Of a stretch of DNA of 64,000 nucleotides, positions 1 through 64,000 are shown piece after piece (position 1 is the first letter of the stretch; each line of letters starts with the position of its first letter). Source of the DNA: Pareuzebyella sediminis (GTDB lineage: Bacteria > Bacteroidota > Bacteroidia > Flavobacteriales > Flavobacteriaceae). Position numbers and translations under genes: made by a program. The notes beneath the pieces were generated by a model that made no database searches, had not been told where the DNA came from, and was given only the letters and a program-made list of their open reading frames with translations. The stretch spans positions 620,001-684,000 of the forward strand of contig NZ_VTZS01000003.1 of assembly GCF_008367235.1 (NCBI RefSeq), in the 5' to 3' direction.

Positions 1-1161
1 CGTCAACCCGTTACCGAACCGTTACAATCGGGAATAAAGGCCATAGATGCCATGATCCCAGTGGGTCGCGGTCAACGTGAATTGGTCATCGGAGACCGTC
101 AAACGGGTAAAACCACGGTGTGTATCGATACGATACTTAACCAAAAGGAATTTTATGATGCCGGAGAACCTGTTTATTGTATCTATGTAGCGATTGGGCA
201 AAAAGCCTCTACGGTTGCGGCCATTGCCCAAACCTTGGAGGATAAGGGTGCCTTGGCTTATACCACCATCGTAGCGGCCAACGCTTCCGACCCGGCGCCA
301 ATGCAGGTTTATGCGCCTTTTGCCGGTGCTTCTATTGGAGAGTATTTTCGGGATACAGGACGTCCTGCATTAATTATTTATGATGATTTGTCAAAGCAAG
401 CAGTGGCGTATCGTGAGGTATCCCTTCTTTTAAGAAGGCCCCCGGGACGTGAGGCGTATCCAGGTGACGTTTTTTATCTGCACTCCAGATTATTGGAAAG
501 AGCGGCAAAGATTATTGATGATGATAGTATAGCCCAGAACATGAATGATTTGCCAGAGGTATTGAAACCCATGGTGAAAGGAGGAGGTTCTTTAACTGCC
601 TTGCCGATTATCGAAACTCAGGCGGGTGATGTCTCGGCCTATATTCCGACCAACGTGATTTCAATAACCGACGGACAGATATTCTTAGAGCAAGATCTTT
701 TCAACCAAGGGGTGCGGCCTGCGATCAACGTGGGTATTTCGGTATCACGTGTGGGAGGTAATGCGCAGATTAAATCAATGAAAAAAGTGGCGGGAACATT
801 AAAGCTTGATCAAGCGCAGTTCCGCGAACTGGAGGCATTTGCGAAATTTGGATCCGATCTTGATGCGGCTACGTTGAACGTTATCGAAAAAGGGCGACGC
901 AATGTAGAGATTTTGAAGCAAGCACAAAACGATCCGTTTACCGTTGAAAATCAGATTGCTATTATTTATGCAGGGTCAAAGAACTTGTTGCGAGACGTTC
1001 CGGTAGATAAAGTAAAGGAGTTTGAAAGGGATTATCTGGAATTTTTGAATGCCAAGCACCGCGATGTTTTAGACACCCTTAAGGCGGGCAAATTGACTGA
1101 TGAGGTGACCGATACGTTGACCGCTGTTGCAAAAGACCTTTCCGGTAAGTACAGAAGCTAG
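1..1161 (+). CDS. atpA: ATP synthase F1 subunit alpha (5' end outside window)
   Basis: Alpha subunit of the F1 catalytic head of F-type ATP synthase; it carries the non-catalytic nucleotide sites and contributes the arginine finger to the beta active site. The frame is open from base 1, so the gene starts upstream. The P-loop GDRQTGKT is at window codons 31-38, followed by the Walker B-like LIIYDD and the SVSRVGG segment that carries the arginine finger. By comparison with the usual ~510-525 residue family, roughly 140 N-terminal residues are missing because of the window edge, not because of truncation. It is followed after 77 bp by atpG, the normal atp operon order (alpha then gamma). Confidence 0.98.
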
Positions 1162-1238
1162 GTCGGGGAAACAGTTTGACGTGTAAAGTAGTTAATGAGT
1201 TAGCTGCTGAATACCAATTACTAAACACGAAACATTAG

Positions 1239-2099
1239 ATGGCCAATTTAAAGGAAATACGAAATAGAATTTCGTCGGTATCTTCGACGATGCAGATTAC
1301 AAGTGCCATGAAAATGGTGTCTGCGGCCAAATTAAAGAAGGCCCAAGACGCGATTACGGCCATGCGCCCTTATGCCGATAAGCTGACGGAACTCTTACAA
1401 GGGCTGAGCGCCATTATAGACGGTGATTCTGGTAGTAAGTATTCCGATAAGCGTGAGGTTAAAAAGGTTTTGATTGTGGCCATTACATCGAATAGGGGGT
1501 TGGCAGGAGCCTTTAATTCGAATATATTAAAGCAATGTACCGTATTGGCCAATGAGACGTATGCAGGAAAGCAGGTCGATTTTATGGCCATTGGCAAGAA
1601 AGCCAATGATTTTCTAAGAAAGAAGTCGACGGTCATAGCGAATCATAGCGGCGTGTACGAAGATTTAACTTTCGAGGCCGTCGCCGATATCGCTGAAGAG
1701 TTAATGGAGCGATTCACTTCGGGTGATTACGACAGAATCGATATCGTTTATAATAAATTTAAAAATGCGGCGACACAACTGGTAACCACTGAACAGTTCT
1801 TGCCTATTGTACCTGCGGAAGGCGATGGAAATTTGAGTGTAGATTATATTTTTGAACCTTCTAAGGTAGAAATTGTAGCTCAATTGATTCCTAAATCACT
1901 TAAAACACAGCTTTATAAGGGAATTCGTGATTCTTTCGCAAGCGAACACGGTGCCCGTATGACGGCCATGCACAAAGCTACCGATAATGCCACGGAATTA
2001 AGGGACCAGTTGAAACTGACCTATAATAAGGCAAGACAGGCAGCAATTACCAACGAAATTCTGGAAATTGTAGGAGGAGCGGAAGCCCTCAACGGCTAG
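1239..2099 (+). CDS. atpG: ATP synthase F1 subunit gamma
   Basis: Central rotor shaft of F1; couples proton flow to conformational change in the alpha/beta hexamer at the cytoplasmic face of the inner membrane. At 286 residues it has normal length. The N-terminal helix (MANLKEIRNRI, then ITSAMKMVSAAKL) and the C-terminal helix ending in EIVGGAEAL are the conserved coiled-coil halves of the family. It begins with ATG 77 bp after atpA and is the last gene of the operon here: an intrinsic terminator follows 40 bp downstream. In many bacteria atpD comes next; in Bacteroidota atpD and atpC are commonly encoded elsewhere, consistent with this end. Confidence 0.98.
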   Translation: MANLKEIRNRISSVSSTMQITSAMKMVSAAKLKKAQDAITAMRPYADKLTELLQGLSAIIDGDSGSKYSDKREVKKVLIVAITSNRGLAGAFNSNILKQCTVLANETYAGKQVDFMAIGKKANDFLRKKSTVIANHSGVYEDLTFEAVADIAEELMERFTSGDYDRIDIVYNKFKNAATQLVTTEQFLPIVPAEGDGNLSVDYIFEPSKVEIVAQLIPKSLKTQLYKGIRDSFASEHGARMTAMHKATDNATELRDQLKLTYNKARQAAITNEILEIVGGAEALNG

Positions 2100-2139
2100 A
2101 ATGGATGCGACGTCTTTTTTCTTTCAAAATACTGTAACT

Positions 2140-2170
2140 AAAAAACCTCATCTTTGCGTGAGGTTTTTTT
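2140..2170 (+). terminator. Intrinsic terminator of the atp operon
   Basis: Perfect 10-11 bp stem (AAAAACCTCA paired with TGAGGTTTTT) with an 8 nt loop, ending in a run of seven T. Placed 40 bp after the atpG stop and before the next gene. Confidence 0.85.
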
Positions 2171-2211
2171 ATAAATCTATCACTTAGGTTTCTTCGTAGG
2201 CTCGGGCTTTT

Positions 2212-3435
2212 ATGACATCTAAAAAATCAGCGCTACTTTTTATATTCATTACCATTTTAGTCGATGTAATTGGTATTGGCATCATTATTCCCATCATTCC
2301 GGATTTGATCATGGAACTAACGGGAGAGGGTGTACATAGGGCTGTAATCTATGGTATGTGGCTAACAACTACTTTTGCGGGAATGCAGTTTTTGTGTTCC
2401 CCGATTTTAGGAGAGATATCCGATCAGTACGGAAGGAGGCCTATACTTTTAATAGCCCTTTTAGGACTGAGCATCGATTATTTGATCCATGCTTGGGCAC
2501 CTACGATTACCTGGCTTTTTCTCGGACGTTTTCTTGCCGGTATAACGGGCGCTAGCTTTACCGTGGCGTCTGCTTATATTGCCGATATAAGCACCAAAGA
2601 GGAGAAGGCAAAGAATTTTGGCCTGATCGGAGCGGCTTTTGGTCTTGGCTTTATCATAGGTCCGGGGATAGGTGGTTTTTTTGGCAACCTCGATATTCGT
2701 TTACCGTTCTACATTGCGGCTGGCCTGACTTTTGCAAACTTTTTATTCGGTTGGTTTTTTGTTCCAGAGTCCCTAAAAGCGGAGAACAGGCGAAAGATTG
2801 TTTATAATAAAATGATACCTGGCGTATCTTTGGTAAGTCTTAAGAATTACAGAGGGGTTTTATTATTAATAACAGCTTTCTTTTTGGCAAACCTAGCCGG
2901 GCAAGCATTGCCCTCTACATGGTCGTACTATGGGATTGAACGTTATAATTGGAGTCCTAAGGAAATTGGGGTTTCCCTAATGGTGGTGGGCCTTTTGGTG
3001 GCAGTGGTTCAGGGTTTTCTGGTAGGGAAAGCCGTAAATAGGTTCGGAAAACGAAAGGTGATTACGATAGGCTTTATTCTCTGGACTATTGGAATGTTTT
3101 TATTCTCCTTGGCCTCCGAACCTTGGATGTTATATGCCTTTTTGATTCCCTATGCCTTAGGGGGGGTGGCCGGACCTACCATACAAGGGGTTATTTCAAA
3201 TGAGGTATCGGAAAAGGAACAAGGAAACTTGCAGGGGGCCATAACCGGCCTCCTAAGCGTAACATCGATTTTGGGACAACTCGTCTTCTCGCCGGTATTT
3301 TATTTTTTTATACGCCCTCATGGAGTCGTATATTTTCCAGGAGCTCCTTATGTTCTGGCTTCAATCTTTTTAATGACGGCCTTTATCTTTGCGTTGTGGG
3401 CCATGAGAAGAATGAATATTCAAAAAGGTGAATAA
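2212..3435 (+). CDS. MFS transporter, TCR/Tet-like drug:H+ antiporter family
   Basis: Inner-membrane major facilitator exporter, 407 residues with the hydrophobic pattern of 12 transmembrane helices. The cytoplasmic loop 2-3 motif [11 protein letters not shown] (residues 67-77) is MFS motif A, and the later [18 protein letters not shown] segment plus [12 protein letters not shown] match the antiporter motif C region seen in TetA-type proteins. Many Bacteroidota genomes carry such Tet-like exporters in the core genome; the substrate cannot be read from sequence and a resistance role should not be assumed. Single-gene unit: it lies after the atp terminator and 313 bp before the next gene. The start ATG has no strong Shine-Dalgarno, as is usual in this phylum. 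Confidence 0.85.
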
Positions 3436-3748
3436 TGGTTTTAACCCTATAGGTTTTTAGGGTGATGGGATAAAATGGGCTACTACAAAGCCAGATTATG
3501 GGAATTTATCTTCCTTAGTGGTAGTTAAATTATGAATGATAGACCACCTATTGCATACTATTTCTATAGATGAGTGGAGTTTAGGAAGGTTATAATAGGG
3601 CTCATGTCTGATATATAAGCAACGCTCCGCCATTATACTAAACGGTATTTTAAATGAATAAAACGTTTGCCTTCATAGTAGCCAAGATCTTATGGTACTT
3701 TGTCACATGGGTTTAAATGGGTACTTTTAGACTTTAAAAGGCGCCCTA
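3436..3748. other. Intergenic stretch, 313 bp
   Basis: No convincing gene, tRNA or repeat is seen. It is AT-rich with stop codons in all frames. The only supported element is a candidate promoter near its right end for the flippase gene. Confidence 0.5.
3700..3729 (+). promoter_or_regulatory. Candidate Bacteroidota-type promoter for the flippase gene
   Basis: TTG at 3700-3702, a 19 bp gap, then TACTTTTA at 3722-3729, one base off the TAnnTTTG -7 consensus of the primary sigma factor in Bacteroidota. It lies about 20 bp before the TTG start codon, giving a very short leader. Prediction only. Confidence 0.4.
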
Positions 3749-5236
3749 TTGAACCCTCTCAAAAAACTATTTAAACAAACAGCCATCTATGGTGTAGCTA
3801 CGGTATTACCGAGAATGCTATCCTTTATTTTAGTGCCTGTTTACACTTCGGTTCTAGTTACAGGGATGTATGGCGAGGTTTCTGTCATTTTCGCATGGTT
3901 CGCTATATTCAATGTGATATTGGCATACGGTATGGAAACCGCTTTTTTTAGATTCTATAATGGTTCTGATCAGAGGGCCACGGTGGTGTCAACATCCCTC
4001 CTTTCCATAGCTGGCAGTACCGCTGTATTTGTATTATTGGCCTTTCTTTTTCAAAAACCGATGGCCGCAGTAACTGATATTGAATTGAGGTATTTACGCT
4101 ATGCCATTTGTATATTGGCGTTAGATGCTCTGGTCATCATCCCTTTTGCATGGTTGAGGGCCAATGAAAAGCCCATGCAATATGCGATCGTTAAAATTTT
4201 AAATGTGGCCGTAAATCTGGGTCTGAATGTTTTTTTTCTCTTGGTCCTGCCCGAAATCGTACAAAACACACCGACGACCGCATGGGCCTGGATGTATCGC
4301 CCGAATTTTGAAATATCTTACATATTCATTTCCAATCTGATTGCAAGTAGTATTACATTGTTGTTGATGTTGAAGTTATATGTCAGTAATACCTATGTTT
4401 TTGACCGTGATTTATGGAAAAGAATGATGCGCTATGCTTGGCCCGTCTTAATTGCCGGTATTGCATTTACTATCAATGAGGTTTTCGACCGCATTCTATT
4501 GGAGAACCTACTCCCCGATGATATTGCGGAAAGTGAAGTGGGCAAATATTCGGCCTGTTATAAATTAGGATTGTTCATGACCCTTTTTGCAACCGCCTTT
4601 CGCATGGGAATAGAGCCTTTCTTTTTTAGCCATGCGGGATCGGAAAATCCACAAAAGGCCTATGCGCAGATTACCAATTATTTTGTGGTCTTGGGCAGCG
4701 TTATTCTTTTGGCAGTAGTAGTATATGCCGATGTGTTAAAGAAATTATTCGTAAGAAACGAGGCCTATTGGGACGCTATGGATATTGTACCACTTATAAT
4801 CTTGGCTAGTTTCTTTCTTGGTATTTACCACAACCTATCGGTTTGGTATAAAGTAACGGACAAGACACGCTATGGCGCTTTTATATCAGCTATTGGCGCC
4901 GTCATAACAATCGGTATAAATTATGCTTTCATTCCGGTAATCGGCTATATGGCCTCTGCAATTGCTACGGTACTCGCCTATGGGAGCATGATGGTTCTAT
5001 CATATTATTTTGGTAAATCGCGTTATCCCATTCCGTACAACTTTAGAAAAATTCTATTCTATCTGGGGATTTCCATTGTATTTTCTGCGTTATCCTTTTA
5101 TGTTTTTGATAGGAATATTTATATCGGAAGTAGCTTACTTTTGTTATTCTTAGGCTTGGTGTTTAAGTTGGAAAATGATACGTTGAAACAAATATTTTTT
5201 AGCCGTACAAAAAGAACGAACGTAACCCCTAAATAA
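3749..5236 (+). CDS. Polysaccharide flippase-like membrane protein (MOP superfamily, Wzx/MurJ-like)
   Basis: Integral membrane protein of 495 residues with a 12-14 helix pattern, related to Wzx/RfbX O-antigen flippases and MATE-fold exporters, which flip lipid-linked glycans across the inner membrane. The N-terminus (MNPLKKLFKQTAIYG, then ATVLPRMLSF) is typical of the flavobacterial 'polysaccharide biosynthesis protein' family. The start must be TTG at 3749: an in-frame TAG lies at 3728-3730 and no ATG occurs between; AAAGG at 3737-3741 is a plausible ribosome binding site. No glycosyltransferase genes are adjacent, so the lipid-linked substrate is unknown. It is followed 69 bp later by dut. 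Confidence 0.8.
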   Translation: MNPLKKLFKQTAIYGVATVLPRMLSFILVPVYTSVLVTGMYGEVSVIFAWFAIFNVILAYGMETAFFRFYNGSDQRATVVSTSLLSIAGSTAVFVLLAFLFQKPMAAVTDIELRYLRYAICILALDALVIIPFAWLRANEKPMQYAIVKILNVAVNLGLNVFFLLVLPEIVQNTPTTAWAWMYRPNFEISYIFISNLIASSITLLLMLKLYVSNTYVFDRDLWKRMMRYAWPVLIAGIAFTINEVFDRILLENLLPDDIAESEVGKYSACYKLGLFMTLFATAFRMGIEPFFFSHAGSENPQKAYAQITNYFVVLGSVILLAVVVYADVLKKLFVRNEAYWDAMDIVPLIILASFFLGIYHNLSVWYKVTDKTRYGAFISAIGAVITIGINYAFIPVIGYMASAIATVLAYGSMMVLSYYFGKSRYPIPYNFRKILFYLGISIVFSALSFYVFDRNIYIGSSLLLLFLGLVFKLENDTLKQIFFSRTKRTNVTPK

Positions 5237-5305
5237 AAACGCAATCGGGTGTTCATACATCTATTCATTTCCTATAGGTGATTAAACTCTCTTAACCGTA
5301 TAATT

Positions 5306-5740
5306 ATGAATGTAAAAATCATTAACAAGTCCGCCCATAATCTCCCAAACTACGAGACACAGGCGTCTGCAGGAATGGATCTGCGTGCCAATATTTCGTC
5401 AGCTGTCACGTTAGAACCTTTGGAGCGGGCCATCATCAAAACAGGACTTTTTATAGAATTGCCCATAGGCGTAGAGGCCCAAGTAAGGCCAAGAAGCGGT
5501 TTGGCAGCAAAGAAAGGTATTACCGTACTGAACGCACCTGGAACGATAGATGCGGATTATCGCGGTGAGATTGGCGTGATTTTGGTTAACCTATCCAAAG
5601 AACCTTTTACCATTGAAAATGGGGAGCGAATCGCACAACTTGTGATTGCAAGACATGAAAGGGCCGAATGGGTACCGGTCGAAGAATTATCCTTAACTTC
5701 AAGAGGACAGGGTGGTTTCGGAAGTACTGGCACAAAATAG
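5306..5740 (+). CDS. dut: Deoxyuridine 5'-triphosphate nucleotidohydrolase (dUTPase)
   Basis: Hydrolyses dUTP to dUMP and pyrophosphate, keeping uracil out of DNA and supplying dUMP to thymidylate synthase. It is 144 residues long, the normal size for the homotrimeric class. All five family motifs are visible: AGMDLRA (22-28), the PRSGLAAK segment (about 62-69), [13 protein letters not shown] (76-88, with the catalytic Asp and binding Tyr), GERIAQLVI, and the glycine-rich C-terminal arm [10 protein letters not shown] that closes over the active site. ATG start; probably cotranscribed with the downstream TPR gene (67 bp gap to the preferred start). Confidence 0.97.
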
Positions 5741-5807
5741 GCCCCTTAAAGTTAAGTCGTAAGACGTAAACTACTTTGGTGACCAGCATATGTATCGATT
5801 AAGGATA

Positions 5808-6740
5808 ATGAAAACATTTTTTATAACATTTTGTTTCATGAAATTATTTCTTACACCTATTTTGGGGCAAGAGACTCCTGAATTTGAAGTTCAGGAAAGT
5901 GCAGAGCTGTTTCTTGAAGCGTATTCCGATGAATTTCAGGAGAATTTTTTCGAAGCATTGAAACAAAAGGGTATTGAAAATTATGACAAGGCTATTAACT
6001 ATTTGTTAGAATGCAAACGAATTGATCCCTCTAACCGCGTCGTAGACCATGAATTGGCAAAGGTTTATCTTGAAGAGAAGCAATACCCCCTGGCCGAAGA
6101 GTATAGCTTAACTGCATTACGGGCCGATCCTGAGAACCTGTGGTATACCGATACCTTTGTGAAAACTTTGCTTAAACAAGGAAAATCTATTGACAAGGTC
6201 AAATCGGAGCTTCCTTTTGGGTCTTCAAAGTTTGAAGAAAATTTGGCGTGGGTCTTTTTCAAAAGAAAAAATTACGAGGTCGCACTTTCCATTTTAAAGG
6301 CGGCCAAGAAATCGGATTTCACGACCCAACTCTCTTCAAGAATCAACGACTCTATTGAACTGAAGGATAAGGAGGCTACCCAAGAAGGCTTGTCCGGGGC
6401 GGATGAAGGATTTGCAGCTTCTGATTCTTTAGAAGATTATAAAAATCGAATAGAAACATTACTGTCCGCTAATAGTGCTTCGGCACTAGAGAAAATCTCC
6501 CAAGAGGCGTTGGAAATATATCCCTCTCAACCCTATTTTTATTACGCACATGGTTATGCCCTCTTAAGAAATGCAAAATATCAAGAGGCGATAGATACTA
6601 TGGAAGCAGGTTTGGATTATTTGTTTGATGATGACGTGCTCGCCAACAAGATGTATCAAGAACTGGCCGAGGCTTATAATTCCATTAACAATTCCGTCAA
6701 GGCAAATATGTATCTTCGTAAGATAAAACCGGGGTTCTAA
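5808..6740 (+). CDS. Exported tetratricopeptide-repeat protein
   Basis: About 310 residues. The ATG at 5808 is preferred over the in-frame ATG at 5790 because it gives a clean signal peptide (MK, hydrophobic core, then GQ at the cleavage region) and has TAAGG just upstream. The mature part is helical with TPR-like units, for example the IENYDKAINYLLECKRIDP, AEEYSLTALRADPEN and NAKYQEAIDTMEAG segments. It probably acts as a periplasmic or surface scaffold. It is immediately followed by a DUF4292 lipoprotein and an EnvC-like protein; this three-gene envelope cluster recurs in Flavobacteriia, suggesting a shared role in cell wall or outer membrane maintenance. No catalytic function is visible. 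Confidence 0.8.
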   Translation: MKTFFITFCFMKLFLTPILGQETPEFEVQESAELFLEAYSDEFQENFFEALKQKGIENYDKAINYLLECKRIDPSNRVVDHELAKVYLEEKQYPLAEEYSLTALRADPENLWYTDTFVKTLLKQGKSIDKVKSELPFGSSKFEENLAWVFFKRKNYEVALSILKAAKKSDFTTQLSSRINDSIELKDKEATQEGLSGADEGFAASDSLEDYKNRIETLLSANSASALEKISQEALEIYPSQPYFYYAHGYALLRNAKYQEAIDTMEAGLDYLFDDDVLANKMYQELAEAYNSINNSVKANMYLRKIKPGF

Positions 6741-6752
6741 ATCTGTAATAGC

Positions 6753-7553
6753 ATGAGGGCAACAGTGTATCGTAGCGTAAGAAGAGTAATTTTGGGAGCC
6801 GTTTTTGCCACCTTGGTTCTTTCCTGTAAATCAACGAACGTACTTTCCGATGGAACTGCCAATGCCAAACTTTCGGCAAAGATGGTCATTAAAGAACATT
6901 ACGATAAAGCTATAGATTTTAAGACCCTTAGCGGAAAAGTGAGAATTGATTACAGCGATGGGGAAGCCTCGCAAGGTGTTTCGGTAAGTCTACGAATGGA
7001 AAAGGACAAAGCTATCTGGATGAGCGCCCCTCTAGGAATGGTCAAAGCATTTATAACGCCTAACAGGGTTACTTTTTACAATAAATTGCAGAACGAATAC
7101 TTTGACGGCGACTTCAGTTATCTGAGCAAATATTTGGGCACTGAACTGAATTTTGAGCAAGTGCAAAGCCTTCTTTTGGGCCAAGCTCTTTTTAACCTGA
7201 AAGAGAACCGGTACGACTTGGCCGTTGTCAATGGTACCTATCGGCTTAAACCTAAAAGGCCTTTGGAACTTTTCAAGGTTCTTTTTGATATTGAACCTAA
7301 AAATTTTAGGATAGCTTCACAACAGCTGTCCCAGCCATTAAGAAAGCGGCTATTACAGGTGAACTATACCGACTATCAGAAAATTCATAAATGGATCTTG
7401 CCTCAAGAAATCACTGTAGCTGCCATAGACGGTAATCAACGTAATACCATAGATATTGAATATCGCAATATTGAATTTAACCGCCCGATCAATTTCCCCT
7501 ATAAAATACCAAAGGGTTTTAAAGAAATCGTTTTAGAGCAAGATGCGCGTTAG
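6753..7553 (+). CDS. DUF4292-family lipoprotein
   Basis: 266 residues with a lipoprotein signal peptide ending in LVLSC (lipobox), so probably anchored to the outer membrane. The remainder fits the DUF4292 family: beta-rich, with the motif region around KAIWMSAPLGMVKAFITP and a conserved KNFRI segment. The alternating-strand character is reminiscent of the LolA/LolB half-barrel fold, but that is inference. It starts 12 bp after the TPR gene and its last 11 bases overlap the first codons of the EnvC-like gene, so the three are translationally coupled. This makes a role linked to peptidoglycan or lipoprotein handling plausible; no enzyme motif is seen. Confidence 0.8.
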   Translation: MRATVYRSVRRVILGAVFATLVLSCKSTNVLSDGTANAKLSAKMVIKEHYDKAIDFKTLSGKVRIDYSDGEASQGVSVSLRMEKDKAIWMSAPLGMVKAFITPNRVTFYNKLQNEYFDGDFSYLSKYLGTELNFEQVQSLLLGQALFNLKENRYDLAVVNGTYRLKPKRPLELFKVLFDIEPKNFRIASQQLSQPLRKRLLQVNYTDYQKIHKWILPQEITVAAIDGNQRNTIDIEYRNIEFNRPINFPYKIPKGFKEIVLEQDAR

Positions 7554-8772
7554 ACATCACTACACCCTGATTCTCCTGATCTGCTTTTCCCTAGCGGGGC
7601 ATGTACTTTTGGCTCAGACCGATCAACAGGAAACTTTGGAGTTGCGCCGCAAACAATTGCAAAAGGAAATAGAACAAATCAACTATTTACTGTTTGCCCA
7701 GAAAAAGGAGCGAGGTAACATCATCGATCAAATGGAGGGTCTTGATAATAAAATCAATGTGCGCCAAAAACTTATTAACGTGACCGATCAACAGTCGAAT
7801 TTGTTGAATCAAAAAATAAATGCAAACATAAAGGATATTGCTGACCTCAAAGATGAATTGAATAAACTAAAAGAGGATTACGGAATGATGATTCGCGAAT
7901 CTTATGAGAGTAAGATACAGCAAAGTAAACTGATGTTTTTATTGTCGTCGGAAACTTTTTATCAGGCTTTCAAACGATTCCAATATATAAAACAATATAC
8001 CGATTTTCGGCGAAAACAAGGAGAGCAGATTTTGATAAAAACCGAAGAACTCACCGAGCTTAATATTAAACTTACCCAACAGCGCAAGGAAAAGGAGCGG
8101 CTCTTAGCCGAAAATCGCAGGGTAAAGAACGAAATGGTTGCCGAAATGAAAGCACAACAAGAGTTATTGGGTGCCATTCGTAAAAATGAGACTAAATATG
8201 CCGCTCAAATCAGAAGTAAGCAGCGGCAGGCGAAGGAAATTGATGAACAAATAGAGCGGCTTATAAGAGAAGCCATTGCAGCCGCAAATCGGGACTCAGA
8301 AAAGGAGAGTAACGATCCGAGTAAATTTCTTCTCACCCCAGAGGCGGCTATTTTGGCCAATAGCTTTTCGGCCAATAAGGGTAAATTGATTTGGCCGGTA
8401 GAGAAAGGGTTTAAAAGTCAGGGTTTCGGAGTGTATGCCGATGCTATCTACCCAGGCATCAAGCATGAAAGCAACGGAGTTATCATTACTACGGAACAAG
8501 GCTCTAAGGCCAGGGCAGTTTTTCGAGGGGAAGTTATCGCTATATTATCGATTCCCGGTGGCAATAAGGCGGTACAGCTCAAGCATGGTAATTATATCAG
8601 TACGTATTACAATCTTTCGAACATTTACGTTAAAAAGGGAGATAGGGTCGAGGCAAAGGCTGAACTGGGCGATATATATACCAATCGGTTTAATGGTCAA
8701 ACCAGGCTAAAGTTTTATCTTCACCAAGATACCGCTAAACTCAATCCAGAGGAGTGGATATTTCAACTTTGA
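7543..8772 (+). CDS. EnvC-like murein hydrolase activator (degenerate M23/LytM domain)
   Basis: 409 residues: signal peptide (cleavage near LLAQ), long coiled coil (about residues 28-250) and a C-terminal LytM/M23 domain (about 280-405). The zinc-ligand motifs of active M23 peptidases are changed: the usual HxxxD reads HESNG, the HGxYxxxYxHL motif reads HGNYISTYYNLS with Asn in place of His, and the final LHFE-type motif reads LKFYLHQ. Loss of ligands in a coiled-coil/LytM protein is the hallmark of EnvC, which activates amidases allosterically rather than cutting cell wall itself. It overlaps the DUF4292 gene by 11 bp. Partner amidase is not in this window. Confidence 0.85.
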   Translation: MRVRHHYTLILLICFSLAGHVLLAQTDQQETLELRRKQLQKEIEQINYLLFAQKKERGNIIDQMEGLDNKINVRQKLINVTDQQSNLLNQKINANIKDIADLKDELNKLKEDYGMMIRESYESKIQQSKLMFLLSSETFYQAFKRFQYIKQYTDFRRKQGEQILIKTEELTELNIKLTQQRKEKERLLAENRRVKNEMVAEMKAQQELLGAIRKNETKYAAQIRSKQRQAKEIDEQIERLIREAIAAANRDSEKESNDPSKFLLTPEAAILANSFSANKGKLIWPVEKGFKSQGFGVYADAIYPGIKHESNGVIITTEQGSKARAVFRGEVIAILSIPGGNKAVQLKHGNYISTYYNLSNIYVKKGDRVEAKAELGDIYTNRFNGQTRLKFYLHQDTAKLNPEEWIFQL

Positions 8773-8831
8773 AGCACTTGACTTTTTGCTAGATACAATT
8801 GAATATATAATCAATAGCCATATTTTAGACT

Positions 8832-9668
8832 ATGAAAACTATTACTGATCTTCAAGGCTCTTTTGAACTTCACAACGGCGTTAGAATGCCCTATTTGGGT
8901 TTAGGCACCTATCAGGCCGATAATGATGAGGAAGTAGTACATGCGGTCAAGTATGCCTTGAAAATGGGCTATCGACATATTGATACCGCAGCTTTATACA
9001 ATAATGAAGAAGGGGTAGGACGAGGTATTTTGGAAAGCAATGTCGATCGTGAGGCTGTTTTCGTAGTGAGCAAAGTCTGGAATACCGATCAAGGCTATGA
9101 CAACACTTTAAAGGCATTTGAGGCTAGTCTAAAGCGGTTGAACCTGGAGTACCTAGACCTCTATTTAATACACTGGCCAGTCGTAGAGAAATATAAGGAT
9201 ACCTGGCGTGCGTTTGAAACCTTGTACAAAGAAAAACGGGTTCGGGCTATTGGGGTAAGCAATTTTTTGCGGCACCACCTAGAAGATCTCATGAAAGATA
9301 CCGAAGTGAATCCTATGGTCAACCAAATGGAATTTCACCCGCATCTCGTACAACAAGAGCTTATCGATTACTGTGACACAAATGGAATTCAATACGAAGC
9401 GTGGTCTCCTTTTATGCAAGGAAAGCTCTTTCAATTGGATATCACCGCAGATTTAGAGAAAAAATACAATAAATCGGCCGCTCAGATTGTGCTACGCTGG
9501 AATTTACAAAAAGGTGTGGTAACGATTCCAAAATCAGTACATGAAAACCGTATTAAGTCAAACGCAGAGGTCTTTGATTTTGAACTTTCCGAGCAAGAGC
9601 TCGCTTACCTCGATAGCTTTGACAAAGGTAAGCGTAACGGTCCTGATCCTGATAACTTTAGCTTTTAA
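8832..9668 (+). CDS. Aldo/keto reductase
   Basis: NADPH-dependent carbonyl reductase of the AKR superfamily ((alpha/beta)8 barrel), 278 residues, cytosolic. The catalytic tetrad is intact: Asp51 and Tyr56 in RHIDTAALYNNE, Lys81 in VVSKVWN, His114 in YLIHWPV. The AKR signature GVSNF and the cofactor-binding IPKSVHENRIKSN segment near the C-terminus are also present. Sequence style is that of the 2,5-diketo-D-gluconate reductase/methylglyoxal reductase group, but substrate range cannot be set. It stands alone, convergent with the thioesterase gene (stop codons about 29 bp apart). Confidence 0.93.
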   Translation: MKTITDLQGSFELHNGVRMPYLGLGTYQADNDEEVVHAVKYALKMGYRHIDTAALYNNEEGVGRGILESNVDREAVFVVSKVWNTDQGYDNTLKAFEASLKRLNLEYLDLYLIHWPVVEKYKDTWRAFETLYKEKRVRAIGVSNFLRHHLEDLMKDTEVNPMVNQMEFHPHLVQQELIDYCDTNGIQYEAWSPFMQGKLFQLDITADLEKKYNKSAAQIVLRWNLQKGVVTIPKSVHENRIKSNAEVFDFELSEQELAYLDSFDKGKRNGPDPDNFSF

Positions 9669-9697
9669 GAGAACAATTTTTCAGAAGATATATATCA

Positions 9698-10210
9698 TTA
9701 ATCGATGAATAGGGCGCGCAATTCGGTGGCTTCCTTCGGTTTCATCTTCCCGGCAAGTACCAAGCTTAATTGTTTTCGGCGTAAGGCCCCGTCAAAGCGC
9801 TGTTTTTCCAGTTCGGTCTCTGGTTCCAATCGCGGCACTTCCGTAGGTCTTCCTGTTTCATCAACGGCTACGAAGGTATAGATGGCTTCATTGGCCTTCG
9901 AACGCTCGCCACTGAAACGATCTTCCATCCACACATCGATATAGACTTCCATCGAAGTTTTGAAGGCTCTGGAAACCGCGGCCTCCACCGTAAGTACACT
10001 ACCCACGGGAACCGACTGATTGAAAGCTACATGATTCACGGAGGCCGTAACCGTAATACGCCGGCTATGGCGCCGAGCAGCTATGCTGGCCGCCCTATCC
10101 ATACGCGCCAATAATTCTCCACCAAACAAATTGTTTAAAGGGTTGGTTTCACTGGGCAGTACCATGTCGGTCATGATAGTTCGGGAATCACTGGGCTTTT
10201 TTGCCTCCAT
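9698..10210 (-). CDS. Hot-dog fold acyl-CoA thioesterase (YciA/BACH type)
   Basis: Hydrolyses acyl-CoA to free acid and CoA. 170 residues from the ATG at 10210 (MEAKKPSDSR...); a longer frame would need a TTG at 10228 and is less likely. The hot-dog signature NPLNNLFGGELLARMD contains the conserved Asn and Asp of the acyl-CoA hydrolase family, followed by VTASVNHVAF and the beta-strand pattern ending in YTFVAVDE. C-terminal tail is short and charged. It is transcribed in the same direction as the HU-CCDC81/SPOR gene 78 bp upstream and may share its transcript. Confidence 0.9.
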   Translation of the reverse strand: MEAKKPSDSRTIMTDMVLPSETNPLNNLFGGELLARMDRAASIAARRHSRRITVTASVNHVAFNQSVPVGSVLTVEAAVSRAFKTSMEVYIDVWMEDRFSGERSKANEAIYTFVAVDETGRPTEVPRLEPETELEKQRFDGALRRKQLSLVLAGKMKPKEATELRALFID

Positions 10211-10288
10211 ATATCCAATTTTTGGCAAAGATAGCGGTATCTGCCGGGTACAAAAAAAGAAGGCGGTAATTTTAGGGAAGTGCTCCTT

Positions 10289-11248
10289 TTATCGCACTGA
10301 TTTTAACCAGGCATCTTTCTGTGTGCGCTTGATCGCATGTAGTGCTTCCAAAGCTTCTTCGGCATCGGTAAAACTTTCATAAGCCACCATATGGAGTCCG
10401 AATGGATTGGTGCCAAGATAGGCAGGGTTAAACCCTTGTTTTTTCAACTGTTGTATTTTTTTATCGGCATTCGTACGGTACCGGAAAGCCCCGGCAATTA
10501 TATGATGTATTTTTTCAGATGAAGGGTTTGCCGTAGCCTTTTTAGCGGTTTTCAGGGTAATTGTAGGGAGTTCTAAAGGCGCGGCATCGAAAAAAGTAGC
10601 CTCCTGGATCCGTTTTGTAACCTGTTGTTGAGCTTCTTCCCTAGCCAATTGTTGGGTGCTTTGGTTCTTTTTGTGCCATTGAAAACCGGCGAATCCGGTC
10701 GTAAGGGCCAATAGCACAACGGCGGCATATTTCAAATAATGCCGCAAGGTAGACGCTTCACGGGCCTCTGGGGTAAAGGTAAAAGGAATCTTCTCTTCCA
10801 ATTCCGCAACTTCCTCTTTTAAGATCTCACGGGTAATAGGGGTCAAAACCAGAGAAGACATCCCAAAAGATGAGGTTAGATAATTGATATTTTCTTCCGG
10901 TTGAAACTGAATTTTACCTTCGGTATTCGTCCAAAGTTCCCCAATATGGGTCAAGGTAAGTCGCTTGCCTTTTTCAAGGTTAAGCTTCCATTCCCCTACT
11001 TCTTCCTCAACCTGGGCAAGCATTTCCTCAAAAGAAATATGCTGACTCTCGGCCGCATAGGAGACCAAAAGGCCATCATTGGAAACCAACTGCTGATTGA
11101 AGGAAATAACTTTTATCGGAGGATAGAAGGTGCGTGTGTTCTCATCGAGAATGGCCGATTTTTGCTGCGTCAGAAAAGCGCCAAAACCCGGCACCATAAC
11201 GCAGTTGTACCGATATAGCAAGTCAGATATATAATGTTCCAATCCCAT
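10289..11248 (-). CDS. HU-CCDC81 and SPOR domain membrane protein
   Basis: 319 residues from the ATG at 11248 (MGLEHYISDLLYRYN); the longer frame would start with TTG. The N-terminal part (about 1-110) with VMVPGFGAFLTQ resembles the HU-like CCDC81 DNA-binding-type domain known from Bacteroidota. A single transmembrane helix follows (about 170-190), then a linker and a C-terminal SPOR domain (about 245-319: HHIIAGAFRYRTNADKKIQQLKKQG region) of the kind that binds denuded septal peptidoglycan. The topology would link a cytoplasmic HU-like domain to the septal wall. It lies divergent from dprA with about 105 bp between them. Confidence 0.88.
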   Translation of the reverse strand: MGLEHYISDLLYRYNCVMVPGFGAFLTQQKSAILDENTRTFYPPIKVISFNQQLVSNDGLLVSYAAESQHISFEEMLAQVEEEVGEWKLNLEKGKRLTLTHIGELWTNTEGKIQFQPEENINYLTSSFGMSSLVLTPITREILKEEVAELEEKIPFTFTPEAREASTLRHYLKYAAVVLLALTTGFAGFQWHKKNQSTQQLAREEAQQQVTKRIQEATFFDAAPLELPTITLKTAKKATANPSSEKIHHIIAGAFRYRTNADKKIQQLKKQGFNPAYLGTNPFGLHMVAYESFTDAEEALEALHAIKRTQKDAWLKSVR

Positions 11249-11353
11249 GCAGGGCAAATATTAAAAAAATTTAGGGGGAAGAACAGGCAAGGCATAACTT
11301 TTTATTAACATTATATTTTCTGTATTTTGTGGATAACTTTCATACGCCTATAA

Positions 11354-12457
11354 ATGACTTCTGCTGAACTTCTTGCAGTATTGCGCTTGCAAAATGTACC
11401 TAACATTGGCGATGTTACCGCCAAGAAGTTGATTTCAAAATGTGGCAGTCCGGAGGCGGTTTTTTCAGAAAAAAAACAGCATTTGCTCAAAGTTGATGGA
11501 GTGGGTACCTATACCCTTAAAGGGCTCTATGATGCCGAACATAGGGAAGCCGCCGAAAAAGAGTATACTTATATTTCAAAAGCTGGTATTGCAGTTTCCT
11601 ATTTTTTAGATGGAAACTATCCGAAGTATCTTAAGCATTGCATCGATAGCCCTATATTATTGTTCAAAAAAGGAAAGATCGACCTTCGTGGACATAAAAT
11701 TATTAGTGTAGTCGGCACCCGAAACATAACGAGTTATGGGGTGGCTTTTTGCGACCGTTTTATAGCGGATATTGCACCATTAGATCCCATAATTGTCAGC
11801 GGCTTTGCCTACGGCGTCGATATTGCCATCCAAAGAGCGGCTATAAAACACGGTCTTCAGACTATCGGTTGTTTGGCACATGGTCTTAATCAAATGTATC
11901 CTAAATCGCATGCCAGATATATGGATGAAGTAGCGCGTAACGGAGGATTCGTTACCGAATTTTGGAGTACGAGCAATCCGGACCGTGAGAATTTTTTAAA
12001 AAGGAACCGTATTATAGCGGGAATGAGCGAGGCGACGGTGGTCATTGAATCGGCCGAAAGAGGGGGCAGTTTGGTCACTGCCGACATCGCAAATAGTTAC
12101 AATCGTGATGTCTTTGCTTTGCCTGGCCGCGCCCATGACAAATATAGTTCAGGGTGTAATAACTTGATCAAGCAGCAAAAAGCCCATATGCTGACTTCGG
12201 CCGCCGATCTGGTATATCTATTGGGGTGGGATGTAGATCATGCTACCCCTACTTCAGTTCAAAAGGAACTCTTCGTCGACCTCGATGATACCGAACAATC
12301 GATTTATGACTATCTTCAGAAAAATGGCAAACAAGTATTGGATAGCATTGCCTTGGCCTGTCAGTTACCTGTCTTCAAAGTTTCATCAACGCTTTTGACC
12401 ATGGAAATGAAAGGCGTCATACGACCGTTGCCGGGAAAATTGTTCGAGGCGATCTGA
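11354..12457 (+). CDS. dprA: DNA-processing protein DprA (Smf)
   Basis: Binds incoming single-stranded DNA during transformation and loads RecA. 367 residues, normal length: N-terminal helix-hairpin region (NVPNIGDVTAKKL), Rossmann-like core with VGTRNIT (120-126), SGFAYGVD (149-156) and the ESAERGGSLVTADIA segment, then GRAHDKYSSGCNNLI, and a C-terminal winged-helix domain. All nucleotide-fold motifs are intact. ATG start after an AT-rich leader. The terminator/palindrome region (12475-12621) lies downstream. Presence of dprA does not by itself show natural competence, because the gene is nearly universal. Confidence 0.97.
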   Translation: MTSAELLAVLRLQNVPNIGDVTAKKLISKCGSPEAVFSEKKQHLLKVDGVGTYTLKGLYDAEHREAAEKEYTYISKAGIAVSYFLDGNYPKYLKHCIDSPILLFKKGKIDLRGHKIISVVGTRNITSYGVAFCDRFIADIAPLDPIIVSGFAYGVDIAIQRAAIKHGLQTIGCLAHGLNQMYPKSHARYMDEVARNGGFVTEFWSTSNPDRENFLKRNRIIAGMSEATVVIESAERGGSLVTADIANSYNRDVFALPGRAHDKYSSGCNNLIKQQKAHMLTSAADLVYLLGWDVDHATPTSVQKELFVDLDDTEQSIYDYLQKNGKQVLDSIALACQLPVFKVSSTLLTMEMKGVIRPLPGKLFEAI

Positions 12458-12474
12458 ATTTAAGCTATGGGGTA

Positions 12475-12618
12475 ACCGACCGATCGGTCTGTAGCTTCTC
12501 AAAAACGCCGAGACCGACAACGTATAAAGTACGTTGTCGATGAAATACGTAAACTTGCCCGAGACGAATCAATATAGATGCTAAACTAATAATATCAAAA
12601 ACCGACTATACGGTCGGT
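12475..12618. repeat. Palindrome-bounded intergenic element, copy A
   Basis: 144 bp element bounded by two copies of an 18 bp palindrome of the form ACCGACC-N4-GGTCGGT: 12475-12492 (one mismatch) and 12601-12618 (one mismatch). The palindrome starts are 126 bp apart. The core TCGAYGAAAT...CTTG (12537-12570) matches copy B at the same offset. The right palindrome with its flanking A and T runs forms AAAACCGAC/GTCGGTTTT and could also terminate dprA transcription. Confidence 0.6.
12515..12539. promoter_or_regulatory. Perfect hairpin inside element A
   Basis: Inverted repeat with 10 bp perfect arms, CGACAACGTA and TACGTTGTCG, around a 5 nt loop (TAAAG). No T run follows, so it is not a simple terminator. 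Its left half is not conserved in element B. Confidence 0.5.
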
Positions 12619-12805
12619 TTTGATACGTTCTTTATTTTTCTTGAATATCAGTGAACTTCTGTTCATTTCGATTTGGTAAAGGAGCGATAAATAGGCATTT
12701 TTAGAGTGGGGCGCGCAATGGCATAGCGACGTATTACATTGGATAATGGATAACTGAATACTAAAATAATCGAATGGATTTACACCTCCTTTTCTTAGAC
12801 CACAG

Positions 12806-15346
12806 TTATGGAAAGCTTTCTAACACCTGAAAGTCGAATAGCTTATTAACCGGTCTACCATCAGAGGTTATGCCTTCTACCCGGATGATATATGTGCCGG
12901 CACTATCACCGGTATAAAAGTTCAAACTTGATGATGTTTCACCTTTAATGGCGACGTCGGGGTTCCAGTACAAAGTGGTGCGATAGTCGGGCTTGTTATG
13001 GTCAGGAATGGTTAGGGCATAGTTCGGAGCATAGAATTGCCTTGTTTTATAAAAACCTGGAATGGTGGCATTGGCCACCCCGGGAAACCGCTTTTGAGTG
13101 ACGGGCATATCACTTCCTGTTTTGGTATAAACTGCTATTACGCCGCCAGCCGAGCGCATTCCGTAAATGGCTGCATCGGCACCTTTAAGTACATCCACGA
13201 ACCGAACATCGAAGATGGGCATAGTTCTTATGAAGCTTTCATCGACACGCATACCATTTATTAAAAAGAGCGGAGGTACGGGCCTGAAACTAATAAGACC
13301 TGCTATTTGAACCGATTGATTGGGAAAAGAGCCAAAGACCTGTACCCCTGGTACGGTTCTTAATATATCAAATATGCTTAGTGCGTTTTGCATCCATGGA
13401 ACGGAGTCCGGAAATATACGGTTTCGAGCTTCTCCATATAATGTTCTTGAATTCAGTTCCTCGATAATACGTTCTTGTTCGGTCTTACGTTTCGATTTTA
13501 CTACCACTTCCTTTAAACGGGTAATCTTTGGGCCATGTTTATAATCAGTAATCTTTTGGCGCTGAGCTTCAATAAAGTAGGGCCGGGCATAAACTTTGGT
13601 TGTGCTTTTTGCGAATTGCTCTTTTTGGGCGTTTACTTTTATTTTCGGAAATGGCGGGTCTAAATAAATCGAAACTTGATTATGGCTGTTTTTGTTCTCA
13701 GGTAAGCTCTTTGCATTAATAACTGCCGTTATGCTATCTTGAAAAAAGAAAGGGCCAAAGCTGAAATTGCCTTGCGCATTGGTCTGTTTTACTTCTTGAC
13801 TTATTTTTTCCGTAAATACGTTTAAGGTAGTCAGTGCTCTTTTGGGTTGGTGTCGATTGTCGAATGCCGTGGTGATTCCATTTATCATAATGCCCTTCTC
13901 CGGCGGAAAATCCAATGCCTTACGTACTCCTCCTTTTAAAAAAGACGTCCATTCAAACCTCCGCCAGCCATGGGTGAGCATAAGCAAATCAAGAAGAAAT
14001 TCTCGTCCCTTCAAATCCTCTTGGAAAAAAAAGTTCGGATTTGGAATCACTCCGCCCAAATCGGAATTCAGTAGCAACCAGCTTTTCATGGTCTCGGGAT
14101 TCTTTCGCAGCCCTTTCTGTGTTACTACGCTGACTGAGAAATCGCCGTCAAGAGGTTTACCATCATCTTCAACCAAGGCCATGTCTACATTGACCATGTT
14201 TCGTAGACCATAGTCCGTCTTATCTGTTTTGATCGACAATTTTACAGCGTTGTTAGCATTTTCGATAAAAGTAAGTCGCTCACATACGGGTTCGCCATTG
14301 GGAGTGAAGAGTGTAAAATGTGCAATTCCGTCTTGCAGTTTTGAGGTTAACAATTTTAGGGTATACCTATTTTCGACATTCTTTTTTAATATTTCCTTAT
14401 AAATTAATCCGCCGCGCAGATGGCCAACCAATAATGCGCCTCTGAGCCCGTTAGCGATATTAGTGGCAGCACTTATCTTTAGATAAGACCCCATGTTCAT
14501 TACTCTAAGGGTGTACCCGTTCAAAAGGGGAGCCGGTACCGGGTAATCGAATGTCTTGTCCTCGATTTGAATTCGTAGGTAGTAGTTGGTATCGGGCGCC
14601 ACCGCTAACTGGGCTTGGCCAAGGCCAAATTCGTAACTTTCGAAAACGGATTCGAGATTGCCGTTTTGATCGAAAATTTTTCCTTTCAATGCTAAACCGT
14701 TTCCTTCTTTATCGGTGATTTTTATTCCCAGTATACTCTCAATTCCCGTTACCAAATCTCCTCCCTCAGGGAAAAATTGTACGATGGGTTTGTCAGGCCC
14801 CAAGGATACAGCTTTCTTCTCAAGGGTGTCTGTTTTTTCGTTTTCGAAGATGGTTTCCGTAATTTCATTGGGGTTTTTGCGTTGCGCCCCAATTATAATT
14901 TGCTTTTTAAAAAAGATCGGCTCTTTCGCATTGAGCATGTACTTTGTGTAGGCGCGTAATGTATATATACCTTCTTGAGAATCTTCAGATAGCGTGATAT
15001 CCGCAGAAGCACCAAGCGATGCCGTATATAGTTTTCGACGTGCGACAATTGTATCTTTAGAATCGACCAACTCAACGTAAACTACTTGACTTTTACTCCT
15101 CGGTGAATGGGTAATGCCGTTCAAAACATAGGTTTTGAACCAAATGGTTTCCCCATTGATGTAAAAATCCTTATCGGTTTGCAGGTACACCTTTTCAGGG
15201 GTATTGATATCGGCATAGGTAACTAGGCCACCAATGATATTCTCAAGGGGGTTAGCTTCCTGTGCCTCTGAAAACTGGTGGATAAATACCAGTATAATCG
15301 AAGAAATCAAAAAAAGGCTCTTGTGTGTGAGCTGTACTGGAATCAT
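12806..15346 (-). CDS. MG2-domain/TonB-plug protein without beta-barrel (paralogue 1)
   Basis: 846 residues, exported (signal peptide about 1-28, SEAQ). An N-terminal macroglobulin MG2-like region (about 45-155) has the family pattern EKVYLQTDKDFYINGETIWFK. Next come beta-sandwich domains and a TonB-receptor plug domain (about 620-750) with LKEVVV, TVPGVQVFG and the closing GGVIAVYTKTG. No 22-strand barrel follows: the protein ends about 100 residues later with an immunoglobulin-like tail containing PDYRTTLYWNP. It cannot be a transporter on its own. Homologous to the next gene over the MG2, plug and tail parts. Role unknown; surface or periplasmic binding is inferred. Confidence 0.8.
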   Translation of the reverse strand: MIPVQLTHKSLFLISSIILVFIHQFSEAQEANPLENIIGGLVTYADINTPEKVYLQTDKDFYINGETIWFKTYVLNGITHSPRSKSQVVYVELVDSKDTIVARRKLYTASLGASADITLSEDSQEGIYTLRAYTKYMLNAKEPIFFKKQIIIGAQRKNPNEITETIFENEKTDTLEKKAVSLGPDKPIVQFFPEGGDLVTGIESILGIKITDKEGNGLALKGKIFDQNGNLESVFESYEFGLGQAQLAVAPDTNYYLRIQIEDKTFDYPVPAPLLNGYTLRVMNMGSYLKISAATNIANGLRGALLVGHLRGGLIYKEILKKNVENRYTLKLLTSKLQDGIAHFTLFTPNGEPVCERLTFIENANNAVKLSIKTDKTDYGLRNMVNVDMALVEDDGKPLDGDFSVSVVTQKGLRKNPETMKSWLLLNSDLGGVIPNPNFFFQEDLKGREFLLDLLMLTHGWRRFEWTSFLKGGVRKALDFPPEKGIMINGITTAFDNRHQPKRALTTLNVFTEKISQEVKQTNAQGNFSFGPFFFQDSITAVINAKSLPENKNSHNQVSIYLDPPFPKIKVNAQKEQFAKSTTKVYARPYFIEAQRQKITDYKHGPKITRLKEVVVKSKRKTEQERIIEELNSRTLYGEARNRIFPDSVPWMQNALSIFDILRTVPGVQVFGSFPNQSVQIAGLISFRPVPPLFLINGMRVDESFIRTMPIFDVRFVDVLKGADAAIYGMRSAGGVIAVYTKTGSDMPVTQKRFPGVANATIPGFYKTRQFYAPNYALTIPDHNKPDYRTTLYWNPDVAIKGETSSSLNFYTGDSAGTYIIRVEGITSDGRPVNKLFDFQVLESFP

Positions 15347-15442
15347 GTCTACCGAATTCTCCTAGAAGATACGAAAAAAACTAAAATGCAGGGTTATTCG
15401 CTCTGCGTTCGCCATAGGTAGTGAACCAAAGTTCGAACCAAA

Positions 15443-15585
15443 ACCGACCCATAGGTCGGTACACCTTTGGTTCCATCTCCAGACACATTGAAATGTGAAC
15501 TTCATCGACGAAATGTAAAAGCTTGTCGCAGGGGCTCATCAAGTTTCAAAAATACCTAATCCTAAAAACCGACCAGAGGGTCGTT
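15443..15585. repeat. Palindrome-bounded intergenic element, copy B
   Basis: 143 bp element in the gap between the two MG2/plug genes. Left palindrome 15443-15460 is perfect (ACCGACC, CATA, GGTCGGT); right palindrome 15568-15585 has one mismatch (ACCGACC, AGAG, GGTCGTT) and touches the stop codon of the upstream paralogue. The starts are 125 bp apart. The interior core CATCGACGAAAT...GCTTG aligns with copy A without gaps over about 30 bases. A wider inverted pair, AACCAAA (15436-15442) and TTTGGTT (15466-15472), brackets the left palindrome. Confidence 0.6.
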
Positions 15586-18500
15586 TACCTCTCAAATGTC
15601 TTTAAATACGCCCCTGGGATTCCCGAGGGAGTCAAGCCCTGTATGTCGATTTCCAAACGTTCAGCATTGTCGGAATTAAAAAATTCGATTTCGGCCTGAC
15701 CATTGGTGTCGGTCGTAAAAGATGGATTCCAGTACAATGTAGCGCGGTAATCAGGTTTTTCGTGTCGCTCTGAAGGGGAATAATATTTTGGCGAATAGAA
15801 TGCTCTGGTGGCGGTATGGCCGGTGACCATCAGGTCACCGGATAGAACCGGAGGCCTACCTTCCCCTTTTTTGGTGTAGATGAGAATTACGCCATTGGCT
15901 CCTCGTGAACCATATATGGCAGCGGAGGCCCCTCTCAACATTTCGATACGTTCGATGGTATAGGTGTCCATAGTGGTTACAAAACTTGGAGCCGGTCTTG
16001 CCATTATAGATTGTTCTATAGACAAGGTTGAACCAGGGAGCGCTTGGCTACCTGTTCCTCCGGTAACTAAAGCACTTTGGGTCGAAGGGCGGTTCTCATC
16101 GTAGATAGGAATACCGTTAAGTACCCATAACGGGGAACCACTATTTCGAATGCTAACACTTGTGCCGTTTACCGAAACCCCAGGGAAAAGCTGAACCAAT
16201 TGCAAGACCGTTTGTGCTGCTATATAATCTTCTGCATAGATAGTTGCGTCAGGATTCTGCCCATAAGTCGATGGACTTGCTTTTCTTGATTTTTTAGAAT
16301 CTTCCGTAACCACTACTTCTTCTAACGCGGTAACCGAGTCAAAATCATACAATGAATTGAATCGATTGCGTGTACGCGCAAGAGTAAGATAATCATCAAA
16401 AGCTTTTGATGCTTCCAAAGTATGGCCTGTAAACTGTGGCGCCGGGGGCCCTACTCTAACGTTTTTGTCAAGCGTAATCTTAACATCAACATTATTATCT
16501 CGCTGGTCGAAGGCATGAATACCTAGCTGGGTTTCCCCATTAAAATTGAAGTCGGGCACGGTAAATTTCCCTCCAACCTCGGTTTTAGCGGTGTACATGC
16601 CAAGGACCTCACCCGACTTGGCCACTATATTCAAGGTAACATTGGGCAAGGGGTTGCCATATTTACTCGTTGCTTTGCCTGATAATACCAAGCCTTTTTC
16701 AAAGGAAAAGACCTTCTGGTCAAGTTGGCCATCCATTACTTCTTGCCATGGAAATTTCCGCCATCCGTGGGTGAGCATCACCAAATCCAACCGGTTCAGG
16801 GTCGACCGCTTTTGGTCTTTAAGAAGCTGGTTAGGTTCTTCTATATTTCCCTTGAGATCGGATTGTAGCAACAATTGAGTCAGCATGTTTTGGCCGTCTT
16901 GACTTTTTTCGACTTGTCCTTTATCTGTGACGGCGACGGAGAAATCACCTTTCACCGGTCTTCCATAGGCGTCTGTAACCTTGACCGTCATATTGATTTT
17001 ACCCCTCTTTTTCAGGTTTTGACTCTCCACTTTGGCATTAATAATCAAATCTTCCCCGCTATTTACGAAAACGGGTCGTTCACAACGTGGTTTTTGGTCC
17101 GCATCGAACAGGGTCAAGGTCAAGACCCCACTTGGCATTGATTGCTTTGGAACTTCAAAGGAGACTATGTTATTCTTGTCGAAATTGAAAACACCCTGAT
17201 AGTATTTGTATCCGCGCATATGACCAATAACGTAAAAAGACTGGCCTCTTAGGGACGGGCTGGCCTGAACAATGACCTTTACGCTTCTCTCATTAGTGTT
17301 GTTGACTGACATGGTGTAACCTGATGTGAGCACCTTGGGTAGGGGATGTCTGGAGCCATCATCGAGAACTGCTACGAATTGACTGCTATCTTTGGGCAAT
17401 AACTGAAAGAAACCGGCACCCCGATCGAGGGAGTTTATTTGCGTTACGGGTTGACCTTGGGCATCGAAAACCTTGCCCTTGACCGATCTAGACAAACCGT
17501 CGGCACCGATGGCCTTGAAAGCTATTTTAGAAGCTATTCCTGCGATGGCATGGCCCCCTTCTGGGAAAAATTGTAAGTCAATTGGCTGTTCCGAAGGTAC
17601 AACCGTCCGATCAGTAGATGTACCGCTCAGTATTTTTATTGTTTTGGTGAAAAAGAATTCCGGCTCGTAGTTGCGCATCCATTGTGTGTAGGCCCGTATT
17701 TGGTAGTCGCCCGTAGTGAGATTTTTAGGAAGTTCGACAAGGCCAGATCCCCTTCCGTTCAATAGTTCATGGGTTTGAGACAGCACTATTTCATTGTCGG
17801 GCGCTATAAGATCAACATGTAAGACTCGGCTTGCGGCCGTCAGTTCATGAAAGGGGCCAATAACAGTATAGGCACTGAACCAAAGCGGTTCTCCCGATGA
17901 AAAGATTTCCTTGTCGGTGTGAAGAAACACCTTTTCGATAGGGTTATAGGCGTTGTAATTATTTACGCTTTTGGTAAATTTTTTGATAAAGGGATCTTCT
18001 GACAAATTGGCCTCTAAAAGGGCTATGTTTTCGGCACTATTGAGAAATATGGAGCTAAAGGCATTGTCTTGCTCAAACGAGCGGATGACCTCTTCTTCTA
18101 CCGGCGTTCTTTTTACGATGGGGTTATTGGCCCAAAAGCGTTGGTTGTAACCAATCTCGTCAAGGTTCTCCCAATCACTTCGGTCCCTGGTTATTTTTCC
18201 GCCCAACCTACGCGTAGAACCGGGGGCATAATGTTCATAAAATGTAAGGTTCGACGTCGTTATCGAATGATAAAGTAACTTATCGTTTTTATAGTAGTCA
18301 AACGCTTGGTCAACCTTGATATGATCGAGTAATCGCGTATTACCGTTGGGCTTGTACACGATTTCATAAGTAAGGGTATAGTCTTTCCAATAGCCGTTAT
18401 TGGTACTCAGTTTTAATAGTTTCAAATCGTCCCGTTCCACTTTGCCGTTGATCTGAAGAATGTCATAGGTATTGGTATCGATGTATACGTTTCCTTCGAA

Positions 18501-19256
18501 AATGGGGGCTTTTATATCGTCGAGCGGGCGAAACTGTACTACGGCTATTTTGGACGACCCCGCTTCAATGATTTGGGAAACAGACACTTCATAATACACT
18601 TCAAAACCAGGGTGTAGAGGGAAAATTAACTCTTCAGTATTTGGCTGTAACGGTCTCAATAATCGAGAGAGGGCCGTAAAGTTTCTGTTGTGAACAGCGT
18701 CTTCATTTAGGGCGTAGCGCCCTTCAACGATATTCCAGTCCGCTATCCCCCTAGAATTATAACGGATATTATAAAAGATTTCCGAAAATTCAGAGAAATT
18801 ATTTCCGTTTTTCGTTTTTTGGCGATAGAACGCTTTTCCGTAAAGTTCGCTGTTCGAGGCCTTATCCGCTTTCTCATAGGCCTGCCTCACTAATTTTTCA
18901 GCAAAGACATCTTTCTTTGATGCAAGAACTACGACCTCATCTAGATTGGCCACATAAGGGTCTAGGGCCACGGTAATATCGGAGACCTGGGTGACCTCTA
19001 CTACTTGTTGACCATAAACGATGTGGGAAAATACCAATCGAGCGGGGAGGGAATCGACGGCTATAACAAATTCGCCGAGCTCATTACTGGCCGTGCCAAT
19101 AGAAGACGAACTAGCTGATATGTTGCAATATGGAATGGCCTCGCCTGTTTGTTGGTCAACAACCTTCCCATTGATTTCGCTTTGCGCTAGCAGCGTATTC
19201 ACTATAAAATATAGCCCCAAAGAAAGCCAGGTAGCCCGGTATCTGTTAAACTCCAT
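15585..19256 (-). CDS. Carboxypeptidase-regulatory/MG2/TonB-plug protein without beta-barrel (paralogue 2)
   Basis: 1223 residues, exported. Order: signal peptide (about 1-25); CarboxypepD_reg-like beta-sandwich (about 27-115, INGKVVDQQTGEAIPYCNI, ending in LDEVVVLA); an extra all-beta region (about 120-400); MG2-like region (about 445-560, EKVFLHTDKEIFSSGEPLWFS); further sandwich domains; a plug domain (about 985-1145) with LEEVVVTED, LFPGVSVNGT and GVILIYTKKG; and a tail with PDYRATLYWNP. As in its downstream neighbour, no membrane barrel is encoded. The pair looks like a tandem duplication in which this copy kept the additional N-terminal module. Function not known; both are large, surface-type proteins. 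Confidence 0.8.
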   Translation of the reverse strand: MEFNRYRATWLSLGLYFIVNTLLAQSEINGKVVDQQTGEAIPYCNISASSSSIGTASNELGEFVIAVDSLPARLVFSHIVYGQQVVEVTQVSDITVALDPYVANLDEVVVLASKKDVFAEKLVRQAYEKADKASNSELYGKAFYRQKTKNGNNFSEFSEIFYNIRYNSRGIADWNIVEGRYALNEDAVHNRNFTALSRLLRPLQPNTEELIFPLHPGFEVYYEVSVSQIIEAGSSKIAVVQFRPLDDIKAPIFEGNVYIDTNTYDILQINGKVERDDLKLLKLSTNNGYWKDYTLTYEIVYKPNGNTRLLDHIKVDQAFDYYKNDKLLYHSITTSNLTFYEHYAPGSTRRLGGKITRDRSDWENLDEIGYNQRFWANNPIVKRTPVEEEVIRSFEQDNAFSSIFLNSAENIALLEANLSEDPFIKKFTKSVNNYNAYNPIEKVFLHTDKEIFSSGEPLWFSAYTVIGPFHELTAASRVLHVDLIAPDNEIVLSQTHELLNGRGSGLVELPKNLTTGDYQIRAYTQWMRNYEPEFFFTKTIKILSGTSTDRTVVPSEQPIDLQFFPEGGHAIAGIASKIAFKAIGADGLSRSVKGKVFDAQGQPVTQINSLDRGAGFFQLLPKDSSQFVAVLDDGSRHPLPKVLTSGYTMSVNNTNERSVKVIVQASPSLRGQSFYVIGHMRGYKYYQGVFNFDKNNIVSFEVPKQSMPSGVLTLTLFDADQKPRCERPVFVNSGEDLIINAKVESQNLKKRGKINMTVKVTDAYGRPVKGDFSVAVTDKGQVEKSQDGQNMLTQLLLQSDLKGNIEEPNQLLKDQKRSTLNRLDLVMLTHGWRKFPWQEVMDGQLDQKVFSFEKGLVLSGKATSKYGNPLPNVTLNIVAKSGEVLGMYTAKTEVGGKFTVPDFNFNGETQLGIHAFDQRDNNVDVKITLDKNVRVGPPAPQFTGHTLEASKAFDDYLTLARTRNRFNSLYDFDSVTALEEVVVTEDSKKSRKASPSTYGQNPDATIYAEDYIAAQTVLQLVQLFPGVSVNGTSVSIRNSGSPLWVLNGIPIYDENRPSTQSALVTGGTGSQALPGSTLSIEQSIMARPAPSFVTTMDTYTIERIEMLRGASAAIYGSRGANGVILIYTKKGEGRPPVLSGDLMVTGHTATRAFYSPKYYSPSERHEKPDYRATLYWNPSFTTDTNGQAEIEFFNSDNAERLEIDIQGLTPSGIPGAYLKTFER

Positions 19257-19403
19257 TAATCGTTTTTTTGACCAATCTCAAGTTACAAATTAATAGCCAA
19301 TCCGATTACGTATAATTTAAAAAGCGTTTATTTTCTGAGTAAGGCATCCGAACAATCGTTGGGGTCTTTTTGGCGACCAAGAAGCGTCTTTGCCAAATCA
19401 AGT

Positions 19404-20357
19404 CTAATCCTGTGGAATAAAATACAAGGGATAATCCGAAGAAGCCAAGGTGAGAATGGTATTAAAGATATAGTCACAGACCATTTTCTCACCTTCGAGG
19501 TCTATCAAATCAAGGGTATCTTCAGGGGTGTGGTACTGTGGATGTCCCCCCGTATGTATTCCCAATACTGAGATGTTCTTTTTATAGAAGGATACATGGT
19601 CCGAACCTCCCACCGAGCCTGCATGAACCACAGGATTTAAATCGGACTCCTTTCCGAGGTCTTTCATGAGTTGTTGCCCTTTCGGAAAAGTGCCAGCCCC
19701 ACCCATATAAATCTGTTGTCGGTCGTTAAGCCTTCCCACCATATCCATATTGATCATTAGTTTTATTTGATCTATCGAAATGGGAGAATTTTCTACGAAG
19801 TACTTACTTCCCAACAGCCCCTGCTCTTCGGCACCAAAGGCAATGAACAGCACACTGCGATCGAGGCGGTTTTTTACCGAAGCCAATTTCTCGGCTATTT
19901 CTAATAGAGCCGCCGTTCCGCTTGCATTATCGTCGGCTCCAGGGTGCACCGTGTGTCGTTGTTCTGATTTAGAACTAGGTCCGCCCAATCCGAGATGATC
20001 ATAATGGGCACCTAAAACGATGTATTCATTTTTCAAGAGGGAATCGCTCCCTTGGATAGTGCCTATAACATTGAAGGTAGAAACTACAGGAGCTTTTTTT
20101 GCGGAATCGATCCTTAAGGTTGCCTTAAACTTTTGACGGTAGGTTCCCCGTACCTTCTGCACACCTGACTTTTTGAAATCTTTTGCAATATATGCTACTA
20201 CCCTCTTATTTTTCTTTCCCCCAGGATATCGCCCTGCGCTCTCCGTTGAGGCTAAAAATGCGATATGGTCATATATTTCTTGAGTCGTGATATCGGTTTG
20301 GCCCTGGGCTAATTGAATCGAGAACAATAAGATATAAATTCGCAAAGTATGAGTCAT
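19404..20357 (-). CDS. Exported M28-family zinc metallopeptidase
   Basis: 317 residues from the ATG at 20357, giving a signal peptide that ends near LAQGQ; a TTG one codon upstream is less likely. The M28 aminopeptidase ligands are all present: His-Asp in LGAHYDHLG, Asp in GADDNASGT, the catalytic Glu pair in FGAEEQGLLGS, Asp in NMDMVGRL and His in QYHTPEDT. Expected activity is removal of N-terminal residues from peptides in the periplasm or outside the cell. Its start codon shares one base with the trpS stop (TGATG), so the two genes are translationally coupled although functionally unrelated. Confidence 0.93.
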   Translation of the reverse strand: MTHTLRIYILLFSIQLAQGQTDITTQEIYDHIAFLASTESAGRYPGGKKNKRVVAYIAKDFKKSGVQKVRGTYRQKFKATLRIDSAKKAPVVSTFNVIGTIQGSDSLLKNEYIVLGAHYDHLGLGGPSSKSEQRHTVHPGADDNASGTAALLEIAEKLASVKNRLDRSVLFIAFGAEEQGLLGSKYFVENSPISIDQIKLMINMDMVGRLNDRQQIYMGGAGTFPKGQQLMKDLGKESDLNPVVHAGSVGGSDHVSFYKKNISVLGIHTGGHPQYHTPEDTLDLIDLEGEKMVCDYIFNTILTLASSDYPLYFIPQD

Positions 20358-21325
20358 CAATATCCGAGTTTACTGCGTACCCTTCCCAAAACGGAATCTG
20401 CGACCTTTTTTGCTTTATTGGCCCCAATGGATAGTGCCTCATCGACTTCGTTGAGGTTGGACATGTAATAATCGAACTTCTCCCGTACATCGCCAAAATC
20501 TTGAACAATGAGTTCATATAGTTCCTGTTTGGCATGGCCATAGCCATAGTTTCCGGCAAGATAGTTCGCGCTCATTTCTTCGATTTGGGGCACCGAGGCA
20601 AGAATCTTGTATAGAGCGAACACATTATCGGTCGAAGGATCTTTAGGGTCTTCCATGGGTGTGCTGTCCGTTTGAATGCCCATTATCTGTTTTCTTAGTT
20701 TCTTATCTGTCTGAAAAATATCTATAAGGTTACCCCTGCTCTTGCTCATTTTTTCACCGTCGGTTCCGGGCACATACATCGTTTGTTCTTGTACCTTGGC
20801 TTCAGGCAAAATAAATGTTTCTCCCAATTGCGCATGAAAACGGGAAGCAACATCCCTTGTCATTTCAAGATGTTGCAATTGATCTTTACCAACCGGAACA
20901 ATATCGGCATCGTACAATAGAATATCGGCGGCCATTAACATCGGATACGTAAAGAGGCCGGCATTCACATCTTCCAAGCGATCCGCCTTATCCTTAAAGG
21001 AGTGGGCCAAGGTTAGACGTTGATAGGGAAAAAAGCAACTTAAGTACCATGCTAGCTCGGTAACCTGAGGCACATCACTTTGACGATAGAAAACAGTCTT
21101 TTCAATATCAAGGCCAAAAGCCAGCCAAGCAGATGCTATAGCATACGTATTTTTCCGTAATTCATCGGAATTTTTAATTTGTGTTAGCGAATGCATATCG
21201 GCAATAAACAAAAACGATTCATTCTTGGGATCGCTCGCCATTTCTATTGCTGGGACGATTGCCCCAAGAATATTTCCCAAATGCGGTGTGCCAGTACTTT
21301 GTATGCCGGTCAGAATTCTTGCCAT
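20357..21325 (-). CDS. trpS: Tryptophanyl-tRNA synthetase
   Basis: Class I aminoacyl-tRNA synthetase charging tRNA-Trp with tryptophan. 322 residues from the ATG at 21325 (MARILTGIQSTGTPHLGN); an upstream TTG would add five residues. The HIGH-equivalent TPHLGN is at about residues 13-18 and the KMSKS loop appears as GEKMSKSRGN. Motifs for tryptophan recognition (ILLYDADIVPVGKDQLQHLE) are intact. It is the first gene of a trpS-M28 peptidase unit and is divergent from the acyltransferase gene, with about 73 bp between start codons. Confidence 0.97.
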   Translation of the reverse strand: MARILTGIQSTGTPHLGNILGAIVPAIEMASDPKNESFLFIADMHSLTQIKNSDELRKNTYAIASAWLAFGLDIEKTVFYRQSDVPQVTELAWYLSCFFPYQRLTLAHSFKDKADRLEDVNAGLFTYPMLMAADILLYDADIVPVGKDQLQHLEMTRDVASRFHAQLGETFILPEAKVQEQTMYVPGTDGEKMSKSRGNLIDIFQTDKKLRKQIMGIQTDSTPMEDPKDPSTDNVFALYKILASVPQIEEMSANYLAGNYGYGHAKQELYELIVQDFGDVREKFDYYMSNLNEVDEALSIGANKAKKVADSVLGRVRSKLGY

Positions 21326-21398
21326 GAGCCTATTTTTCAAAGAAGGTCAAAGATAAAAGAAATCAGAAAACCCTCGTAAAATTGTTACTTTTGATTTT

Positions 21399-22139
21399 AT
21401 GGTGTCATTTCTGAAAAAGGTGGGCTATACGTTATATCGCGTATGGTTCTATATTTTGGTAGCCCTTCCTATTTTCCTATTTTTCCCTTTTCTGTTACTC
21501 TTTACACTATCGGAGAAATTATATCCCCAATTTTTTTGGTTGGCGCGTAATTTTTGGGCTATTCCTATTCTTTATGGCATGGGATGCCCTCCAAAGATCA
21601 GGTACGACGAAAAGATGGAGAAAGGCAAAAGCTATATGCTCGTGGCGAACCATACTAGCATGTTAGATATCATGTTGATGCTCTGTGTATCTAAGAATCC
21701 ATTCGTCTTCGTGGGCAAGAAAGAGCTGGTCAAAATTCCGGTATTCGGATTCTTTTACAAGCGGGTATGTATATTGGTTGATCGGGATGACGCAAAAAGC
21801 AGAACAGGTGTTTATCGAAGAGCCCAGCGTCGTTTGAACCAAGGGTTGAGTATTTGTATTTTTCCCGAGGGGGGTGTGCCAGATGATGAAACTGTTCTAT
21901 TGGATACATTTAAAGATGGCGCTTTCAAAATGGCGATTGCCCATAATATACCTGTGGTACCCATTGTTTTTTACGACAATAAAGAACGTTTTTCGTTCTC
22001 TTTTTTCAGTGGGTCTCCAGGAGTGCTTCGAGCGAAAGTACATTCATTTTTTGATACGCAGCATTTGTCGGAAATCGATAAGGCCAAGCTCCGTGAACAG
22101 GTAAGGGATGTTATTTGGCGTGAACTTTTGGCAAAATAA
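21399..22139 (+). CDS. 1-acyl-sn-glycerol-3-phosphate acyltransferase family protein (PlsC-like)
   Basis: Transfers an acyl chain to lysophosphatidic acid or a related lysolipid at the cytoplasmic face of the inner membrane. 246 residues: N-terminal hydrophobic helices (about 12-60), the HX4D catalytic motif in NHTSMLD (His85, Asp90), a substrate-binding FPEGG block (about 153-158) and the VPIV segment. TACTTTTG, a full match to the -7 consensus, lies at 21386-21393, only 6 bp before the ATG; if used, the mRNA would be nearly leaderless. Convergent with the molybdenum hydroxylase gene, 48 bp away. Confidence 0.92.
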   Translation: MVSFLKKVGYTLYRVWFYILVALPIFLFFPFLLLFTLSEKLYPQFFWLARNFWAIPILYGMGCPPKIRYDEKMEKGKSYMLVANHTSMLDIMLMLCVSKNPFVFVGKKELVKIPVFGFFYKRVCILVDRDDAKSRTGVYRRAQRRLNQGLSICIFPEGGVPDDETVLLDTFKDGAFKMAIAHNIPVVPIVFYDNKERFSFSFFSGSPGVLRAKVHSFFDTQHLSEIDKAKLREQVRDVIWRELLAK

Positions 22140-22187
22140 AGTCTAACCTCTTGAAGGTATATATAGGAGGCATGCAATGATCAATGG

Positions 22188-24362
22188 CTACGCGCTCAAA
22201 ACCTCCAACACCCTATCCGGGGTAAAAGGCAGGTGCCTCAATCGCTTTCCCGTCAAACGAAAAAAGGCATTCGCAATGGCACAAGCCACCATAGGGGTTG
22301 CTGTTTCCCCTACGCCCTCCGGATGTTCGTTTGAAGGAAGAAGTGCTGTTTCTATTCGGTCTGGTACGTCTTCCATTCGCAGCAACGGATAGTCGTGAAA
22401 ATTGGACTGCTGTACCCTGCCGTTTTCAACAGTTACCCGTTCTTTGAGCACGCTGCTCATTCCCATGATGAGTCCGCCCTCGATTTGGGCCTTAACATTG
22501 TCGGGTTGAATAATGGTTCCTGCATCTAAGGCCACCCAAAACTGGTGCACCTTGATTTTTCCTGAATTATGGTCTACGGATATTTCACACACTCCTGTTC
22601 CCAAAGACCCATGTTCTACAAAGGCCACGCCCTTTGCCCTTCCATCTATTGCTGGAGCATTCCAATCCGATAGTTCTTTGACCTTGTTCAAGGTGGCCAG
22701 GGCACGGGGCGATCCGGTCATTAATGTACTCCTGATGTCCATGGGGTCAATACCTTCCCCGTAAGCAATTTCGTCCAACATGCATTCAATGGCAAATTTA
22801 TTTGGGCCATGTCCTACAGAACGCCAATGTTTAAGTCGAATACCGTGATTTGCTTCCCGCCATTCTACCAATTGATTTGGAATATTATAGTGGTCGTTTC
22901 TCGCTCCACTGGCTACTAGATTTCCCCCGTCACCAATTATACAATGTGAAAGCGATGTGATCGTACCGTTTTTATCCACACCGGCCTTTAATCGCTGCAG
23001 AGATATGGGACGGAACGTACCGTATGTGAGGTCATCTTCGCGTGTCCAAATCAATTTAACAGGAAGTGGTGCCATCTCCTTGGCCAATACGGCGCACTCT
23101 TCAACGAAGTCGCTCATGCTCCTTCTTCCGAATCCGCCGCCTAGGTATTGCAAATGAATGTTCACATTTTCCGGGGGAATGCCAAGAACATCGGGCACGC
23201 CCAATTTCGGGTCAACACCTTGCTGACTTCCTACCCATACTTCTGCACTTTTTGTGTCTTCGGAGACTTGAATAACCGCATTAAGCGGCTCCATCTGAGC
23301 ATGGTACACGTAATCATTTTTAAAGTCGCTTTCATACGTTTTGGCCGCACGCTCTAAGCTTTGCTTGACATCGCCTTGCGTTACTATTGTCTCGCCTTCC
23401 TCTTCATTTTGAGCACGTTTGAGGTACGTCTTGTAGATAGCTTGGGAGTCGTAACCTTCAGCCTTTGCCTTGCCCCAAGTAATTTTAAGTTTCTTCTTGG
23501 CCGCTAAGGCCTGTTCTAGTGTAGTTGCTACCACCCCGATGGCATAGTCAAATGGCACTACTTTTAGGACTCCTGTCATATTCAAAATTTCGACCTCGTT
23601 CGAAAGGTTGGGTTTCGATCCGTGCAATTTACCACGTTCCAAAACACCATAGACCATTTTAGGTAGGCGAATATCGATGGCAAACTGTGCCGTACCATCG
23701 ACCTTGGAAGGGATTTCCGTACGGGCGATCTCCTGTCCTATTAAACGGAAATCCTTCGGGCTTTTTAATTGCTCGTCGGTGAAATCTGGGAGGTGTTGAG
23801 GAATTTGTAAAAATGGAACCACAGCGCCGTAGTTTATTTTTTGACCTGTTTTTTCGTGCATTACGAAACCAATGGCGGTACTCAGTTCTTCCAGAGGTAC
23901 GTTCCACTTTTTTGCTACGGAATACATAAGCACATGCCGGGCCTGTGCCCCTGCTTTGCGCATAAGCGGGTAATTACTTTTGGTAATACGGCTTCCCACG
24001 GTGAACATCAATTTACTACCCGGGGACCACCCCTCCGAACCATATATTTCAGGCTCTTGCGGAGAGAATTCGACACTGACCTTTGACCAATCGGCATCCA
24101 TTTCTTCCGCAAATATCACCGGGAGGGAGGTCATAGAACCTTGGCCCATCTCCGCGGCTGGATTATAAATTGTGAGCGCACCTTCAGGGGTCAATTGTAC
24201 CCAGGCGGTAAGTTTATGCTTTCTGATTTGCTCTTGAACCCTATCAGGGTTGCTACAGGAAACCAATTGGGGCAAAATACCGGACACTCCTATAAAAAGA
24301 GCTACTCCGCTCGATGATTTTAAAAATTGTCTTCGATCTATTTGTTTTTGGGTTGTGGGCAT
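22188..24362 (-). CDS. Molybdopterin-binding subunit, xanthine dehydrogenase family (IorB-like)
   Basis: Large catalytic subunit of a molybdenum hydroxylase, 724 residues. A twin-arginine signal is visible at the N-terminus (RRQFLK at about 9-14, then hydrophobic stretch and VSC), so the folded enzyme would be exported. Cofactor-binding blocks of the isoquinoline 1-oxidoreductase/aldehyde dehydrogenase group are seen: AAEMGQGSMTSL, QMEPLNAVIQV, LGGGFGRRSMSDF, and the C-terminal HPEGVGETATP with the catalytic Glu. The [2Fe-2S] subunit gene lies 20 bp upstream in the same direction. The natural substrate (aldehyde or N-heterocycle) cannot be decided here. Confidence 0.92.
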   Translation of the reverse strand: MPTTQKQIDRRQFLKSSSGVALFIGVSGILPQLVSCSNPDRVQEQIRKHKLTAWVQLTPEGALTIYNPAAEMGQGSMTSLPVIFAEEMDADWSKVSVEFSPQEPEIYGSEGWSPGSKLMFTVGSRITKSNYPLMRKAGAQARHVLMYSVAKKWNVPLEELSTAIGFVMHEKTGQKINYGAVVPFLQIPQHLPDFTDEQLKSPKDFRLIGQEIARTEIPSKVDGTAQFAIDIRLPKMVYGVLERGKLHGSKPNLSNEVEILNMTGVLKVVPFDYAIGVVATTLEQALAAKKKLKITWGKAKAEGYDSQAIYKTYLKRAQNEEEGETIVTQGDVKQSLERAAKTYESDFKNDYVYHAQMEPLNAVIQVSEDTKSAEVWVGSQQGVDPKLGVPDVLGIPPENVNIHLQYLGGGFGRRSMSDFVEECAVLAKEMAPLPVKLIWTREDDLTYGTFRPISLQRLKAGVDKNGTITSLSHCIIGDGGNLVASGARNDHYNIPNQLVEWREANHGIRLKHWRSVGHGPNKFAIECMLDEIAYGEGIDPMDIRSTLMTGSPRALATLNKVKELSDWNAPAIDGRAKGVAFVEHGSLGTGVCEISVDHNSGKIKVHQFWVALDAGTIIQPDNVKAQIEGGLIMGMSSVLKERVTVENGRVQQSNFHDYPLLRMEDVPDRIETALLPSNEHPEGVGETATPMVACAIANAFFRLTGKRLRHLPFTPDRVLEVLSA

Positions 24363-24382
24363 GCCGTTTCTTTGTGTATTGA

Positions 24383-24856
24383 TTAACTTTCTTGTTTAGG
24401 GGTACTTGCCGCCAGTTCTATAGCTTCGATAATTCGAAGGTATGTGCCACAGCGACATAAGACCCCGTTCATGCCCGCTTTTATAGCTTCCCTTGTAGGA
24501 TTCGGATTTTCATTCAGCAAGGCCACGGCTTGCATAATTTGACCAGATTGGCAATACCCACACTGAGGTACTTGGGCTTTAATCCAGGCTTTTAGAACTG
24601 GATGATCGCTATGTGGCGAAAGGCCTTCTATTGTGGTTATGTTTTGCCCATCGGCAAAATTATCGACTGGTAATACGCAAGCTTTCATTGGCGTTCCGTC
24701 GACATGCACGGTACATGCCCCACATTGGGCTATTCCGCAGCTATATTTGGTTCCGGTAAGCCCTAAGTGTTCCCGAAGTACCCATAGCAGTGAAGTCCCC
24801 TCGGCAACTTCTACAGTGTGTTTCTTGTTGTTAATGTTCAGGATGAAAATTGGCAT
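24383..24856 (-). CDS. [2Fe-2S] subunit of molybdenum hydroxylase (IorA-like)
   Basis: Electron-transfer subunit, 157 residues from the ATG at 24856 (MPIFILNINNKKHTVEV); the frame is open 53 codons further upstream but that part is hydrophobic and unlike the family, so it is treated as leader. Plant-type ferredoxin cluster cysteines are in SCGIAQCGACTVHVDG plus a later Cys, and the second cluster in CGYCQSGQIM and CRCGTYLRI. It passes electrons from the molybdenum site to an external acceptor; no FAD subunit or cytochrome is encoded alongside. First gene of the two-gene unit. Confidence 0.93.
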   Translation of the reverse strand: MPIFILNINNKKHTVEVAEGTSLLWVLREHLGLTGTKYSCGIAQCGACTVHVDGTPMKACVLPVDNFADGQNITTIEGLSPHSDHPVLKAWIKAQVPQCGYCQSGQIMQAVALLNENPNPTREAIKAGMNGVLCRCGTYLRIIEAIELAASTPKQES

Positions 24857-25568
24857 TCTTGCTTGTTTAGTCTTAAGGTACTGAAAAAGAAGGAAAATGA
24901 CCCCATAAAAAGTATTTTTAAGGGTATATGATAGGACTTTAGGAATTACCACAGCGTATATGTTTTGAAGGAGCAAAAGCAAATTTTCTGGAGAAATAGC
25001 TATGAATTGAATCACTGTTTGACGTTTACAGGCACCTTAAGTAAAATAAGGGAAACTTGGATGCTACAGTTCTTCCCGCAGGGATTTGTGGGTGCCATTG
25101 AGGGAACTGGTTCGGGCCAAATCCAAAAATGTTGAACGCTTTAGATTCGAATATTGTCCTTCTAAAGATCTTAAGGATGTCCGACGCTCCATTTTGGGAG
25201 GTGTTTTTTCTATCCTAATTCTGATTTCAGAAACTCCTTACAGGTTATTTTCGGCTATGGGTAAGATAGCTCCAATCGTACGAAAGAGAACTTTGGCCTA
25301 AGGAGCAACGTGTTGTATATAAAGAATTCAGATTAACGCGGTCCATTTGCAACCTTGAATGGAGTGAAGGCCTAGGGGCAATTATAAGAACGACAGGCCC
25401 TTTAGAAAAATGTAGTGGGCAAAGCTAGCCCACAAATAAATACTTATTGGTATAATTAATATTGACCTCGATCCATGGCGCTAATTGCACGTAATGGACA
25501 AAAAAACGCCCTGTCAAAACAGGGCGCTTTTTGAGGGTAGCTTGCCTATAGGCCTACCAACCAACTTC
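24857..25568. other. Intergenic stretch between iorA-like gene and barrel protein gene
   Basis: 712 bp. The first 160 bases are an open but unlikely extension of the ferredoxin-subunit frame. A 71-codon frame at 25086-25301 starts with TTG, has no homology I recognise and is not called. A short inverted repeat GTGGGC/GCCCAC lies at 25415-25433 and a clear terminator at 25501-25532. Nothing else seen. Confidence 0.5.
25501..25532 (-). terminator. Intrinsic terminator after the barrel/anti-sigma gene
   Basis: Perfect 8 bp stem (CGCCCTGT at 25507-25514 with ACAGGGCG at 25519-25526), 4 nt loop, A run on the left and T run on the right, so it can work in both directions. Read on the minus strand it ends with seven T, 37 bp after the stop of the gene ending at 25569. 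Confidence 0.85.
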
Positions 25569-27164
25569 TTAAAATCTATAATTTAGGCCGCTATAGACCC
25601 CGATGGAATAGGGTCGAAAATCTCCCGAAACATTAGAGAATGTATTGAGCTGATACTTAAAAACGGGTTCGATATTCAATCGAATTTTAGGAGTGAACCT
25701 ATAATTGACACCGAAACCAATATTGGTACTGAAGTTTACCGTATTAATATTGTTGGCTTCGCCAATTTCCGTAGTAAGTTCCCCAGAGGTTAGGCTCACC
25801 GAATTGTCTAGCAAGAAGTAAGAACTTACCCCACCCACCACATTCAAGCCTAGTTTGCTTTCGATCAGGGCGTAATCAATTTCTACTGGTATTTCAAGAT
25901 ACCCGAACTGCTGTGCCATCACCCCATCGCGGGAGGCGCTATTGGCTGAACTCGCATCTAGCGCAAAATTATTGCTGGCCAATTCAAGGTTTGAAAATGA
26001 ATTGGATTCGCTTTTGACGACCAAGTTTTTAGCCGTGGACGAATAATCGATATTCTTGATTTGAGAATCGGCGGAGGCTTGAAGTGCCGAAGAAAAGGCG
26101 ACGTCATCGGTATCATAACCATAATTGACCTTATTAATACCCGATCTTACCCTTAGTTTACGATTGACTTGATAAGCTACTGACAGGCCATAACTTAAAT
26201 TCGTATTTCCCGATTTGGTATTTTGTGCAAAACTTGAATGTACAGGTGAGCCTTGACCAAAACCATTAAAATAGACGGGTGCTATATTGGGGCCTGCCGA
26301 CCAACGCCCGCCACGTTCATCCGAAGTGACTTCCTCTTCGGATTCATCAGCTATGGCCTCGAGAATGGATTTCTTTTTACCTTCCTGAGGACCCTCTACG
26401 TCCTGATCTTCACGTCCGGTCACTGACCCTTCACTATTGCGTTCAATGTCATTTTTAACTATGGGCTTTCTAGATTCTTTTTTCCTTGCTTCGTTTTGGA
26501 ATTCGGCGGCAAGGGCATCACCTTCTTTATCAATAGAAGGTTCTAACTGTTCTGGGGCATTTGGATTAGAAAGGGGGTTACGGTCTTTATCGACATTGAA
26601 ATCACTATTAACGACTTCTTCGGAAATCGAAGTTTTTGAAATGGCCCCGCCTTCGTTACCCTTAGTTTCGGTAAGGCGCCTATCATTCGAATTCAGAGTA
26701 TCGGAAGAGCTTATACCTGATTTAGCAACGAACGATCTTCGAGTTTCTTGCGCATTTTGATCGCCCGTCGCGACCGATTCAGGAGTTTGACTGTGGGTAA
26801 TGGAATCGATTTCTTTCACATCCGTAGAACTATTTACCACTGCCGCCCCGCTGTTCTCTTTAATTGAGAAAGAATCATTGTCATTCCCGGTTCTTGCGCC
26901 TGAATCTTCATCTTCCACTTTTTGGGTATCGGTTATGATGTAATTATCATTCTCAACTTCGTGCGTATTGAAGTGATTTAGTGCAATCAATGCTAGGGCC
27001 AAAATGGCCGCGACACCCCCCAATTTCCACCAAAGGGGAATGATGCGTTTCTTTTTCTTTCCGTTCAAGGACGCCTCGATGGCATTCCAGACTTTCTCAT
27101 CCGGAACCTGCTCGAAGTCCTTGAACCTCTCTTGAAAGAATTTATCAATGTTTTTCTTACTCAT
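25569..27164 (-). CDS. Anti-sigma-like membrane anchor fused to outer-membrane beta-barrel domain
   Basis: 531 residues with an unusual layout. Residues 1-40 are charged and include EQVPDEKVWNAIEASL, the conserved start of Bacteroidota 'outer membrane beta-barrel' proteins that pair with ECF sigma factors. One transmembrane helix follows (about 44-62). Residues about 70-280 are low complexity, rich in Asp, Glu, Ser and Asn. The C-terminal ~230 residues are alternating strands ending in SGLNYRF, with the terminal Phe typical of barrel proteins inserted by the BAM machinery. It lies 33 bp downstream of the ECF sigma gene. It could span both membranes and transmit an envelope signal; that role is inference. 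Confidence 0.8.
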   Translation of the reverse strand: MSKKNIDKFFQERFKDFEQVPDEKVWNAIEASLNGKKKKRIIPLWWKLGGVAAILALALIALNHFNTHEVENDNYIITDTQKVEDEDSGARTGNDNDSFSIKENSGAAVVNSSTDVKEIDSITHSQTPESVATGDQNAQETRRSFVAKSGISSSDTLNSNDRRLTETKGNEGGAISKTSISEEVVNSDFNVDKDRNPLSNPNAPEQLEPSIDKEGDALAAEFQNEARKKESRKPIVKNDIERNSEGSVTGREDQDVEGPQEGKKKSILEAIADESEEEVTSDERGGRWSAGPNIAPVYFNGFGQGSPVHSSFAQNTKSGNTNLSYGLSVAYQVNRKLRVRSGINKVNYGYDTDDVAFSSALQASADSQIKNIDYSSTAKNLVVKSESNSFSNLELASNNFALDASSANSASRDGVMAQQFGYLEIPVEIDYALIESKLGLNVVGGVSSYFLLDNSVSLTSGELTTEIGEANNINTVNFSTNIGFGVNYRFTPKIRLNIEPVFKYQLNTFSNVSGDFRPYSIGVYSGLNYRF

Positions 27165-27197
27165 TATAAATGTCTTAGGTGTGGTTTCTTTTTAAGA

Positions 27198-27767
27198 CTA
27201 CGTACAGACTTCGAAAATGAAGAAAATAAGTAGTCCAATAATGGCCTTGTTCTTAGTGGTTTCGATTTTTTCTTTTAAAATGGTTCGAGCCCGTGCCAGA
27301 TTTGATTTTGATGTGCCTACAGAAGTACCGAGTATTTCCCCGATTTCCTTATGCGTATACCCATCGAGCACATACATGGTAAAAGTTAACCGGTATTTAT
27401 TAGGGAGTTCTTGTATATAGCCCAAAAGTACATCTAAGCTCAAATCGGCATAAATCATGTCTACTTCGGTCTCTTCTTCGGTGTTTTCAGAAACCACGCT
27501 CATATACTCCTCTTTACGGTACTTTTGTAACACAGAGTTGACTGTAATACGTTTTATCCACCCCTCAAAGGAACCTTTCGACTTGAATTGCCCTATTTTT
27601 TCAAAAATAACCATGAAACTGTCATGAAGGTTATCTTCCGCCTCCGTTTTGTTCCGGGAATATTTAAGGCAAATGCCGAACAAGATTCGGGAATATTTCC
27701 TGTATAATTGTTCTTGTGCCTTCCTATTTCCCTTCTTACAGTCACGTATAAGTTCTTCCAGGCTCAA
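27198..27767 (-). CDS. ECF-type RNA polymerase sigma-70 factor
   Basis: 189 residues. Sigma region 2 is seen as the AQEQLYRKYSRILFGICLKY, AEDNLHDSFMVIFEKIGQF and GSFEGWIKRITVN segments; region 4 as LPNKYRLTFTMYVLDGYTHKEI followed by the helix-turn-helix GTSVGTSKSNLARAR. It directs RNA polymerase to a small regulon, probably under control of the cotranscribed barrel/anti-sigma-like protein. An oddity is the C-terminus: after the usual end of region 4 comes KNK and a hydrophobic stretch AIIGLLIFFIFEV close to the stop, which could associate with the membrane. Confidence 0.92.
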   Translation of the reverse strand: MSLEELIRDCKKGNRKAQEQLYRKYSRILFGICLKYSRNKTEAEDNLHDSFMVIFEKIGQFKSKGSFEGWIKRITVNSVLQKYRKEEYMSVVSENTEEETEVDMIYADLSLDVLLGYIQELPNKYRLTFTMYVLDGYTHKEIGEILGTSVGTSKSNLARARTILKEKIETTKNKAIIGLLIFFIFEVCT

Positions 27768-27883
27768 ATTTTTTGGTTAGGTTAAAGAGACTTTTTCGAA
27801 ATATATCATTTTTATTTCATCCTTTTTTATATCATTCATGAACTGATATCTGTCAAAATCTTTGATTCTATAATTGGTGCAGG

Positions 27884-27891
27884 CAAAAATA
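27884..27891 (-). promoter_or_regulatory. Candidate -7 element for the ECF sigma operon
   Basis: Read on the minus strand the sequence is TATTTTTG, a full match to the Bacteroidota -7 consensus TAnnTTTG; no clean TTG lies at the -33 position. It would give a leader of about 110 bases before the sigma gene. Confidence 0.4.
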
Positions 27892-27930
27892 GTTAGGTTG
27901 CGGTTTTAAAAAGTCTAAAAGAGGTTAATA

Positions 27931-28359
27931 TCAATTATTTACAGGAACTTCTATTTCCAGAAATTCAGGATTTCCTTCAGAATCATCTCCAGTGTAAAAA
28001 CGGAATAAGTACGGTTTGCTATAAACGACTTCAAATTGAAAAGAATCCTCGACTTCCTGATTGATTTCAGGGCAATCATCTTCATCCAGTAGAATGCCGA
28101 TGGCTGAAACCGTTCGTATATTCATGCTATCATTTGCGGACCTATGCACATCAAAACCCTCCGACAATGTACATTCGTTGGGTCTTAGTAGATTCACGTT
28201 GATTTCATAGACCTGACCGAATTCAAAGGTGTCCGGTACAGAGGCACTTAAGATTTCTAGCGGGACATACTGAAAATTTACCCGGTCATCATCGAGACTA
28301 CATGATCCAAAGAAAAGAGTTAATACTGCACCGAACAGTATCGAATACATACGTTTCAT
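27931..28359 (-). CDS. Small hypothetical lipoprotein
   Basis: 142 residues with a lipoprotein signal peptide (MKRMYSILFGAVLTLFFGSC; lipobox FGSC), acidic residues right after the Cys, and a beta-rich body with two further Cys (NECTLSEG and DDCPEINQ) that may form a disulfide. The acidic +2 region is the kind that in Flavobacteriia directs surface exposure of lipoproteins; this is an inference. No family recognised. Same strand as the ECF sigma operon but 163 bp upstream of it, and downstream of recA by 195 bp. Confidence 0.75.
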   Translation of the reverse strand: MKRMYSILFGAVLTLFFGSCSLDDDRVNFQYVPLEILSASVPDTFEFGQVYEINVNLLRPNECTLSEGFDVHRSANDSMNIRTVSAIGILLDEDDCPEINQEVEDSFQFEVVYSKPYLFRFYTGDDSEGNPEFLEIEVPVNN

Positions 28360-28554
28360 AACATTTACGTTTTTCTATTAGATGAAAAACCGTTACGAAG
28401 GTTGCGTTTATTCACCATGAGTTTGGGGAATAGTACTCCGTCGCCCATTCTGGAAAGACGAGAACATTGATACTTTGTTTCCTAATACAAGAATCCAGAC
28501 GGCACCTCAATGGTCGCCATCAAAATAGGGCTTTACGAGTATGGAAAGAAGGGG

Positions 28555-29562
28555 TTACTTGCTTAGGGCGCTTATGGCATCTTTTATTTTTCCCTCCAAT
28601 TCTTCAAAGAGTTCAGGGTTGTCAAGTAAAAGTGATTTGACCGCATCACGTCCTTGGCCGAGTTTGGTATCTCCGTAGCTGAACCATGAGCCACTTTTTT
28701 TGATAATTTCATATTCTACCCCAAGATCAATAATTTCGCCAACTTTTGAGATTCCCTCCCCGTACATAATATCGAATTCCGTCGTACGAAATGGGGGGGC
28801 AACTTTGTTCTTCACTACTTTCACCCGGGTTTTATTCCCTTGTACACCACCATCGGTATCTTTTATTTGTGTCGACCTTCTAATATCAAGTCTTACCGAC
28901 GCGTAAAATTTTAAGGCATTGCCGCCAGTGGTTGTTTCGGGGTTTCCGAACATCACACCAATTTTCTCCCGTAACTGATTGATGAAAATGACGGTACAAT
29001 GGGTCTTGCTTATAGATGCCGTAAGTTTCCGTAAGGCTTGCGACATCAACCGGGCATGAAGTCCCATTTTAGAATCTCCCATTTCACCCTCGATCTCACT
29101 CTTTGGGGTCAACGCAGCCACGGAATCTATAATTACAATATCTATAGCGCCTGAACGAATAAGGTTATCGGTGATTTCCAAAGCTTGTTCTCCATTGTCA
29201 GGCTGTGAAATGATAAGGTTGTCGATATCAATACCCAACTTTTGTGCATAAAACCGATCAAAGGCATGCTCGGCATCTATGAAGGCCGCAATACCCCCAT
29301 TTTTTTGTGCCTCGGCTATGGCATGGAGGGTAAGGGTTGTTTTACCAGAAGACTCAGGACCATAGATTTCAATTACCCTGCCTCTCGGATATCCACCTAC
29401 GCCCAAAGCGATGTCCAACCCTAAGGAACCTGACGGAATAACCTCGACATCTTGTACGACGTCGTCTCCCATTTTCATTACGGTTCCCTTTCCGTAAGTT
29501 TTATCCAACTTGTCTAATGTCAGTTTTAGGGCTTTTAATTTTGCGTCTTTTTCTGAGCTCAT
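28555..29562 (-). CDS. recA: Recombinase A
   Basis: ATP-dependent strand exchange protein of homologous recombination and the DNA damage response. 335 residues: Walker A GPESSGKT (about 68-75), Walker [13 protein letters not shown]1 and L2 loops ([34 protein letters not shown]), all intact. The shortish C-terminal tail with acidic residues is within the normal range. No recX follows. No LexA-type box was recognised upstream. Confidence 0.99.
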
Positions 29563-30186
29563 ATGTTATTCTTCTTTTTTTGGGTTCAATGTAAAAGGGC
29601 CGACCGAACATGTCGAAGGTTTTACAGTAGCTAATCCAGATCATGTAAACCCTCAAACTTCTTAGGTACTCCTATGTTTCGGGAAAATTTTACAGGGATG
29701 CTAAATTAGCATTTCTTTTTTCATAAAACCAGTTCTAAAGTTCATTTCTCTAAAGAAAGGATGCACGTTGGGTTGGCTGTGTACTTACCATAAAAGGTAA
29801 AGTTTTTAGGTAGAATGTCTATAATTCTGATGTCATTAAAGCGGGTGTAAATAAATTATAAGAAAAGACGCAACCCTTTTGTCGTTATAACATCTTGTTT
29901 TTAAATATACTTCCGTTGGTTATATGTATATGGCCATCAGATGGAAGCTAACTCAAACACAAATTCCTTTGCACCATGCAAAGGAGCAACGGTGGCCTTT
30001 TCCTTCTGTAATTCTGAAAGAATGCTGTGAAAAAGAAGATAGGACTGGCCAGAAAAAGGGTTTCGAATACATCGGAACTCTTTTTTTATTGATTACATGG
30101 CCGATATTGATTATTTTTACGCGGTTTTCCGACAAATTCGGGAGGCGACTACAATCAAATTCTTTAAACTTAATCATTAGTATAGC
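29563..30186. other. Intergenic stretch upstream of recA and trhO
   Basis: 624 bp between divergent recA and trhO. It must hold both promoters, but only fragments of the consensus are seen. A perfect hairpin lies at 29965-29985. A loose inverted pair GTAAAA (29591-29596) and TTTTAC (29620-29625) lies 30 bp before recA. Open frames here on both strands overlap each other and have no recognisable protein character. Confidence 0.5.
29965..29985. promoter_or_regulatory. Perfect short hairpin upstream of trhO
   Basis: Arms TCCTTTGCA and TGCAAAGGA (9 bp, perfect) around a CCA loop. No T run follows. It could be an operator for a dimeric regulator or an RNA hairpin in a long trhO leader. Confidence 0.45.
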
Positions 30187-31218
30187 ATGCAACTGTACAA
30201 TACGTTAAGTGCAAAGGAAAGAGCTGACCTTATCAAAGAGGCCGGGCAAGAACGCCTGACAATTTCTTTCTACAAATATGCACATCTAGGGAACCCTGAA
30301 ATTTTCAGGAACCATCTTTTTATCCATTGGAACGAACTTGAGGTATTGGGGCGTATCTATGTGGCCCATGAAGGCATTAATGCCCAATTATCGGTACCTG
30401 CCGAAAATTTTGAGGCTTTCAAAGAACACCTCGACAGCATTACTTTTTTAAAAGGGGTACGTCTGAACATTGCTATTGAACAAGACAATCTTTCCTTCTT
30501 GAAATTGAAAGTAAAGGTGCGACATAAAATTGTTGCCGATGGGCTGAATGATGCGACATTCGACGTTACCAATAAAGGTATACATGTAGATGCTGAGCAT
30601 TTCAACCAGCTTATTGATGATCCCGATACCTTATTAGTAGATATGCGCAATCATTACGAGAGTGAAATCGGACATTTTAAAAATGCAATAACACCTGATG
30701 TCGATACTTTTCGAGATTCATTGGATATCATTGAAAAAGACTTGGCCGATCACAAAGAAGATAAGAAGTTGGTCATGTATTGTACGGGAGGGATCCGTTG
30801 CGAAAAGGCTAGTGCATATTACAAACATAAAGGGTTTAAACAGGTATATCAGTTGGAAGGAGGAATCATTGAATACACCCGACAAGTTCAAAAAAAGAAC
30901 CTTGAAAATAAGTTTTTGGGAAAGAATTTTGTGTTCGATCACCGTAGGGGCGAAAGAATCACCAATGATATAATCGCACAGTGCCATCAGTGCGGAGAGC
31001 CTTGTGACACCCATGTGAACTGTGCCAACGAAGCTTGCCATTTATTGTTTATTCAATGCGAGGAATGTGCCGACCAAATGAACAATTGTTGTTCGAATGC
31101 GTGTAAAGAAGTACATCAATTGCCCTACGAAGAGCAAAAAAAGCTGCGTAAAGGGAAGAAGGCAAGCAACAAGATTTTTAAGAAAGGTAGGTCGGAAGTT
31201 TTAAAGTTTAAACAATAG
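30187..31218 (+). CDS. trhO: tRNA uridine(34) hydroxylase, rhodanese family
   Basis: Rhodanese-domain enzyme that makes 5-hydroxyuridine at tRNA position 34 (family formerly YceA). 343 residues: N-terminal acylphosphatase-like domain (about 1-115), rhodanese domain (about 125-245) with the active Cys199 in MYCTGGIRCEKA, and a C-terminal cysteine-rich region (about 265-310: CHQCGEPC, CANEAC, CEECADQMNNCC) that could bind zinc. All parts match the prokaryotic family. ATG start after a long non-coding leader; the next gene begins 179 bp downstream. Confidence 0.95.
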   Translation: MQLYNTLSAKERADLIKEAGQERLTISFYKYAHLGNPEIFRNHLFIHWNELEVLGRIYVAHEGINAQLSVPAENFEAFKEHLDSITFLKGVRLNIAIEQDNLSFLKLKVKVRHKIVADGLNDATFDVTNKGIHVDAEHFNQLIDDPDTLLVDMRNHYESEIGHFKNAITPDVDTFRDSLDIIEKDLADHKEDKKLVMYCTGGIRCEKASAYYKHKGFKQVYQLEGGIIEYTRQVQKKNLENKFLGKNFVFDHRRGERITNDIIAQCHQCGEPCDTHVNCANEACHLLFIQCEECADQMNNCCSNACKEVHQLPYEEQKKLRKGKKASNKIFKKGRSEVLKFKQ

Positions 31219-31349
31219 GCTGCAAAGGAAGTGTCATGCACCCAGGCGATAGGTGCCTTAAGGGGTGAAATCCTTTTACTTCACATCGGATTAAAAATTC
31301 ATTACCTTTACAATTGAATTAAGTATGAACCTTTTTTGGCCTCATACGG

Positions 31350-31357
31350 TACTTTTG
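31350..31357 (+). promoter_or_regulatory. Candidate -7 element before ricT
   Basis: TACTTTTG at 31350-31357 is a full match to the Bacteroidota -7 consensus, 40 bp before the ricT ATG. No TTG is seen at the correct -33 distance, so the call is weak. Confidence 0.3.
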
Positions 31358-31397
31358 CCATGCAGAAGACGGGTGTTGCCGAATCAAGATATAATAT

Positions 31398-32603
31398 ATG
31401 GGCTGTAGTAGTTGTTCGACCGGTAAGGACGGACAACCTCGTGGATGCAAGAACAACGGAACTTGTGGTACCGATGGTTGTAATAAATTAACAGTTTTTG
31501 ACTGGCTTTCGAATATGTCGCTTCCCAATGGGGAAAAGCCATTCGACTGTGTAGAAGTGCGTTTTAAGAATAGTAGAAAAGAGTTTTTTAGAAACGGTAA
31601 AGAGCTTTCCCTGTCGATTGGGGATATTGTTGCTACCCAAGCACAATCAGGGCACGATGTTGGTATGGTTACCTTGGTGGGTGAGCTAGTCAAAGTTCAA
31701 ATGAAACGCAAAAAAGTAGACCCCAAAGACAAAGAGCTTCCCAAGATTTATAGAAAGGCTTCCCAAAATGATATCGACAAATGGCAAAAATGTCGTGGGC
31801 GTGAAGAGGAGATTAAAAAGAGAGCGCGTGAAATTGCTATTATACTCCGACTTCAAATGAAGATATCCGATGTCGAATTTCAGGGAGACGGATCTAAGGC
31901 CACCTTTTATTATACCGCCGAAGAACGTGTAGATTTCCGACAGCTGATCAAGGATATGGCAAAAGCCTTCGGAATTCGAATTGAGATGCGTCAAATCGGC
32001 TACAGACAGGAAGCACAGCGATTGGGGGGAATCGGATCTTGTGGTCGCGAGCTTTGTTGCTCCACTTGGTTGACAGATTTCAGGTCGGTAAGCACTTCGG
32101 CCGCACGATATCAACAATTGTCTCTTAATCCACAAAAATTGGCGGGCCAATGTGGCAAACTTAAGTGTTGTCTCAATTATGAACTCGACATGTATTTAGA
32201 GGCTTTGAAAGACTTCCCTTCTCAAGATACTAAACTCTATACCGAAAAGGGGCTCGCCTTCTGCCAAAAAACAGACATTTTCAAGGGGCTACTTTGGTTT
32301 TCTTATAAAGAAGACCCTTCAAATTGGCATACGCTTACCAAAGAACAGGTACAGCAAATCCTAGAAAAAAATAAAAAGAAGGAAAAAGTTGCAAGCCTAG
32401 AGGAATATACCGTAGATAATTTCGTTAGGGAAGAAAAGGTATTTGAGAATGTAGTGGGCCAGGACAGTCTGACCCGATTCGACCGGCCAAAGAGAAAAAG
32501 GAACAGAAACCGGAAAAATACTAAAAATAAACAGGGCCATTCGAATAATAAAAGAGGTAATAACAACAGAAGTGGTAAAAATAGGCGGCAAAAAAACGGG
32601 TAA
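31398..32603 (+). CDS. ricT: PSP1-domain protein, RicT (YaaT) homologue
   Basis: 401 residues. The N-terminus carries a dense cysteine cluster (CSSCSTG, RGCKNNGTCGTDGC), followed by the PSP1 domain (about 50-250) with GSCGRELCCSTWL and QCGKLKCCLNYE, motifs shared with RicT/YaaT, which in Bacillus forms an Fe-S-containing complex affecting RNA processing. The C-terminal 60 residues are basic and low-complexity (Arg, Lys, Asn), a likely nucleic-acid-binding tail. In Flavobacteriia this gene commonly precedes gldH; here their coding regions overlap by 32 bp. Molecular function in Bacteroidota is not established. Confidence 0.9.
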   Translation: MGCSSCSTGKDGQPRGCKNNGTCGTDGCNKLTVFDWLSNMSLPNGEKPFDCVEVRFKNSRKEFFRNGKELSLSIGDIVATQAQSGHDVGMVTLVGELVKVQMKRKKVDPKDKELPKIYRKASQNDIDKWQKCRGREEEIKKRAREIAIILRLQMKISDVEFQGDGSKATFYYTAEERVDFRQLIKDMAKAFGIRIEMRQIGYRQEAQRLGGIGSCGRELCCSTWLTDFRSVSTSAARYQQLSLNPQKLAGQCGKLKCCLNYELDMYLEALKDFPSQDTKLYTEKGLAFCQKTDIFKGLLWFSYKEDPSNWHTLTKEQVQQILEKNKKKEKVASLEEYTVDNFVREEKVFENVVGQDSLTRFDRPKRKRNRNRKNTKNKQGHSNNKRGNNNRSGKNRRQKNG

Positions 32604-33078
32604 GCTTTCGCTTGTGTCGATTTTGATAACACTGGCTTTTTCGTGTAACCAGAACCTCATTAAATCGGACTACCAAGCCACTGAAAATGGGGTTTGGAAT
32701 AAGGATACCCCTGTCGAGTTTAGCTTTTCAGGAATCGACACTGTTGATCGACATAATGTGTTCATTTCAGTTCGCAATGATAATACCTTTCGGTACAATA
32801 ATCTCTTTTTAATTGCCGAGCTTGGGTTTCCCAATGGTGAAACGGCGAAGGATACACTGGAGTATCAAATGGCGCTGCCCGATGGAACATGGCTAGGAAA
32901 AGGGAATGGTAGTGTTAAAGAAAATAAATTGTGGTATAAAGAAGACATCGTTTTTCCCACTTCTGGCGTATATACATTGAAGCTCACACATGCCATGCGA
33001 AAGAATGGTAGTGTAAATGGTATTGAAAATCTTCAGGGGATTACCGATGTGGGTTTTGAAATTGAAAAAAGCAATTAG
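32572..33078 (+). CDS. gldH: Gliding motility lipoprotein GldH
   Basis: 168-residue lipoprotein needed for gliding motility in Flavobacterium johnsoniae. Signal peptide with lipobox LAFSC at about residues 20-25, then a beta-rich domain with the family features SGIDTVDRHNVFISVRND and LPDGTWLGKGNGSVKE. Only a GTG start at 32572 gives a complete signal peptide, so the gene overlaps ricT by 32 bp and is probably translationally coupled to it. PBP1A follows after 7 bp. Marks the organism as belonging to the gliding lineage, although gldH also occurs in non-gliding members. Confidence 0.93.
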   Translation: MVKIGGKKTGKLSLVSILITLAFSCNQNLIKSDYQATENGVWNKDTPVEFSFSGIDTVDRHNVFISVRNDNTFRYNNLFLIAELGFPNGETAKDTLEYQMALPDGTWLGKGNGSVKENKLWYKEDIVFPTSGVYTLKLTHAMRKNGSVNGIENLQGITDVGFEIEKSN

Positions 33079-33085
33079 ATAACAT

Positions 33086-35428
33086 ATGGCAAAGGCTGCT
33101 AAAAAGAAACAAAAAAAGGGTTTCTTTAAATTCATTAAATGGTTCTGGCTTCTGTTCGGCTTGGGTGTGTTAAGTTTTGTCTTCCTCTTTCTATTGGCCT
33201 CTTGGGGTATTTTCGGCCCTATGCCCGAGTATGAGTATTTAGAGAATCCACAGACTAATTTGGCTACTGAAATTATTTCATCGGATGGAAAGACCTTAGG
33301 CAAGTTTTACCTCGACGATAACCGAACCCCGATCTCCTTCGATAGTATACCCAAAAATTTGGTTAATGCGCTGGTGGCTACGGAGGATAGACGTTATTTT
33401 GAACATTCGGGTATAGATGCGAGAGGTACATTAAGAGCGATTGTCTATTTGGGAAAAGACGGTGGAGCGAGTACTATTACGCAACAGCTAGCAAAACTCT
33501 TGTTTACCGAAAGGGCTTCGAGAAATCCGATTAGCCGAATTATTCAGAAAGTGAAGGAATGGGTCATTGCAACTCGGCTTGAAACGCAATATACCAAAGA
33601 GGAAATCATCGCCATGTATCTCAATCAGTATGACTTTTTGAACAATGCCGATGGCATACGCTCTGCGGCGAAAATATATTTCGGGAAGGAACCACAGCAA
33701 TTAAAGACCGAAGAATCGGCCGTTCTTGTGGGGATGCTACAAAATTCCTCATATTATAACCCGATTAGAAGGGAAGAATTGGTTACCAACCGCAGAAATA
33801 CGGTTTTGGAGAAAATGTACAGAAATGACTATATCACCGAAGCCGAAAAAGACTCTTTACAGGCATTGAAAATGGATATCAATTTTAATCCTGAATCCCA
33901 CAAGGAGGGGCTTGCTACCTATTTTAGAATGTACTTACAGAGGTATATGAACGATTGGATAGCTAAAAATCCAAAACCTGCCATTGAGGGAGCAAGGGAT
34001 AAGTGGAGTTTGTATTTAGACGGCTTAAAAATCTATACTACCATTGATTCCCGTATGCAGGCCAATGCAGAAGACGCTGTTCGACAACACATGAAAAACT
34101 TACAGGCCGAGTTTTTCCATCAGAATACCCCAGATCGAAATCCTACAGCTCCCTTTCTAGACCTTGAAAGGTCTGAAATTGATGCTATTATGGAGCGGGC
34201 TATGAAAAGTTCGCCTCGTTGGCGGGAGATGAAAGCCAACGGAAAGTCCGAAAAGGAGATTCGTGCTTCGTTCACAAAAAAGACGGAAATGACCGTTTTT
34301 GATTGGAATAGTGATGGCAACGAAAAAGACACTATCATGACCCCGTTAGATTCCATTCGGTATTACAAAACCTTCCTCAGGGCCGCCATGATGTCTATGG
34401 AACCGCAAACGGGCCATGTCAAGGCTTGGGTGGGTGGAATTGACTACAGGCATTTTCAATATGATAATGTGTATCAAGGTGCGAGGCAAGTAGGTTCTAC
34501 CTTTAAACCATTTGTATATGCCGCGGCCATTGATCAGTTAAGGTTGTCTCCCTGCGATAAATTCCCTGATATTCTTTATTGTATTGAAGCCAACAAACAC
34601 GGTAATCCAGAAAAATGGTGTCCTGGCAATGATGGCGGTCGCTATTCTGGAAGTGAGTTTACTCTAAAGCAAGCATTGGCCAACTCACTTAATACGGTTA
34701 CGGCCCAATTGATTGATCGGGTCGGGCCTGGATCGGTAGTTTCCATTGTTAAGAACCTAGGATTGGAAAGGGAAATTCCGGAAGTACCATCTATTGCCTT
34801 AGGTACACCAGATTTTAACGTTTACGAAATGGTAGGGGCCTATGGAACTTTTGCCAATCAAGGTGTCTATGTAAAGCCGGTTATGGTTACCCGAATCGAA
34901 GATAAGAATGGAACGGTGCTTTATGAATACGTCCCTGAAACAAAAGACGTACTGAGTAAAGATGTGGCCTATGCCATGATAGATTTGATGAAAGGCGTGA
35001 CAGAAGGCGGATCGGGTACCCGGTTGCGTCATAGCTATAAGAAGAATGCCACCGAGTACAAGGAGATTATCACAGGGTATCCCTACAATTTTACCAACCC
35101 AATTGCAGGGAAGACTGGTACGACTCAAAATCAAAGTGACGGATGGTTTATGGGTATGGTGCCCAACTTGGTGACAGGAGTATGGGTCGGTGGAGAAGAT
35201 AGGTCTGAACATTTTAAAACCATTACATATGGTCAAGGTGCCTCAATGGCCTTGCCCATATGGGGTCTTTACATGAAGAAGAACTATGCCAATGAAAAAC
35301 TAGGTATTTCGGATGGCGATTTTACCGAACCTGATAATATGTCGATTATTGTTGACTGTGATAAAATCACTGAAGAAATTGAAAAAGAAACTGATGTGGA
35401 AGACGATCTTGAAGATTTAAACTTCTAG
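33086..35428 (+). CDS. Penicillin-binding protein 1A (bifunctional transglycosylase/transpeptidase)
   Basis: Class A PBP that polymerises glycan strands and cross-links peptides. 780 residues: one N-terminal transmembrane helix (about 20-42), GT51 domain with catalytic Glu100 in ATEDRRYFEHSGID and the STITQQLAKLL block, then the transpeptidase domain with SxxK in GSTFKPF, SxN in NSLNTV and KTG in GKTGTTQ. An acidic tail ends the protein. It begins 7 bp after gldH, completing a ricT-gldH-PBP1A transcription unit that stops at a strong terminator. Confidence 0.96.
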   Translation: MAKAAKKKQKKGFFKFIKWFWLLFGLGVLSFVFLFLLASWGIFGPMPEYEYLENPQTNLATEIISSDGKTLGKFYLDDNRTPISFDSIPKNLVNALVATEDRRYFEHSGIDARGTLRAIVYLGKDGGASTITQQLAKLLFTERASRNPISRIIQKVKEWVIATRLETQYTKEEIIAMYLNQYDFLNNADGIRSAAKIYFGKEPQQLKTEESAVLVGMLQNSSYYNPIRREELVTNRRNTVLEKMYRNDYITEAEKDSLQALKMDINFNPESHKEGLATYFRMYLQRYMNDWIAKNPKPAIEGARDKWSLYLDGLKIYTTIDSRMQANAEDAVRQHMKNLQAEFFHQNTPDRNPTAPFLDLERSEIDAIMERAMKSSPRWREMKANGKSEKEIRASFTKKTEMTVFDWNSDGNEKDTIMTPLDSIRYYKTFLRAAMMSMEPQTGHVKAWVGGIDYRHFQYDNVYQGARQVGSTFKPFVYAAAIDQLRLSPCDKFPDILYCIEANKHGNPEKWCPGNDGGRYSGSEFTLKQALANSLNTVTAQLIDRVGPGSVVSIVKNLGLEREIPEVPSIALGTPDFNVYEMVGAYGTFANQGVYVKPVMVTRIEDKNGTVLYEYVPETKDVLSKDVAYAMIDLMKGVTEGGSGTRLRHSYKKNATEYKEIITGYPYNFTNPIAGKTGTTQNQSDGWFMGMVPNLVTGVWVGGEDRSEHFKTITYGQGASMALPIWGLYMKKNYANEKLGISDGDFTEPDNMSIIVDCDKITEEIEKETDVEDDLEDLNF

Positions 35429-35458
35429 ATTATTTGATTCTTGAGAAGACATTTATCC

Positions 35459-35502
35459 TGAAAAGTGCCCTCGATCTCTTATAAGACCGAGGGCACTTTT
35501 CA
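35459..35502 (+). terminator. Strong intrinsic terminator after PBP1A
   Basis: Perfect 15 bp stem (TGAAAAGTGCCCTCG at 35459-35473 with its complement at 35488-35502), with the palindrome TCTTATAAGA in the loop. The T run sits in the stem's right arm. It separates the gldH/PBP unit from the CoA transferase genes. Confidence 0.85.
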
Positions 35503-35561
35503 TTGAAAAAGACGTAACTTGTATAACGGCTAAATTCAATATTTACACAAATTGTAACCAG

Positions 35562-36263
35562 ATGATTCGTAAGACTGTTGATAATGTACAAGAGGCGCTC
35601 AAGGGCGTTGAAAATGGAATGACCTTTATGTTGGGAGGTTTTGGCCTCTGCGGCATACCGGAAAAAGCTATTGCCGAGCTGGTTCGCTTGAATATTGAAA
35701 ATATCACCTGTATTTCCAACAATGCTGGAGTAGATGACTTTGGCCTTGGACTATTACTGCAGAAAAAGCAGATAAAAAAAATGATCTCTTCCTATGTTGG
35801 AGAGAATGACGAATTTGAGCGACAAATGCTGAGCGGTGAATTGGAGGTAGAGTTGACCCCGCAGGGAACGTTGGCGGAAAAATGTCGCGCAGCACAATCT
35901 GGTTTCCCTGCATTTTTTACTCCCGCAGGATACGGCACCGAAGTTGCTTTGGGTAAAGAAACACGCGAATTTAATGGAAAAATGTACGTGCTTGAGGAAG
36001 CCTTTAAAGCTGATTTTGCCTTTGTAAAAGCTTGGAAGGGAGATGAGGCGGGAAACCTTATTTTTAAGGGGACAGCACGTAATTTCAATCCTTGTATGTG
36101 TGGGGCAGCGGCCATAACGGTGGCCGAAGTTGAAGAATTGATGCCCGCTGGTGCTTTAGACCCGAACCAGATTCATATTCCAGGCATATTTGTACAGCGT
36201 ATCTTCGAAGGCCGTAATTATGAAAAGCGTATCGAGCAGCGCACAGTTCGTAAGACTGTTTAA
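35562..36263 (+). CDS. scoA: 3-oxoacid CoA-transferase subunit A
   Basis: Subunit A of a two-subunit CoA transferase (succinyl-CoA:3-ketoacid or acetoacetate type), 233 residues. Family motifs: [10 protein letters not shown] near residues 26-35, [12 protein letters not shown], and the FFTPAGYGT block. The 233-residue length and sequence style are those of ScoA rather than AtoD. Works with the B subunit encoded 61 bp downstream to activate acetoacetate using succinyl-CoA in ketone body or branched-chain amino-acid breakdown. Confidence 0.94.
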
Positions 36264-36324
36264 TGGGTTTTTTTCTACCTCTATGATAGAAATGACTTCA
36301 TTTTAAACTTTTTAAATTAATAAC

Positions 36325-36978
36325 GTGTTAGACAAGAACGGAATAGCAAAACGTATTGCGAAAGAAGTTAAAGATGGTTACTATGTTAATTTGGGTATTG
36401 GTATCCCAACTTTAGTAGCAAACTTTGTTCGCAATGATATCGATGTAGAATTTCAAAGTGAAAATGGGGTTTTGGGAATGGGGCCATTTCCTTTGGAAGG
36501 GGAAGAGGATGCCGATATCATCAATGCAGGAAAACAGACAATCACCACTTTACCCGGGGCCTCCTTTTTCGATTCGGCGACCAGCTTTGGTATGATCCGG
36601 GGCCAACATGTCGATTTGACCATATTGGGAGCGATGGAGGTAGCTGAAAATGGGGATATCGCCAACTGGAAGATTCCCGGTAAAATGGTTAAAGGTATGG
36701 GCGGTGCTATGGATTTGGTAGCCTCCGCCGAGAATATTATTGTAGCCATGATGCATACCAATAGGGCGGGGCACTCTAAATTATTAAAGCGTTGTACCCT
36801 ACCCTTGACCGGGGTGGGCTGCGTCACGAAAATTGTGACCAACTTGGCCGTTTTAGAGGTAACATCAGAAGGTTTTCTGCTCAAAGAAAGAGCTCCCGGC
36901 GTGAGTATCGAAGATATCAAAAAAGCTACTGAGGGTACTATGATCATAACTGGCGATGTACCTGAAATGGTGATATAA
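36325..36978 (+). CDS. scoB: 3-oxoacid CoA-transferase subunit B
   Basis: 217 residues, starting with GTG at 36325 (LDKNGIAKRIAKEV), which is the only start giving the normal N-terminus. The catalytic Glu that forms the CoA thioester lies in QSENGVLGMGP (about residue 50); NLGIGIPTLVANFV and GGAMDLV are further family blocks. Pairs with the subunit encoded directly upstream. No thiolase or 3-hydroxybutyrate dehydrogenase gene is adjacent. Confidence 0.94.
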   Translation: MLDKNGIAKRIAKEVKDGYYVNLGIGIPTLVANFVRNDIDVEFQSENGVLGMGPFPLEGEEDADIINAGKQTITTLPGASFFDSATSFGMIRGQHVDLTILGAMEVAENGDIANWKIPGKMVKGMGGAMDLVASAENIIVAMMHTNRAGHSKLLKRCTLPLTGVGCVTKIVTNLAVLEVTSEGFLLKERAPGVSIEDIKKATEGTMIITGDVPEMVI

Positions 36979-37075
36979 CCTTTTTGAAGGGAAGGCCCAT
37001 ATATGACACACCTATCTTTCTAGATACGCTTCCTTTTTTCTTATGATTTGTCAAAAGGATTTACGATTTACTTTT

Positions 37076-37151
37076 TTCACAACATTTTTTGAACACTTCA
37101 CAACAAGAATTTCAATTTTGTGATCTTACACGTTACTTTTATAATGTTATT
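37076..37151 (+). promoter_or_regulatory. Activator-type promoter module, locus 1 (paired TTCACAACA repeats)
   Basis: TTCACAACA at 37076-37084 and again at 37097-37105, a 21 bp period (two helical turns). Exactly 28 bp further is TACTTTTA (37134-37141), a near match to the Bacteroidota -7 element, and 4 bp beyond comes TGTTATT (37145-37151), the likely start region. No -33 TTG is at the right distance, which fits dependence on an activator. Two 9-mers with a 12 bp spacer is the layout bound by LytTR-type response regulators; the regulator itself is not identified. The same arrangement recurs at 46330. Confidence 0.6.
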
Positions 37152-37190
37152 GATTGTAAGTCAACCCGAATCGAATAAAACCTATTTCCT

Positions 37191-37292
37191 ATGGAAGCCC
37201 AAATGAACCAAACCCAAGAAGAAATTCAAGTGTACAAGAATGATTTTTTTAGCGGAATCGTTATGTTGACACGAAAGTTGTTTATGCTATAG
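37191..37292 (+). CDS. Candidate 33-residue small peptide
   Basis: Short frame ATG to TAG encoding an acidic/polar N-terminal half (MEAQMNQTQEEIQVYK) and a hydrophobic-basic C-terminal half (NDFFSGIVMLTRKLFML). No family recognised and no signal peptidase motif. Support comes from context: it sits between a strong promoter-like module (37076-37151) and an intrinsic terminator (37315-37349), and its ATG is 14 bp after an AATCGAAT landmark that is conserved at the related locus near 46426. Could be a secreted or membrane-active peptide, or a leader peptide of a small RNA. Confidence 0.45.
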   Translation: MEAQMNQTQEEIQVYKNDFFSGIVMLTRKLFML

Positions 37293-37314
37293 AATTTTTT
37301 TAAGAATTTAAAAG

Positions 37315-37349
37315 AAAGAGCGATTCTCCCCAAAGGTCGCTCTTTTTTT
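37315..37349 (+). terminator. Intrinsic terminator of the locus 1 small transcript
   Basis: Perfect 9 bp stem AAAGAGCGA (37315-37323) with TCGCTCTTT (37337-37345), 13 nt loop, T run to 37349. It lies 22 bp after the 33-codon frame and before the acetyltransferase start, so it closes an independent ~200 nt transcript. Confidence 0.8.
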
Positions 37350-37384
37350 ATTTTACTATTTTTGGAAGACGATAAACAAATGAA

Positions 37385-37930
37385 ATGCCGCCAAGACTAC
37401 AAGAATGTACTCTCGATGATTTATTCTTATTGGCGGAAATTGCAAAAGACACTTTTACGAAAGCCTTCGAGCAAGAGAATAATCCAGATGATTTTAACGC
37501 CTATTTAAATACCGCATTTAGCCCAAGTCGACTACGCGCCGAATTGAGTAATATCAATTCTGATTTTTATTTTATCTTGAACGGTTCCGATTTGGTGGGG
37601 TATCTGAAACTTAACGAGAATGAGGCCCAAACCGATATTAAATCAAGCGAGGCTATTGAATTGGAACGCCTTTACATACGACATCTTTTTCAAGGTCTAC
37701 AAATAGGCCATTGGACTTTGAACGAGATAAAAAAAATAGCCCTTCGTAGGCGGAAGAAATTTATATGGTTAGGGGTTTGGGAAAAGAACTTTAGGGCGAT
37801 TGAATTTTATCGACGGCACGGGTTTTCAAAGTTTGGCGTACATCCATACTATGTTGGAAACGATAAGCAAACAGATTGGCTGATGCGCTTTAATGTTCGC
37901 GTTGATGATTGTGCTGATTGTACACATTAA
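37385..37930 (+). CDS. GNAT-family N-acetyltransferase
   Basis: Acetyl-CoA-dependent N-acetyltransferase, 181 residues. The GNAT core shows motif A around LERLYIRHLFQGLQIGHWTL, where the usual Q/RxxGxG/A loop is QGLQIG, and the later ENFRAIEFYRRHGF block typical of motif B. Closest in style to PaiA/YhgE-like polyamine or small-molecule acetyltransferases; substrate not predicted. Its stop is 2 bp from that of the convergent aminotransferase gene. Confidence 0.88.
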   Translation: MPPRLQECTLDDLFLLAEIAKDTFTKAFEQENNPDDFNAYLNTAFSPSRLRAELSNINSDFYFILNGSDLVGYLKLNENEAQTDIKSSEAIELERLYIRHLFQGLQIGHWTLNEIKKIALRRRKKFIWLGVWEKNFRAIEFYRRHGFSKFGVHPYYVGNDKQTDWLMRFNVRVDDCADCTH

Positions 37931-37932
37931 AC

Positions 37933-39093
37933 CTATACGTTGCTTAGAATTTCGATGGCAGCTTCTAGAGTTTCTTTCTTTTTCGCAAAGCAAAAGCGTA
38001 ATACGCCATCGTTACGCTGCCCTGTATTAAAAGAAGAGATTGGAATACTGGCCAATTTATAATCGATAATCAAGCGTTTGGCCAAATCTTCATCACGCTC
38101 ATCGGTTAGTTCGGAATAATCTAATAACTGAAAATAAGTGCCTTGGGAAGGGGTAAACCTAAACTTGGTTTGTTGAAGACCGGATAAAAAGAAATCCCTT
38201 TTCTTTTGGTAAAAACTATTGAGTTCCAAGTAGTGTCTCTCGTCTTCTAGATATTTGGCCATAGCCCGTTGTACAGGATGATCAACACAGAACACGGCAA
38301 ACTGGTGGCTCTTTCTGAATTCGTGCATTAAGTCTGATGGAGCTGCACAGTAGCCCATTTTCCATCCGGTTACATGAAAGGTTTTACCAAAGGATGCACA
38401 TACGAAACTGCGTTCTGCCAAAGCATCGAAGCGTGAAGCACTTTCATGCTCTTCTCCGTCAAAAACAATATGTTCATAGACTTCGTCGCTCACCACAATA
38501 ATATCGGTCGGCCGTAAGATTTCCTGAAGCTGAAGCATCTCGTCTTTTGAGAAAATACGCCCACTTGGATTATGCGGGGTGTTGATAATCAGCATTCTGG
38601 TTTTTGTATTGATTTTACCTTTTAAGTCTTCCCAATCAATTTTATAATCCTTTTTGCTCAACTGCACATATACCGGAATTCCACCATTCAAAACAATGGC
38701 AGGTTCATAGCAGTCGTAAGCTGGTTTAATCACGATGACCTCGTCACCGGAATGCACGAACGCGGTGATTGCCGTAAATATCGCTTGAGTCGCTCCTACG
38801 GTTATTGTAACCTCCTCATCTGGGTGATAGACCCTGCCATGAAGCTTTTCGATTTTTTTGGCAATGATCTCCCGAAGACCATAGTAGCCCTGCATGGCAG
38901 CGTACTGGTTATGGCCTTGGTGCATAGCAAGGGTAACCAATTCCATCAGTTTTTTGTCGGCTTCAAAGTTGGGAAAGCCTTGTGAAAGATCTATAGCCCC
39001 ATGTTTTCTGGCCAAGTTGCCGACCGTAGTGAAAATGGTCGTTTTTACATCAGGTAGTTTAGAAGGGCCGGTTAGTTTTTTGATAGGAGCCAT
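37933..39093 (-). CDS. PLP-dependent aminotransferase (methionine aminotransferase YbdL-like)
   Basis: Fold-type I aminotransferase of 386 residues. The Schiff-base lysine is in SFGKTFHVTGWKMGY; other cofactor contacts are NTPHNPSGR, SDEVYEHIVFD and GATQAIF. The overall pattern fits class I enzymes of the YbdL/kynurenine aminotransferase group, which transaminate methionine, histidine or aromatic residues with 2-oxoacids. ATG start; single gene, convergent with the GNAT gene and divergent from the ThuA-like gene. Confidence 0.93.
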   Translation of the reverse strand: MAPIKKLTGPSKLPDVKTTIFTTVGNLARKHGAIDLSQGFPNFEADKKLMELVTLAMHQGHNQYAAMQGYYGLREIIAKKIEKLHGRVYHPDEEVTITVGATQAIFTAITAFVHSGDEVIVIKPAYDCYEPAIVLNGGIPVYVQLSKKDYKIDWEDLKGKINTKTRMLIINTPHNPSGRIFSKDEMLQLQEILRPTDIIVVSDEVYEHIVFDGEEHESASRFDALAERSFVCASFGKTFHVTGWKMGYCAAPSDLMHEFRKSHQFAVFCVDHPVQRAMAKYLEDERHYLELNSFYQKKRDFFLSGLQQTKFRFTPSQGTYFQLLDYSELTDERDEDLAKRLIIDYKLASIPISSFNTGQRNDGVLRFCFAKKKETLEAAIEILSNV

Positions 39094-39220
39094 AGTTGAA
39101 GCTGATTAGATATGAAAAATAGAAGTGTTGAAGATACAAAGACGTTTTTAAAACAAGTTATCGTAAATGATAATGCAATGCTGTAAGGCGTATAGTATTG
39201 AAGATATTTTATCAAACTTA

Positions 39221-39252
39221 TTGAGCAAAAGGGTTTCAATATCTTATATTTA
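39221..39252 (+). promoter_or_regulatory. Candidate promoter for the ThuA-like gene
   Basis: TTG at 39221-39223, 21 bp gap, TATATTTA at 39245-39252 (one mismatch to TAnnTTTG), 19 bp before the ATG at 39272. Confidence 0.4.
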
Positions 39253-39271
39253 TTGAATTAAAAATTATCCT

Positions 39272-40261
39272 ATGTATTATAACCTGAAGACAGTCATCGT
39301 ATTTTTTATTTCTACTATGGTATGGATCTCGAACTTTTCGCAAGCTGACATGGAATCATCGGGCTCTAAGATAAATGTGCTCATCATAGATGGTCAGAAT
39401 AATCATGTTCAATGGCCTAAAATTTCCTATATGCTAAAGAAGGAAATGGAGAAAACGGGGTTATTTAACGTTGACGTGGAGCGTTCGGCCTATACGTGGA
39501 ACGGAGAAGAGTTTTTAGAAAAGTATAACATCGAGGGGATACCAGAAACGGAAGCTTTGGAAAAGCCGAAGGAAGACCCAAATTATAGTCCTGATTTTAA
39601 AGCCTATGATGTAGTCATTTGCAATTTTGGATGGAATGCTGCCCCTTGGCCAGAAAAGACCAAAGAACACTTTGAGAAGTATATGGTCAACGGCGGGGGC
39701 CTGGTTGTTTTTCACGCAGCTGACAATTCCTTCCCAAAGTGGGAGGCTTATAATCAGATGATCGGCTTGGGGGGATGGGGAGATCGCACCGAAAAAGACG
39801 GTCCGTACGTATATTATAATGAAGCGGGAGAGGAGGTGCGTGATTCTGCCCCGGGTAGTGCCGGCTCGCACGGCCCGCAACATGAGTATCAAATACAGGT
39901 AAGAGAAACCGACCACCCTATTACGAAAGGGATGCCGAAAATATGGATGCATACCCAAGACGAGCTTTACGACCGTCTTCGAGGCCCTGCAAAACATATG
40001 AAGATATTGGCTACTGCCTATTCTGATTCGGAAAAAAAGGGTACGGGTAGGCACGAACCGGCGTTAATGGTAATAGATTATGGCAAAGGGCGTGTCTTTC
40101 ACAACATTATGGGGCATGCGGATTATTCGATAGAATGTGTAGGTTTTCTGACCTCCATGCTTCGAGGTATCGAATGGGCCGCGACGGGCAAAGTGACTCA
40201 AGAAATCCCAAAAAATTTTCCAACGGCCCAAAAATCGAGCTCTTGGCAATTTGATGAGTAA
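39272..40261 (+). CDS. Exported ThuA-domain protein
   Basis: 329 residues with a signal peptide (MYYNLKTVIVFFISTMVWI, cleavage near NFSQA). The rest matches the ThuA-like glutamine-amidotransferase-fold family (trehalose utilisation-type; found fused to or beside sugar dehydrogenases in Bacteroidota): NVLIIDGQNNHVQWPK at the start of the fold, GGGLVVFHAADNSFP in the nucleophile-elbow position (no Cys nucleophile), and HEPALMVIDYGKGRVFH. Probably a periplasmic carbohydrate-related protein. Followed after 2 bp by a DUF2721 gene. Confidence 0.88.
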   Translation: MYYNLKTVIVFFISTMVWISNFSQADMESSGSKINVLIIDGQNNHVQWPKISYMLKKEMEKTGLFNVDVERSAYTWNGEEFLEKYNIEGIPETEALEKPKEDPNYSPDFKAYDVVICNFGWNAAPWPEKTKEHFEKYMVNGGGLVVFHAADNSFPKWEAYNQMIGLGGWGDRTEKDGPYVYYNEAGEEVRDSAPGSAGSHGPQHEYQIQVRETDHPITKGMPKIWMHTQDELYDRLRGPAKHMKILATAYSDSEKKGTGRHEPALMVIDYGKGRVFHNIMGHADYSIECVGFLTSMLRGIEWAATGKVTQEIPKNFPTAQKSSSWQFDE

Positions 40262-40263
40262 AT

Positions 40264-40653
40264 ATGGAGCTTACGCTAAGTATTCCCGCCCTTCTTTTTC
40301 CTGCTATTTCTTTGACGATGCTAGCCTATAATGCCAGGTATCTGGCTATTGCGGCATTGATTCGCCAATTGCACCAAAAGTACTTGGAAACGGGTTCTCC
40401 AGCCATAGCATTACAGGTAAAACAGCTGAGAAAGCGACTTTCCATAATCAAAAATATGCAGGCGACCGCTATCTTCAGTTTTTTATTGGCTGTGATTACC
40501 ATGTCGCTTATATATGTGAAATTATCCTTTTGGGCCAATTTGATATTTGGTGTCAGCTTGTTGGCCTTAATGGTTTCCCTTGTACTCTCACTTATAGAAG
40601 TACAACTTTCCACGCAGGCCCTTTCCGTACAATTAAAGGACATGGAGCGCTAA
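40264..40653 (+). CDS. DUF2721 membrane protein
   Basis: 129-residue inner-membrane protein with three hydrophobic helices (about 4-30, 64-88 and 92-116) separated by a charged, helical cytoplasmic segment (RQLHQKYLETG, QVKQLRKRLSIIKNMQ). Pattern fits the DUF2721 family; function unknown. ATG two bases after the ThuA-like stop, so cotranscribed with it. Confidence 0.85.
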   Translation: MELTLSIPALLFPAISLTMLAYNARYLAIAALIRQLHQKYLETGSPAIALQVKQLRKRLSIIKNMQATAIFSFLLAVITMSLIYVKLSFWANLIFGVSLLALMVSLVLSLIEVQLSTQALSVQLKDMER

Positions 40654-40715
40654 AACGCATTGTAAAGTCATCCATTGGTATTTGGTTGGCATACCATCTT
40701 TTATTTTCATGGCGG

Positions 40716-40733
40716 TCCGACCCATTGGTCGGT
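40716..40733. repeat. 18 bp palindrome of the ACCGACC-N4-GGTCGGT type, third locus
   Basis: TCCGACC, CATT, GGTCGGT: one mismatch to the palindromes of elements A and B. A degenerate partner, ACTGAACGGTCTGTTT, lies at about 40844-40859, at nearly the same 124-126 bp spacing, but the interior does not share the core of A and B. Confidence 0.5.
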
Positions 40734-41381
40734 AATCGATGGAGCACCTATTGAGATTTCTTTAAAATAATCGACTCTTCTAGGAACAATACCGTCGACC
40801 GGTTCAGATTTGATTTTTTTTCATAATTAACCTTCCTTAGTAAACTGAACGGTCTGTTTCTTTTGCAATCTTTGCAGGGAGGTCATAGATTAGCTATAGC
40901 ACCATTATACATCTATTGAATGCATAGTTTCCTTTATGTCCATGTTATATTAAGCTAATACCTTACATTTAATCAGGTTTGAGTTTTATAAAACGAACTA
41001 ATGCCTTGGAACATCTCCAGGCACCGATTTATGTGGTGCCCGAAGCGATAGTGTGGTAATACAGGTATTGATGAAACTTATGATGGATTGGGCTAGGACA
41101 AGTGTAGGGATTATTTAATACTGCTGCGACCAAGAGTTGTGAGAAAACGGTTTCCAATTTTGATGAGTCAGAATTAGCGTTCGAACATTCGTATTTATTC
41201 CTGCTATTCTTCGATATGTACGTACGATTTTATGATTCTTTTAGGCTATTCCTTGAGCCAAGAGTGAGTCTAAAGTATAGGGTTTACAGCTGATTTACTA
41301 GTATGGGCAACAAAAGTAAGGGGACTGTTTAGGGATGTAGCTTAAAATCACTCTAAATACGGTATGAACTTTAGACAAAGT

Positions 41382-41412
41382 TTGTTAAAGCCAAGCCTAT
41401 GCAGTAATTTTG
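41382..41412 (+). promoter_or_regulatory. Promoter of sdhCAB
   Basis: TTG at 41382-41384, 20 bp gap and TAATTTTG at 41405-41412, a complete match to the Bacteroidota housekeeping promoter (TTG, 19-21 bp, TAnnTTTG). The ATG of sdhC is 33 bp downstream. Confidence 0.75.
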
Positions 41413-41445
41413 TAAGCAGTCTTTAAACTAATCTACACTAATATA

Positions 41446-42114
41446 ATGAGCGGATTGATAAAATCTTCGATAGCCCGAAAAGTGGTCATGGCCCTCTCGG
41501 GTCTTTTTTTGGTCCTTTTTTTAGCGCAGCATTTTACCATTAATGTTACCTCGGTAATAGCACCTGAGACTTTTAATGAGTGGTCGCATTTTATGGGCTA
41601 TAATATACTTGTTCAGTATATTTTACAGCCTGTGCTCATTGCGGGAATCATAGTGCATTTTGTGATGGGTATTGTTTTGGAGCTACAAAACAGCAAGGCC
41701 AGGTCTATAAAATATAAAAAGTACAGTGGCAGTGCCAATGCCTCATGGATGTCACGGAATATGATTGTTACGGGATTGGTAGTACTTGCGTTTATAGGGC
41801 TTCATATGTACGATTTTTGGGTTCATGAAATGGCCTATAAATACATTGAAGCCAATCCAGAAGACCCTACTAGATACTATGAAGAGACGGTTATTAAATT
41901 TGAACCTTTCTGGCGAACTATCATATATATCATCGCATTTGTACTTTTGGCATTGCACTTATGGCATGGATTTGCATCTTCTTTTCAATCAATGGGAGTC
42001 AATAACAAATATACACCCGCCATTAAGACGTTTACCAAAATATTTTCGATAGTGATTCCCGCAGGCTTCATTTTTATCGCACTTTACCATCATTTTAACC
42101 CAATAACACATTAG
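41446..42114 (+). CDS. sdhC: Succinate dehydrogenase cytochrome b subunit
   Basis: 222-residue membrane anchor with five hydrophobic helices, the single-subunit di-haem type-B quinone:succinate oxidoreductase design (as in Wolinella FrdC and Bacillus SdhC). Candidate haem-ligand His residues are in AQHFTIN, HFVMG, GLHMYD and LHLWHG. It passes electrons from succinate to menaquinone. Two bp before sdhA; the operon order C-A-B is standard for the class. Confidence 0.96.
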
Positions 42115-42116
42115 AT

Positions 42117-44120
42117 ATGGGCATATTGGATTCTAAAGTTCCATCGGGGCCGTTGGCCGAAAAATGGACCAAGCATAAAAACGACATTAACCTCGTCAAC
42201 CCAGCGAATAAACGGAATATTGACATCATTGTTGTCGGTACAGGCCTTGCTGGGGGCTCGGCATCTGCTACCTTGGCTGAATTGGGTTATAACGTAAAAA
42301 CATTCTGTTACCAAGATTCTCCACGACGGGCCCATTCTATTGCCGCTCAAGGAGGTATCAATGCCGCCAAAAATTATCAGGGTGATGGAGATAGTCCCTA
42401 TCGCCTTTTTTATGATACCATCAAGGGAGGGGATTACCGTTCACGAGAAGCTAATGTCTACCGCTTGGCTGAGGAATCTGCTAACATTATAGATCAATGT
42501 GTCGCCCAAGGCGTTCCTTTCGCCCGTGAATATGGGGGGCTGTTAGATAATCGTTCTTTTGGGGGGGTACTGGTTTCCCGAACTTTCTATGCCAAGGGAC
42601 AGACTGGGCAACAGTTATTGTTGGGTGCCTATGCAGCGATGAACCGACAAATTAATCGTGGAAAAATACAATCGTTCAATCGTCATGAGATGATGGATCT
42701 CGTTTTGGTGGATGGTAAAGCAAGGGGTATTATCGCCCGTAATTTAACGACGGGTGAAATAGAACGTCATTCCGCTCATGCGGTGGTGCTAGCGACGGGG
42801 GGCTATGGTAATGTGTTCTTTTTGTCGACCAACGCTATGGGAAGTAACGTAATGGCAGCCTGGCGTGCCCATCGTAGGGGCGCCTTTTTTGCGAATCCAT
42901 GCTTTACACAGATTCATCCTACCTGTATTCCGGTTTCGGGAGACCATCAGTCTAAATTGACATTGATGTCCGAATCATTGCGAAATGACGGTCGTATATG
43001 GGTGCCAAAGCATTTAGACGATGCCAAAGCGATTCGTGAGGGAAAGTTGAAGCCTACCCAGCTTAAAGAAGAAGATCGGGATTATTACTTGGAACGGAGA
43101 TACCCGGCCTTTGGAAACCTGGTGCCAAGGGATGTGGCCTCAAGAGCGGCAAAAGAGCGTTGTGATGCAGGTTTTGGGGTCAACAAAACGGGAGAAGCGG
43201 TGTATTTAGATTTTGCCGCCGCTATTCAACGTTACGGAAAAGAAGAAGCATTAAAACACGGTATAAAGGACGCTTCGGAAAATGAGATTACCAGTCTTGG
43301 CAAAAAAGTGATCGAGGCAAAGTACGGTAACCTTTTTCAGATGTACGAAAAAATTGTTGATGAGAATCCTTACGAAACCCCAATGATGATTTACCCTGCG
43401 GTACATTACACAATGGGCGGTCTTTGGGTCGACTATAACTTACAGACGACCATCGAAGGTTGTTATTGCGCCGGAGAGGCAAATTTCAGCGATCACGGGG
43501 CTAATCGTTTGGGAGCCTCCGCATTGATGCAAGGTTTGGCAGATGGTTATTTTGTTTTGCCCTACACCATAGGGGATTATCTTTCCAAGGATATTCGAAC
43601 AGGTAAGATTCCGACCGAATTGCCAGAGTTCGACGCCGCTGAAACCGCGGTTAAGGAGCGCTTACAAAAACTAATGTCCGGCAATGGCCAACATTCTGTA
43701 GATTATTACCATAAAAAATTGGGTAAAATCATGTGGGATAAATGTGGGATGGCCCGAAACGCGGAAGGATTGAAGGAAGCAATCGAAGATATAGCAGCCC
43801 TTAGAGCAGATTTCTGGGAGAACGTTAAAATCCCAGGCAGAGCGGATGCTATGAATGCAGAATTGGAAAAGGCTGGAAGGGTGGCCGATTTCTTGGAATT
43901 AGGGGAGCTTTTTGCCAAAGATGCACTTGACAGGAACGAATCCTGTGGAGGGCATTTTAGGGAAGAATATCAAACCCCCGAAGGGGAAGCCCTGCGAGAC
44001 GATGAAAACTATAAATATGTTGCCGCTTGGGAGTTTAAAGGAGCTCCAAAAGATGCTGTATTGCATAAAGAAGAACTGACTTATGAGAATATTGAACTTA
44101 AAACAAGAAGTTATAAATAG
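42117..44120 (+). CDS. sdhA: Succinate dehydrogenase/fumarate reductase flavoprotein subunit
   Basis: Catalytic subunit oxidising succinate to fumarate with covalently bound FAD. 667 residues: dinucleotide-binding [19 protein letters not shown] near the N-terminus; the flavinylated His in [15 protein letters not shown]; substrate-site blocks including HPTCIPVSG and the active-site Arg in VPRDVASRA; capping region; and the [19 protein letters not shown] segment. Length and the [17 protein letters not shown]-type insertion fit the type-B enzymes of Bacteroidota. Confidence 0.97.
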
Positions 44121-44182
44121 TTCAAATAGGTACTCTCAATGGAAATGAATACTGGCAACGGACAAAGAAAAATTAAGTAGCT

Positions 44183-44929
44183 ATGAAATTAACATTAAAA
44201 ATATGGCGTCAAAAAGATGCTAGTTCCAAAGGAAAAATGGTCGACTATTCCATTAATGGGATTGAGGGTGACATGTCGTTTTTGGAAATGTTGGATGTAC
44301 TTAACGAAGAACTCATTAATAAAGGAGAGGAACCCGTAGAATTCGATCACGATTGTCGCGAAGGTATTTGCGGAACGTGTTCCCTACAAATCAATGGCGA
44401 GCCCCATGGTCCAGATCGACTGGTTACCACATGCCAGCTGCACATGCGTAAGTTTAACGATGGCGATACCATTGTTATCGAACCTTTTCGCGCTACGGCC
44501 TTCCCGGTAATTAAGGATTTGGTCGTTGATCGCAGTGCATTTGATCGAATACAACAGGCGGGCGGATTTATTTCTGTAAATACTTCAGGAAATACCGTTG
44601 ATGCAAATGCGATTCCTATTGAGAAGCATGCAGCCGATGAAGCGATGGACGCGGCTACCTGTATCGGTTGCGGGGCCTGTGTCGCAGCTTGTAAAAATGC
44701 AAGTGCCATGCTTTTTACTTCCGCAAAAGTGTCACAATTCGCTCTATTACCTCAAGGTAGGGTTGAGGCTACCGAACGCGTGCAGAACATGGTACGACAA
44801 ATGGATCTCGAAGGTTTTGGAAATTGCACCAATACGGGCGCCTGTGAAGTAGAATGCCCGAAGGGAATTTCACTAGAGAACATCGCCCGTATGAATCGTG
44901 AATATCTTAGCGCAACGGTAGAAGGCTAA
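44183..44929 (+). CDS. sdhB: Succinate dehydrogenase iron-sulfur subunit
   Basis: 248 residues. [2Fe-2S] ligands are in [18 protein letters not shown] and a later Cys in TTCQL; [4Fe-4S] and [3Fe-4S] ligands are in [11 protein letters not shown] and [15 protein letters not shown]. It carries electrons from FAD in SdhA to the haems of SdhC. Starts 62 bp after sdhA; a strong terminator follows. Confidence 0.97.
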
Positions 44930-44955
44930 GTAAGGCTACCTATATTATAACTAAT

Positions 44956-44994
44956 AATCCCAAAATCATGAAACACGATTTTGGGATTTTTCTT
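44956..44994 (+). terminator. Intrinsic terminator of sdhCAB
   Basis: 12 bp perfect stem AATCCCAAAATC (44956-44967) with its complement (44977-44988), 9 nt loop, ending in a T-rich run. Confidence 0.85.
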
Positions 44995-45041
44995 TACATT
45001 AGGTTAACAGCTTTTGTAAAGACTTCTTGCTATTTTTAAAA

Positions 45042-45527
45042 ATGTCGAAGAAGTATTCGAAAGAACGTATCAAAGTACCTCGCTTTAACGAAGCCTCGGG
45101 GTTTTATACCACCCCTGAACGTTCTAAAATAATGAGCAAGATTCGTGGTAAGAACACCAAACCCGAACTCACCTTTCGCAAGGCCCTTTATGCGGCTGGC
45201 TACCGATATCGAATAGACTACAAGAAATTAGTAGGTAAACCCGATATTGCTCTAAATAAATACAAAACGGTCATCTTTATAGACGGGGAGTACTGGCATG
45301 GACATAATTGGAAGGAACGCAAGCCCAAGGTCAAGACCAATCGAGAGTTTTGGATCGCCAAAATTGAACGGAATATGCAACGCGATACAGAGGTGAACTC
45401 GGCATTGGAGGGTTTAGGTTATACGGTATTTAGATTTTGGGAGTCTGAAATTAAAAGGGAACTCGATCGATGTCTTTCAGAGGTTGTAAGCCATTTGGAA
45501 ATTGTTAAAAAGGGTGAAGAAACCTAG
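45042..45527 (+). CDS. vsr: Very short patch repair endonuclease
   Basis: Nicks 5' of T in T:G mismatches that arise from deamination of 5-methylcytosine. 161 residues from the ATG at 45042; a TTG 15 bases earlier is less likely. Family features: TTPERSKIMSKIRGKNTKPE near the start, the metal-binding Asp in KPDIALNKYK, and the catalytic HGHNW segment (WHGHNW) with the intercalating aromatic side. Normally linked to a dcm-type C5 methyltransferase; none is present here, so it is an orphan in this window. Confidence 0.93.
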   Translation: MSKKYSKERIKVPRFNEASGFYTTPERSKIMSKIRGKNTKPELTFRKALYAAGYRYRIDYKKLVGKPDIALNKYKTVIFIDGEYWHGHNWKERKPKVKTNREFWIAKIERNMQRDTEVNSALEGLGYTVFRFWESEIKRELDRCLSEVVSHLEIVKKGEET

Positions 45528-45656
45528 AGATAGACTGGGTTAAGAAACCTTTAACCTTTAGCTGCTATTGTTTAATAAGGCCTTAACGGAGTTTTCGGGA
45601 TAATTTGCTTATACTATATATGAAATAAGTTATTAATCATTAAAACAAACACACAC

Positions 45657-46202
45657 ATGAAGAAGATAGCAATTTTAGCTACAAATGGATTTGAAGAGAG
45701 TGAATTAAAATCACCAAAAGAGGCTATGGAAAAAGAAGGCTTCAAGGTTGATATCGTAAGCCCGGAACTGGGTGAAATAAAAGGTTGGTCCGATGGAAAT
45801 TGGTCGAACAGCTATAAAGTAGATAGAAAATTAGCTGAAGTAAAAGCTTCAGAATATAATGCACTGATGCTTCCGGGTGGTGTAATCAATCCGGATAAAT
45901 TGAGAAGAAATGAAGACGCCCTAATTTTTGTACGCGATTTCTTCAAACAAGAAAAGCCCGTGGCGGCAATATGCCATGCACCCCAACTCCTAATTAGTGC
46001 CGACGTCGTTAAAGGAAGAAAACTGACATCGTTCAGTTCTATTAAAGACGACCTAATCAATGCGGGAGCCACATGGGTAGATCAAGAAGTTGTGGTTGAC
46101 CAAGGATTTGTAACTAGTAGAAATCCAAATGACCTACCGGCCTTTAACTCTAAATTGATTGAAGAGATTAAGGAAGGTAAACATGAAGCACAGCACGCAT
46201 AG
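45657..46202 (+). CDS. DJ-1/PfpI family protein (general stress protein 18 type)
   Basis: 181 residues with the glutamine-amidotransferase-like fold. The nucleophile Cys106 is in AAICHAPQLL with the adjacent His107, and Glu13 in NGFEESEL completes the typical site. Assigned to the PfpI/YfkM subgroup, described in relatives as a glyoxalase-III/deglycase-like or protease-like stress protein; exact activity is debated. Monocistronic: preceded by an AT-rich leader and followed by a perfect terminator. Confidence 0.92.
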   Translation: MKKIAILATNGFEESELKSPKEAMEKEGFKVDIVSPELGEIKGWSDGNWSNSYKVDRKLAEVKASEYNALMLPGGVINPDKLRRNEDALIFVRDFFKQEKPVAAICHAPQLLISADVVKGRKLTSFSSIKDDLINAGATWVDQEVVVDQGFVTSRNPNDLPAFNSKLIEEIKEGKHEAQHA

Positions 46203-46227
46203 AGTACAGATAGCTGACTGATAAATT

Positions 46228-46256
46228 AATCCCGACATAAAGTCGGGATTTTTTTA
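46228..46256 (+). terminator. Intrinsic terminator after the PfpI gene
   Basis: 9 bp perfect stem AATCCCGAC (46228-46236) with GTCGGGATT (46242-46250), 5 nt loop, then a run of T to 46256. Confidence 0.88.
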
Positions 46257-46329
46257 TATACAACATCGACAAACCAGTAGAGAAAGAAAAAATACTGCTT
46301 TTTAACGATAAAAATGACCTCTTATATTT

Positions 46330-46405
46330 TTCACAACAAAGAGGGCAAGGTTCACAACAAAAATTTAAATGATACTGAAAACAAGCGTAGTTTTACCCTG
46401 TTATT
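46330..46405 (+). promoter_or_regulatory. Activator-type promoter module, locus 2 (paired TTCACAACA repeats)
   Basis: Same build as the module at 37076: TTCACAACA at 46330-46338 and 46351-46359 (21 bp period), exactly 28 bp later TAGTTTTA (46388-46395), and 4 bp later TGTTATT (46399-46405). Further on, AATCGAAT (46426-46433) is followed after 14 bp by ATG, as at locus 1, but the next codon is TGA. A 62-codon frame at 46314-46502 runs through the repeats and is considered a by-product of them. No downstream protein gene; transcription would end at 46573. Confidence 0.55.
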
Positions 46406-46573
46406 AAGTGATAGTTTAGACCCCAAATCGAATTACAACTTAACCAAATGTGAGCGAGGTTTTCCCCAAAAATCCGAGCTTGACCTTCATAAGTTAGACT
46501 GAAATTTTCAGAACCAAATTTTACAATTGACCTACTTGTTTACAAAAAAGCCCCTATCAAAGGGGCCTTTTTG
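46406..46573 (+). ncRNA. Candidate small transcript downstream of promoter module 2
   Basis: About 170 nt between the locus 2 promoter module and the terminator at 46541-46573. Its leader resembles that of the 33-codon gene at locus 1, but the ATG at 46448 is directly followed by TGA and no other convincing frame exists (a 15-codon frame from the GTG at 46450 is possible). Either a small RNA or a decayed copy. Prediction from layout only. Confidence 0.3.
46541..46573. terminator. Bidirectional intrinsic terminator
   Basis: GCCCCT/AGGGGC stem flanked by A and T runs (AAAAA left, TTTTT right). It lies 18 bp after the stop of the minus-strand exoprotein gene and serves it; on the plus strand it would end the locus 2 small transcript. 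Confidence 0.8.
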
Positions 46574-46590
46574 TGTTCGTTCATTAAAAG

Positions 46591-49455
46591 CTATTCAATT
46601 TTGAATTCTGCCATTTTACTTGAACCTTGACCTTTTAGCTCGATGGTATAGGTGCCTTTGGGCAAGTACGTTTTTCCATCCTTGGCTTTCTTTAATTTCA
46701 CCTTGTTCTTTTTAAGAAATGAGGCTTTACCGGCTTTCGAAAAGGCAAGATCATAGGAAATAACATTGAGGCCTTTATCCGCATCAACCTCGGTTGCACT
46801 TACTACAATACCCTCAAGGGTTTGAATCTTGGCCGTATAACGCCCCGCTTTTTTACAATAAAAGGTCAGGTCTAGACCTGGGGTATCGGGTTTGGCCCAA
46901 GGGCTTTTGGGGTTGCCCCAATCATCAGAATATTTAATATTTCGTACATCAAAAAGATGCAGGTCGAGGTTCAAAATTTCTGGGGTGATTTCTTGAAGAA
47001 GGGCAATGTCCGCTCTATAAATACTACGTCCATGGGTAGCGACAAGGAGATGCTTGGCTCTGGGTTGAATAATCAAGTCATGCACCGCAACGCGAGGAAG
47101 GCCGTTTTGAAATGCTTCCCAATGGTTGCCTTGATCGAAGGTAACATAAAGGCCATTATCGGTACCGGCGAACAGTAGATTTTCGTTTTCAGTATCCTCT
47201 AGAATTGTATTTACAGGGGCGTTGGGTATATTTGCCCCAATATTCTTCCAAGTTCGGCCATAATCGTTACTTTTATAAATATAGGGTGTAAAATCGTCCC
47301 AACGATATCCATTCAGCACTGCATATACCCGTTCTTTTTTATGACGAGAGGCTACCACGCGACTTACCCACATATCATTCGGCAAGGCCTCTGAAATTTT
47401 AAGCCAGTTCCCACCACCATCTTGGGTGACATGAATGAGTCCATCATCACTTCCGGTATAGAGCAGGCCGAACTTGAAAGGAGATTCTGAAAGGGTTGTT
47501 AAGGTACCATAGGAAACATTTCCCTTTTTACCTCCTTGTGTCAAGTCTTCGGAAATGGTTTCCCATTGATCTCCTTGGTTCATAGACCGATGTAATCTAT
47601 GGCTGCCTATATACACAATATCTTGGTTATGGGGAGATAGTACAATAGGTGTCTGCCAATTAAACCTGAAAGGGAGGTCACCAAGATCATGTTTGGGTTG
47701 AATATATTTTCGCTTTTTTTCTTCTTTATTGATACGGTAGTAATTTCCGAACTGATACCCTGTATAGACGATATTGTGATTTCGGCTGTCGATTTGTACC
47801 TGCATTCCATCACCTCCCAAAAGCGATTTCCAAGGGTAGTCTCCGGTTTGATGCCAACGGTTGTCTTCTTTGGCATCATGAGGCCCTTCCCAAACCCCAT
47901 TGTCCTGTAGCCCTCCATACACATGATAGGGACCTTGGTTGTCGACATTGATTGTGTAAAACTGACCTACCGATGGAGAATTGTTTTTGATCCAAGAAGC
48001 GCCATCATCATAAGAAATATTAATGCCCCCGTCATTACCATTTATAAGGTGACCCGGTCTTTTGGGATTGACCCATAATGCATGATGGTCGGCATGAACA
48101 TTGTCACCATCGATTGATACAAAGTTCTGGCCACCATTATCCGAGGCAATAAGAGGCACACCCCCAAGGTAAATTTTATCGGAATTGTTAGGGTCTACCC
48201 ATATTTTACCAAAGTAATAGCCGTAGCTATAAAAAAAGTCATCAATATACTCGGTGTTTTGCTTATGCCACGACATGCCCCCATCGTCACTACGATAGAC
48301 TTCTGGGCCTATTACCGGCGTTTCGAAAAGCATCGCATTGGCACTTTTAAGATAATGGGCTACATCAGCCGGTTTTATAGTATGACTGCGTACCATTTGT
48401 TTTACGTTTTCGGCCCTGTATTTTTCTTGGAAGCCATTGGTTTTAAGAAAACTGTTTAGTTTTTTATCGTCCAACGCCAAAAACTCTTCTCTCGACATCG
48501 ATTTGAAGTCATCGGTGTTCAGTTCTCTGGAGAGCCCTTTTCCCTCTTCCGATGCTTCTCGCCTATCTTGATTGTCTAGGAGGGCATATACGGTATTTTC
48601 ATTGACAACCGCTAGGCCGATTCGACCGACTCCTACCCCAGTAGGAAATCCACTCCCTTCGACAGAGACTTTTGTCCAAGAGTCTCCACCATCGATACTT
48701 TTATATATACCGGAGCTACTACCATTGCCTAAAAAGTCCCAAGCTTTACGGTCTTTTTCCCAGGCCGCGGCGTAAACAATTTCAAAATTATTGGGGACGT
48801 TGGCCATGTCAATAATACCCGTTTGATCGTTAATGAATAGGGTTTTTCGCCAAGTAGTTCCTCCATCGCTGGATTTGTATACTCCCCGCTCCTTATTATT
48901 AGAATATAGGTGCCCGGTAGCCCCGACCAATATCTCGTTCGAATTTTCGGGGTTAAGAAGCATTTGGCCAATATGGTGTGTATCGGTTAACCCCATATGT
49001 TGCCATGTTTTACCTTTGTCGTCTGATCTTAAAACTCCTATGCCGGCATAGGAAGAGCGAGATGCATTGCTCTCTCCTGTGCCGACCCAAATGGTTCCAG
49101 TCGTCCAATCAACGGCGATATCACCTATATTTTGTGTGGGTGAATTGTCTAATACAGGTGTAAATGAGGTGCCATTGTTATCAGTATACCATAACCCACC
49201 AGAGGCATAGCCGACATAAAATTCTATAGGATTATCGGCATTGACATCGATATCGACCACCCTACCGCTCATAATGGAAGGCCCGATGTTTTTTAGACGC
49301 ATGTGTTTGACCAAAGAGTTGGCTTCCATCTGTTTCAAGTTGCCAAAGGTGCTTTCTATGACTTGTGAAGATGTCGGTTTAAGTTGGGCAATAATCGTGT
49401 ATGTAGAGAGGAGCGTTGCAAAAAGTACAAATTGGTTCAACATTGAGATACGCAT
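46591..49455 (-). CDS. Large exported VPS10/BNR-repeat beta-propeller protein
   Basis: 954 residues from the ATG at 49455, which gives a signal peptide with cleavage near IIAQ; a longer frame from 49524 lacks this feature. The body contains repeated Asp-box/BNR motifs of the S/T-x-D-x-G-x-T-W type (for example RSDDKGKTW, SSDGGTTW, SIDGGDSW, RSDDGGMSW, SNDYGRTW), as in sortilin VPS10 and sialidase-type propellers. Annotated widely in Bacteroidota as 'glycosyl hydrolase'; no catalytic residues are evident. A small beta-sandwich ends the protein. No T9SS C-terminal signal was recognised. Confidence 0.82.
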   Translation of the reverse strand: MRISMLNQFVLFATLLSTYTIIAQLKPTSSQVIESTFGNLKQMEANSLVKHMRLKNIGPSIMSGRVVDIDVNADNPIEFYVGYASGGLWYTDNNGTSFTPVLDNSPTQNIGDIAVDWTTGTIWVGTGESNASRSSYAGIGVLRSDDKGKTWQHMGLTDTHHIGQMLLNPENSNEILVGATGHLYSNNKERGVYKSSDGGTTWRKTLFINDQTGIIDMANVPNNFEIVYAAAWEKDRKAWDFLGNGSSSGIYKSIDGGDSWTKVSVEGSGFPTGVGVGRIGLAVVNENTVYALLDNQDRREASEEGKGLSRELNTDDFKSMSREEFLALDDKKLNSFLKTNGFQEKYRAENVKQMVRSHTIKPADVAHYLKSANAMLFETPVIGPEVYRSDDGGMSWHKQNTEYIDDFFYSYGYYFGKIWVDPNNSDKIYLGGVPLIASDNGGQNFVSIDGDNVHADHHALWVNPKRPGHLINGNDGGINISYDDGASWIKNNSPSVGQFYTINVDNQGPYHVYGGLQDNGVWEGPHDAKEDNRWHQTGDYPWKSLLGGDGMQVQIDSRNHNIVYTGYQFGNYYRINKEEKKRKYIQPKHDLGDLPFRFNWQTPIVLSPHNQDIVYIGSHRLHRSMNQGDQWETISEDLTQGGKKGNVSYGTLTTLSESPFKFGLLYTGSDDGLIHVTQDGGGNWLKISEALPNDMWVSRVVASRHKKERVYAVLNGYRWDDFTPYIYKSNDYGRTWKNIGANIPNAPVNTILEDTENENLLFAGTDNGLYVTFDQGNHWEAFQNGLPRVAVHDLIIQPRAKHLLVATHGRSIYRADIALLQEITPEILNLDLHLFDVRNIKYSDDWGNPKSPWAKPDTPGLDLTFYCKKAGRYTAKIQTLEGIVVSATEVDADKGLNVISYDLAFSKAGKASFLKKNKVKLKKAKDGKTYLPKGTYTIELKGQGSSKMAEFKIE

Positions 49456-49796
49456 GCCTTTGTATTGGGAGGGGTAGCTAAACCCTGCTGAAAATAATAC
49501 TATAACTTGTATTTTAGAAAACAAATTCTATTAAAGTTGCGCAATAACTTAAAATTTTGTTAATTCACGGTCAATTAACCAACTTTTAATTTAGGCTCGA
49601 AAGGTTTTAGACCTTTCGGGCTTTTTTTTGTTTTAGAGTTCGTTATTTTTGGTAAAATGCAACATGAAGATTACTATATGTCGAAAAATTGGTTTGATTT
49701 AAATTTTTCAGCGAAAAATCATCAATGATATACGCTGTTGATTATATGGAATAAAAAAGGATAGCACATAACGAGTAAAAAATAATATTGAAACGT
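49456..49796. other. Divergent intergenic region with orphan plus-strand terminator
   Basis: 341 bp between the divergent exoprotein and aminopeptidase P genes. It contains an intrinsic terminator on the plus strand (49595-49629), then TATTTTTG at 49644-49651 (full -7 consensus without -33) followed by a possible 23-codon frame at 49657-49728 (MQHEDYYMSKNW...), too weak to call. The first 140 bases are AT-rich with no frame. Confidence 0.5.
49595..49629 (+). terminator. Orphan intrinsic terminator in a divergent region
   Basis: 11 bp stem (GCTCGAAAGGT at 49595-49605 with ACCTTTCGGGC at 49611-49621, one G-U pair), 5 nt loop, eight T. The opposite strand lacks a T run, so it works only on plus-strand RNA, yet no plus-strand gene precedes it. 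Confidence 0.7.
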
Positions 49797-51092
49797 ATGA
49801 AATACGAGCAAATTCCAAATAACCTTTTCAAGAAGAATCGCAATAAATTCATGGCTGCTATGCTACCCAAAAGCATTGCGGTTTTTAATTCAAACGATAT
49901 TTATCCAATTGGCGCCGACAGCGTTTTGCCATTTGAGCAGCATCGAGATATATTTTATTTAACCGGTGCCGATCAAGAAGAAACGATGTTATTGCTTTTT
50001 CCGGAAGCTATGGATGCGAATCACCGAGAAATACTATTTGTTCGTGAGACGAATGCACATATTGCCGTCTGGGAAGGGGAGAAATTGACCAAGGAGAGAG
50101 CAACCGATATATCGGGTATTGAAACGGTCTACTGGCTCAAGGAATTCGACTCGGTTTTTTTCGACTTGATGACCGAGGCAGAAACGATTTACTTCAATAC
50201 CAACGAACACTATCGCCAAGCCGTTGAAACCCAAACCCGTGAAGACCGATTTATATTAGATTGCAAGCAAAAATACCCGGCACACCGAGTAGCAAAGAGC
50301 AATCCTATTTTACAGAAATTAAGGGGGGTGAAAGAACCCGAGGAAATCAGTTTATTACAAAAGGCCTGCGATATTACCGAAGTGGGGTTTCGACGAGTAC
50401 TCGAGTTTTTGAAACCCGGTGCCTGGGAATTTGAAATTGAGGCGGAACTATTACATCAATTCGTACGCAATAGGTCTAAAGGGTTCGCCTATCCGCCTAT
50501 TATTGCCTCTGGCAACAATGCTAATGTGTTACATTATCTTGAGAACAATCAACGGTGCAAAGATGGTGATTTGATCCTTATTGACGCTGCGGCTGAATAT
50601 GCGAACTTTTCTAGTGACTTAACGCGAACTATTCCCGTAAATGGTAAGTTTACGGAGCGACAGAAATCGGTATACGAAGCGGTTTTACGAGTAAAAAAAG
50701 AAGCTACTAAAATGTTGGTTCCCGGCACAATTTGGGCCGAGTACCACAAAGAATGTGGAAAGTTGATGACTTCTGAGCTTTTGGGACTCGGACTCTTGGA
50801 CAAGGCCGATGTACAAAACGAAAATAAAGATTGGCCTGCCTATAAGAAGTATTTTATGCATGGCACTAGCCATCATATCGGCTTGAATACACACGATTAT
50901 GGAGAACTGAAGACACCTATGGAACCTAATATGGTCTTTACGGTCGAACCGGGTATTTATATACCTGATGAAAAAATGGGTGTTCGTTTAGAAGATGACG
51001 TTGTCATTCAAGAAACTGGCGATCCATTTAATTTAATGCGCAATATTCCAATTGAGGTCGAAGAGATTGAGGAGTTGATGAATGCTTCATGA
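49797..51092 (+). CDS. pepP: Aminopeptidase P (Xaa-Pro aminopeptidase, M24B)
   Basis: Removes N-terminal residues that precede proline. 431 residues from the ATG at 49797; a TTG three codons upstream is less likely. N-terminal creatinase-type domain (about 5-165), then the pita-bread M24 domain with metal ligands: two Asp in IDAAAEYANFSSDLTRT, His in HGTSHHIGLNTHD, Glu in FTVEPGIYIP and Glu in VRLEDDVVI. All five ligands are present, so the enzyme should be active. Cytosolic; no signal peptide. Confidence 0.95.
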   Translation: MKYEQIPNNLFKKNRNKFMAAMLPKSIAVFNSNDIYPIGADSVLPFEQHRDIFYLTGADQEETMLLLFPEAMDANHREILFVRETNAHIAVWEGEKLTKERATDISGIETVYWLKEFDSVFFDLMTEAETIYFNTNEHYRQAVETQTREDRFILDCKQKYPAHRVAKSNPILQKLRGVKEPEEISLLQKACDITEVGFRRVLEFLKPGAWEFEIEAELLHQFVRNRSKGFAYPPIIASGNNANVLHYLENNQRCKDGDLILIDAAAEYANFSSDLTRTIPVNGKFTERQKSVYEAVLRVKKEATKMLVPGTIWAEYHKECGKLMTSELLGLGLLDKADVQNENKDWPAYKKYFMHGTSHHIGLNTHDYGELKTPMEPNMVFTVEPGIYIPDEKMGVRLEDDVVIQETGDPFNLMRNIPIEVEEIEELMNAS

Positions 51093-51201
51093 CCAGAACA
51101 GGCTCCATCTAGTACATTAAAAACTTTTCGAGCATTCACTTTGTTCCAGATGGAGATCGCAGAAGGGAGAATGATGGCTCATTTTGATACGCCTTTATGA
51201 T

Positions 51202-51867
51202 ATGGTAATCAAGAAACTCAAGCTGTATACCCCGAGAATAAGGGAGCAGACCCGTTTTTATTCCGAAGTTCTAGGATTGGGCATTCAAAAAACGAGTGTT
51301 TCGGAATTTACCTTCAAAATAGGCGATTCTTTGATGACCATGATAGAAAAAAGGGAAGCCAAGCCTTATCATTTTGCAATTAATATACCGGCCAATAAAG
51401 CAGAGGAGGCCCTGAATTGGATTAAATCCAGAGTGGCGGTCTTAAAGGACGGCCACAACGAAATTCAAAAGTTCGAAGCTTGGAATGCCAAGTCCATTTA
51501 CTTTTATGACAAAGACAAAAATATCGTGGAACTGATTGCGCGAAAAAATTTGAACAATGATAAAGAACAAGAATTTGAATCTTGTCAATTTCTTGAATTG
51601 TCAGAAATAGGATTGGTGACCAATCATATCGAACAACAATTTGATGTACTAAATAAGACGGCAAAAATGACCATATTCGATGGAACATTTGAACGATTTT
51701 GTGCCATTGGAGATGAAAAAGGACTCTTTATATGCATCGATCCGAGCAAAAAAGATTGGTATCCGAATGGAGACAAACCCTTTTCATCCGATTTTGAAAT
51801 AGAATTTATGGAGAGGGACATTCCTTATAAAGCACCATTTAAGAAAGGAATATTGACCTTTCTATAG
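51202..51867 (+). CDS. VOC-fold (glyoxalase/dioxygenase-like) protein
   Basis: 221 residues from the ATG at 51202; a TTG 18 bases upstream is less likely. It holds a beta-alpha-beta-beta-beta module from the start (IKKLKLYTPRIREQTRFYSEVLGL; later KSIYFYDKDKNIVELIA) and a second, more diverged module (about 130-215). Metal ligands in VOC enzymes come from His and Glu at set strands; a Glu is visible at IVELIAR and a His in KPYHFAINIP. Function not predictable beyond the fold. Lies between pepP (110 bp upstream) and brnQ, whose stop is 6 bp away on the opposite strand. Confidence 0.85.
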   Translation: MVIKKLKLYTPRIREQTRFYSEVLGLGIQKTSVSEFTFKIGDSLMTMIEKREAKPYHFAINIPANKAEEALNWIKSRVAVLKDGHNEIQKFEAWNAKSIYFYDKDKNIVELIARKNLNNDKEQEFESCQFLELSEIGLVTNHIEQQFDVLNKTAKMTIFDGTFERFCAIGDEKGLFICIDPSKKDWYPNGDKPFSSDFEIEFMERDIPYKAPFKKGILTFL

Positions 51868-51873
51868 TTGTAT

Positions 51874-53160
51874 TTAGGTGAAGGGACTTTCCTTGAATTT
51901 CAACCAGATGTTAATAATCAGAAAAACCAGAGCGCCCGGCACTACCCACCCCATACTAAATTGACTAAGTGGAATATAGCCATATAATTCATCAACAAAG
52001 CTGTTCAGTCCCATACTTCCCAAGAAATCAGGGACACTAAAGATAACTGTAGAAACCGTGACGGCTTTAAACACAAGAGGAGGGGCCAATTTTCGAGGTA
52101 AGACATTTAAAATAATCAGTACAATAGTAATAGGGTAAATAATCATAAGGGCAGGGAGTGCCACTATTATGATATAGGCCACATCGAACTGCCCCATGAC
52201 AATACCCAGAATACAACCGACAACTGCAGTAAGAATATATGCTTTTCTTGAATCTTTACAACGGGACCTAACAAAATCAGCCGTTCCCGTAACGATACCC
52301 ACGGCCGTCGTAAAGCAAGCAAGACCGACCAATAGGCTTAAAAAAAGATGGGCGTTATTTCCCAAGGTCTTTATGCTTATCCCCGTCAAGAGATTTGTAC
52401 GTGTAATTTCGGGATCGAAATAGGGGACCATGGTAGCCCCGGAAAAAATAAGGCCTGAGTAAATAAGAAAAAGGGAAAGCCCGGCCAGGCCTCCAGCTCG
52501 TCTAATGAGCAACTTTTTTTCGGTATAGCCAGCTTGGCTCTTCTTCTGATTGATCGAAACAATGATAACAGCTCCTACCACTACCGCACCGATGGCGTCA
52601 AAGGTTTGGTAGCCTTCAAGAATTCCTGTTGTAAATGGATTGGAAAAAGTGGTTGCGCCAAGATCGGCATCCACGGAAAACAAGACAACACCCATTATGA
52701 TAGCCAGAATAAGAATTATGGCGGGGGTCAAAATTTTGCCTAGGATATCTAAAAGCTTGGATCTATTTAAAACAAATATAAATACCAAAGAAAAGTAAAC
52801 CATACTGGTTAAAAACGAAGGAGTATCAAAAAAAGGGGCGATAGCCATCTCATGGGTGACCGATGCGGTTCGAGGTGAGGGCAGACCTATGGAAATGGCA
52901 TACACAATACAACAATAGACTAAACTAAATACCGGGGAGACTTTTTTCCCAAAATCATAAATAGTACCCTGCTGTTGTGCATGGGCAAGAATACCCAGTA
53001 AGGGTATGACTACCGCCGAAAGACAAAACCCTAACGCCACCACCCACCAAAGATCACCTGCCTTAAAGCCCAACTGTGGTGGTAGAATCAGGTTACCTGC
53101 GCCGAAAAACAACGAGAATAGGGCAAAAGCAGTTACCAAGGTTTCTTTGATGTTCTTCAA
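51874..53160 (-). CDS. brnQ: Branched-chain amino acid transport system carrier (BrnQ/LIVCS family)
   Basis: 428-residue inner-membrane carrier with about 12 hydrophobic helices, importing leucine, isoleucine or valine with Na+ or H+. The N-terminal FALFSLFFGAGNLILPPQLG is the family signature; later blocks include FLTSMVYFSLVFIFVLN, GYQTFDAIGAVVVGAVII and RAGGLAGLSLFLIYSGL. Alone on the strand, convergent with the VOC gene. Confidence 0.95.
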   Translation of the reverse strand: MKNIKETLVTAFALFSLFFGAGNLILPPQLGFKAGDLWWVVALGFCLSAVVIPLLGILAHAQQQGTIYDFGKKVSPVFSLVYCCIVYAISIGLPSPRTASVTHEMAIAPFFDTPSFLTSMVYFSLVFIFVLNRSKLLDILGKILTPAIILILAIIMGVVLFSVDADLGATTFSNPFTTGILEGYQTFDAIGAVVVGAVIIVSINQKKSQAGYTEKKLLIRRAGGLAGLSLFLIYSGLIFSGATMVPYFDPEITRTNLLTGISIKTLGNNAHLFLSLLVGLACFTTAVGIVTGTADFVRSRCKDSRKAYILTAVVGCILGIVMGQFDVAYIIIVALPALMIIYPITIVLIILNVLPRKLAPPLVFKAVTVSTVIFSVPDFLGSMGLNSFVDELYGYIPLSQFSMGWVVPGALVFLIINIWLKFKESPFT

Positions 53161-53432
53161 AAATGTATTCTTTTATCAATAGCTCACGGACTAAGATACC
53201 CAAAATCGTAGCATGGCAAGTCCTCTGAGCAACTTTGAAAGCATACCGTTGGTCGAAAAAAATGCAGTTCATCGAAAAAAGACCTCGATAAGTGCTTTAT
53301 GCTCAATAAAAGATATCTAAGTGCGTTCGTATAATGAAAGTGTTCAAAAACACAATTTAAACCAATCCAAATTTTCAATTATTGCAGTAAGCGGTTTCCC
53401 AAAACCGACCAAAGCGTTTTAAACCTACAACC

Positions 53433-53651
53433 ATGAAAAGATTTTTTTGCAGCCTGTTTGGCCATCACTATGCCGTGTCGAAAAAAGTTACCCTCCACAT
53501 CAAGGAATATAAATGTATACACTGCGGAAAAGAAGTGACTACAGACGTTAGTGGAAACCTCTCGATTTTGACACCGGAGCTGCAAGACATCAACAAAACA
53601 TTAGAAAATATTTATCAAAGAAGACATCGGGCAGCAGAGCATGCCGCCTAA
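53433..53651 (+). CDS. Small Cys/His protein, zinc-ribbon-like
   Basis: 72 residues: MKRFFCSLFGHHYAVSKK, then YKCIHCGKEVTTD and a helical C-terminal half rich in charged residues. The paired Cys-x2-Cys with the Cys-x4-His-His near the start could hold one zinc ion. The CxxFGHxY start recalls short DUF1660-like proteins seen in phages and Bacteroidota. ATG start with AAACC-rich leader; a half-site ACCGACC lies 23 bp before it (53404-53410). Function unknown. Confidence 0.65.
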   Translation: MKRFFCSLFGHHYAVSKKVTLHIKEYKCIHCGKEVTTDVSGNLSILTPELQDINKTLENIYQRRHRAAEHAA

Positions 53652-54111
53652 TTATGCTTTGGCACCTGAATCCTAGTCCATACTCTTTGAATTAGGATTT
53701 TAACTTATTCCCGAAAATTAAGTAGCAACCTCGTTCTCCACTGTCGTTTGCCCCACAACAGTAAAGTTAGGTCTGCTCTTTTTTTCGGGAATTTTTATAT
53801 TTTTAGGTATTTCCAATTCAAACCACTCGACTTTGTTCAAAGATATTTTGCAAGTTGTCAAAGACAAGTTTTTAATTTTATGGGTTCATGTGCCAATTCA
53901 CTTATTCCCATTTTCTCAACTATCATAGAAACGAATTTTTTAGTAACCGCCACTTACTCACAATGCTAATACGAAGGTTGAAAATGATGGCTTGAAAAGA
54001 AAAAAGGGTAAAAAAGTCTCCCCAACACCCCTAGGTTCCCCATTCTGGAATAATGGTTCGGATTATGAATTTCTAATGTGTTGATCTTAATAAGGGCTTA
54101 CATTAGAACAG
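53652..54111. other. Intergenic stretch, 460 bp
   Basis: AT-rich sequence between the small Cys/His protein and the alpha/beta hydrolase. A 73-codon frame at 53748-53969 lacks protein character and is not called. Nothing else seen. Confidence 0.5.
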
Positions 54112-55155
54112 TTATTTACCGGTAGACAAAGAGGCTTTTTCAATAGTTTTCAAAATCTTATGGCATATAGTATCCATGAGTATATCAGGAAGGTCATGTC
54201 CCATATTTTCTAACCAGAGGGTGTCTGAGGTTGCAATTAGTGAAGCCATTTTTTTTCCATGTTCAATAGGTATTACTGGATCTTTCTCTCCATGAATAAT
54301 GAGTACCGGTATATTGAGTCTCGCAAGACCATCGTAACGAGACCCTGATGCTTCAATGGCCTTTTGGTGCTTCTTGCCAGCTATAAAATGATAACCATCT
54401 CGTTTTTCAAGATTGTATAATGCCGATTGTGCTAGGGGCTTGGCTTCGATTTTCCCTGTGGCATCACCCATCAATATTTTTTTGTGGACGAACTGTAATT
54501 TTATTTTCCCCTTTTTGCCCCCGAGCATTCCATGCTTTATTACCGCCGAAATCATTTTGGGCAATATATCTTGATTCATAGGGGGTAACATCGTATCAAA
54601 AATATTTCCTGAGGACATTATTGAGGTTAAACTTTCAAATCGATCAGGGTACTTCATTACGGCTTTTTGTGCAATCATTCCTCCCATGGATACGCCCACT
54701 ACATGGGCCCTTTGAATATGTAAGGTATCGAGAATGGCAATGGGATCTTTTGACATATCGCCCAATGTGTAAGGGGTTTTGTCTTTTGCCCCGTCTTTTT
54801 GCGTTGTAAGTCCCGTTCCACGATGGTCATATCGTATGACCCGATAACCGGCATCTCGAAATTTGGATAAAAAATCAGGAGGCCAACTCAGGGCGTCGTT
54901 TGCAGCTCCCATGATGAGGATAATGGTCCCTTTTGGATTGCTATCCGGTAGTATACTTTCGTACCAGACATTCCAGTTTTCAGAAGAGGCCAAACCGGTC
55001 TTTCCGGTCACCATATCTGGAATGGGCTCTTTGATAACGCTCTTTATGGCCTCTTCTGTTTGATTCGAAAGCTTCGGAACCGAAGCACAGGTATAAACCG
55101 AAATCCCAATTAGAATTGGCATAACGAACGATAAGACCCTTCTTGGCATAGGCAT
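54112..55155 (-). CDS. Exported alpha/beta hydrolase
   Basis: 347 residues; N-terminal export signal (MPMPRRVLSFVMPILIGI, then VYTCAS, possibly a lipoprotein Cys). The hydrolase fold is clear: oxyanion region LIMGAANDALSW, RYDHRGTGLT, the nucleophile elbow GVSMGG (Ser in GxSxG), acid in HGEKDPVIP and catalytic His in NMGHDLP. Substrate unknown (ester or epoxide). It begins 13 bp after thiL and is probably cotranscribed with it. Confidence 0.88.
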   Translation of the reverse strand: MPMPRRVLSFVMPILIGISVYTCASVPKLSNQTEEAIKSVIKEPIPDMVTGKTGLASSENWNVWYESILPDSNPKGTIILIMGAANDALSWPPDFLSKFRDAGYRVIRYDHRGTGLTTQKDGAKDKTPYTLGDMSKDPIAILDTLHIQRAHVVGVSMGGMIAQKAVMKYPDRFESLTSIMSSGNIFDTMLPPMNQDILPKMISAVIKHGMLGGKKGKIKLQFVHKKILMGDATGKIEAKPLAQSALYNLEKRDGYHFIAGKKHQKAIEASGSRYDGLARLNIPVLIIHGEKDPVIPIEHGKKMASLIATSDTLWLENMGHDLPDILMDTICHKILKTIEKASLSTGK

Positions 55156-55168
55156 CGGAATAACGGTA

Positions 55169-56221
55169 CTAATTGGATGTATTGAGTGAATTCCATCCTT
55201 GGGCGGTCAATGGAATTTTAGCATTACTTCGAGACACTAAATGTGTCCCTTCACGCTTATCGGTCATGTGTCCAATAATGGTTAAATTGGGGTTCCCCTT
55301 TATTTTATCAAAGTCTTTTTGATCGATCGTAAACAATAGCTCATAGTCTTCACCCCCGCTTAATGCGATTAGGGTGCTATCTAAGTTAAACTCTTCGCAA
55401 GCCGCTATTACGGTAGGGTCTAGAGGAATCTTATTTTCATGTAGGTCACAACCGACCTCGCTATTTTTACATAAATGCAAAATCTCGGAAGAAAGTCCGT
55501 CACTAATATCGATCATTGATGTAGGCACCACTTTCAGTTTTTCCAAAAGTTCTACTATATCTTTTCGGGCTTCGGGTTTCAATTGCCGCTCCACAATATA
55601 GGAATAGGGCGAGAGATCGGGCTGGTTGTTTGGGTTGACCTTAAAAACCTCTTTTTCACGCTCTAGAACTTGGAGTCCCATGTAGGCCCCGCCTATATCC
55701 CCACTAATCACTAAAAGGTCGTTCTTTTGGGCTCCTTTACGATAGGTTATTTGTTTATCTCTAACTTCACCGATGGCCGTTATACTAATCAATAGTCCTG
55801 TATTCGAAGACGTAGTATCCCCTCCAATAAGGTCTACCTTATAAAGCTTTGTGGCCAATTGTATACCTGCATATAGTTCTTCAAGGGCCTCTAGGGGAAA
55901 TCGGTTCGACACTGCAATGGAAACAGTGATTTGAGTGGCTGAGGCATTCATGGCATAGATGTCGGATAAATTTACCATTACTGCCTTATAGCCCAAATGT
56001 TTAAGAGGCATATAGCTCAGGTCGAAATGTACCCCTTCGACTAGAAGGTCAGTGGTAACAACTGTATTTTTGTCGGTAAAGGAGAGTACGGCAGCGTCAT
56101 CACCGATACCTTTTATAGTCGACTGGTGCACGAGCGCGAAATTTTTGGTCAAATGATCGATAAGGCCGAATTCGCCCAACGCTTCCAGTGAAGTACGTTC
56201 TTGATTTTTATCTTCTAACAT
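55169..56221 (-). CDS. thiL: Thiamine-monophosphate kinase
   Basis: Phosphorylates thiamine monophosphate to thiamine diphosphate, the last step of the pathway. 350 residues: GIGDDAAVL (about 37-45) for ATP and Mg binding, TTDLLVEGVHFDL, NLSDIYAMNA, the GGDTTSSN block, and IDISDGLSSEILHLC, all diagnostic of ThiL/PurM-fold enzymes. No other thiamine gene or TPP riboswitch is seen beside it. First gene of the thiL-hydrolase unit. Confidence 0.96.
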   Translation of the reverse strand: MLEDKNQERTSLEALGEFGLIDHLTKNFALVHQSTIKGIGDDAAVLSFTDKNTVVTTDLLVEGVHFDLSYMPLKHLGYKAVMVNLSDIYAMNASATQITVSIAVSNRFPLEALEELYAGIQLATKLYKVDLIGGDTTSSNTGLLISITAIGEVRDKQITYRKGAQKNDLLVISGDIGGAYMGLQVLEREKEVFKVNPNNQPDLSPYSYIVERQLKPEARKDIVELLEKLKVVPTSMIDISDGLSSEILHLCKNSEVGCDLHENKIPLDPTVIAACEEFNLDSTLIALSGGEDYELLFTIDQKDFDKIKGNPNLTIIGHMTDKREGTHLVSRSNAKIPLTAQGWNSLNTSN

Positions 56222-56388
56222 ATGGCAAAAGTAAAGGTATTTTTTTCAAAGTAATCTAGTGTCTACGTATTTTGCGTATGTTTTATAAAGGCAGGTGATA
56301 GTTGTTTAGGTATGATTATTGAGGTAATTTGCAAGACTTAAGTAAAATCAAATAGGCGCTTAATGAAACGAAAACTATGGGCGGTACC

Positions 56389-57621
56389 ATGAATAAAATA
56401 GGTTTTTTTATCAGCTTTTCTTTGTTGTTGTTCGCTTGCTCTTCTGATGATACGGCAGCGATACAAGACGAAGATCCGAACGATGATAACAACCCCCAGG
56501 GTATTGCCCCCTGTGAAAATGGTATGGCTGGGATATATCCTTGTAATGGATACGACCTTTTAGGCCATATTTCATTATCGGATTTTGATGCTGATGCCGG
56601 CAACGATAGTTGGGGATGGAAGGACACTTCAACGGGTAAGGAATATGCCTTGATAGGTCTCGATAATGGTACCGCCTTCGTTGATATTACGGACACCGAA
56701 AACTTGATTTATCTTGGAAAGTTGCCGACGGCAACGGTTAATAGCGATTGGCGAGACATCAAGGTCTACAACGACCACGCATTTATTGTGTCTGAGGCAG
56801 AAGAACACGGTATGCAGGTTTTTGATTTGACCAAATTGCGAAATGTTCAAACCCCCCCTGAAAAATTCGAATCTGATGCCCGCTACACCGGTTTTGGAAA
56901 CGCCCATAATATTGTAATCAATGCGGAAAGTGGGTTTGCTTATGTCGTAGGCACGGCCAGGGATGATGCGTTTAATGGAGGAGTTCATTTTGTAAATATC
57001 CAAGACCCTAAAAACCCCATCGGGGCCGGGGGTTATGGAGAAAAAGGATATTCCCACGATGCACAGGTAATAACCTATAGAGGCCCAGATCCGTCTTATA
57101 ACGGCAAGGAGATTTATGTTGGCGCCAATGAAAGTCAAATTGTAGTTGTTGATGTTACCGATAAAAGTAATCCGGTAGAGATAGCCACAGTGCTATATCC
57201 AAACATTGAATACACGCACCAAGGATGGTTTACCGAAGACCATCGGTTCTTCTTGTTAGGAGATGAGCTCGACGAGGTGAGACAAGGTTTTAAGTCACGT
57301 ACATTGGTTTTTGATTTTTCCGATTTGGATAGCCCAACATTGCACGACACTTACTTAGGCCCTACTAGTGCCATTGATCACAACGGCTATGTTCAGGGGA
57401 ATGACTTTTTTCTAGCAAATTATACCGCAGGGGTAAGGATATTGGATCTGTCAAAAATTGAAGAAAAACAAATCGTAGAAGCAGGTTTTTTCGATACGTT
57501 TCCGATCAGCGATGATGTCAGGTTTGATGGAGTTTGGAGTGTGTACCCTTATTTTACAAGCGGTAAGGTCGTAGTAAGCGATATAAGCGCTGGACTTTTT
57601 GTCATAAAAAAGTCGAATTGA
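56389..57621 (+). CDS. Lipoprotein with LVIVD-type repeats (choice-of-anchor B family)
   Basis: 410 residues from the ATG at 56389, which gives a lipoprotein signal ending in LLLFAC followed by acidic residues; a start four codons upstream is possible. The mature part shows repeating strands of the LVIVD/'choice-of-anchor B' class, with units such as EYALIGLDNGTAFVDITDTEN, HAFIVSEAEEHGMQVFDLTKL and GKEIYVGANESQIVVVDVTDK, probably a beta-propeller. The repeats suggest a surface binding protein. Followed 25 bp later by another propeller-like lipoprotein. Confidence 0.82.
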   Translation: MNKIGFFISFSLLLFACSSDDTAAIQDEDPNDDNNPQGIAPCENGMAGIYPCNGYDLLGHISLSDFDADAGNDSWGWKDTSTGKEYALIGLDNGTAFVDITDTENLIYLGKLPTATVNSDWRDIKVYNDHAFIVSEAEEHGMQVFDLTKLRNVQTPPEKFESDARYTGFGNAHNIVINAESGFAYVVGTARDDAFNGGVHFVNIQDPKNPIGAGGYGEKGYSHDAQVITYRGPDPSYNGKEIYVGANESQIVVVDVTDKSNPVEIATVLYPNIEYTHQGWFTEDHRFFLLGDELDEVRQGFKSRTLVFDFSDLDSPTLHDTYLGPTSAIDHNGYVQGNDFFLANYTAGVRILDLSKIEEKQIVEAGFFDTFPISDDVRFDGVWSVYPYFTSGKVVVSDISAGLFVIKKSN

Positions 57622-57646
57622 AACAATATATACATAAGCTTTCAAA

Positions 57647-58993
57647 ATGAAAGAAGTTGTTTGTTTACTGGCCATTATGCTGCTATTGTCTTGTTCAAAT
57701 GACAAGGAGTTGGCAGGGCTCAATGACGAGGTCTCCGACGATTTTTCGGGGGAAGTGGCATGGGTGAGAAATTATGGGGGTTCTGGCGAAGATACGGCAC
57801 ATTCCGTAATACATACCAACGATGGTGGCTTTGCTATTTTGGGGTACTCCAACAGCGTTGATGGACACTTGTCACATAAGACCGATGAAGTTAATGATTA
57901 CTGGTTATTAAAGTTGGATGGCGGGGGTATGGTACAATGGAGTAAGACCTATGGTGGAAGTAAGGATGATAGAGGTCAAAGTTTGGTTCAGACTGCCGAT
58001 GGAGGTTTTGCTTTAACGGGTTATGCCATGAGTAGCGACGGAGATGGCAGCAATAATGAGGGCTTTCATGATAATTGGGTCTTGAAACTCGATGCCCAAG
58101 GCACCATCGAATGGGAAAAGAGCTTTGGCTTTTCGGGTCACGATCACTCCTATGATATTTTGCAAACCGATGATGATGGTTTCTTTTTTGTTGGATTTTT
58201 GGATATAACATCGGCTCGAGCGGATGGAAATACCGAAAAAACGAATGGGTTGACCGCACATGGGGTCGGTGAGTTTTGGGGTACGAAAATTGACGCAGAG
58301 GGTAACCTTCAATGGCGTGGGTATTACGGGGGAACCAATAATGACAGGGCACATGCCGTAGTGCAATCGGATGATGGGGGCTTTGTACTGGCGGGGTTTT
58401 CGGAAAGTGACGATTTCGATGTTAGCGATACTCAGGGAAGCTATGATTTTTGGGTGGTCAAAGTCGATAGCAAAGGAAATTTGGTATGGGAACGTTCCTT
58501 CGGGGGAACCGGAATAGAAATTGCCCAAGATATAGTCAAGAGCGCCGATGGAGGTTATGTCATTGCAGGGAATACCTTTAGTAACGATAGTGATGTTTCT
58601 ATGAATAAGGGCGCTTCCGACGTGTGGTTGATTAAGATAGACGATCAAGGTCATTTGATTTGGGAAAAAACCTTTGGAGGCACGGAATTTGAGGATGCCC
58701 AGGGCGTAGCCCTCAGCAATGACGGTGGATATATAGTTGTGGGAAATTCAAAGAGCAACGATATTGATCTGGCGTCCAATGTTGGGGAAAATGACATCTG
58801 GATAATAAAGACTGATGCTCAGGGAACTATGATGTGGCAAAAATCCTTCGGAGGTACTGGAATCGATTTTGGTTTTGATGTGGTAGAAACCCCGCAAGGA
58901 CATATATTTTGTGTGGGTGAGACCTCCAGTCCTGATTTTCCGGATATTGACTTCAAGGGCAAGTCAGACGTGGTGGTTATTAAAATAAAATAA
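57647..58993 (+). CDS. Lipoprotein with seven-fold ~50-residue repeat (propeller-like)
   Basis: 448 residues; lipoprotein signal with lipobox LLLSC. Seven copies of a repeat of about 50 residues can be counted, each with a W/F-x2-S/T-F/Y-GG-S/T-x2-D block, then a DGG-F/Y-x3-G turn and a W-x-V/I-K-x-D strand. Examples are WSKTYGGSKDD...QTADGGFALTG and WEKTFGGTEFED...SNDGGYIVVG. Seven repeats fit a seven-bladed beta-propeller. Repeat 3 is the most divergent (FGFSGHDHS, DDDGFFFVG). Function unknown; surface exposure is inferred from the acidic residues after the lipidated Cys. Confidence 0.8.
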   Translation: MKEVVCLLAIMLLLSCSNDKELAGLNDEVSDDFSGEVAWVRNYGGSGEDTAHSVIHTNDGGFAILGYSNSVDGHLSHKTDEVNDYWLLKLDGGGMVQWSKTYGGSKDDRGQSLVQTADGGFALTGYAMSSDGDGSNNEGFHDNWVLKLDAQGTIEWEKSFGFSGHDHSYDILQTDDDGFFFVGFLDITSARADGNTEKTNGLTAHGVGEFWGTKIDAEGNLQWRGYYGGTNNDRAHAVVQSDDGGFVLAGFSESDDFDVSDTQGSYDFWVVKVDSKGNLVWERSFGGTGIEIAQDIVKSADGGYVIAGNTFSNDSDVSMNKGASDVWLIKIDDQGHLIWEKTFGGTEFEDAQGVALSNDGGYIVVGNSKSNDIDLASNVGENDIWIIKTDAQGTMMWQKSFGGTGIDFGFDVVETPQGHIFCVGETSSPDFPDIDFKGKSDVVVIKIK

Positions 58994-59109
58994 CCCTTAT
59001 CCTATCTTCTTTTTTACAGACGCACGTTAGACTTTTATCTATAGAATTAACCTATTTCGACATTCGTTATAATAATGTTATGATCTGTGGTTAAACCCTA
59101 CTAAAACCG

Positions 59110-59117
59110 TATATTTG
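59110..59117 (+). promoter_or_regulatory. Candidate -7 element of the iscA-sufBCD operon
   Basis: TATATTTG, a full match to the Bacteroidota -7 consensus, 27 bp before the ATG. A TGGTT sequence about 22 bp upstream is a poor -33 element. Confidence 0.5.
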
Positions 59118-59143
59118 TAACCTATTTAGAATGATATTAAACA

Positions 59144-59473
59144 ATGATACAAGTTTCTGACACAGCTAAAAAAAGGGTCGTCCTCCTCATGACCGAAGAG
59201 GGTTATGATGCTAGCAAAGACTTTATACGAGTGGGTGTAAAGAGTGGCGGATGCAGTGGATTGTCTTACGAGCTTAAATTTGACGATAAAGTAGGAGAGA
59301 CTGATAAGGTTTTTGAAGATAATGACGTGCGCATCATCGTAGATAAAAAGAGTTTTTTATACCTGGTCGGCACGACCTTGGAATATTCGGGTGGTCTAAA
59401 CGGAAAGGGTTTTGTCTTTAATAATCCCAATGCACAGCGAACCTGCGGTTGTGGAGAAAGCTTCTCATTATAA
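59144..59473 (+). CDS. HesB/IscA/SufA-type iron-sulfur assembly protein
   Basis: 109 residues, A-type carrier. The three family cysteines are present: GGCSGLSYEL (Cys) and CGCGESF near the C-terminus. Delivers Fe-S clusters to apo-proteins. It starts the suf cluster here (sufB 48 bp later), so it could be called SufA; the exact name between IscA and SufA is not fixed by sequence alone. Confidence 0.92.
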   Translation: MIQVSDTAKKRVVLLMTEEGYDASKDFIRVGVKSGGCSGLSYELKFDDKVGETDKVFEDNDVRIIVDKKSFLYLVGTTLEYSGGLNGKGFVFNNPNAQRTCGCGESFSL

Positions 59474-59520
59474 ACCTGGCATTTGAAGGCACCCGTCTTT
59501 AAATATATTAACTAAGATTT

Positions 59521-60966
59521 ATGGCATATACTGAAGAAGAACTAAAAAAGGAGCTCGAGACCAAAGAGTATGAGTACGGCTTCTATACCGATATTGAATC
59601 CGACACATTTCCTAAAGGCTTGAACGAAGAAATCGTAATCGCGATATCCAAAAAGAAGAATGAGCCTGAATGGATGACACTTTGGAGGTTGGAGGCTTTT
59701 AAATATTGGAAGGAAATGGAAGAACCCGAATGGGCTAACGTTACCTATAAAAAGCCGGATTTTCAGAACATTTCATACTATTCTGCACCGAACAGCAAGC
59801 CAAAGTACGACAGCTTGGATGAGGTCGACCCAGAGCTGCTCGAAACGTTTAAAAAACTGGGAATTTCAGTAGACGAGCAAAAAAAATTGGCTGGTGTGGC
59901 GGTCGACATTGTAATGGATTCGGTTTCCGTCACTACTACTTTCAAAAAGACCTTGGCAGAAAAAGGTATTATATTTTGTTCGATTTCGGAGGCCATTCAA
60001 GAACATCCTGAGCTGGTAAAAAAGTATATCGGCTCCGTGGTACCCAAAAGGGATAATTTTTACGCAGCACTTAATTCGGCCGTGTTTTCAGATGGCTCTT
60101 TCTGTTATATACCAAAAGGCGTACGCTGCCCTATGGAACTTTCTACTTATTTTAGGATTAACCAGGCCGGAACAGGGCAGTTTGAAAGAACACTGGTCAT
60201 TGCTGAAGAGGGCAGTTATGTGAGTTATCTAGAGGGTTGTACCGCTCCCTCTCGTGATGAGAACCAACTACATGCCGCAGTTGTTGAATTAATAGCCTTA
60301 GATGACGCCGAAATAAAATACTCAACGGTACAAAATTGGTTTCCAGGGGGTAAGGATGGTAAAGGGGGAGTCTTTAATTTTGTAACTAAGCGGGGAATTT
60401 GTGAAAAAAATGCGAAGATATCGTGGACGCAAGTAGAAACCGGTTCTGCGGTAACTTGGAAATACCCCTCTTGCATATTGAAAGGCGATAATTCCATCGG
60501 GGAATTTTATTCTATAGCGGTGACCAATAATTTTCAGCAAGCCGATACGGGAACTAAAATGATACACTTAGGGAAAAACACCAGAAGTACAATTATTTCT
60601 AAAGGAATTTCCGCCGGAAAATCGCAAAATAGCTATCGGGGGCTGGTACAAATAAACAGTAGGGCCGAGAATGCACGTAACTTTTCACAATGTGATTCCC
60701 TATTAATGGGCAACGAATGTGGGGCACATACGTTTCCCTACATTGAGGCGAAGAACAAAACGGCTCAAATAGAGCACGAAGCCACTACAAGCAAAATTGG
60801 GGAAGATCAGATTTTTTACTGTAACCAGAGGGGTATCGATACTGAAAAGGCCATTGCGCTGATCGTAAACGGCTTTAGTAAAGAAGTGTTGAATAAACTA
60901 CCCATGGAATTTGCTGTCGAGGCTCAAAAACTTTTGGAAATTAGTCTTGAAGGTTCGGTAGGCTAG
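59521..60966 (+). CDS. sufB: Fe-S cluster assembly protein SufB
   Basis: Scaffold subunit of the SufBC2D complex, 481 residues. Beta-helix core with the conserved [36 protein letters not shown], the [16 protein letters not shown]-type block ([15 protein letters not shown]) and the [16 protein letters not shown] segment containing the key Cys. The assembled complex uses ATP from SufC to build clusters. Operon: 48 bp after the A-type carrier and 46 bp before sufC. Confidence 0.97.
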
Positions 60967-61012
60967 GAGTTGGCTCAAGTAAATGATTAAAAATTAGGTA
61001 AACAAAAACACA

Positions 61013-61765
61013 ATGCTAAAAATAAAGGACTTACATGCAAGTGTAGAGGGCAAGGAAATATTAAAAGGTATCAATTTAGAGGTAAACCCCGGAGAGGTAC
61101 ATGCCATTATGGGGCCGAACGGATCAGGTAAAAGTACGTTGGCCGAGGTAATCGCCGGAAAGGAAGAGTTTGACGTGACCAAGGGTTCTATCGAATTGAA
61201 CGGGGAAGACCTTGAAGATACCGCTCCCGAAGAACGTGCCCATAAAGGCATCTTTCTATCGTTTCAATATCCTGTTGAAATTCCTGGCGTTTCTGTAACC
61301 AATTTCATGAAAACCGCAATCAATGAGTCTAGAAAGGCCAGAGGGATGGAAGATATGCCGGCCAATGAAATGTTAAAGATGATTCGCGAGAAATCGGAAC
61401 TGTTGGATATTGATAGAAAATTTTTGTCGCGTTCATTGAACGAAGGGTTTTCCGGTGGAGAGAAAAAGCGGAACGAAATATTTCAAATGGCAATGATGGA
61501 ACCGAAATTGGCCATTTTAGATGAGACCGATTCAGGTCTCGATATCGATGCCCTGAGAATTGTGGCCAATGGAGTGAATAAATTACGAAGCGGAGATAGG
61601 GCGACTATTGTGATTACCCACTATCAGCGTCTGCTAGAATATATCGTGCCCGATTTTGTACACGTATTACATGATGGTAAAATCGTAAAATCAGGGGGTA
61701 AAGAACTTGCCCTAGAGCTAGAAGAGAAGGGATATGACTGGTTGAAACACGAGGCGGCAGTTTAA
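61013..61765 (+). CDS. sufC: Fe-S cluster assembly ATPase SufC
   Basis: ABC-type ATPase of 250 residues without membrane domain. Walker A GPNGSGKST (34-42), signature SGGEKKRNEI (about 144-153), Walker B AILDETDSGLD and switch His in VITHYQRLL. Binds SufB and SufD and drives conformational change. Between sufB and sufD in the usual order. Confidence 0.98.
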   Translation: MLKIKDLHASVEGKEILKGINLEVNPGEVHAIMGPNGSGKSTLAEVIAGKEEFDVTKGSIELNGEDLEDTAPEERAHKGIFLSFQYPVEIPGVSVTNFMKTAINESRKARGMEDMPANEMLKMIREKSELLDIDRKFLSRSLNEGFSGGEKKRNEIFQMAMMEPKLAILDETDSGLDIDALRIVANGVNKLRSGDRATIVITHYQRLLEYIVPDFVHVLHDGKIVKSGGKELALELEEKGYDWLKHEAAV

Positions 61766-61814
61766 TTAGCATTAGAAATTATATTAAACTTCTGATGTAA
61801 GGCTGCCTTACCAA

Positions 61815-63143
61815 ATGAAAAAAGAAATGGATTTAAAAGATAAACTAATATCATCTTTCATGGCGTTTGAGAACAATGTGGATATCGAGCACCCGGTGCA
61901 CGATGTACGCACCGAGGCCATGAAGAATTTCGAGATGAAGGGCTTTCCCTCAAAAAAAGAAGAAGCTTGGAAATACACATCGTTGAAAGGCCTTGAGAAA
62001 ATTGATTTTAGCATTTTCCCTAAGGAAGAAAACGCATTGGAATATAGGGATGTCAAGCGGTATTTCTTACACGAAATAGATACGTATAAAATTGTTTTCA
62101 TCGATGGAATCTATAGTTCTTACCTTTCGGAAACTACTCATGATGGTGTGGATATCTGTTTGATGAGTTCTGCTTTGACCAAGCCCATGTACAAACCCGT
62201 CATTGATGTATATTTTAATAAAGTCGCTTCTAGCGACGAGTCGTTGACCTCGCTGAATACCGCTTTTAGCCGGGAAGGGGCTTACATCTATATACCAAAG
62301 AACAAGATACCTAAAAAACCCATTGAAATTATTCATTTTGCTACGGGTAACGAGGCATCTTTGCTTCTACAGCCTCGAAATCTGATCATTGCCGAAGAAA
62401 ATGCGGAATTACAGGTAATCGAGCGCCATCAAAGCTTAACTTCCAATGATGTGCTCTCCAATTCAGTTACGGAAATATTTGCGGCGGAGAATGCCATTGT
62501 AGACTACTATAAGATTCAAAATGATAATAGTAAAGCTTCATTAATAGACAACACTTATATAGACCAAAAAAGCAGAAGTGTAGTCAAAATACATACATTC
62601 AGTTTTGGCGGGAAGTTGATCCGTAACAATCTTAATTTCTATCAAAATGGGGAGCGTATCGACTCCACGATGAAGGGCGTGACCATTTTAGGGGAAAAGC
62701 AGCATGTCGATCATCATACTTTAGTGCATCACAAGCAGCCGAATTGCGAAAGTCATCAAGACTATAAAGGAATTTATGGCGAGAACTCGACCGGTGTCTT
62801 CAACGGAAAGATTATTGTTGACAAAATTGCTCAAAAGACCGATGCCTTTCAGCAAAACAATAATATATTGATAAGCGATAAGGCAACTATCAATTCCAAG
62901 CCACAATTGGAAATATTCGCCGATGATGTGAAATGCTCTCATGGCTGTACCATTGGGCAGTTAGATGAAGAGGCCTTGTTCTATCTTCAATCAAGGGGTA
63001 TTCCAAAGAGGGAAGCAAGAGCTTTGTTGATGTACGCCTTTGCCAACAATGTGTTGGAAAGTGTCCGCATTCCTGAATTGAAGACTCGTATCAATAAACT
63101 TATAGCCAAAAAATTAGGGGTTAACCTTGGTTTCAATCTCTAA
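61815..63143 (+). CDS. sufD: Fe-S cluster assembly protein SufD
   Basis: Paralogue of SufB, 442 residues (a start four codons later is possible). Markers are KKEEAWKYTSLKGLEKIDF near the start, GVFNGKIIVDKIAQKTDAFQ and SKPQLEIFADDVKCSHG with the conserved His. Forms the SufBC2D scaffold. The cysteine desulfurase gene (sufS), which often comes next in Bacteroidota, is not directly downstream; a decayed barrel-protein gene lies there instead. Confidence 0.96.
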   Translation: MKKEMDLKDKLISSFMAFENNVDIEHPVHDVRTEAMKNFEMKGFPSKKEEAWKYTSLKGLEKIDFSIFPKEENALEYRDVKRYFLHEIDTYKIVFIDGIYSSYLSETTHDGVDICLMSSALTKPMYKPVIDVYFNKVASSDESLTSLNTAFSREGAYIYIPKNKIPKKPIEIIHFATGNEASLLLQPRNLIIAEENAELQVIERHQSLTSNDVLSNSVTEIFAAENAIVDYYKIQNDNSKASLIDNTYIDQKSRSVVKIHTFSFGGKLIRNNLNFYQNGERIDSTMKGVTILGEKQHVDHHTLVHHKQPNCESHQDYKGIYGENSTGVFNGKIIVDKIAQKTDAFQQNNNILISDKATINSKPQLEIFADDVKCSHGCTIGQLDEEALFYLQSRGIPKREARALLMYAFANNVLESVRIPELKTRINKLIAKKLGVNLGFNL

Positions 63144-63263
63144 GATAGCTGGCCACCAAGAAGAAATGTAGGGGCCGTCAACGCATGGTAAATTTTGCGT
63201 CGATATATTAAAAAAACTTTTTTCCAACGAATAAACAGATCGGTATTTTTCAGAAGGTATCGG

Positions 63264-63846
63264 GTGAAAAGATTTGTATGCAGTACCTTATTTTTAATAA
63301 GGGTACTTTCTTCTTGGGCGCAAGACCATAAATGGGCTATCGAGGCCAATTATCCAGTACTTCTAGGGGACGAAAATTCTTTCAGGGACTACAATGGGGT
63401 CATTGATATAGGAATCAAATATAGCTTTATAGACCGGATTGGTGAAGTTAGGGGCAGGATTGAACAGTGGGCTTTTTCGTAACCGATCTGGGCGTTCGAA
63501 CCTAGGGCCTGACGGAACGTTATTTTTTGTACAACCCCATATCTTGGGAGAGATAAACATACATAGATTACATCCATTTCTCGGTATAGGGTATTCTTTG
63601 TAAAGCGAAGATGTTTCTGGAAGTTATGATGGCGAAAACAATTTTGACTATGGAGAGACCATCGGGGGTTTGAATGCTAATGCCGGACTAGCGTTCGATA
63701 TGTCGAATAAGCTTTTTCTAAAAGCACAGTACGGTATTACGCACCTGAAATCAAAAAATTCGATGACCCATGAGGGACAGACTATAGATTATGTCTATAA
63801 GGAAAATATCAGTCTTTTAAAGTTTGGGGTAAGTTTTCGTTTTTGA
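63264..63846 (+). pseudogene. Decayed outer-membrane beta-barrel protein gene
   Basis: The remnant starts at a GTG (63264) with a signal peptide (VKRFVCSTLFLIRVLSSWAQ) and continues as barrel strands to about 63470. Then reading must shift twice: GFFVTDLGVR continues in a second frame to about 63502, and LGPDGTLFFVQPHILGEI in a third, where an in-frame TAA stands at 63601-63603. After it the third frame runs on as SEDVSGSYDGENNFDYGE to a typical barrel end, LLKFGVSFRF, and TGA at 63846. Three lesions in about 130 bases make it a pseudogene unless the sequence is faulty. Family: PorT/OmpW-like small barrel. Confidence 0.75.
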
Positions 63847-63872
63847 GACTTTAGTTCTATGCCATTCGAAGG

Positions 63873-64000
63873 CTAGGTTTTCATAAAAGCGATGACCCTT
63901 TGTGCATTTACTTTGAAACGCTCCGTGAAGTACTTCTGGCCGTTTTGGAAAATTGTCCTAGTTTTAGACATGGTAAAATTAAAATGGTTCTTGCTTCTCA
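63873..64000 (-). CDS. Possible 3' end of a minus-strand gene (partial)
   Basis: Open to the window edge on the minus strand, ending TAG at 63873-63875; the tail reads FQNGQKYFTERFKVNAQRV and so on. An internal ATG would leave only 32 codons. No family recognised; could be chance. Confidence 0.2.
   Translation of the reverse strand, partial: RSKNHFNFTMSKTRTIFQNGQKYFTERFKVNAQRVIAFMKT

Follow-up and report, generated by a model that had tools for sequence, protein, structure and literature searches.

A twin-box promoter, a conserved microprotein gene and candidate regulatory RNAs in Pareuzebyella sediminis and related Flavobacteriaceae

Twin-box promoters and associated features

The window, that is, the whole 64,000-nt stretch of Pareuzebyella sediminis DNA that was analysed, contains a 33-codon gene, here named P1, with its own promoter and intrinsic terminator, and a second copy of the same promoter in front of a putative non-coding RNA, ncRNA A. 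The features of the two regions are the following:

36325..36978, forward strand: gene that we take to encode a CoA-transferase subunit B-like protein; upstream of P1 in 37 of 39 relatives
37076..37105, forward strand: twin LytTR-like box TTCACAACA-N12-TTCACAACA (single boxes at 37076-37084 and 37097-37105, period 21)
37134..37141, forward strand: -7 promoter element TACTTTTA (TAnnTTTA), N28 after the second box
37146..37349, forward strand: predicted P1 transcript, ~200 nt, its start placed from the -7 element and its end from the terminator
37164..37195, forward strand: predicted pairing site of sRNA E in the P1 leader (CCCGAATC, AACCTATTT, start codon CTATGG), -29.6 kcal/mol against -15.6 for shuffled leaders
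37191..37292, forward strand: P1 gene, MEAQMNQTQEEIQVYKNDFFSGIVMLTRKLFML, 33 codons, TAG at 37290-37292
37311..37349, forward strand: intrinsic terminator of P1, hairpin and T-run, -16.8 kcal/mol
37385..37930, forward strand: GNAT acetyltransferase gene; downstream of P1 in 28 of 39 relatives
46330..46359, forward strand: second twin box, promoter of ncRNA A
46388..46395, forward strand: -7 element TAGTTTTA of ncRNA A
46400..46573, forward strand: ncRNA A, predicted sponge, with E-complementary sites at 46421-46429, 46437-46445, 46464-46470 and 46530-46537
46545..46573, forward strand: intrinsic terminator of ncRNA A

All the landmarks that an earlier note had described between 37076 and 37349 are present. 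The -7 element of P1 is followed by TGTTATT and then by AATCGAAT at 37169-37176, from which 14 bp lead to the ATG at 37191. The Bacteroidota -7 consensus is TAnnTTTG at -12 to -5, according to the available part of PMC9723704. As far as the accessible sections of the papers go, the usual LytTR site is made of 9-bp repeats with 12-bp spacing (PMC6193735, PMC4847170), and such a site has been defined as two 9-11-nt repeats lying 11-13 bp apart upstream of a promoter (PMC4847170); the box at 37076 falls within this definition, with a 9-12-9 arrangement and the -7 element 28 bp on. The recurrence of every landmark at 46330, also claimed earlier, holds for the promoter and the leader motifs and fails for the 33-codon frame, as the ATG in AAATGTGAGC of this copy is directly followed by TGA and no reading frame was seen in the window copy of ncRNA A. 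The idea that both window copies encode a peptide was thus rejected, since only the first does.

Allowing up to three mismatches, exactly two twin boxes were found in the window, compared with 0.03 expected from shuffled sequences. Genome-wide, the pattern of the box by itself (≤3 mismatches) gave 27 sites and its reversed control seven, so that weak box-only sites are partly due to chance, and further analysis was therefore restricted to sites having the full layout. The pattern of box and -7 element at exactly N28, which has 20 fixed positions, gave 19 sites with ≤3 mismatches and none for its reversed control, in line with the further copies that had been anticipated. The strict layout was missed in 16 of the 39 P1 loci of relatives (4-8 mismatches; e.g., Arenibacter and Cellulophaga), in which the second TTCACAACA is usually visible.

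The P1 microprotein gene

P1 was found in 69 of 397 family genomes, these being a sample, with one additional marginal match (G009, partial, E-value 2.8e-4). A profile made from four copies was used on 95 pattern-matched stretches, among which 39 loci were confirmed. These belong to Zobellia, Pseudozobellia, Pricia, Ulvibacterium, Maribacter, Euzebyella, Kriegella, Arenibacter, Cerina, Robiginitalea, Cellulophaga, an Allomuricauda MAG and other Flavobacteriaceae, and two of the records carry different labels (Cytophaga sp. FL35 and 'Bacteroidetes bacterium').

The length of P1 across relatives is 33-36 aa, the frame is intact in all 39 loci, and M1, IQVY, G22, L26 and LFM are invariant in the 40-row alignment. 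A terminator-like hairpin followed by a T-run was recognised by eye past the stop codon in the 39 relatives. The pN/pS ratio is 0.17 for 12 distinct 33-aa forms and 0.20 for 27 distinct 35-aa forms; in the final 17 codons, left unused by the search patterns, it is 0.16, with most of the change in third positions. The comparison with relatives that the earlier note had proposed thus found the 33 codons conserved, with a synonymous bias in their substitution (pN/pS 0.16-0.20), and P1 is, judged from the alignments, a genuine protein-coding gene under purifying selection, its product presumably acting as a protein.

Neither P1 nor P2, a second microprotein described below, matched any family in Pfam or NCBIfam at E≤0.1. 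The AlphaFold model of P1 is one lone helix (pLDDT 82, pTM 0.38), and the C-terminal half is hydrophobic and amphipathic. No transmembrane stretch was found, the highest 19-residue hydropathy being 0.54 in the window copy and ≥1.6 in none of 40 relatives. The suggestion that P1 might be a bacteriocin or a peptide pheromone, drawn from Gram-positive bacteria, was not borne out: the host is a flavobacterium, a double-glycine leader is present in 0 of 40 aligned peptides, the flanking genes are those of the CoA-transferase and the GNAT acetyltransferase, and no export gene was found in the sequence read.

Other genes and RNAs behind the twin box

The DNA behind the boxes, in this genome and in relatives, falls into several kinds, namely P1, P2, ncRNA A and its relative form D, ncRNA B and ordinary genes. 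The members located outside the window are:

G000 C10:807028-807123, reverse strand: P2 gene, 32 codons, MLYDTYGEEYLSFLQELNEILSINELVELDYM; also at L013:1317-1412
G000 C14:138549, C14:141505, C10:704868 and C16:329943: ncRNA B (loci L043-L046)

ncRNA A, aligned from 16 copies, contains the motifs GACCCCAAATC, GAACTTAACC, ACTTAACCTA and ACCTACTT and a terminator, and often occurs in tandem. Its consensus fold comprises only a 6-bp helix and the terminator, with a total of -1.4 kcal/mol. The ncRNA A model R1, which includes the window sequence, has its sole window match at 46397-46492 (59 bits); it matched 36 of 207 genomes, and 16 of 207 at E-value <1e-8 under stricter filters. In Zobellia uliginosa (G001), the R1 matches correspond to ncRNA A only.

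P2 is very acidic (charge -8) and was found in 72 of the 397 genomes, which are the same 69 as for P1 plus G080, G100 and G310. ncRNA B, of ~90 nt, has an invariant 26-27-nt core, TTTTTCATTTTCATATAGTGTTCTCG, followed by a terminator; 15 copies were aligned, leaving out one variant copy in L074. It is present in 70 of the 397 genomes (the same 69 as P1 plus G080), with one control match in all, and in at least 28 of a hand-picked set of 41 genomes it follows the gene of the response regulator (RR) described in the next section at a distance of 148-202 bp (479 bp in one case). By eye, the complement of ncRNA B resembles mRNA starts of the ATGAAA type, and no targets were found for it beyond this likeness. 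Searches of Rfam gave 0 matches at the gathering score for the window, and only sub-threshold, chance-like matches for five loci with E, A and B. With codon conservation in P1 and ncRNA families behind the same promoter, the earlier description of an activator-controlled small peptide or sRNA family outside usual annotation is strongly supported at the sequence level.

The ordinary genes behind boxes encode an ECF-type sigma factor, haem-NO-binding-domain, leucine-rich-repeat and T9SS-tail proteins, and the kinase of the RR. In five genomes (L006, L095, L098, L107, L114), the box in the promoter of the ECF-type sigma gene is a variant, TTCACATCA-N12-TTTGACAACA or TTTTACAACA. The gene with the haem-NO-binding (HNOB) domain stands behind a twin box in L103 (G011:C18:364229), which may be a hint at the signal. 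Additionally, a conserved protein of ~123 aa (MENSSLKGRILxEIExLIA...) is encoded behind twin-box-like sites in four genomes (L100, L092, L111, L015), and the one member tested had no Pfam match.

The response regulator and its co-occurrence with the box

The genome encodes 15 LytTR-domain proteins, including an RR of 249 aa with Rec (PF00072, E 2.8e-20) and LytTR (PF04397, E 6.1e-18) domains. Its gene, behind what is presumably a menaquinone-gene cluster, is followed by a twin-box promoter and then by the gene for a 658-aa histidine kinase (TPR, HisKA_2), and in G001, G018, G026 and G032 boxes were likewise found in the interval separating the RR gene from a similar ORF.

RR orthologues were detected in 81 of the 397 family genomes, 69 of them at ≥82% identity and 12 at 57-78%. 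The former are exactly the same 69 genomes that have P1, and the latter lack it. The twin box (≤2 mismatches) was found in 40 of 40 genomes with the RR (1-10 each) against 0 of 40 without it, with one reversed-control match in total. In a first sample of 60 genomes, it occurred in 7 of 7 genomes with the RR (12 boxes in this genome) versus 2 of 53 others; these two belong to other families and have a single 2-mismatch box each, and one also has a control match. Because the genomes are related, these counts are not independent trials, and the pattern of presence and absence may simply mark one clade. A chance repeat was rejected on the numbers of boxes in the window (2 against 0.03), of full-layout sites in the genome (19 against 0) and of box-bearing genomes (40/40 against 0/40). 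The earlier assignment to the LytTR type is upheld as a prediction, given the 9-12-9 layout, the co-occurrence with the RR in the family and the box between the RR and kinase genes, and the RR is the regulator predicted to bind the twin box.

The predicted sRNA family E

Weaker R1 matches often lie in tandem arrays with the opposite strand sense, and the other strand of these reads as a tandem sRNA family of ~75 nt, here named E, located outside the window. Its members consist of a -7 element, ACCATAGCATAAGTAGGTTAAGTTCATGGTAAGATTTGGGG and a strong terminator. The search for E covered the 32 genomes flagged by model R1, a set to which Zobellia uliginosa (G001) does not belong; 103 copies were found in 30 of the 32 fetched genomes, and none in G068 and G075. 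One 31-nt core is shared by 68 of the 103 copies and a second core by 25. Of the 30 genomes bearing E, 25 have P1, three (G030, G080, G100) have a diverged RR and no P1, and two (G088, G111) are RR-less. The E core was found neither in the window nor in viral contigs (0 matches in each). An array was located in this position:

G000, near C14:381,500-382,400, within L295 (C14:379500-384500): E array of at least 4 copies, flanked by genes that we take to be superoxide-dismutase-like and amidotransferase-like

In 47 mid-array copies of E, conserved bases upstream form a repeat with a 21-bp period, placed 37 bp ahead of the -7 element, an arrangement that the twin box also has.

Predicted pairing of E with leaders and with ncRNA A

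Pairing was calculated with the own-genome E core as query and with RNAduplex, which ignores RNA structure and chaperones; on this basis, 36 of 40 P1 leaders paired with E at p<0.05 (mean z -4.2), the four others being L148, L151, L156 and L161, and the mean P1-leader energy was reached by 0 of 200 shuffled E sequences. The start codon lies wholly inside the pairing in 36 of the 40 leaders, which have CT before the ATG in 31 cases and ATGGA in 39. Among 48 starts of the window (47 mechanical ORFs ≥110 aa and P1), P1 had the strongest pairing by both energy and p, and one other start had p<0.05. No exact E site of ≥7 nt was found before the ATG in the window P1 leader, where the pairing uses G-U pairs. 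A hairpin around the CCCAAA motif was a weak lead: it encloses the motif in 20 of the 31 P1 leaders having it, and does not do so in the window copy. The last codons of P1 (TTATGCTAT, 37282-37290) show complementarity to E as well, at its 5' end, which may be chance or a second contact.

The leaders of P2 paired with E in 3 of 3 cases, ncRNA A in 16 of 16 (p 0.002-0.028) and form D in 3 of 5. The 16 ncRNA A sequences contain 49 exact E sites of ≥8 nt (1-5 each) against 2.0 expected; this match of A to E is partly built in, because it was an antisense resemblance to ncRNA A that led to E, whereas the matches of the P1 start codon and of P2 to E are free of that selection. ncRNA B was discarded as a partner of E, having paired above chance in 0 of 4 copies (p≥0.6 in 4 of 4). 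Among 27 other leaders behind twin-box sites, three had p<0.05 (the ECF sigma gene in 1 of 5 genomes, L062 and L091), and because only these three pair, E is not general to the regulon.

Proposed regulatory circuit

P1 would be a stand-alone gene in a two-component regulon whose TPR/HisKA_2 kinase and Rec-LytTR RR are encoded elsewhere. The activated RR would bind the twin box and switch on P1, P2, its own kinase gene, ncRNA B and the multicopy ncRNA A. E, which is predicted to have two exposed antisense stretches and a start-codon antisense stretch, would pair across the start codon in the P1 and P2 leaders and block their translation, a repression made plausible by the likeness of E to FopS as described in the available part of PMC11697453. 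As ncRNA A has several E-binding sites and no reading frame, it is expected to act as a sponge for E. The predicted circuit would thus run from the kinase to the RR and on to P1, P2, A and B, with E inhibiting P1 and P2, and A inhibiting E. Since one regulator would both make the microprotein mRNA and remove its RNA brake, this would be a coherent feed-forward switch. Given the coding conservation, the shared promoters, the co-occurrence with the RR, the box beside the RR-kinase pair and the complementarity, all of them read from sequence, we consider it probable that the RR drives P1, P2 and A, that E brakes P1 and P2 and that A titrates E. For P1 itself, the main candidate roles are those of a modulator of a two-component system and of a growth-slowing peptide.

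Other explanations have to be weighed against this circuit. P1 with its terminator could be a leader-peptide attenuator of the downstream GNAT gene, which 28 of 39 relatives have ~80-340 bp past P1, the terminator standing in between; this is very unlikely, as P1 and its terminator are kept in the 11 of 39 loci without a GNAT match (L154 being too short to judge), the amino-acid sequence is kept over its full length and P1 has no run of one regulatory codon. P1 as a GNAT leader peptide was accordingly rejected, since it stays where GNAT is gone. It is also improbable that the twin box is bound by a different regulator, for example one of the 14 other LytTR-domain proteins. The 15 LytTR matches of the genome leave room for this, and the cross-genome profiling covered this RR only; against it stand the co-occurrence of box and RR (40/40 against 0/40), the box between the RR and kinase genes, and RR-less genomes that have no boxes although LytTR proteins are presumably common in them.

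The remaining alternatives concern what P1 and E do. TisB/IstR offers the analogy of a stress-induced type I toxin-antitoxin system, in which terms P1 would be a toxic or growth-slowing peptide and E its trans-encoded RNA antitoxin, under stress induction. The short peptide, the hydrophobic amphipathic C-terminal half, the predicted single helix and the predicted pairing of an sRNA at the start codon would all fit; however, this is an unlikely reading, because P1 has no transmembrane stretch (0.54 here, and none of 40 relatives at ≥1.6), keeps one chromosomal neighbourhood and is not found in some genomes where E is present, and the other target, P2, is very acidic (charge -8). A somewhat better case, possible if still doubtful, can be made for P1 as a small protein modulating either the two-component system to which it belongs or another partner, in the manner of MgrB and SafA, with the E/A layer being a minor tuning. 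P1 is predicted to be a single helix and occurs in exactly the genomes having the RR at ≥82% identity, but the clade structure alone could yield the same match, P2 and ncRNA B are distributed nearly alike, and a contact of P1 with the kinase or the RR is purely hypothetical.

The circuit in which E brakes P1 and P2 and A titrates E may be extended. The 21-bp repeats at a box-like distance in mid-array E copies suggest that the brake may be under a second LytTR regulator, in which case two LytTR systems would compete at the RNA level over one microprotein. For the whole reading, of a two-component system driving two conserved microproteins through an RNA-sponge switch extended in this way, we regard the chances as about even.

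Component types of this kind are each known, while their combination and all the families appear to be new, and no description of the system was found in open-licence PMC text. If correct, the interpretation would add an undescribed post-transcriptional switch common to a marine flavobacterial clade (Zobellia, Arenibacter, Cellulophaga, Robiginitalea and others), along with new families of microproteins (two) and of RNAs (three), and would bring RNA-sponge logic and LytTR-controlled regulatory RNAs to the Bacteroidota, where few regulatory RNAs have been characterised. The E core and the P1 leader would also be an easily mutated pair for the study of sRNA repression in mRNAs without Shine-Dalgarno sequences. 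Zobellia and similar genera are amenable to laboratory culture, and P1 is present in the non-pathogenic strains Zobellia uliginosa DSM 2061 and Pseudozobellia thermophila DSM 19858.

Comparison with known systems

TisB/IstR combines a regulated mRNA for a short peptide with an sRNA brake. The predicted arrangement of P1 and E is alike in both respects, and differs in that P1 has no transmembrane stretch.

The LytTR regulons (AgrA, VirR, YpdB and the LytTR Regulatory Systems of Streptococcus mutans) have in common with the present system an RR of the Rec-LytTR type and, as far as the available parts of PMC6193735 and PMC4847170 describe them, direct repeats of 9-mers, spaced by 12 bp, ahead of a promoter and a positive-feedback layout. 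Here, unlike in those regulons, the box sequence is new, the partner is a TPR/HisKA_2 kinase, the binding is predicted, and two microproteins and ncRNAs are among the outputs, the host group being Flavobacteriaceae. Rfp18 of Flavobacterium psychrophilum is a conserved flavobacterial sRNA that can be likened to E, A and B by description only, and it affects metalloprotease mRNAs (PMC9723704, accessible portion). LhrC of Listeria, controlled by LisRK, is a multicopy sRNA with redundant short sites under two-component control; there the acting sRNA itself bears the repeated sites, whereas here it is the multi-site RNA A that looks like a sponge of E (PMC4132741, from the excerpt available).

FopS of Bacteroides thetaiotaomicron can be compared with E. 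In the sections available of PMC11697453, it is a multicopy set of sRNAs, each ~65-70 nt long, which attach to the start-codon region and block translation. The multicopy nature, the similar size and the start-codon pairing in Bacteroidota are shared with E, a likeness drawn by description only. In the same sections, FopS targets susC-like PUL mRNAs and is countered by the protein RbpB, while E is arranged in tandem, has other seeds, and is predicted to target microproteins and to be countered by an RNA sponge.
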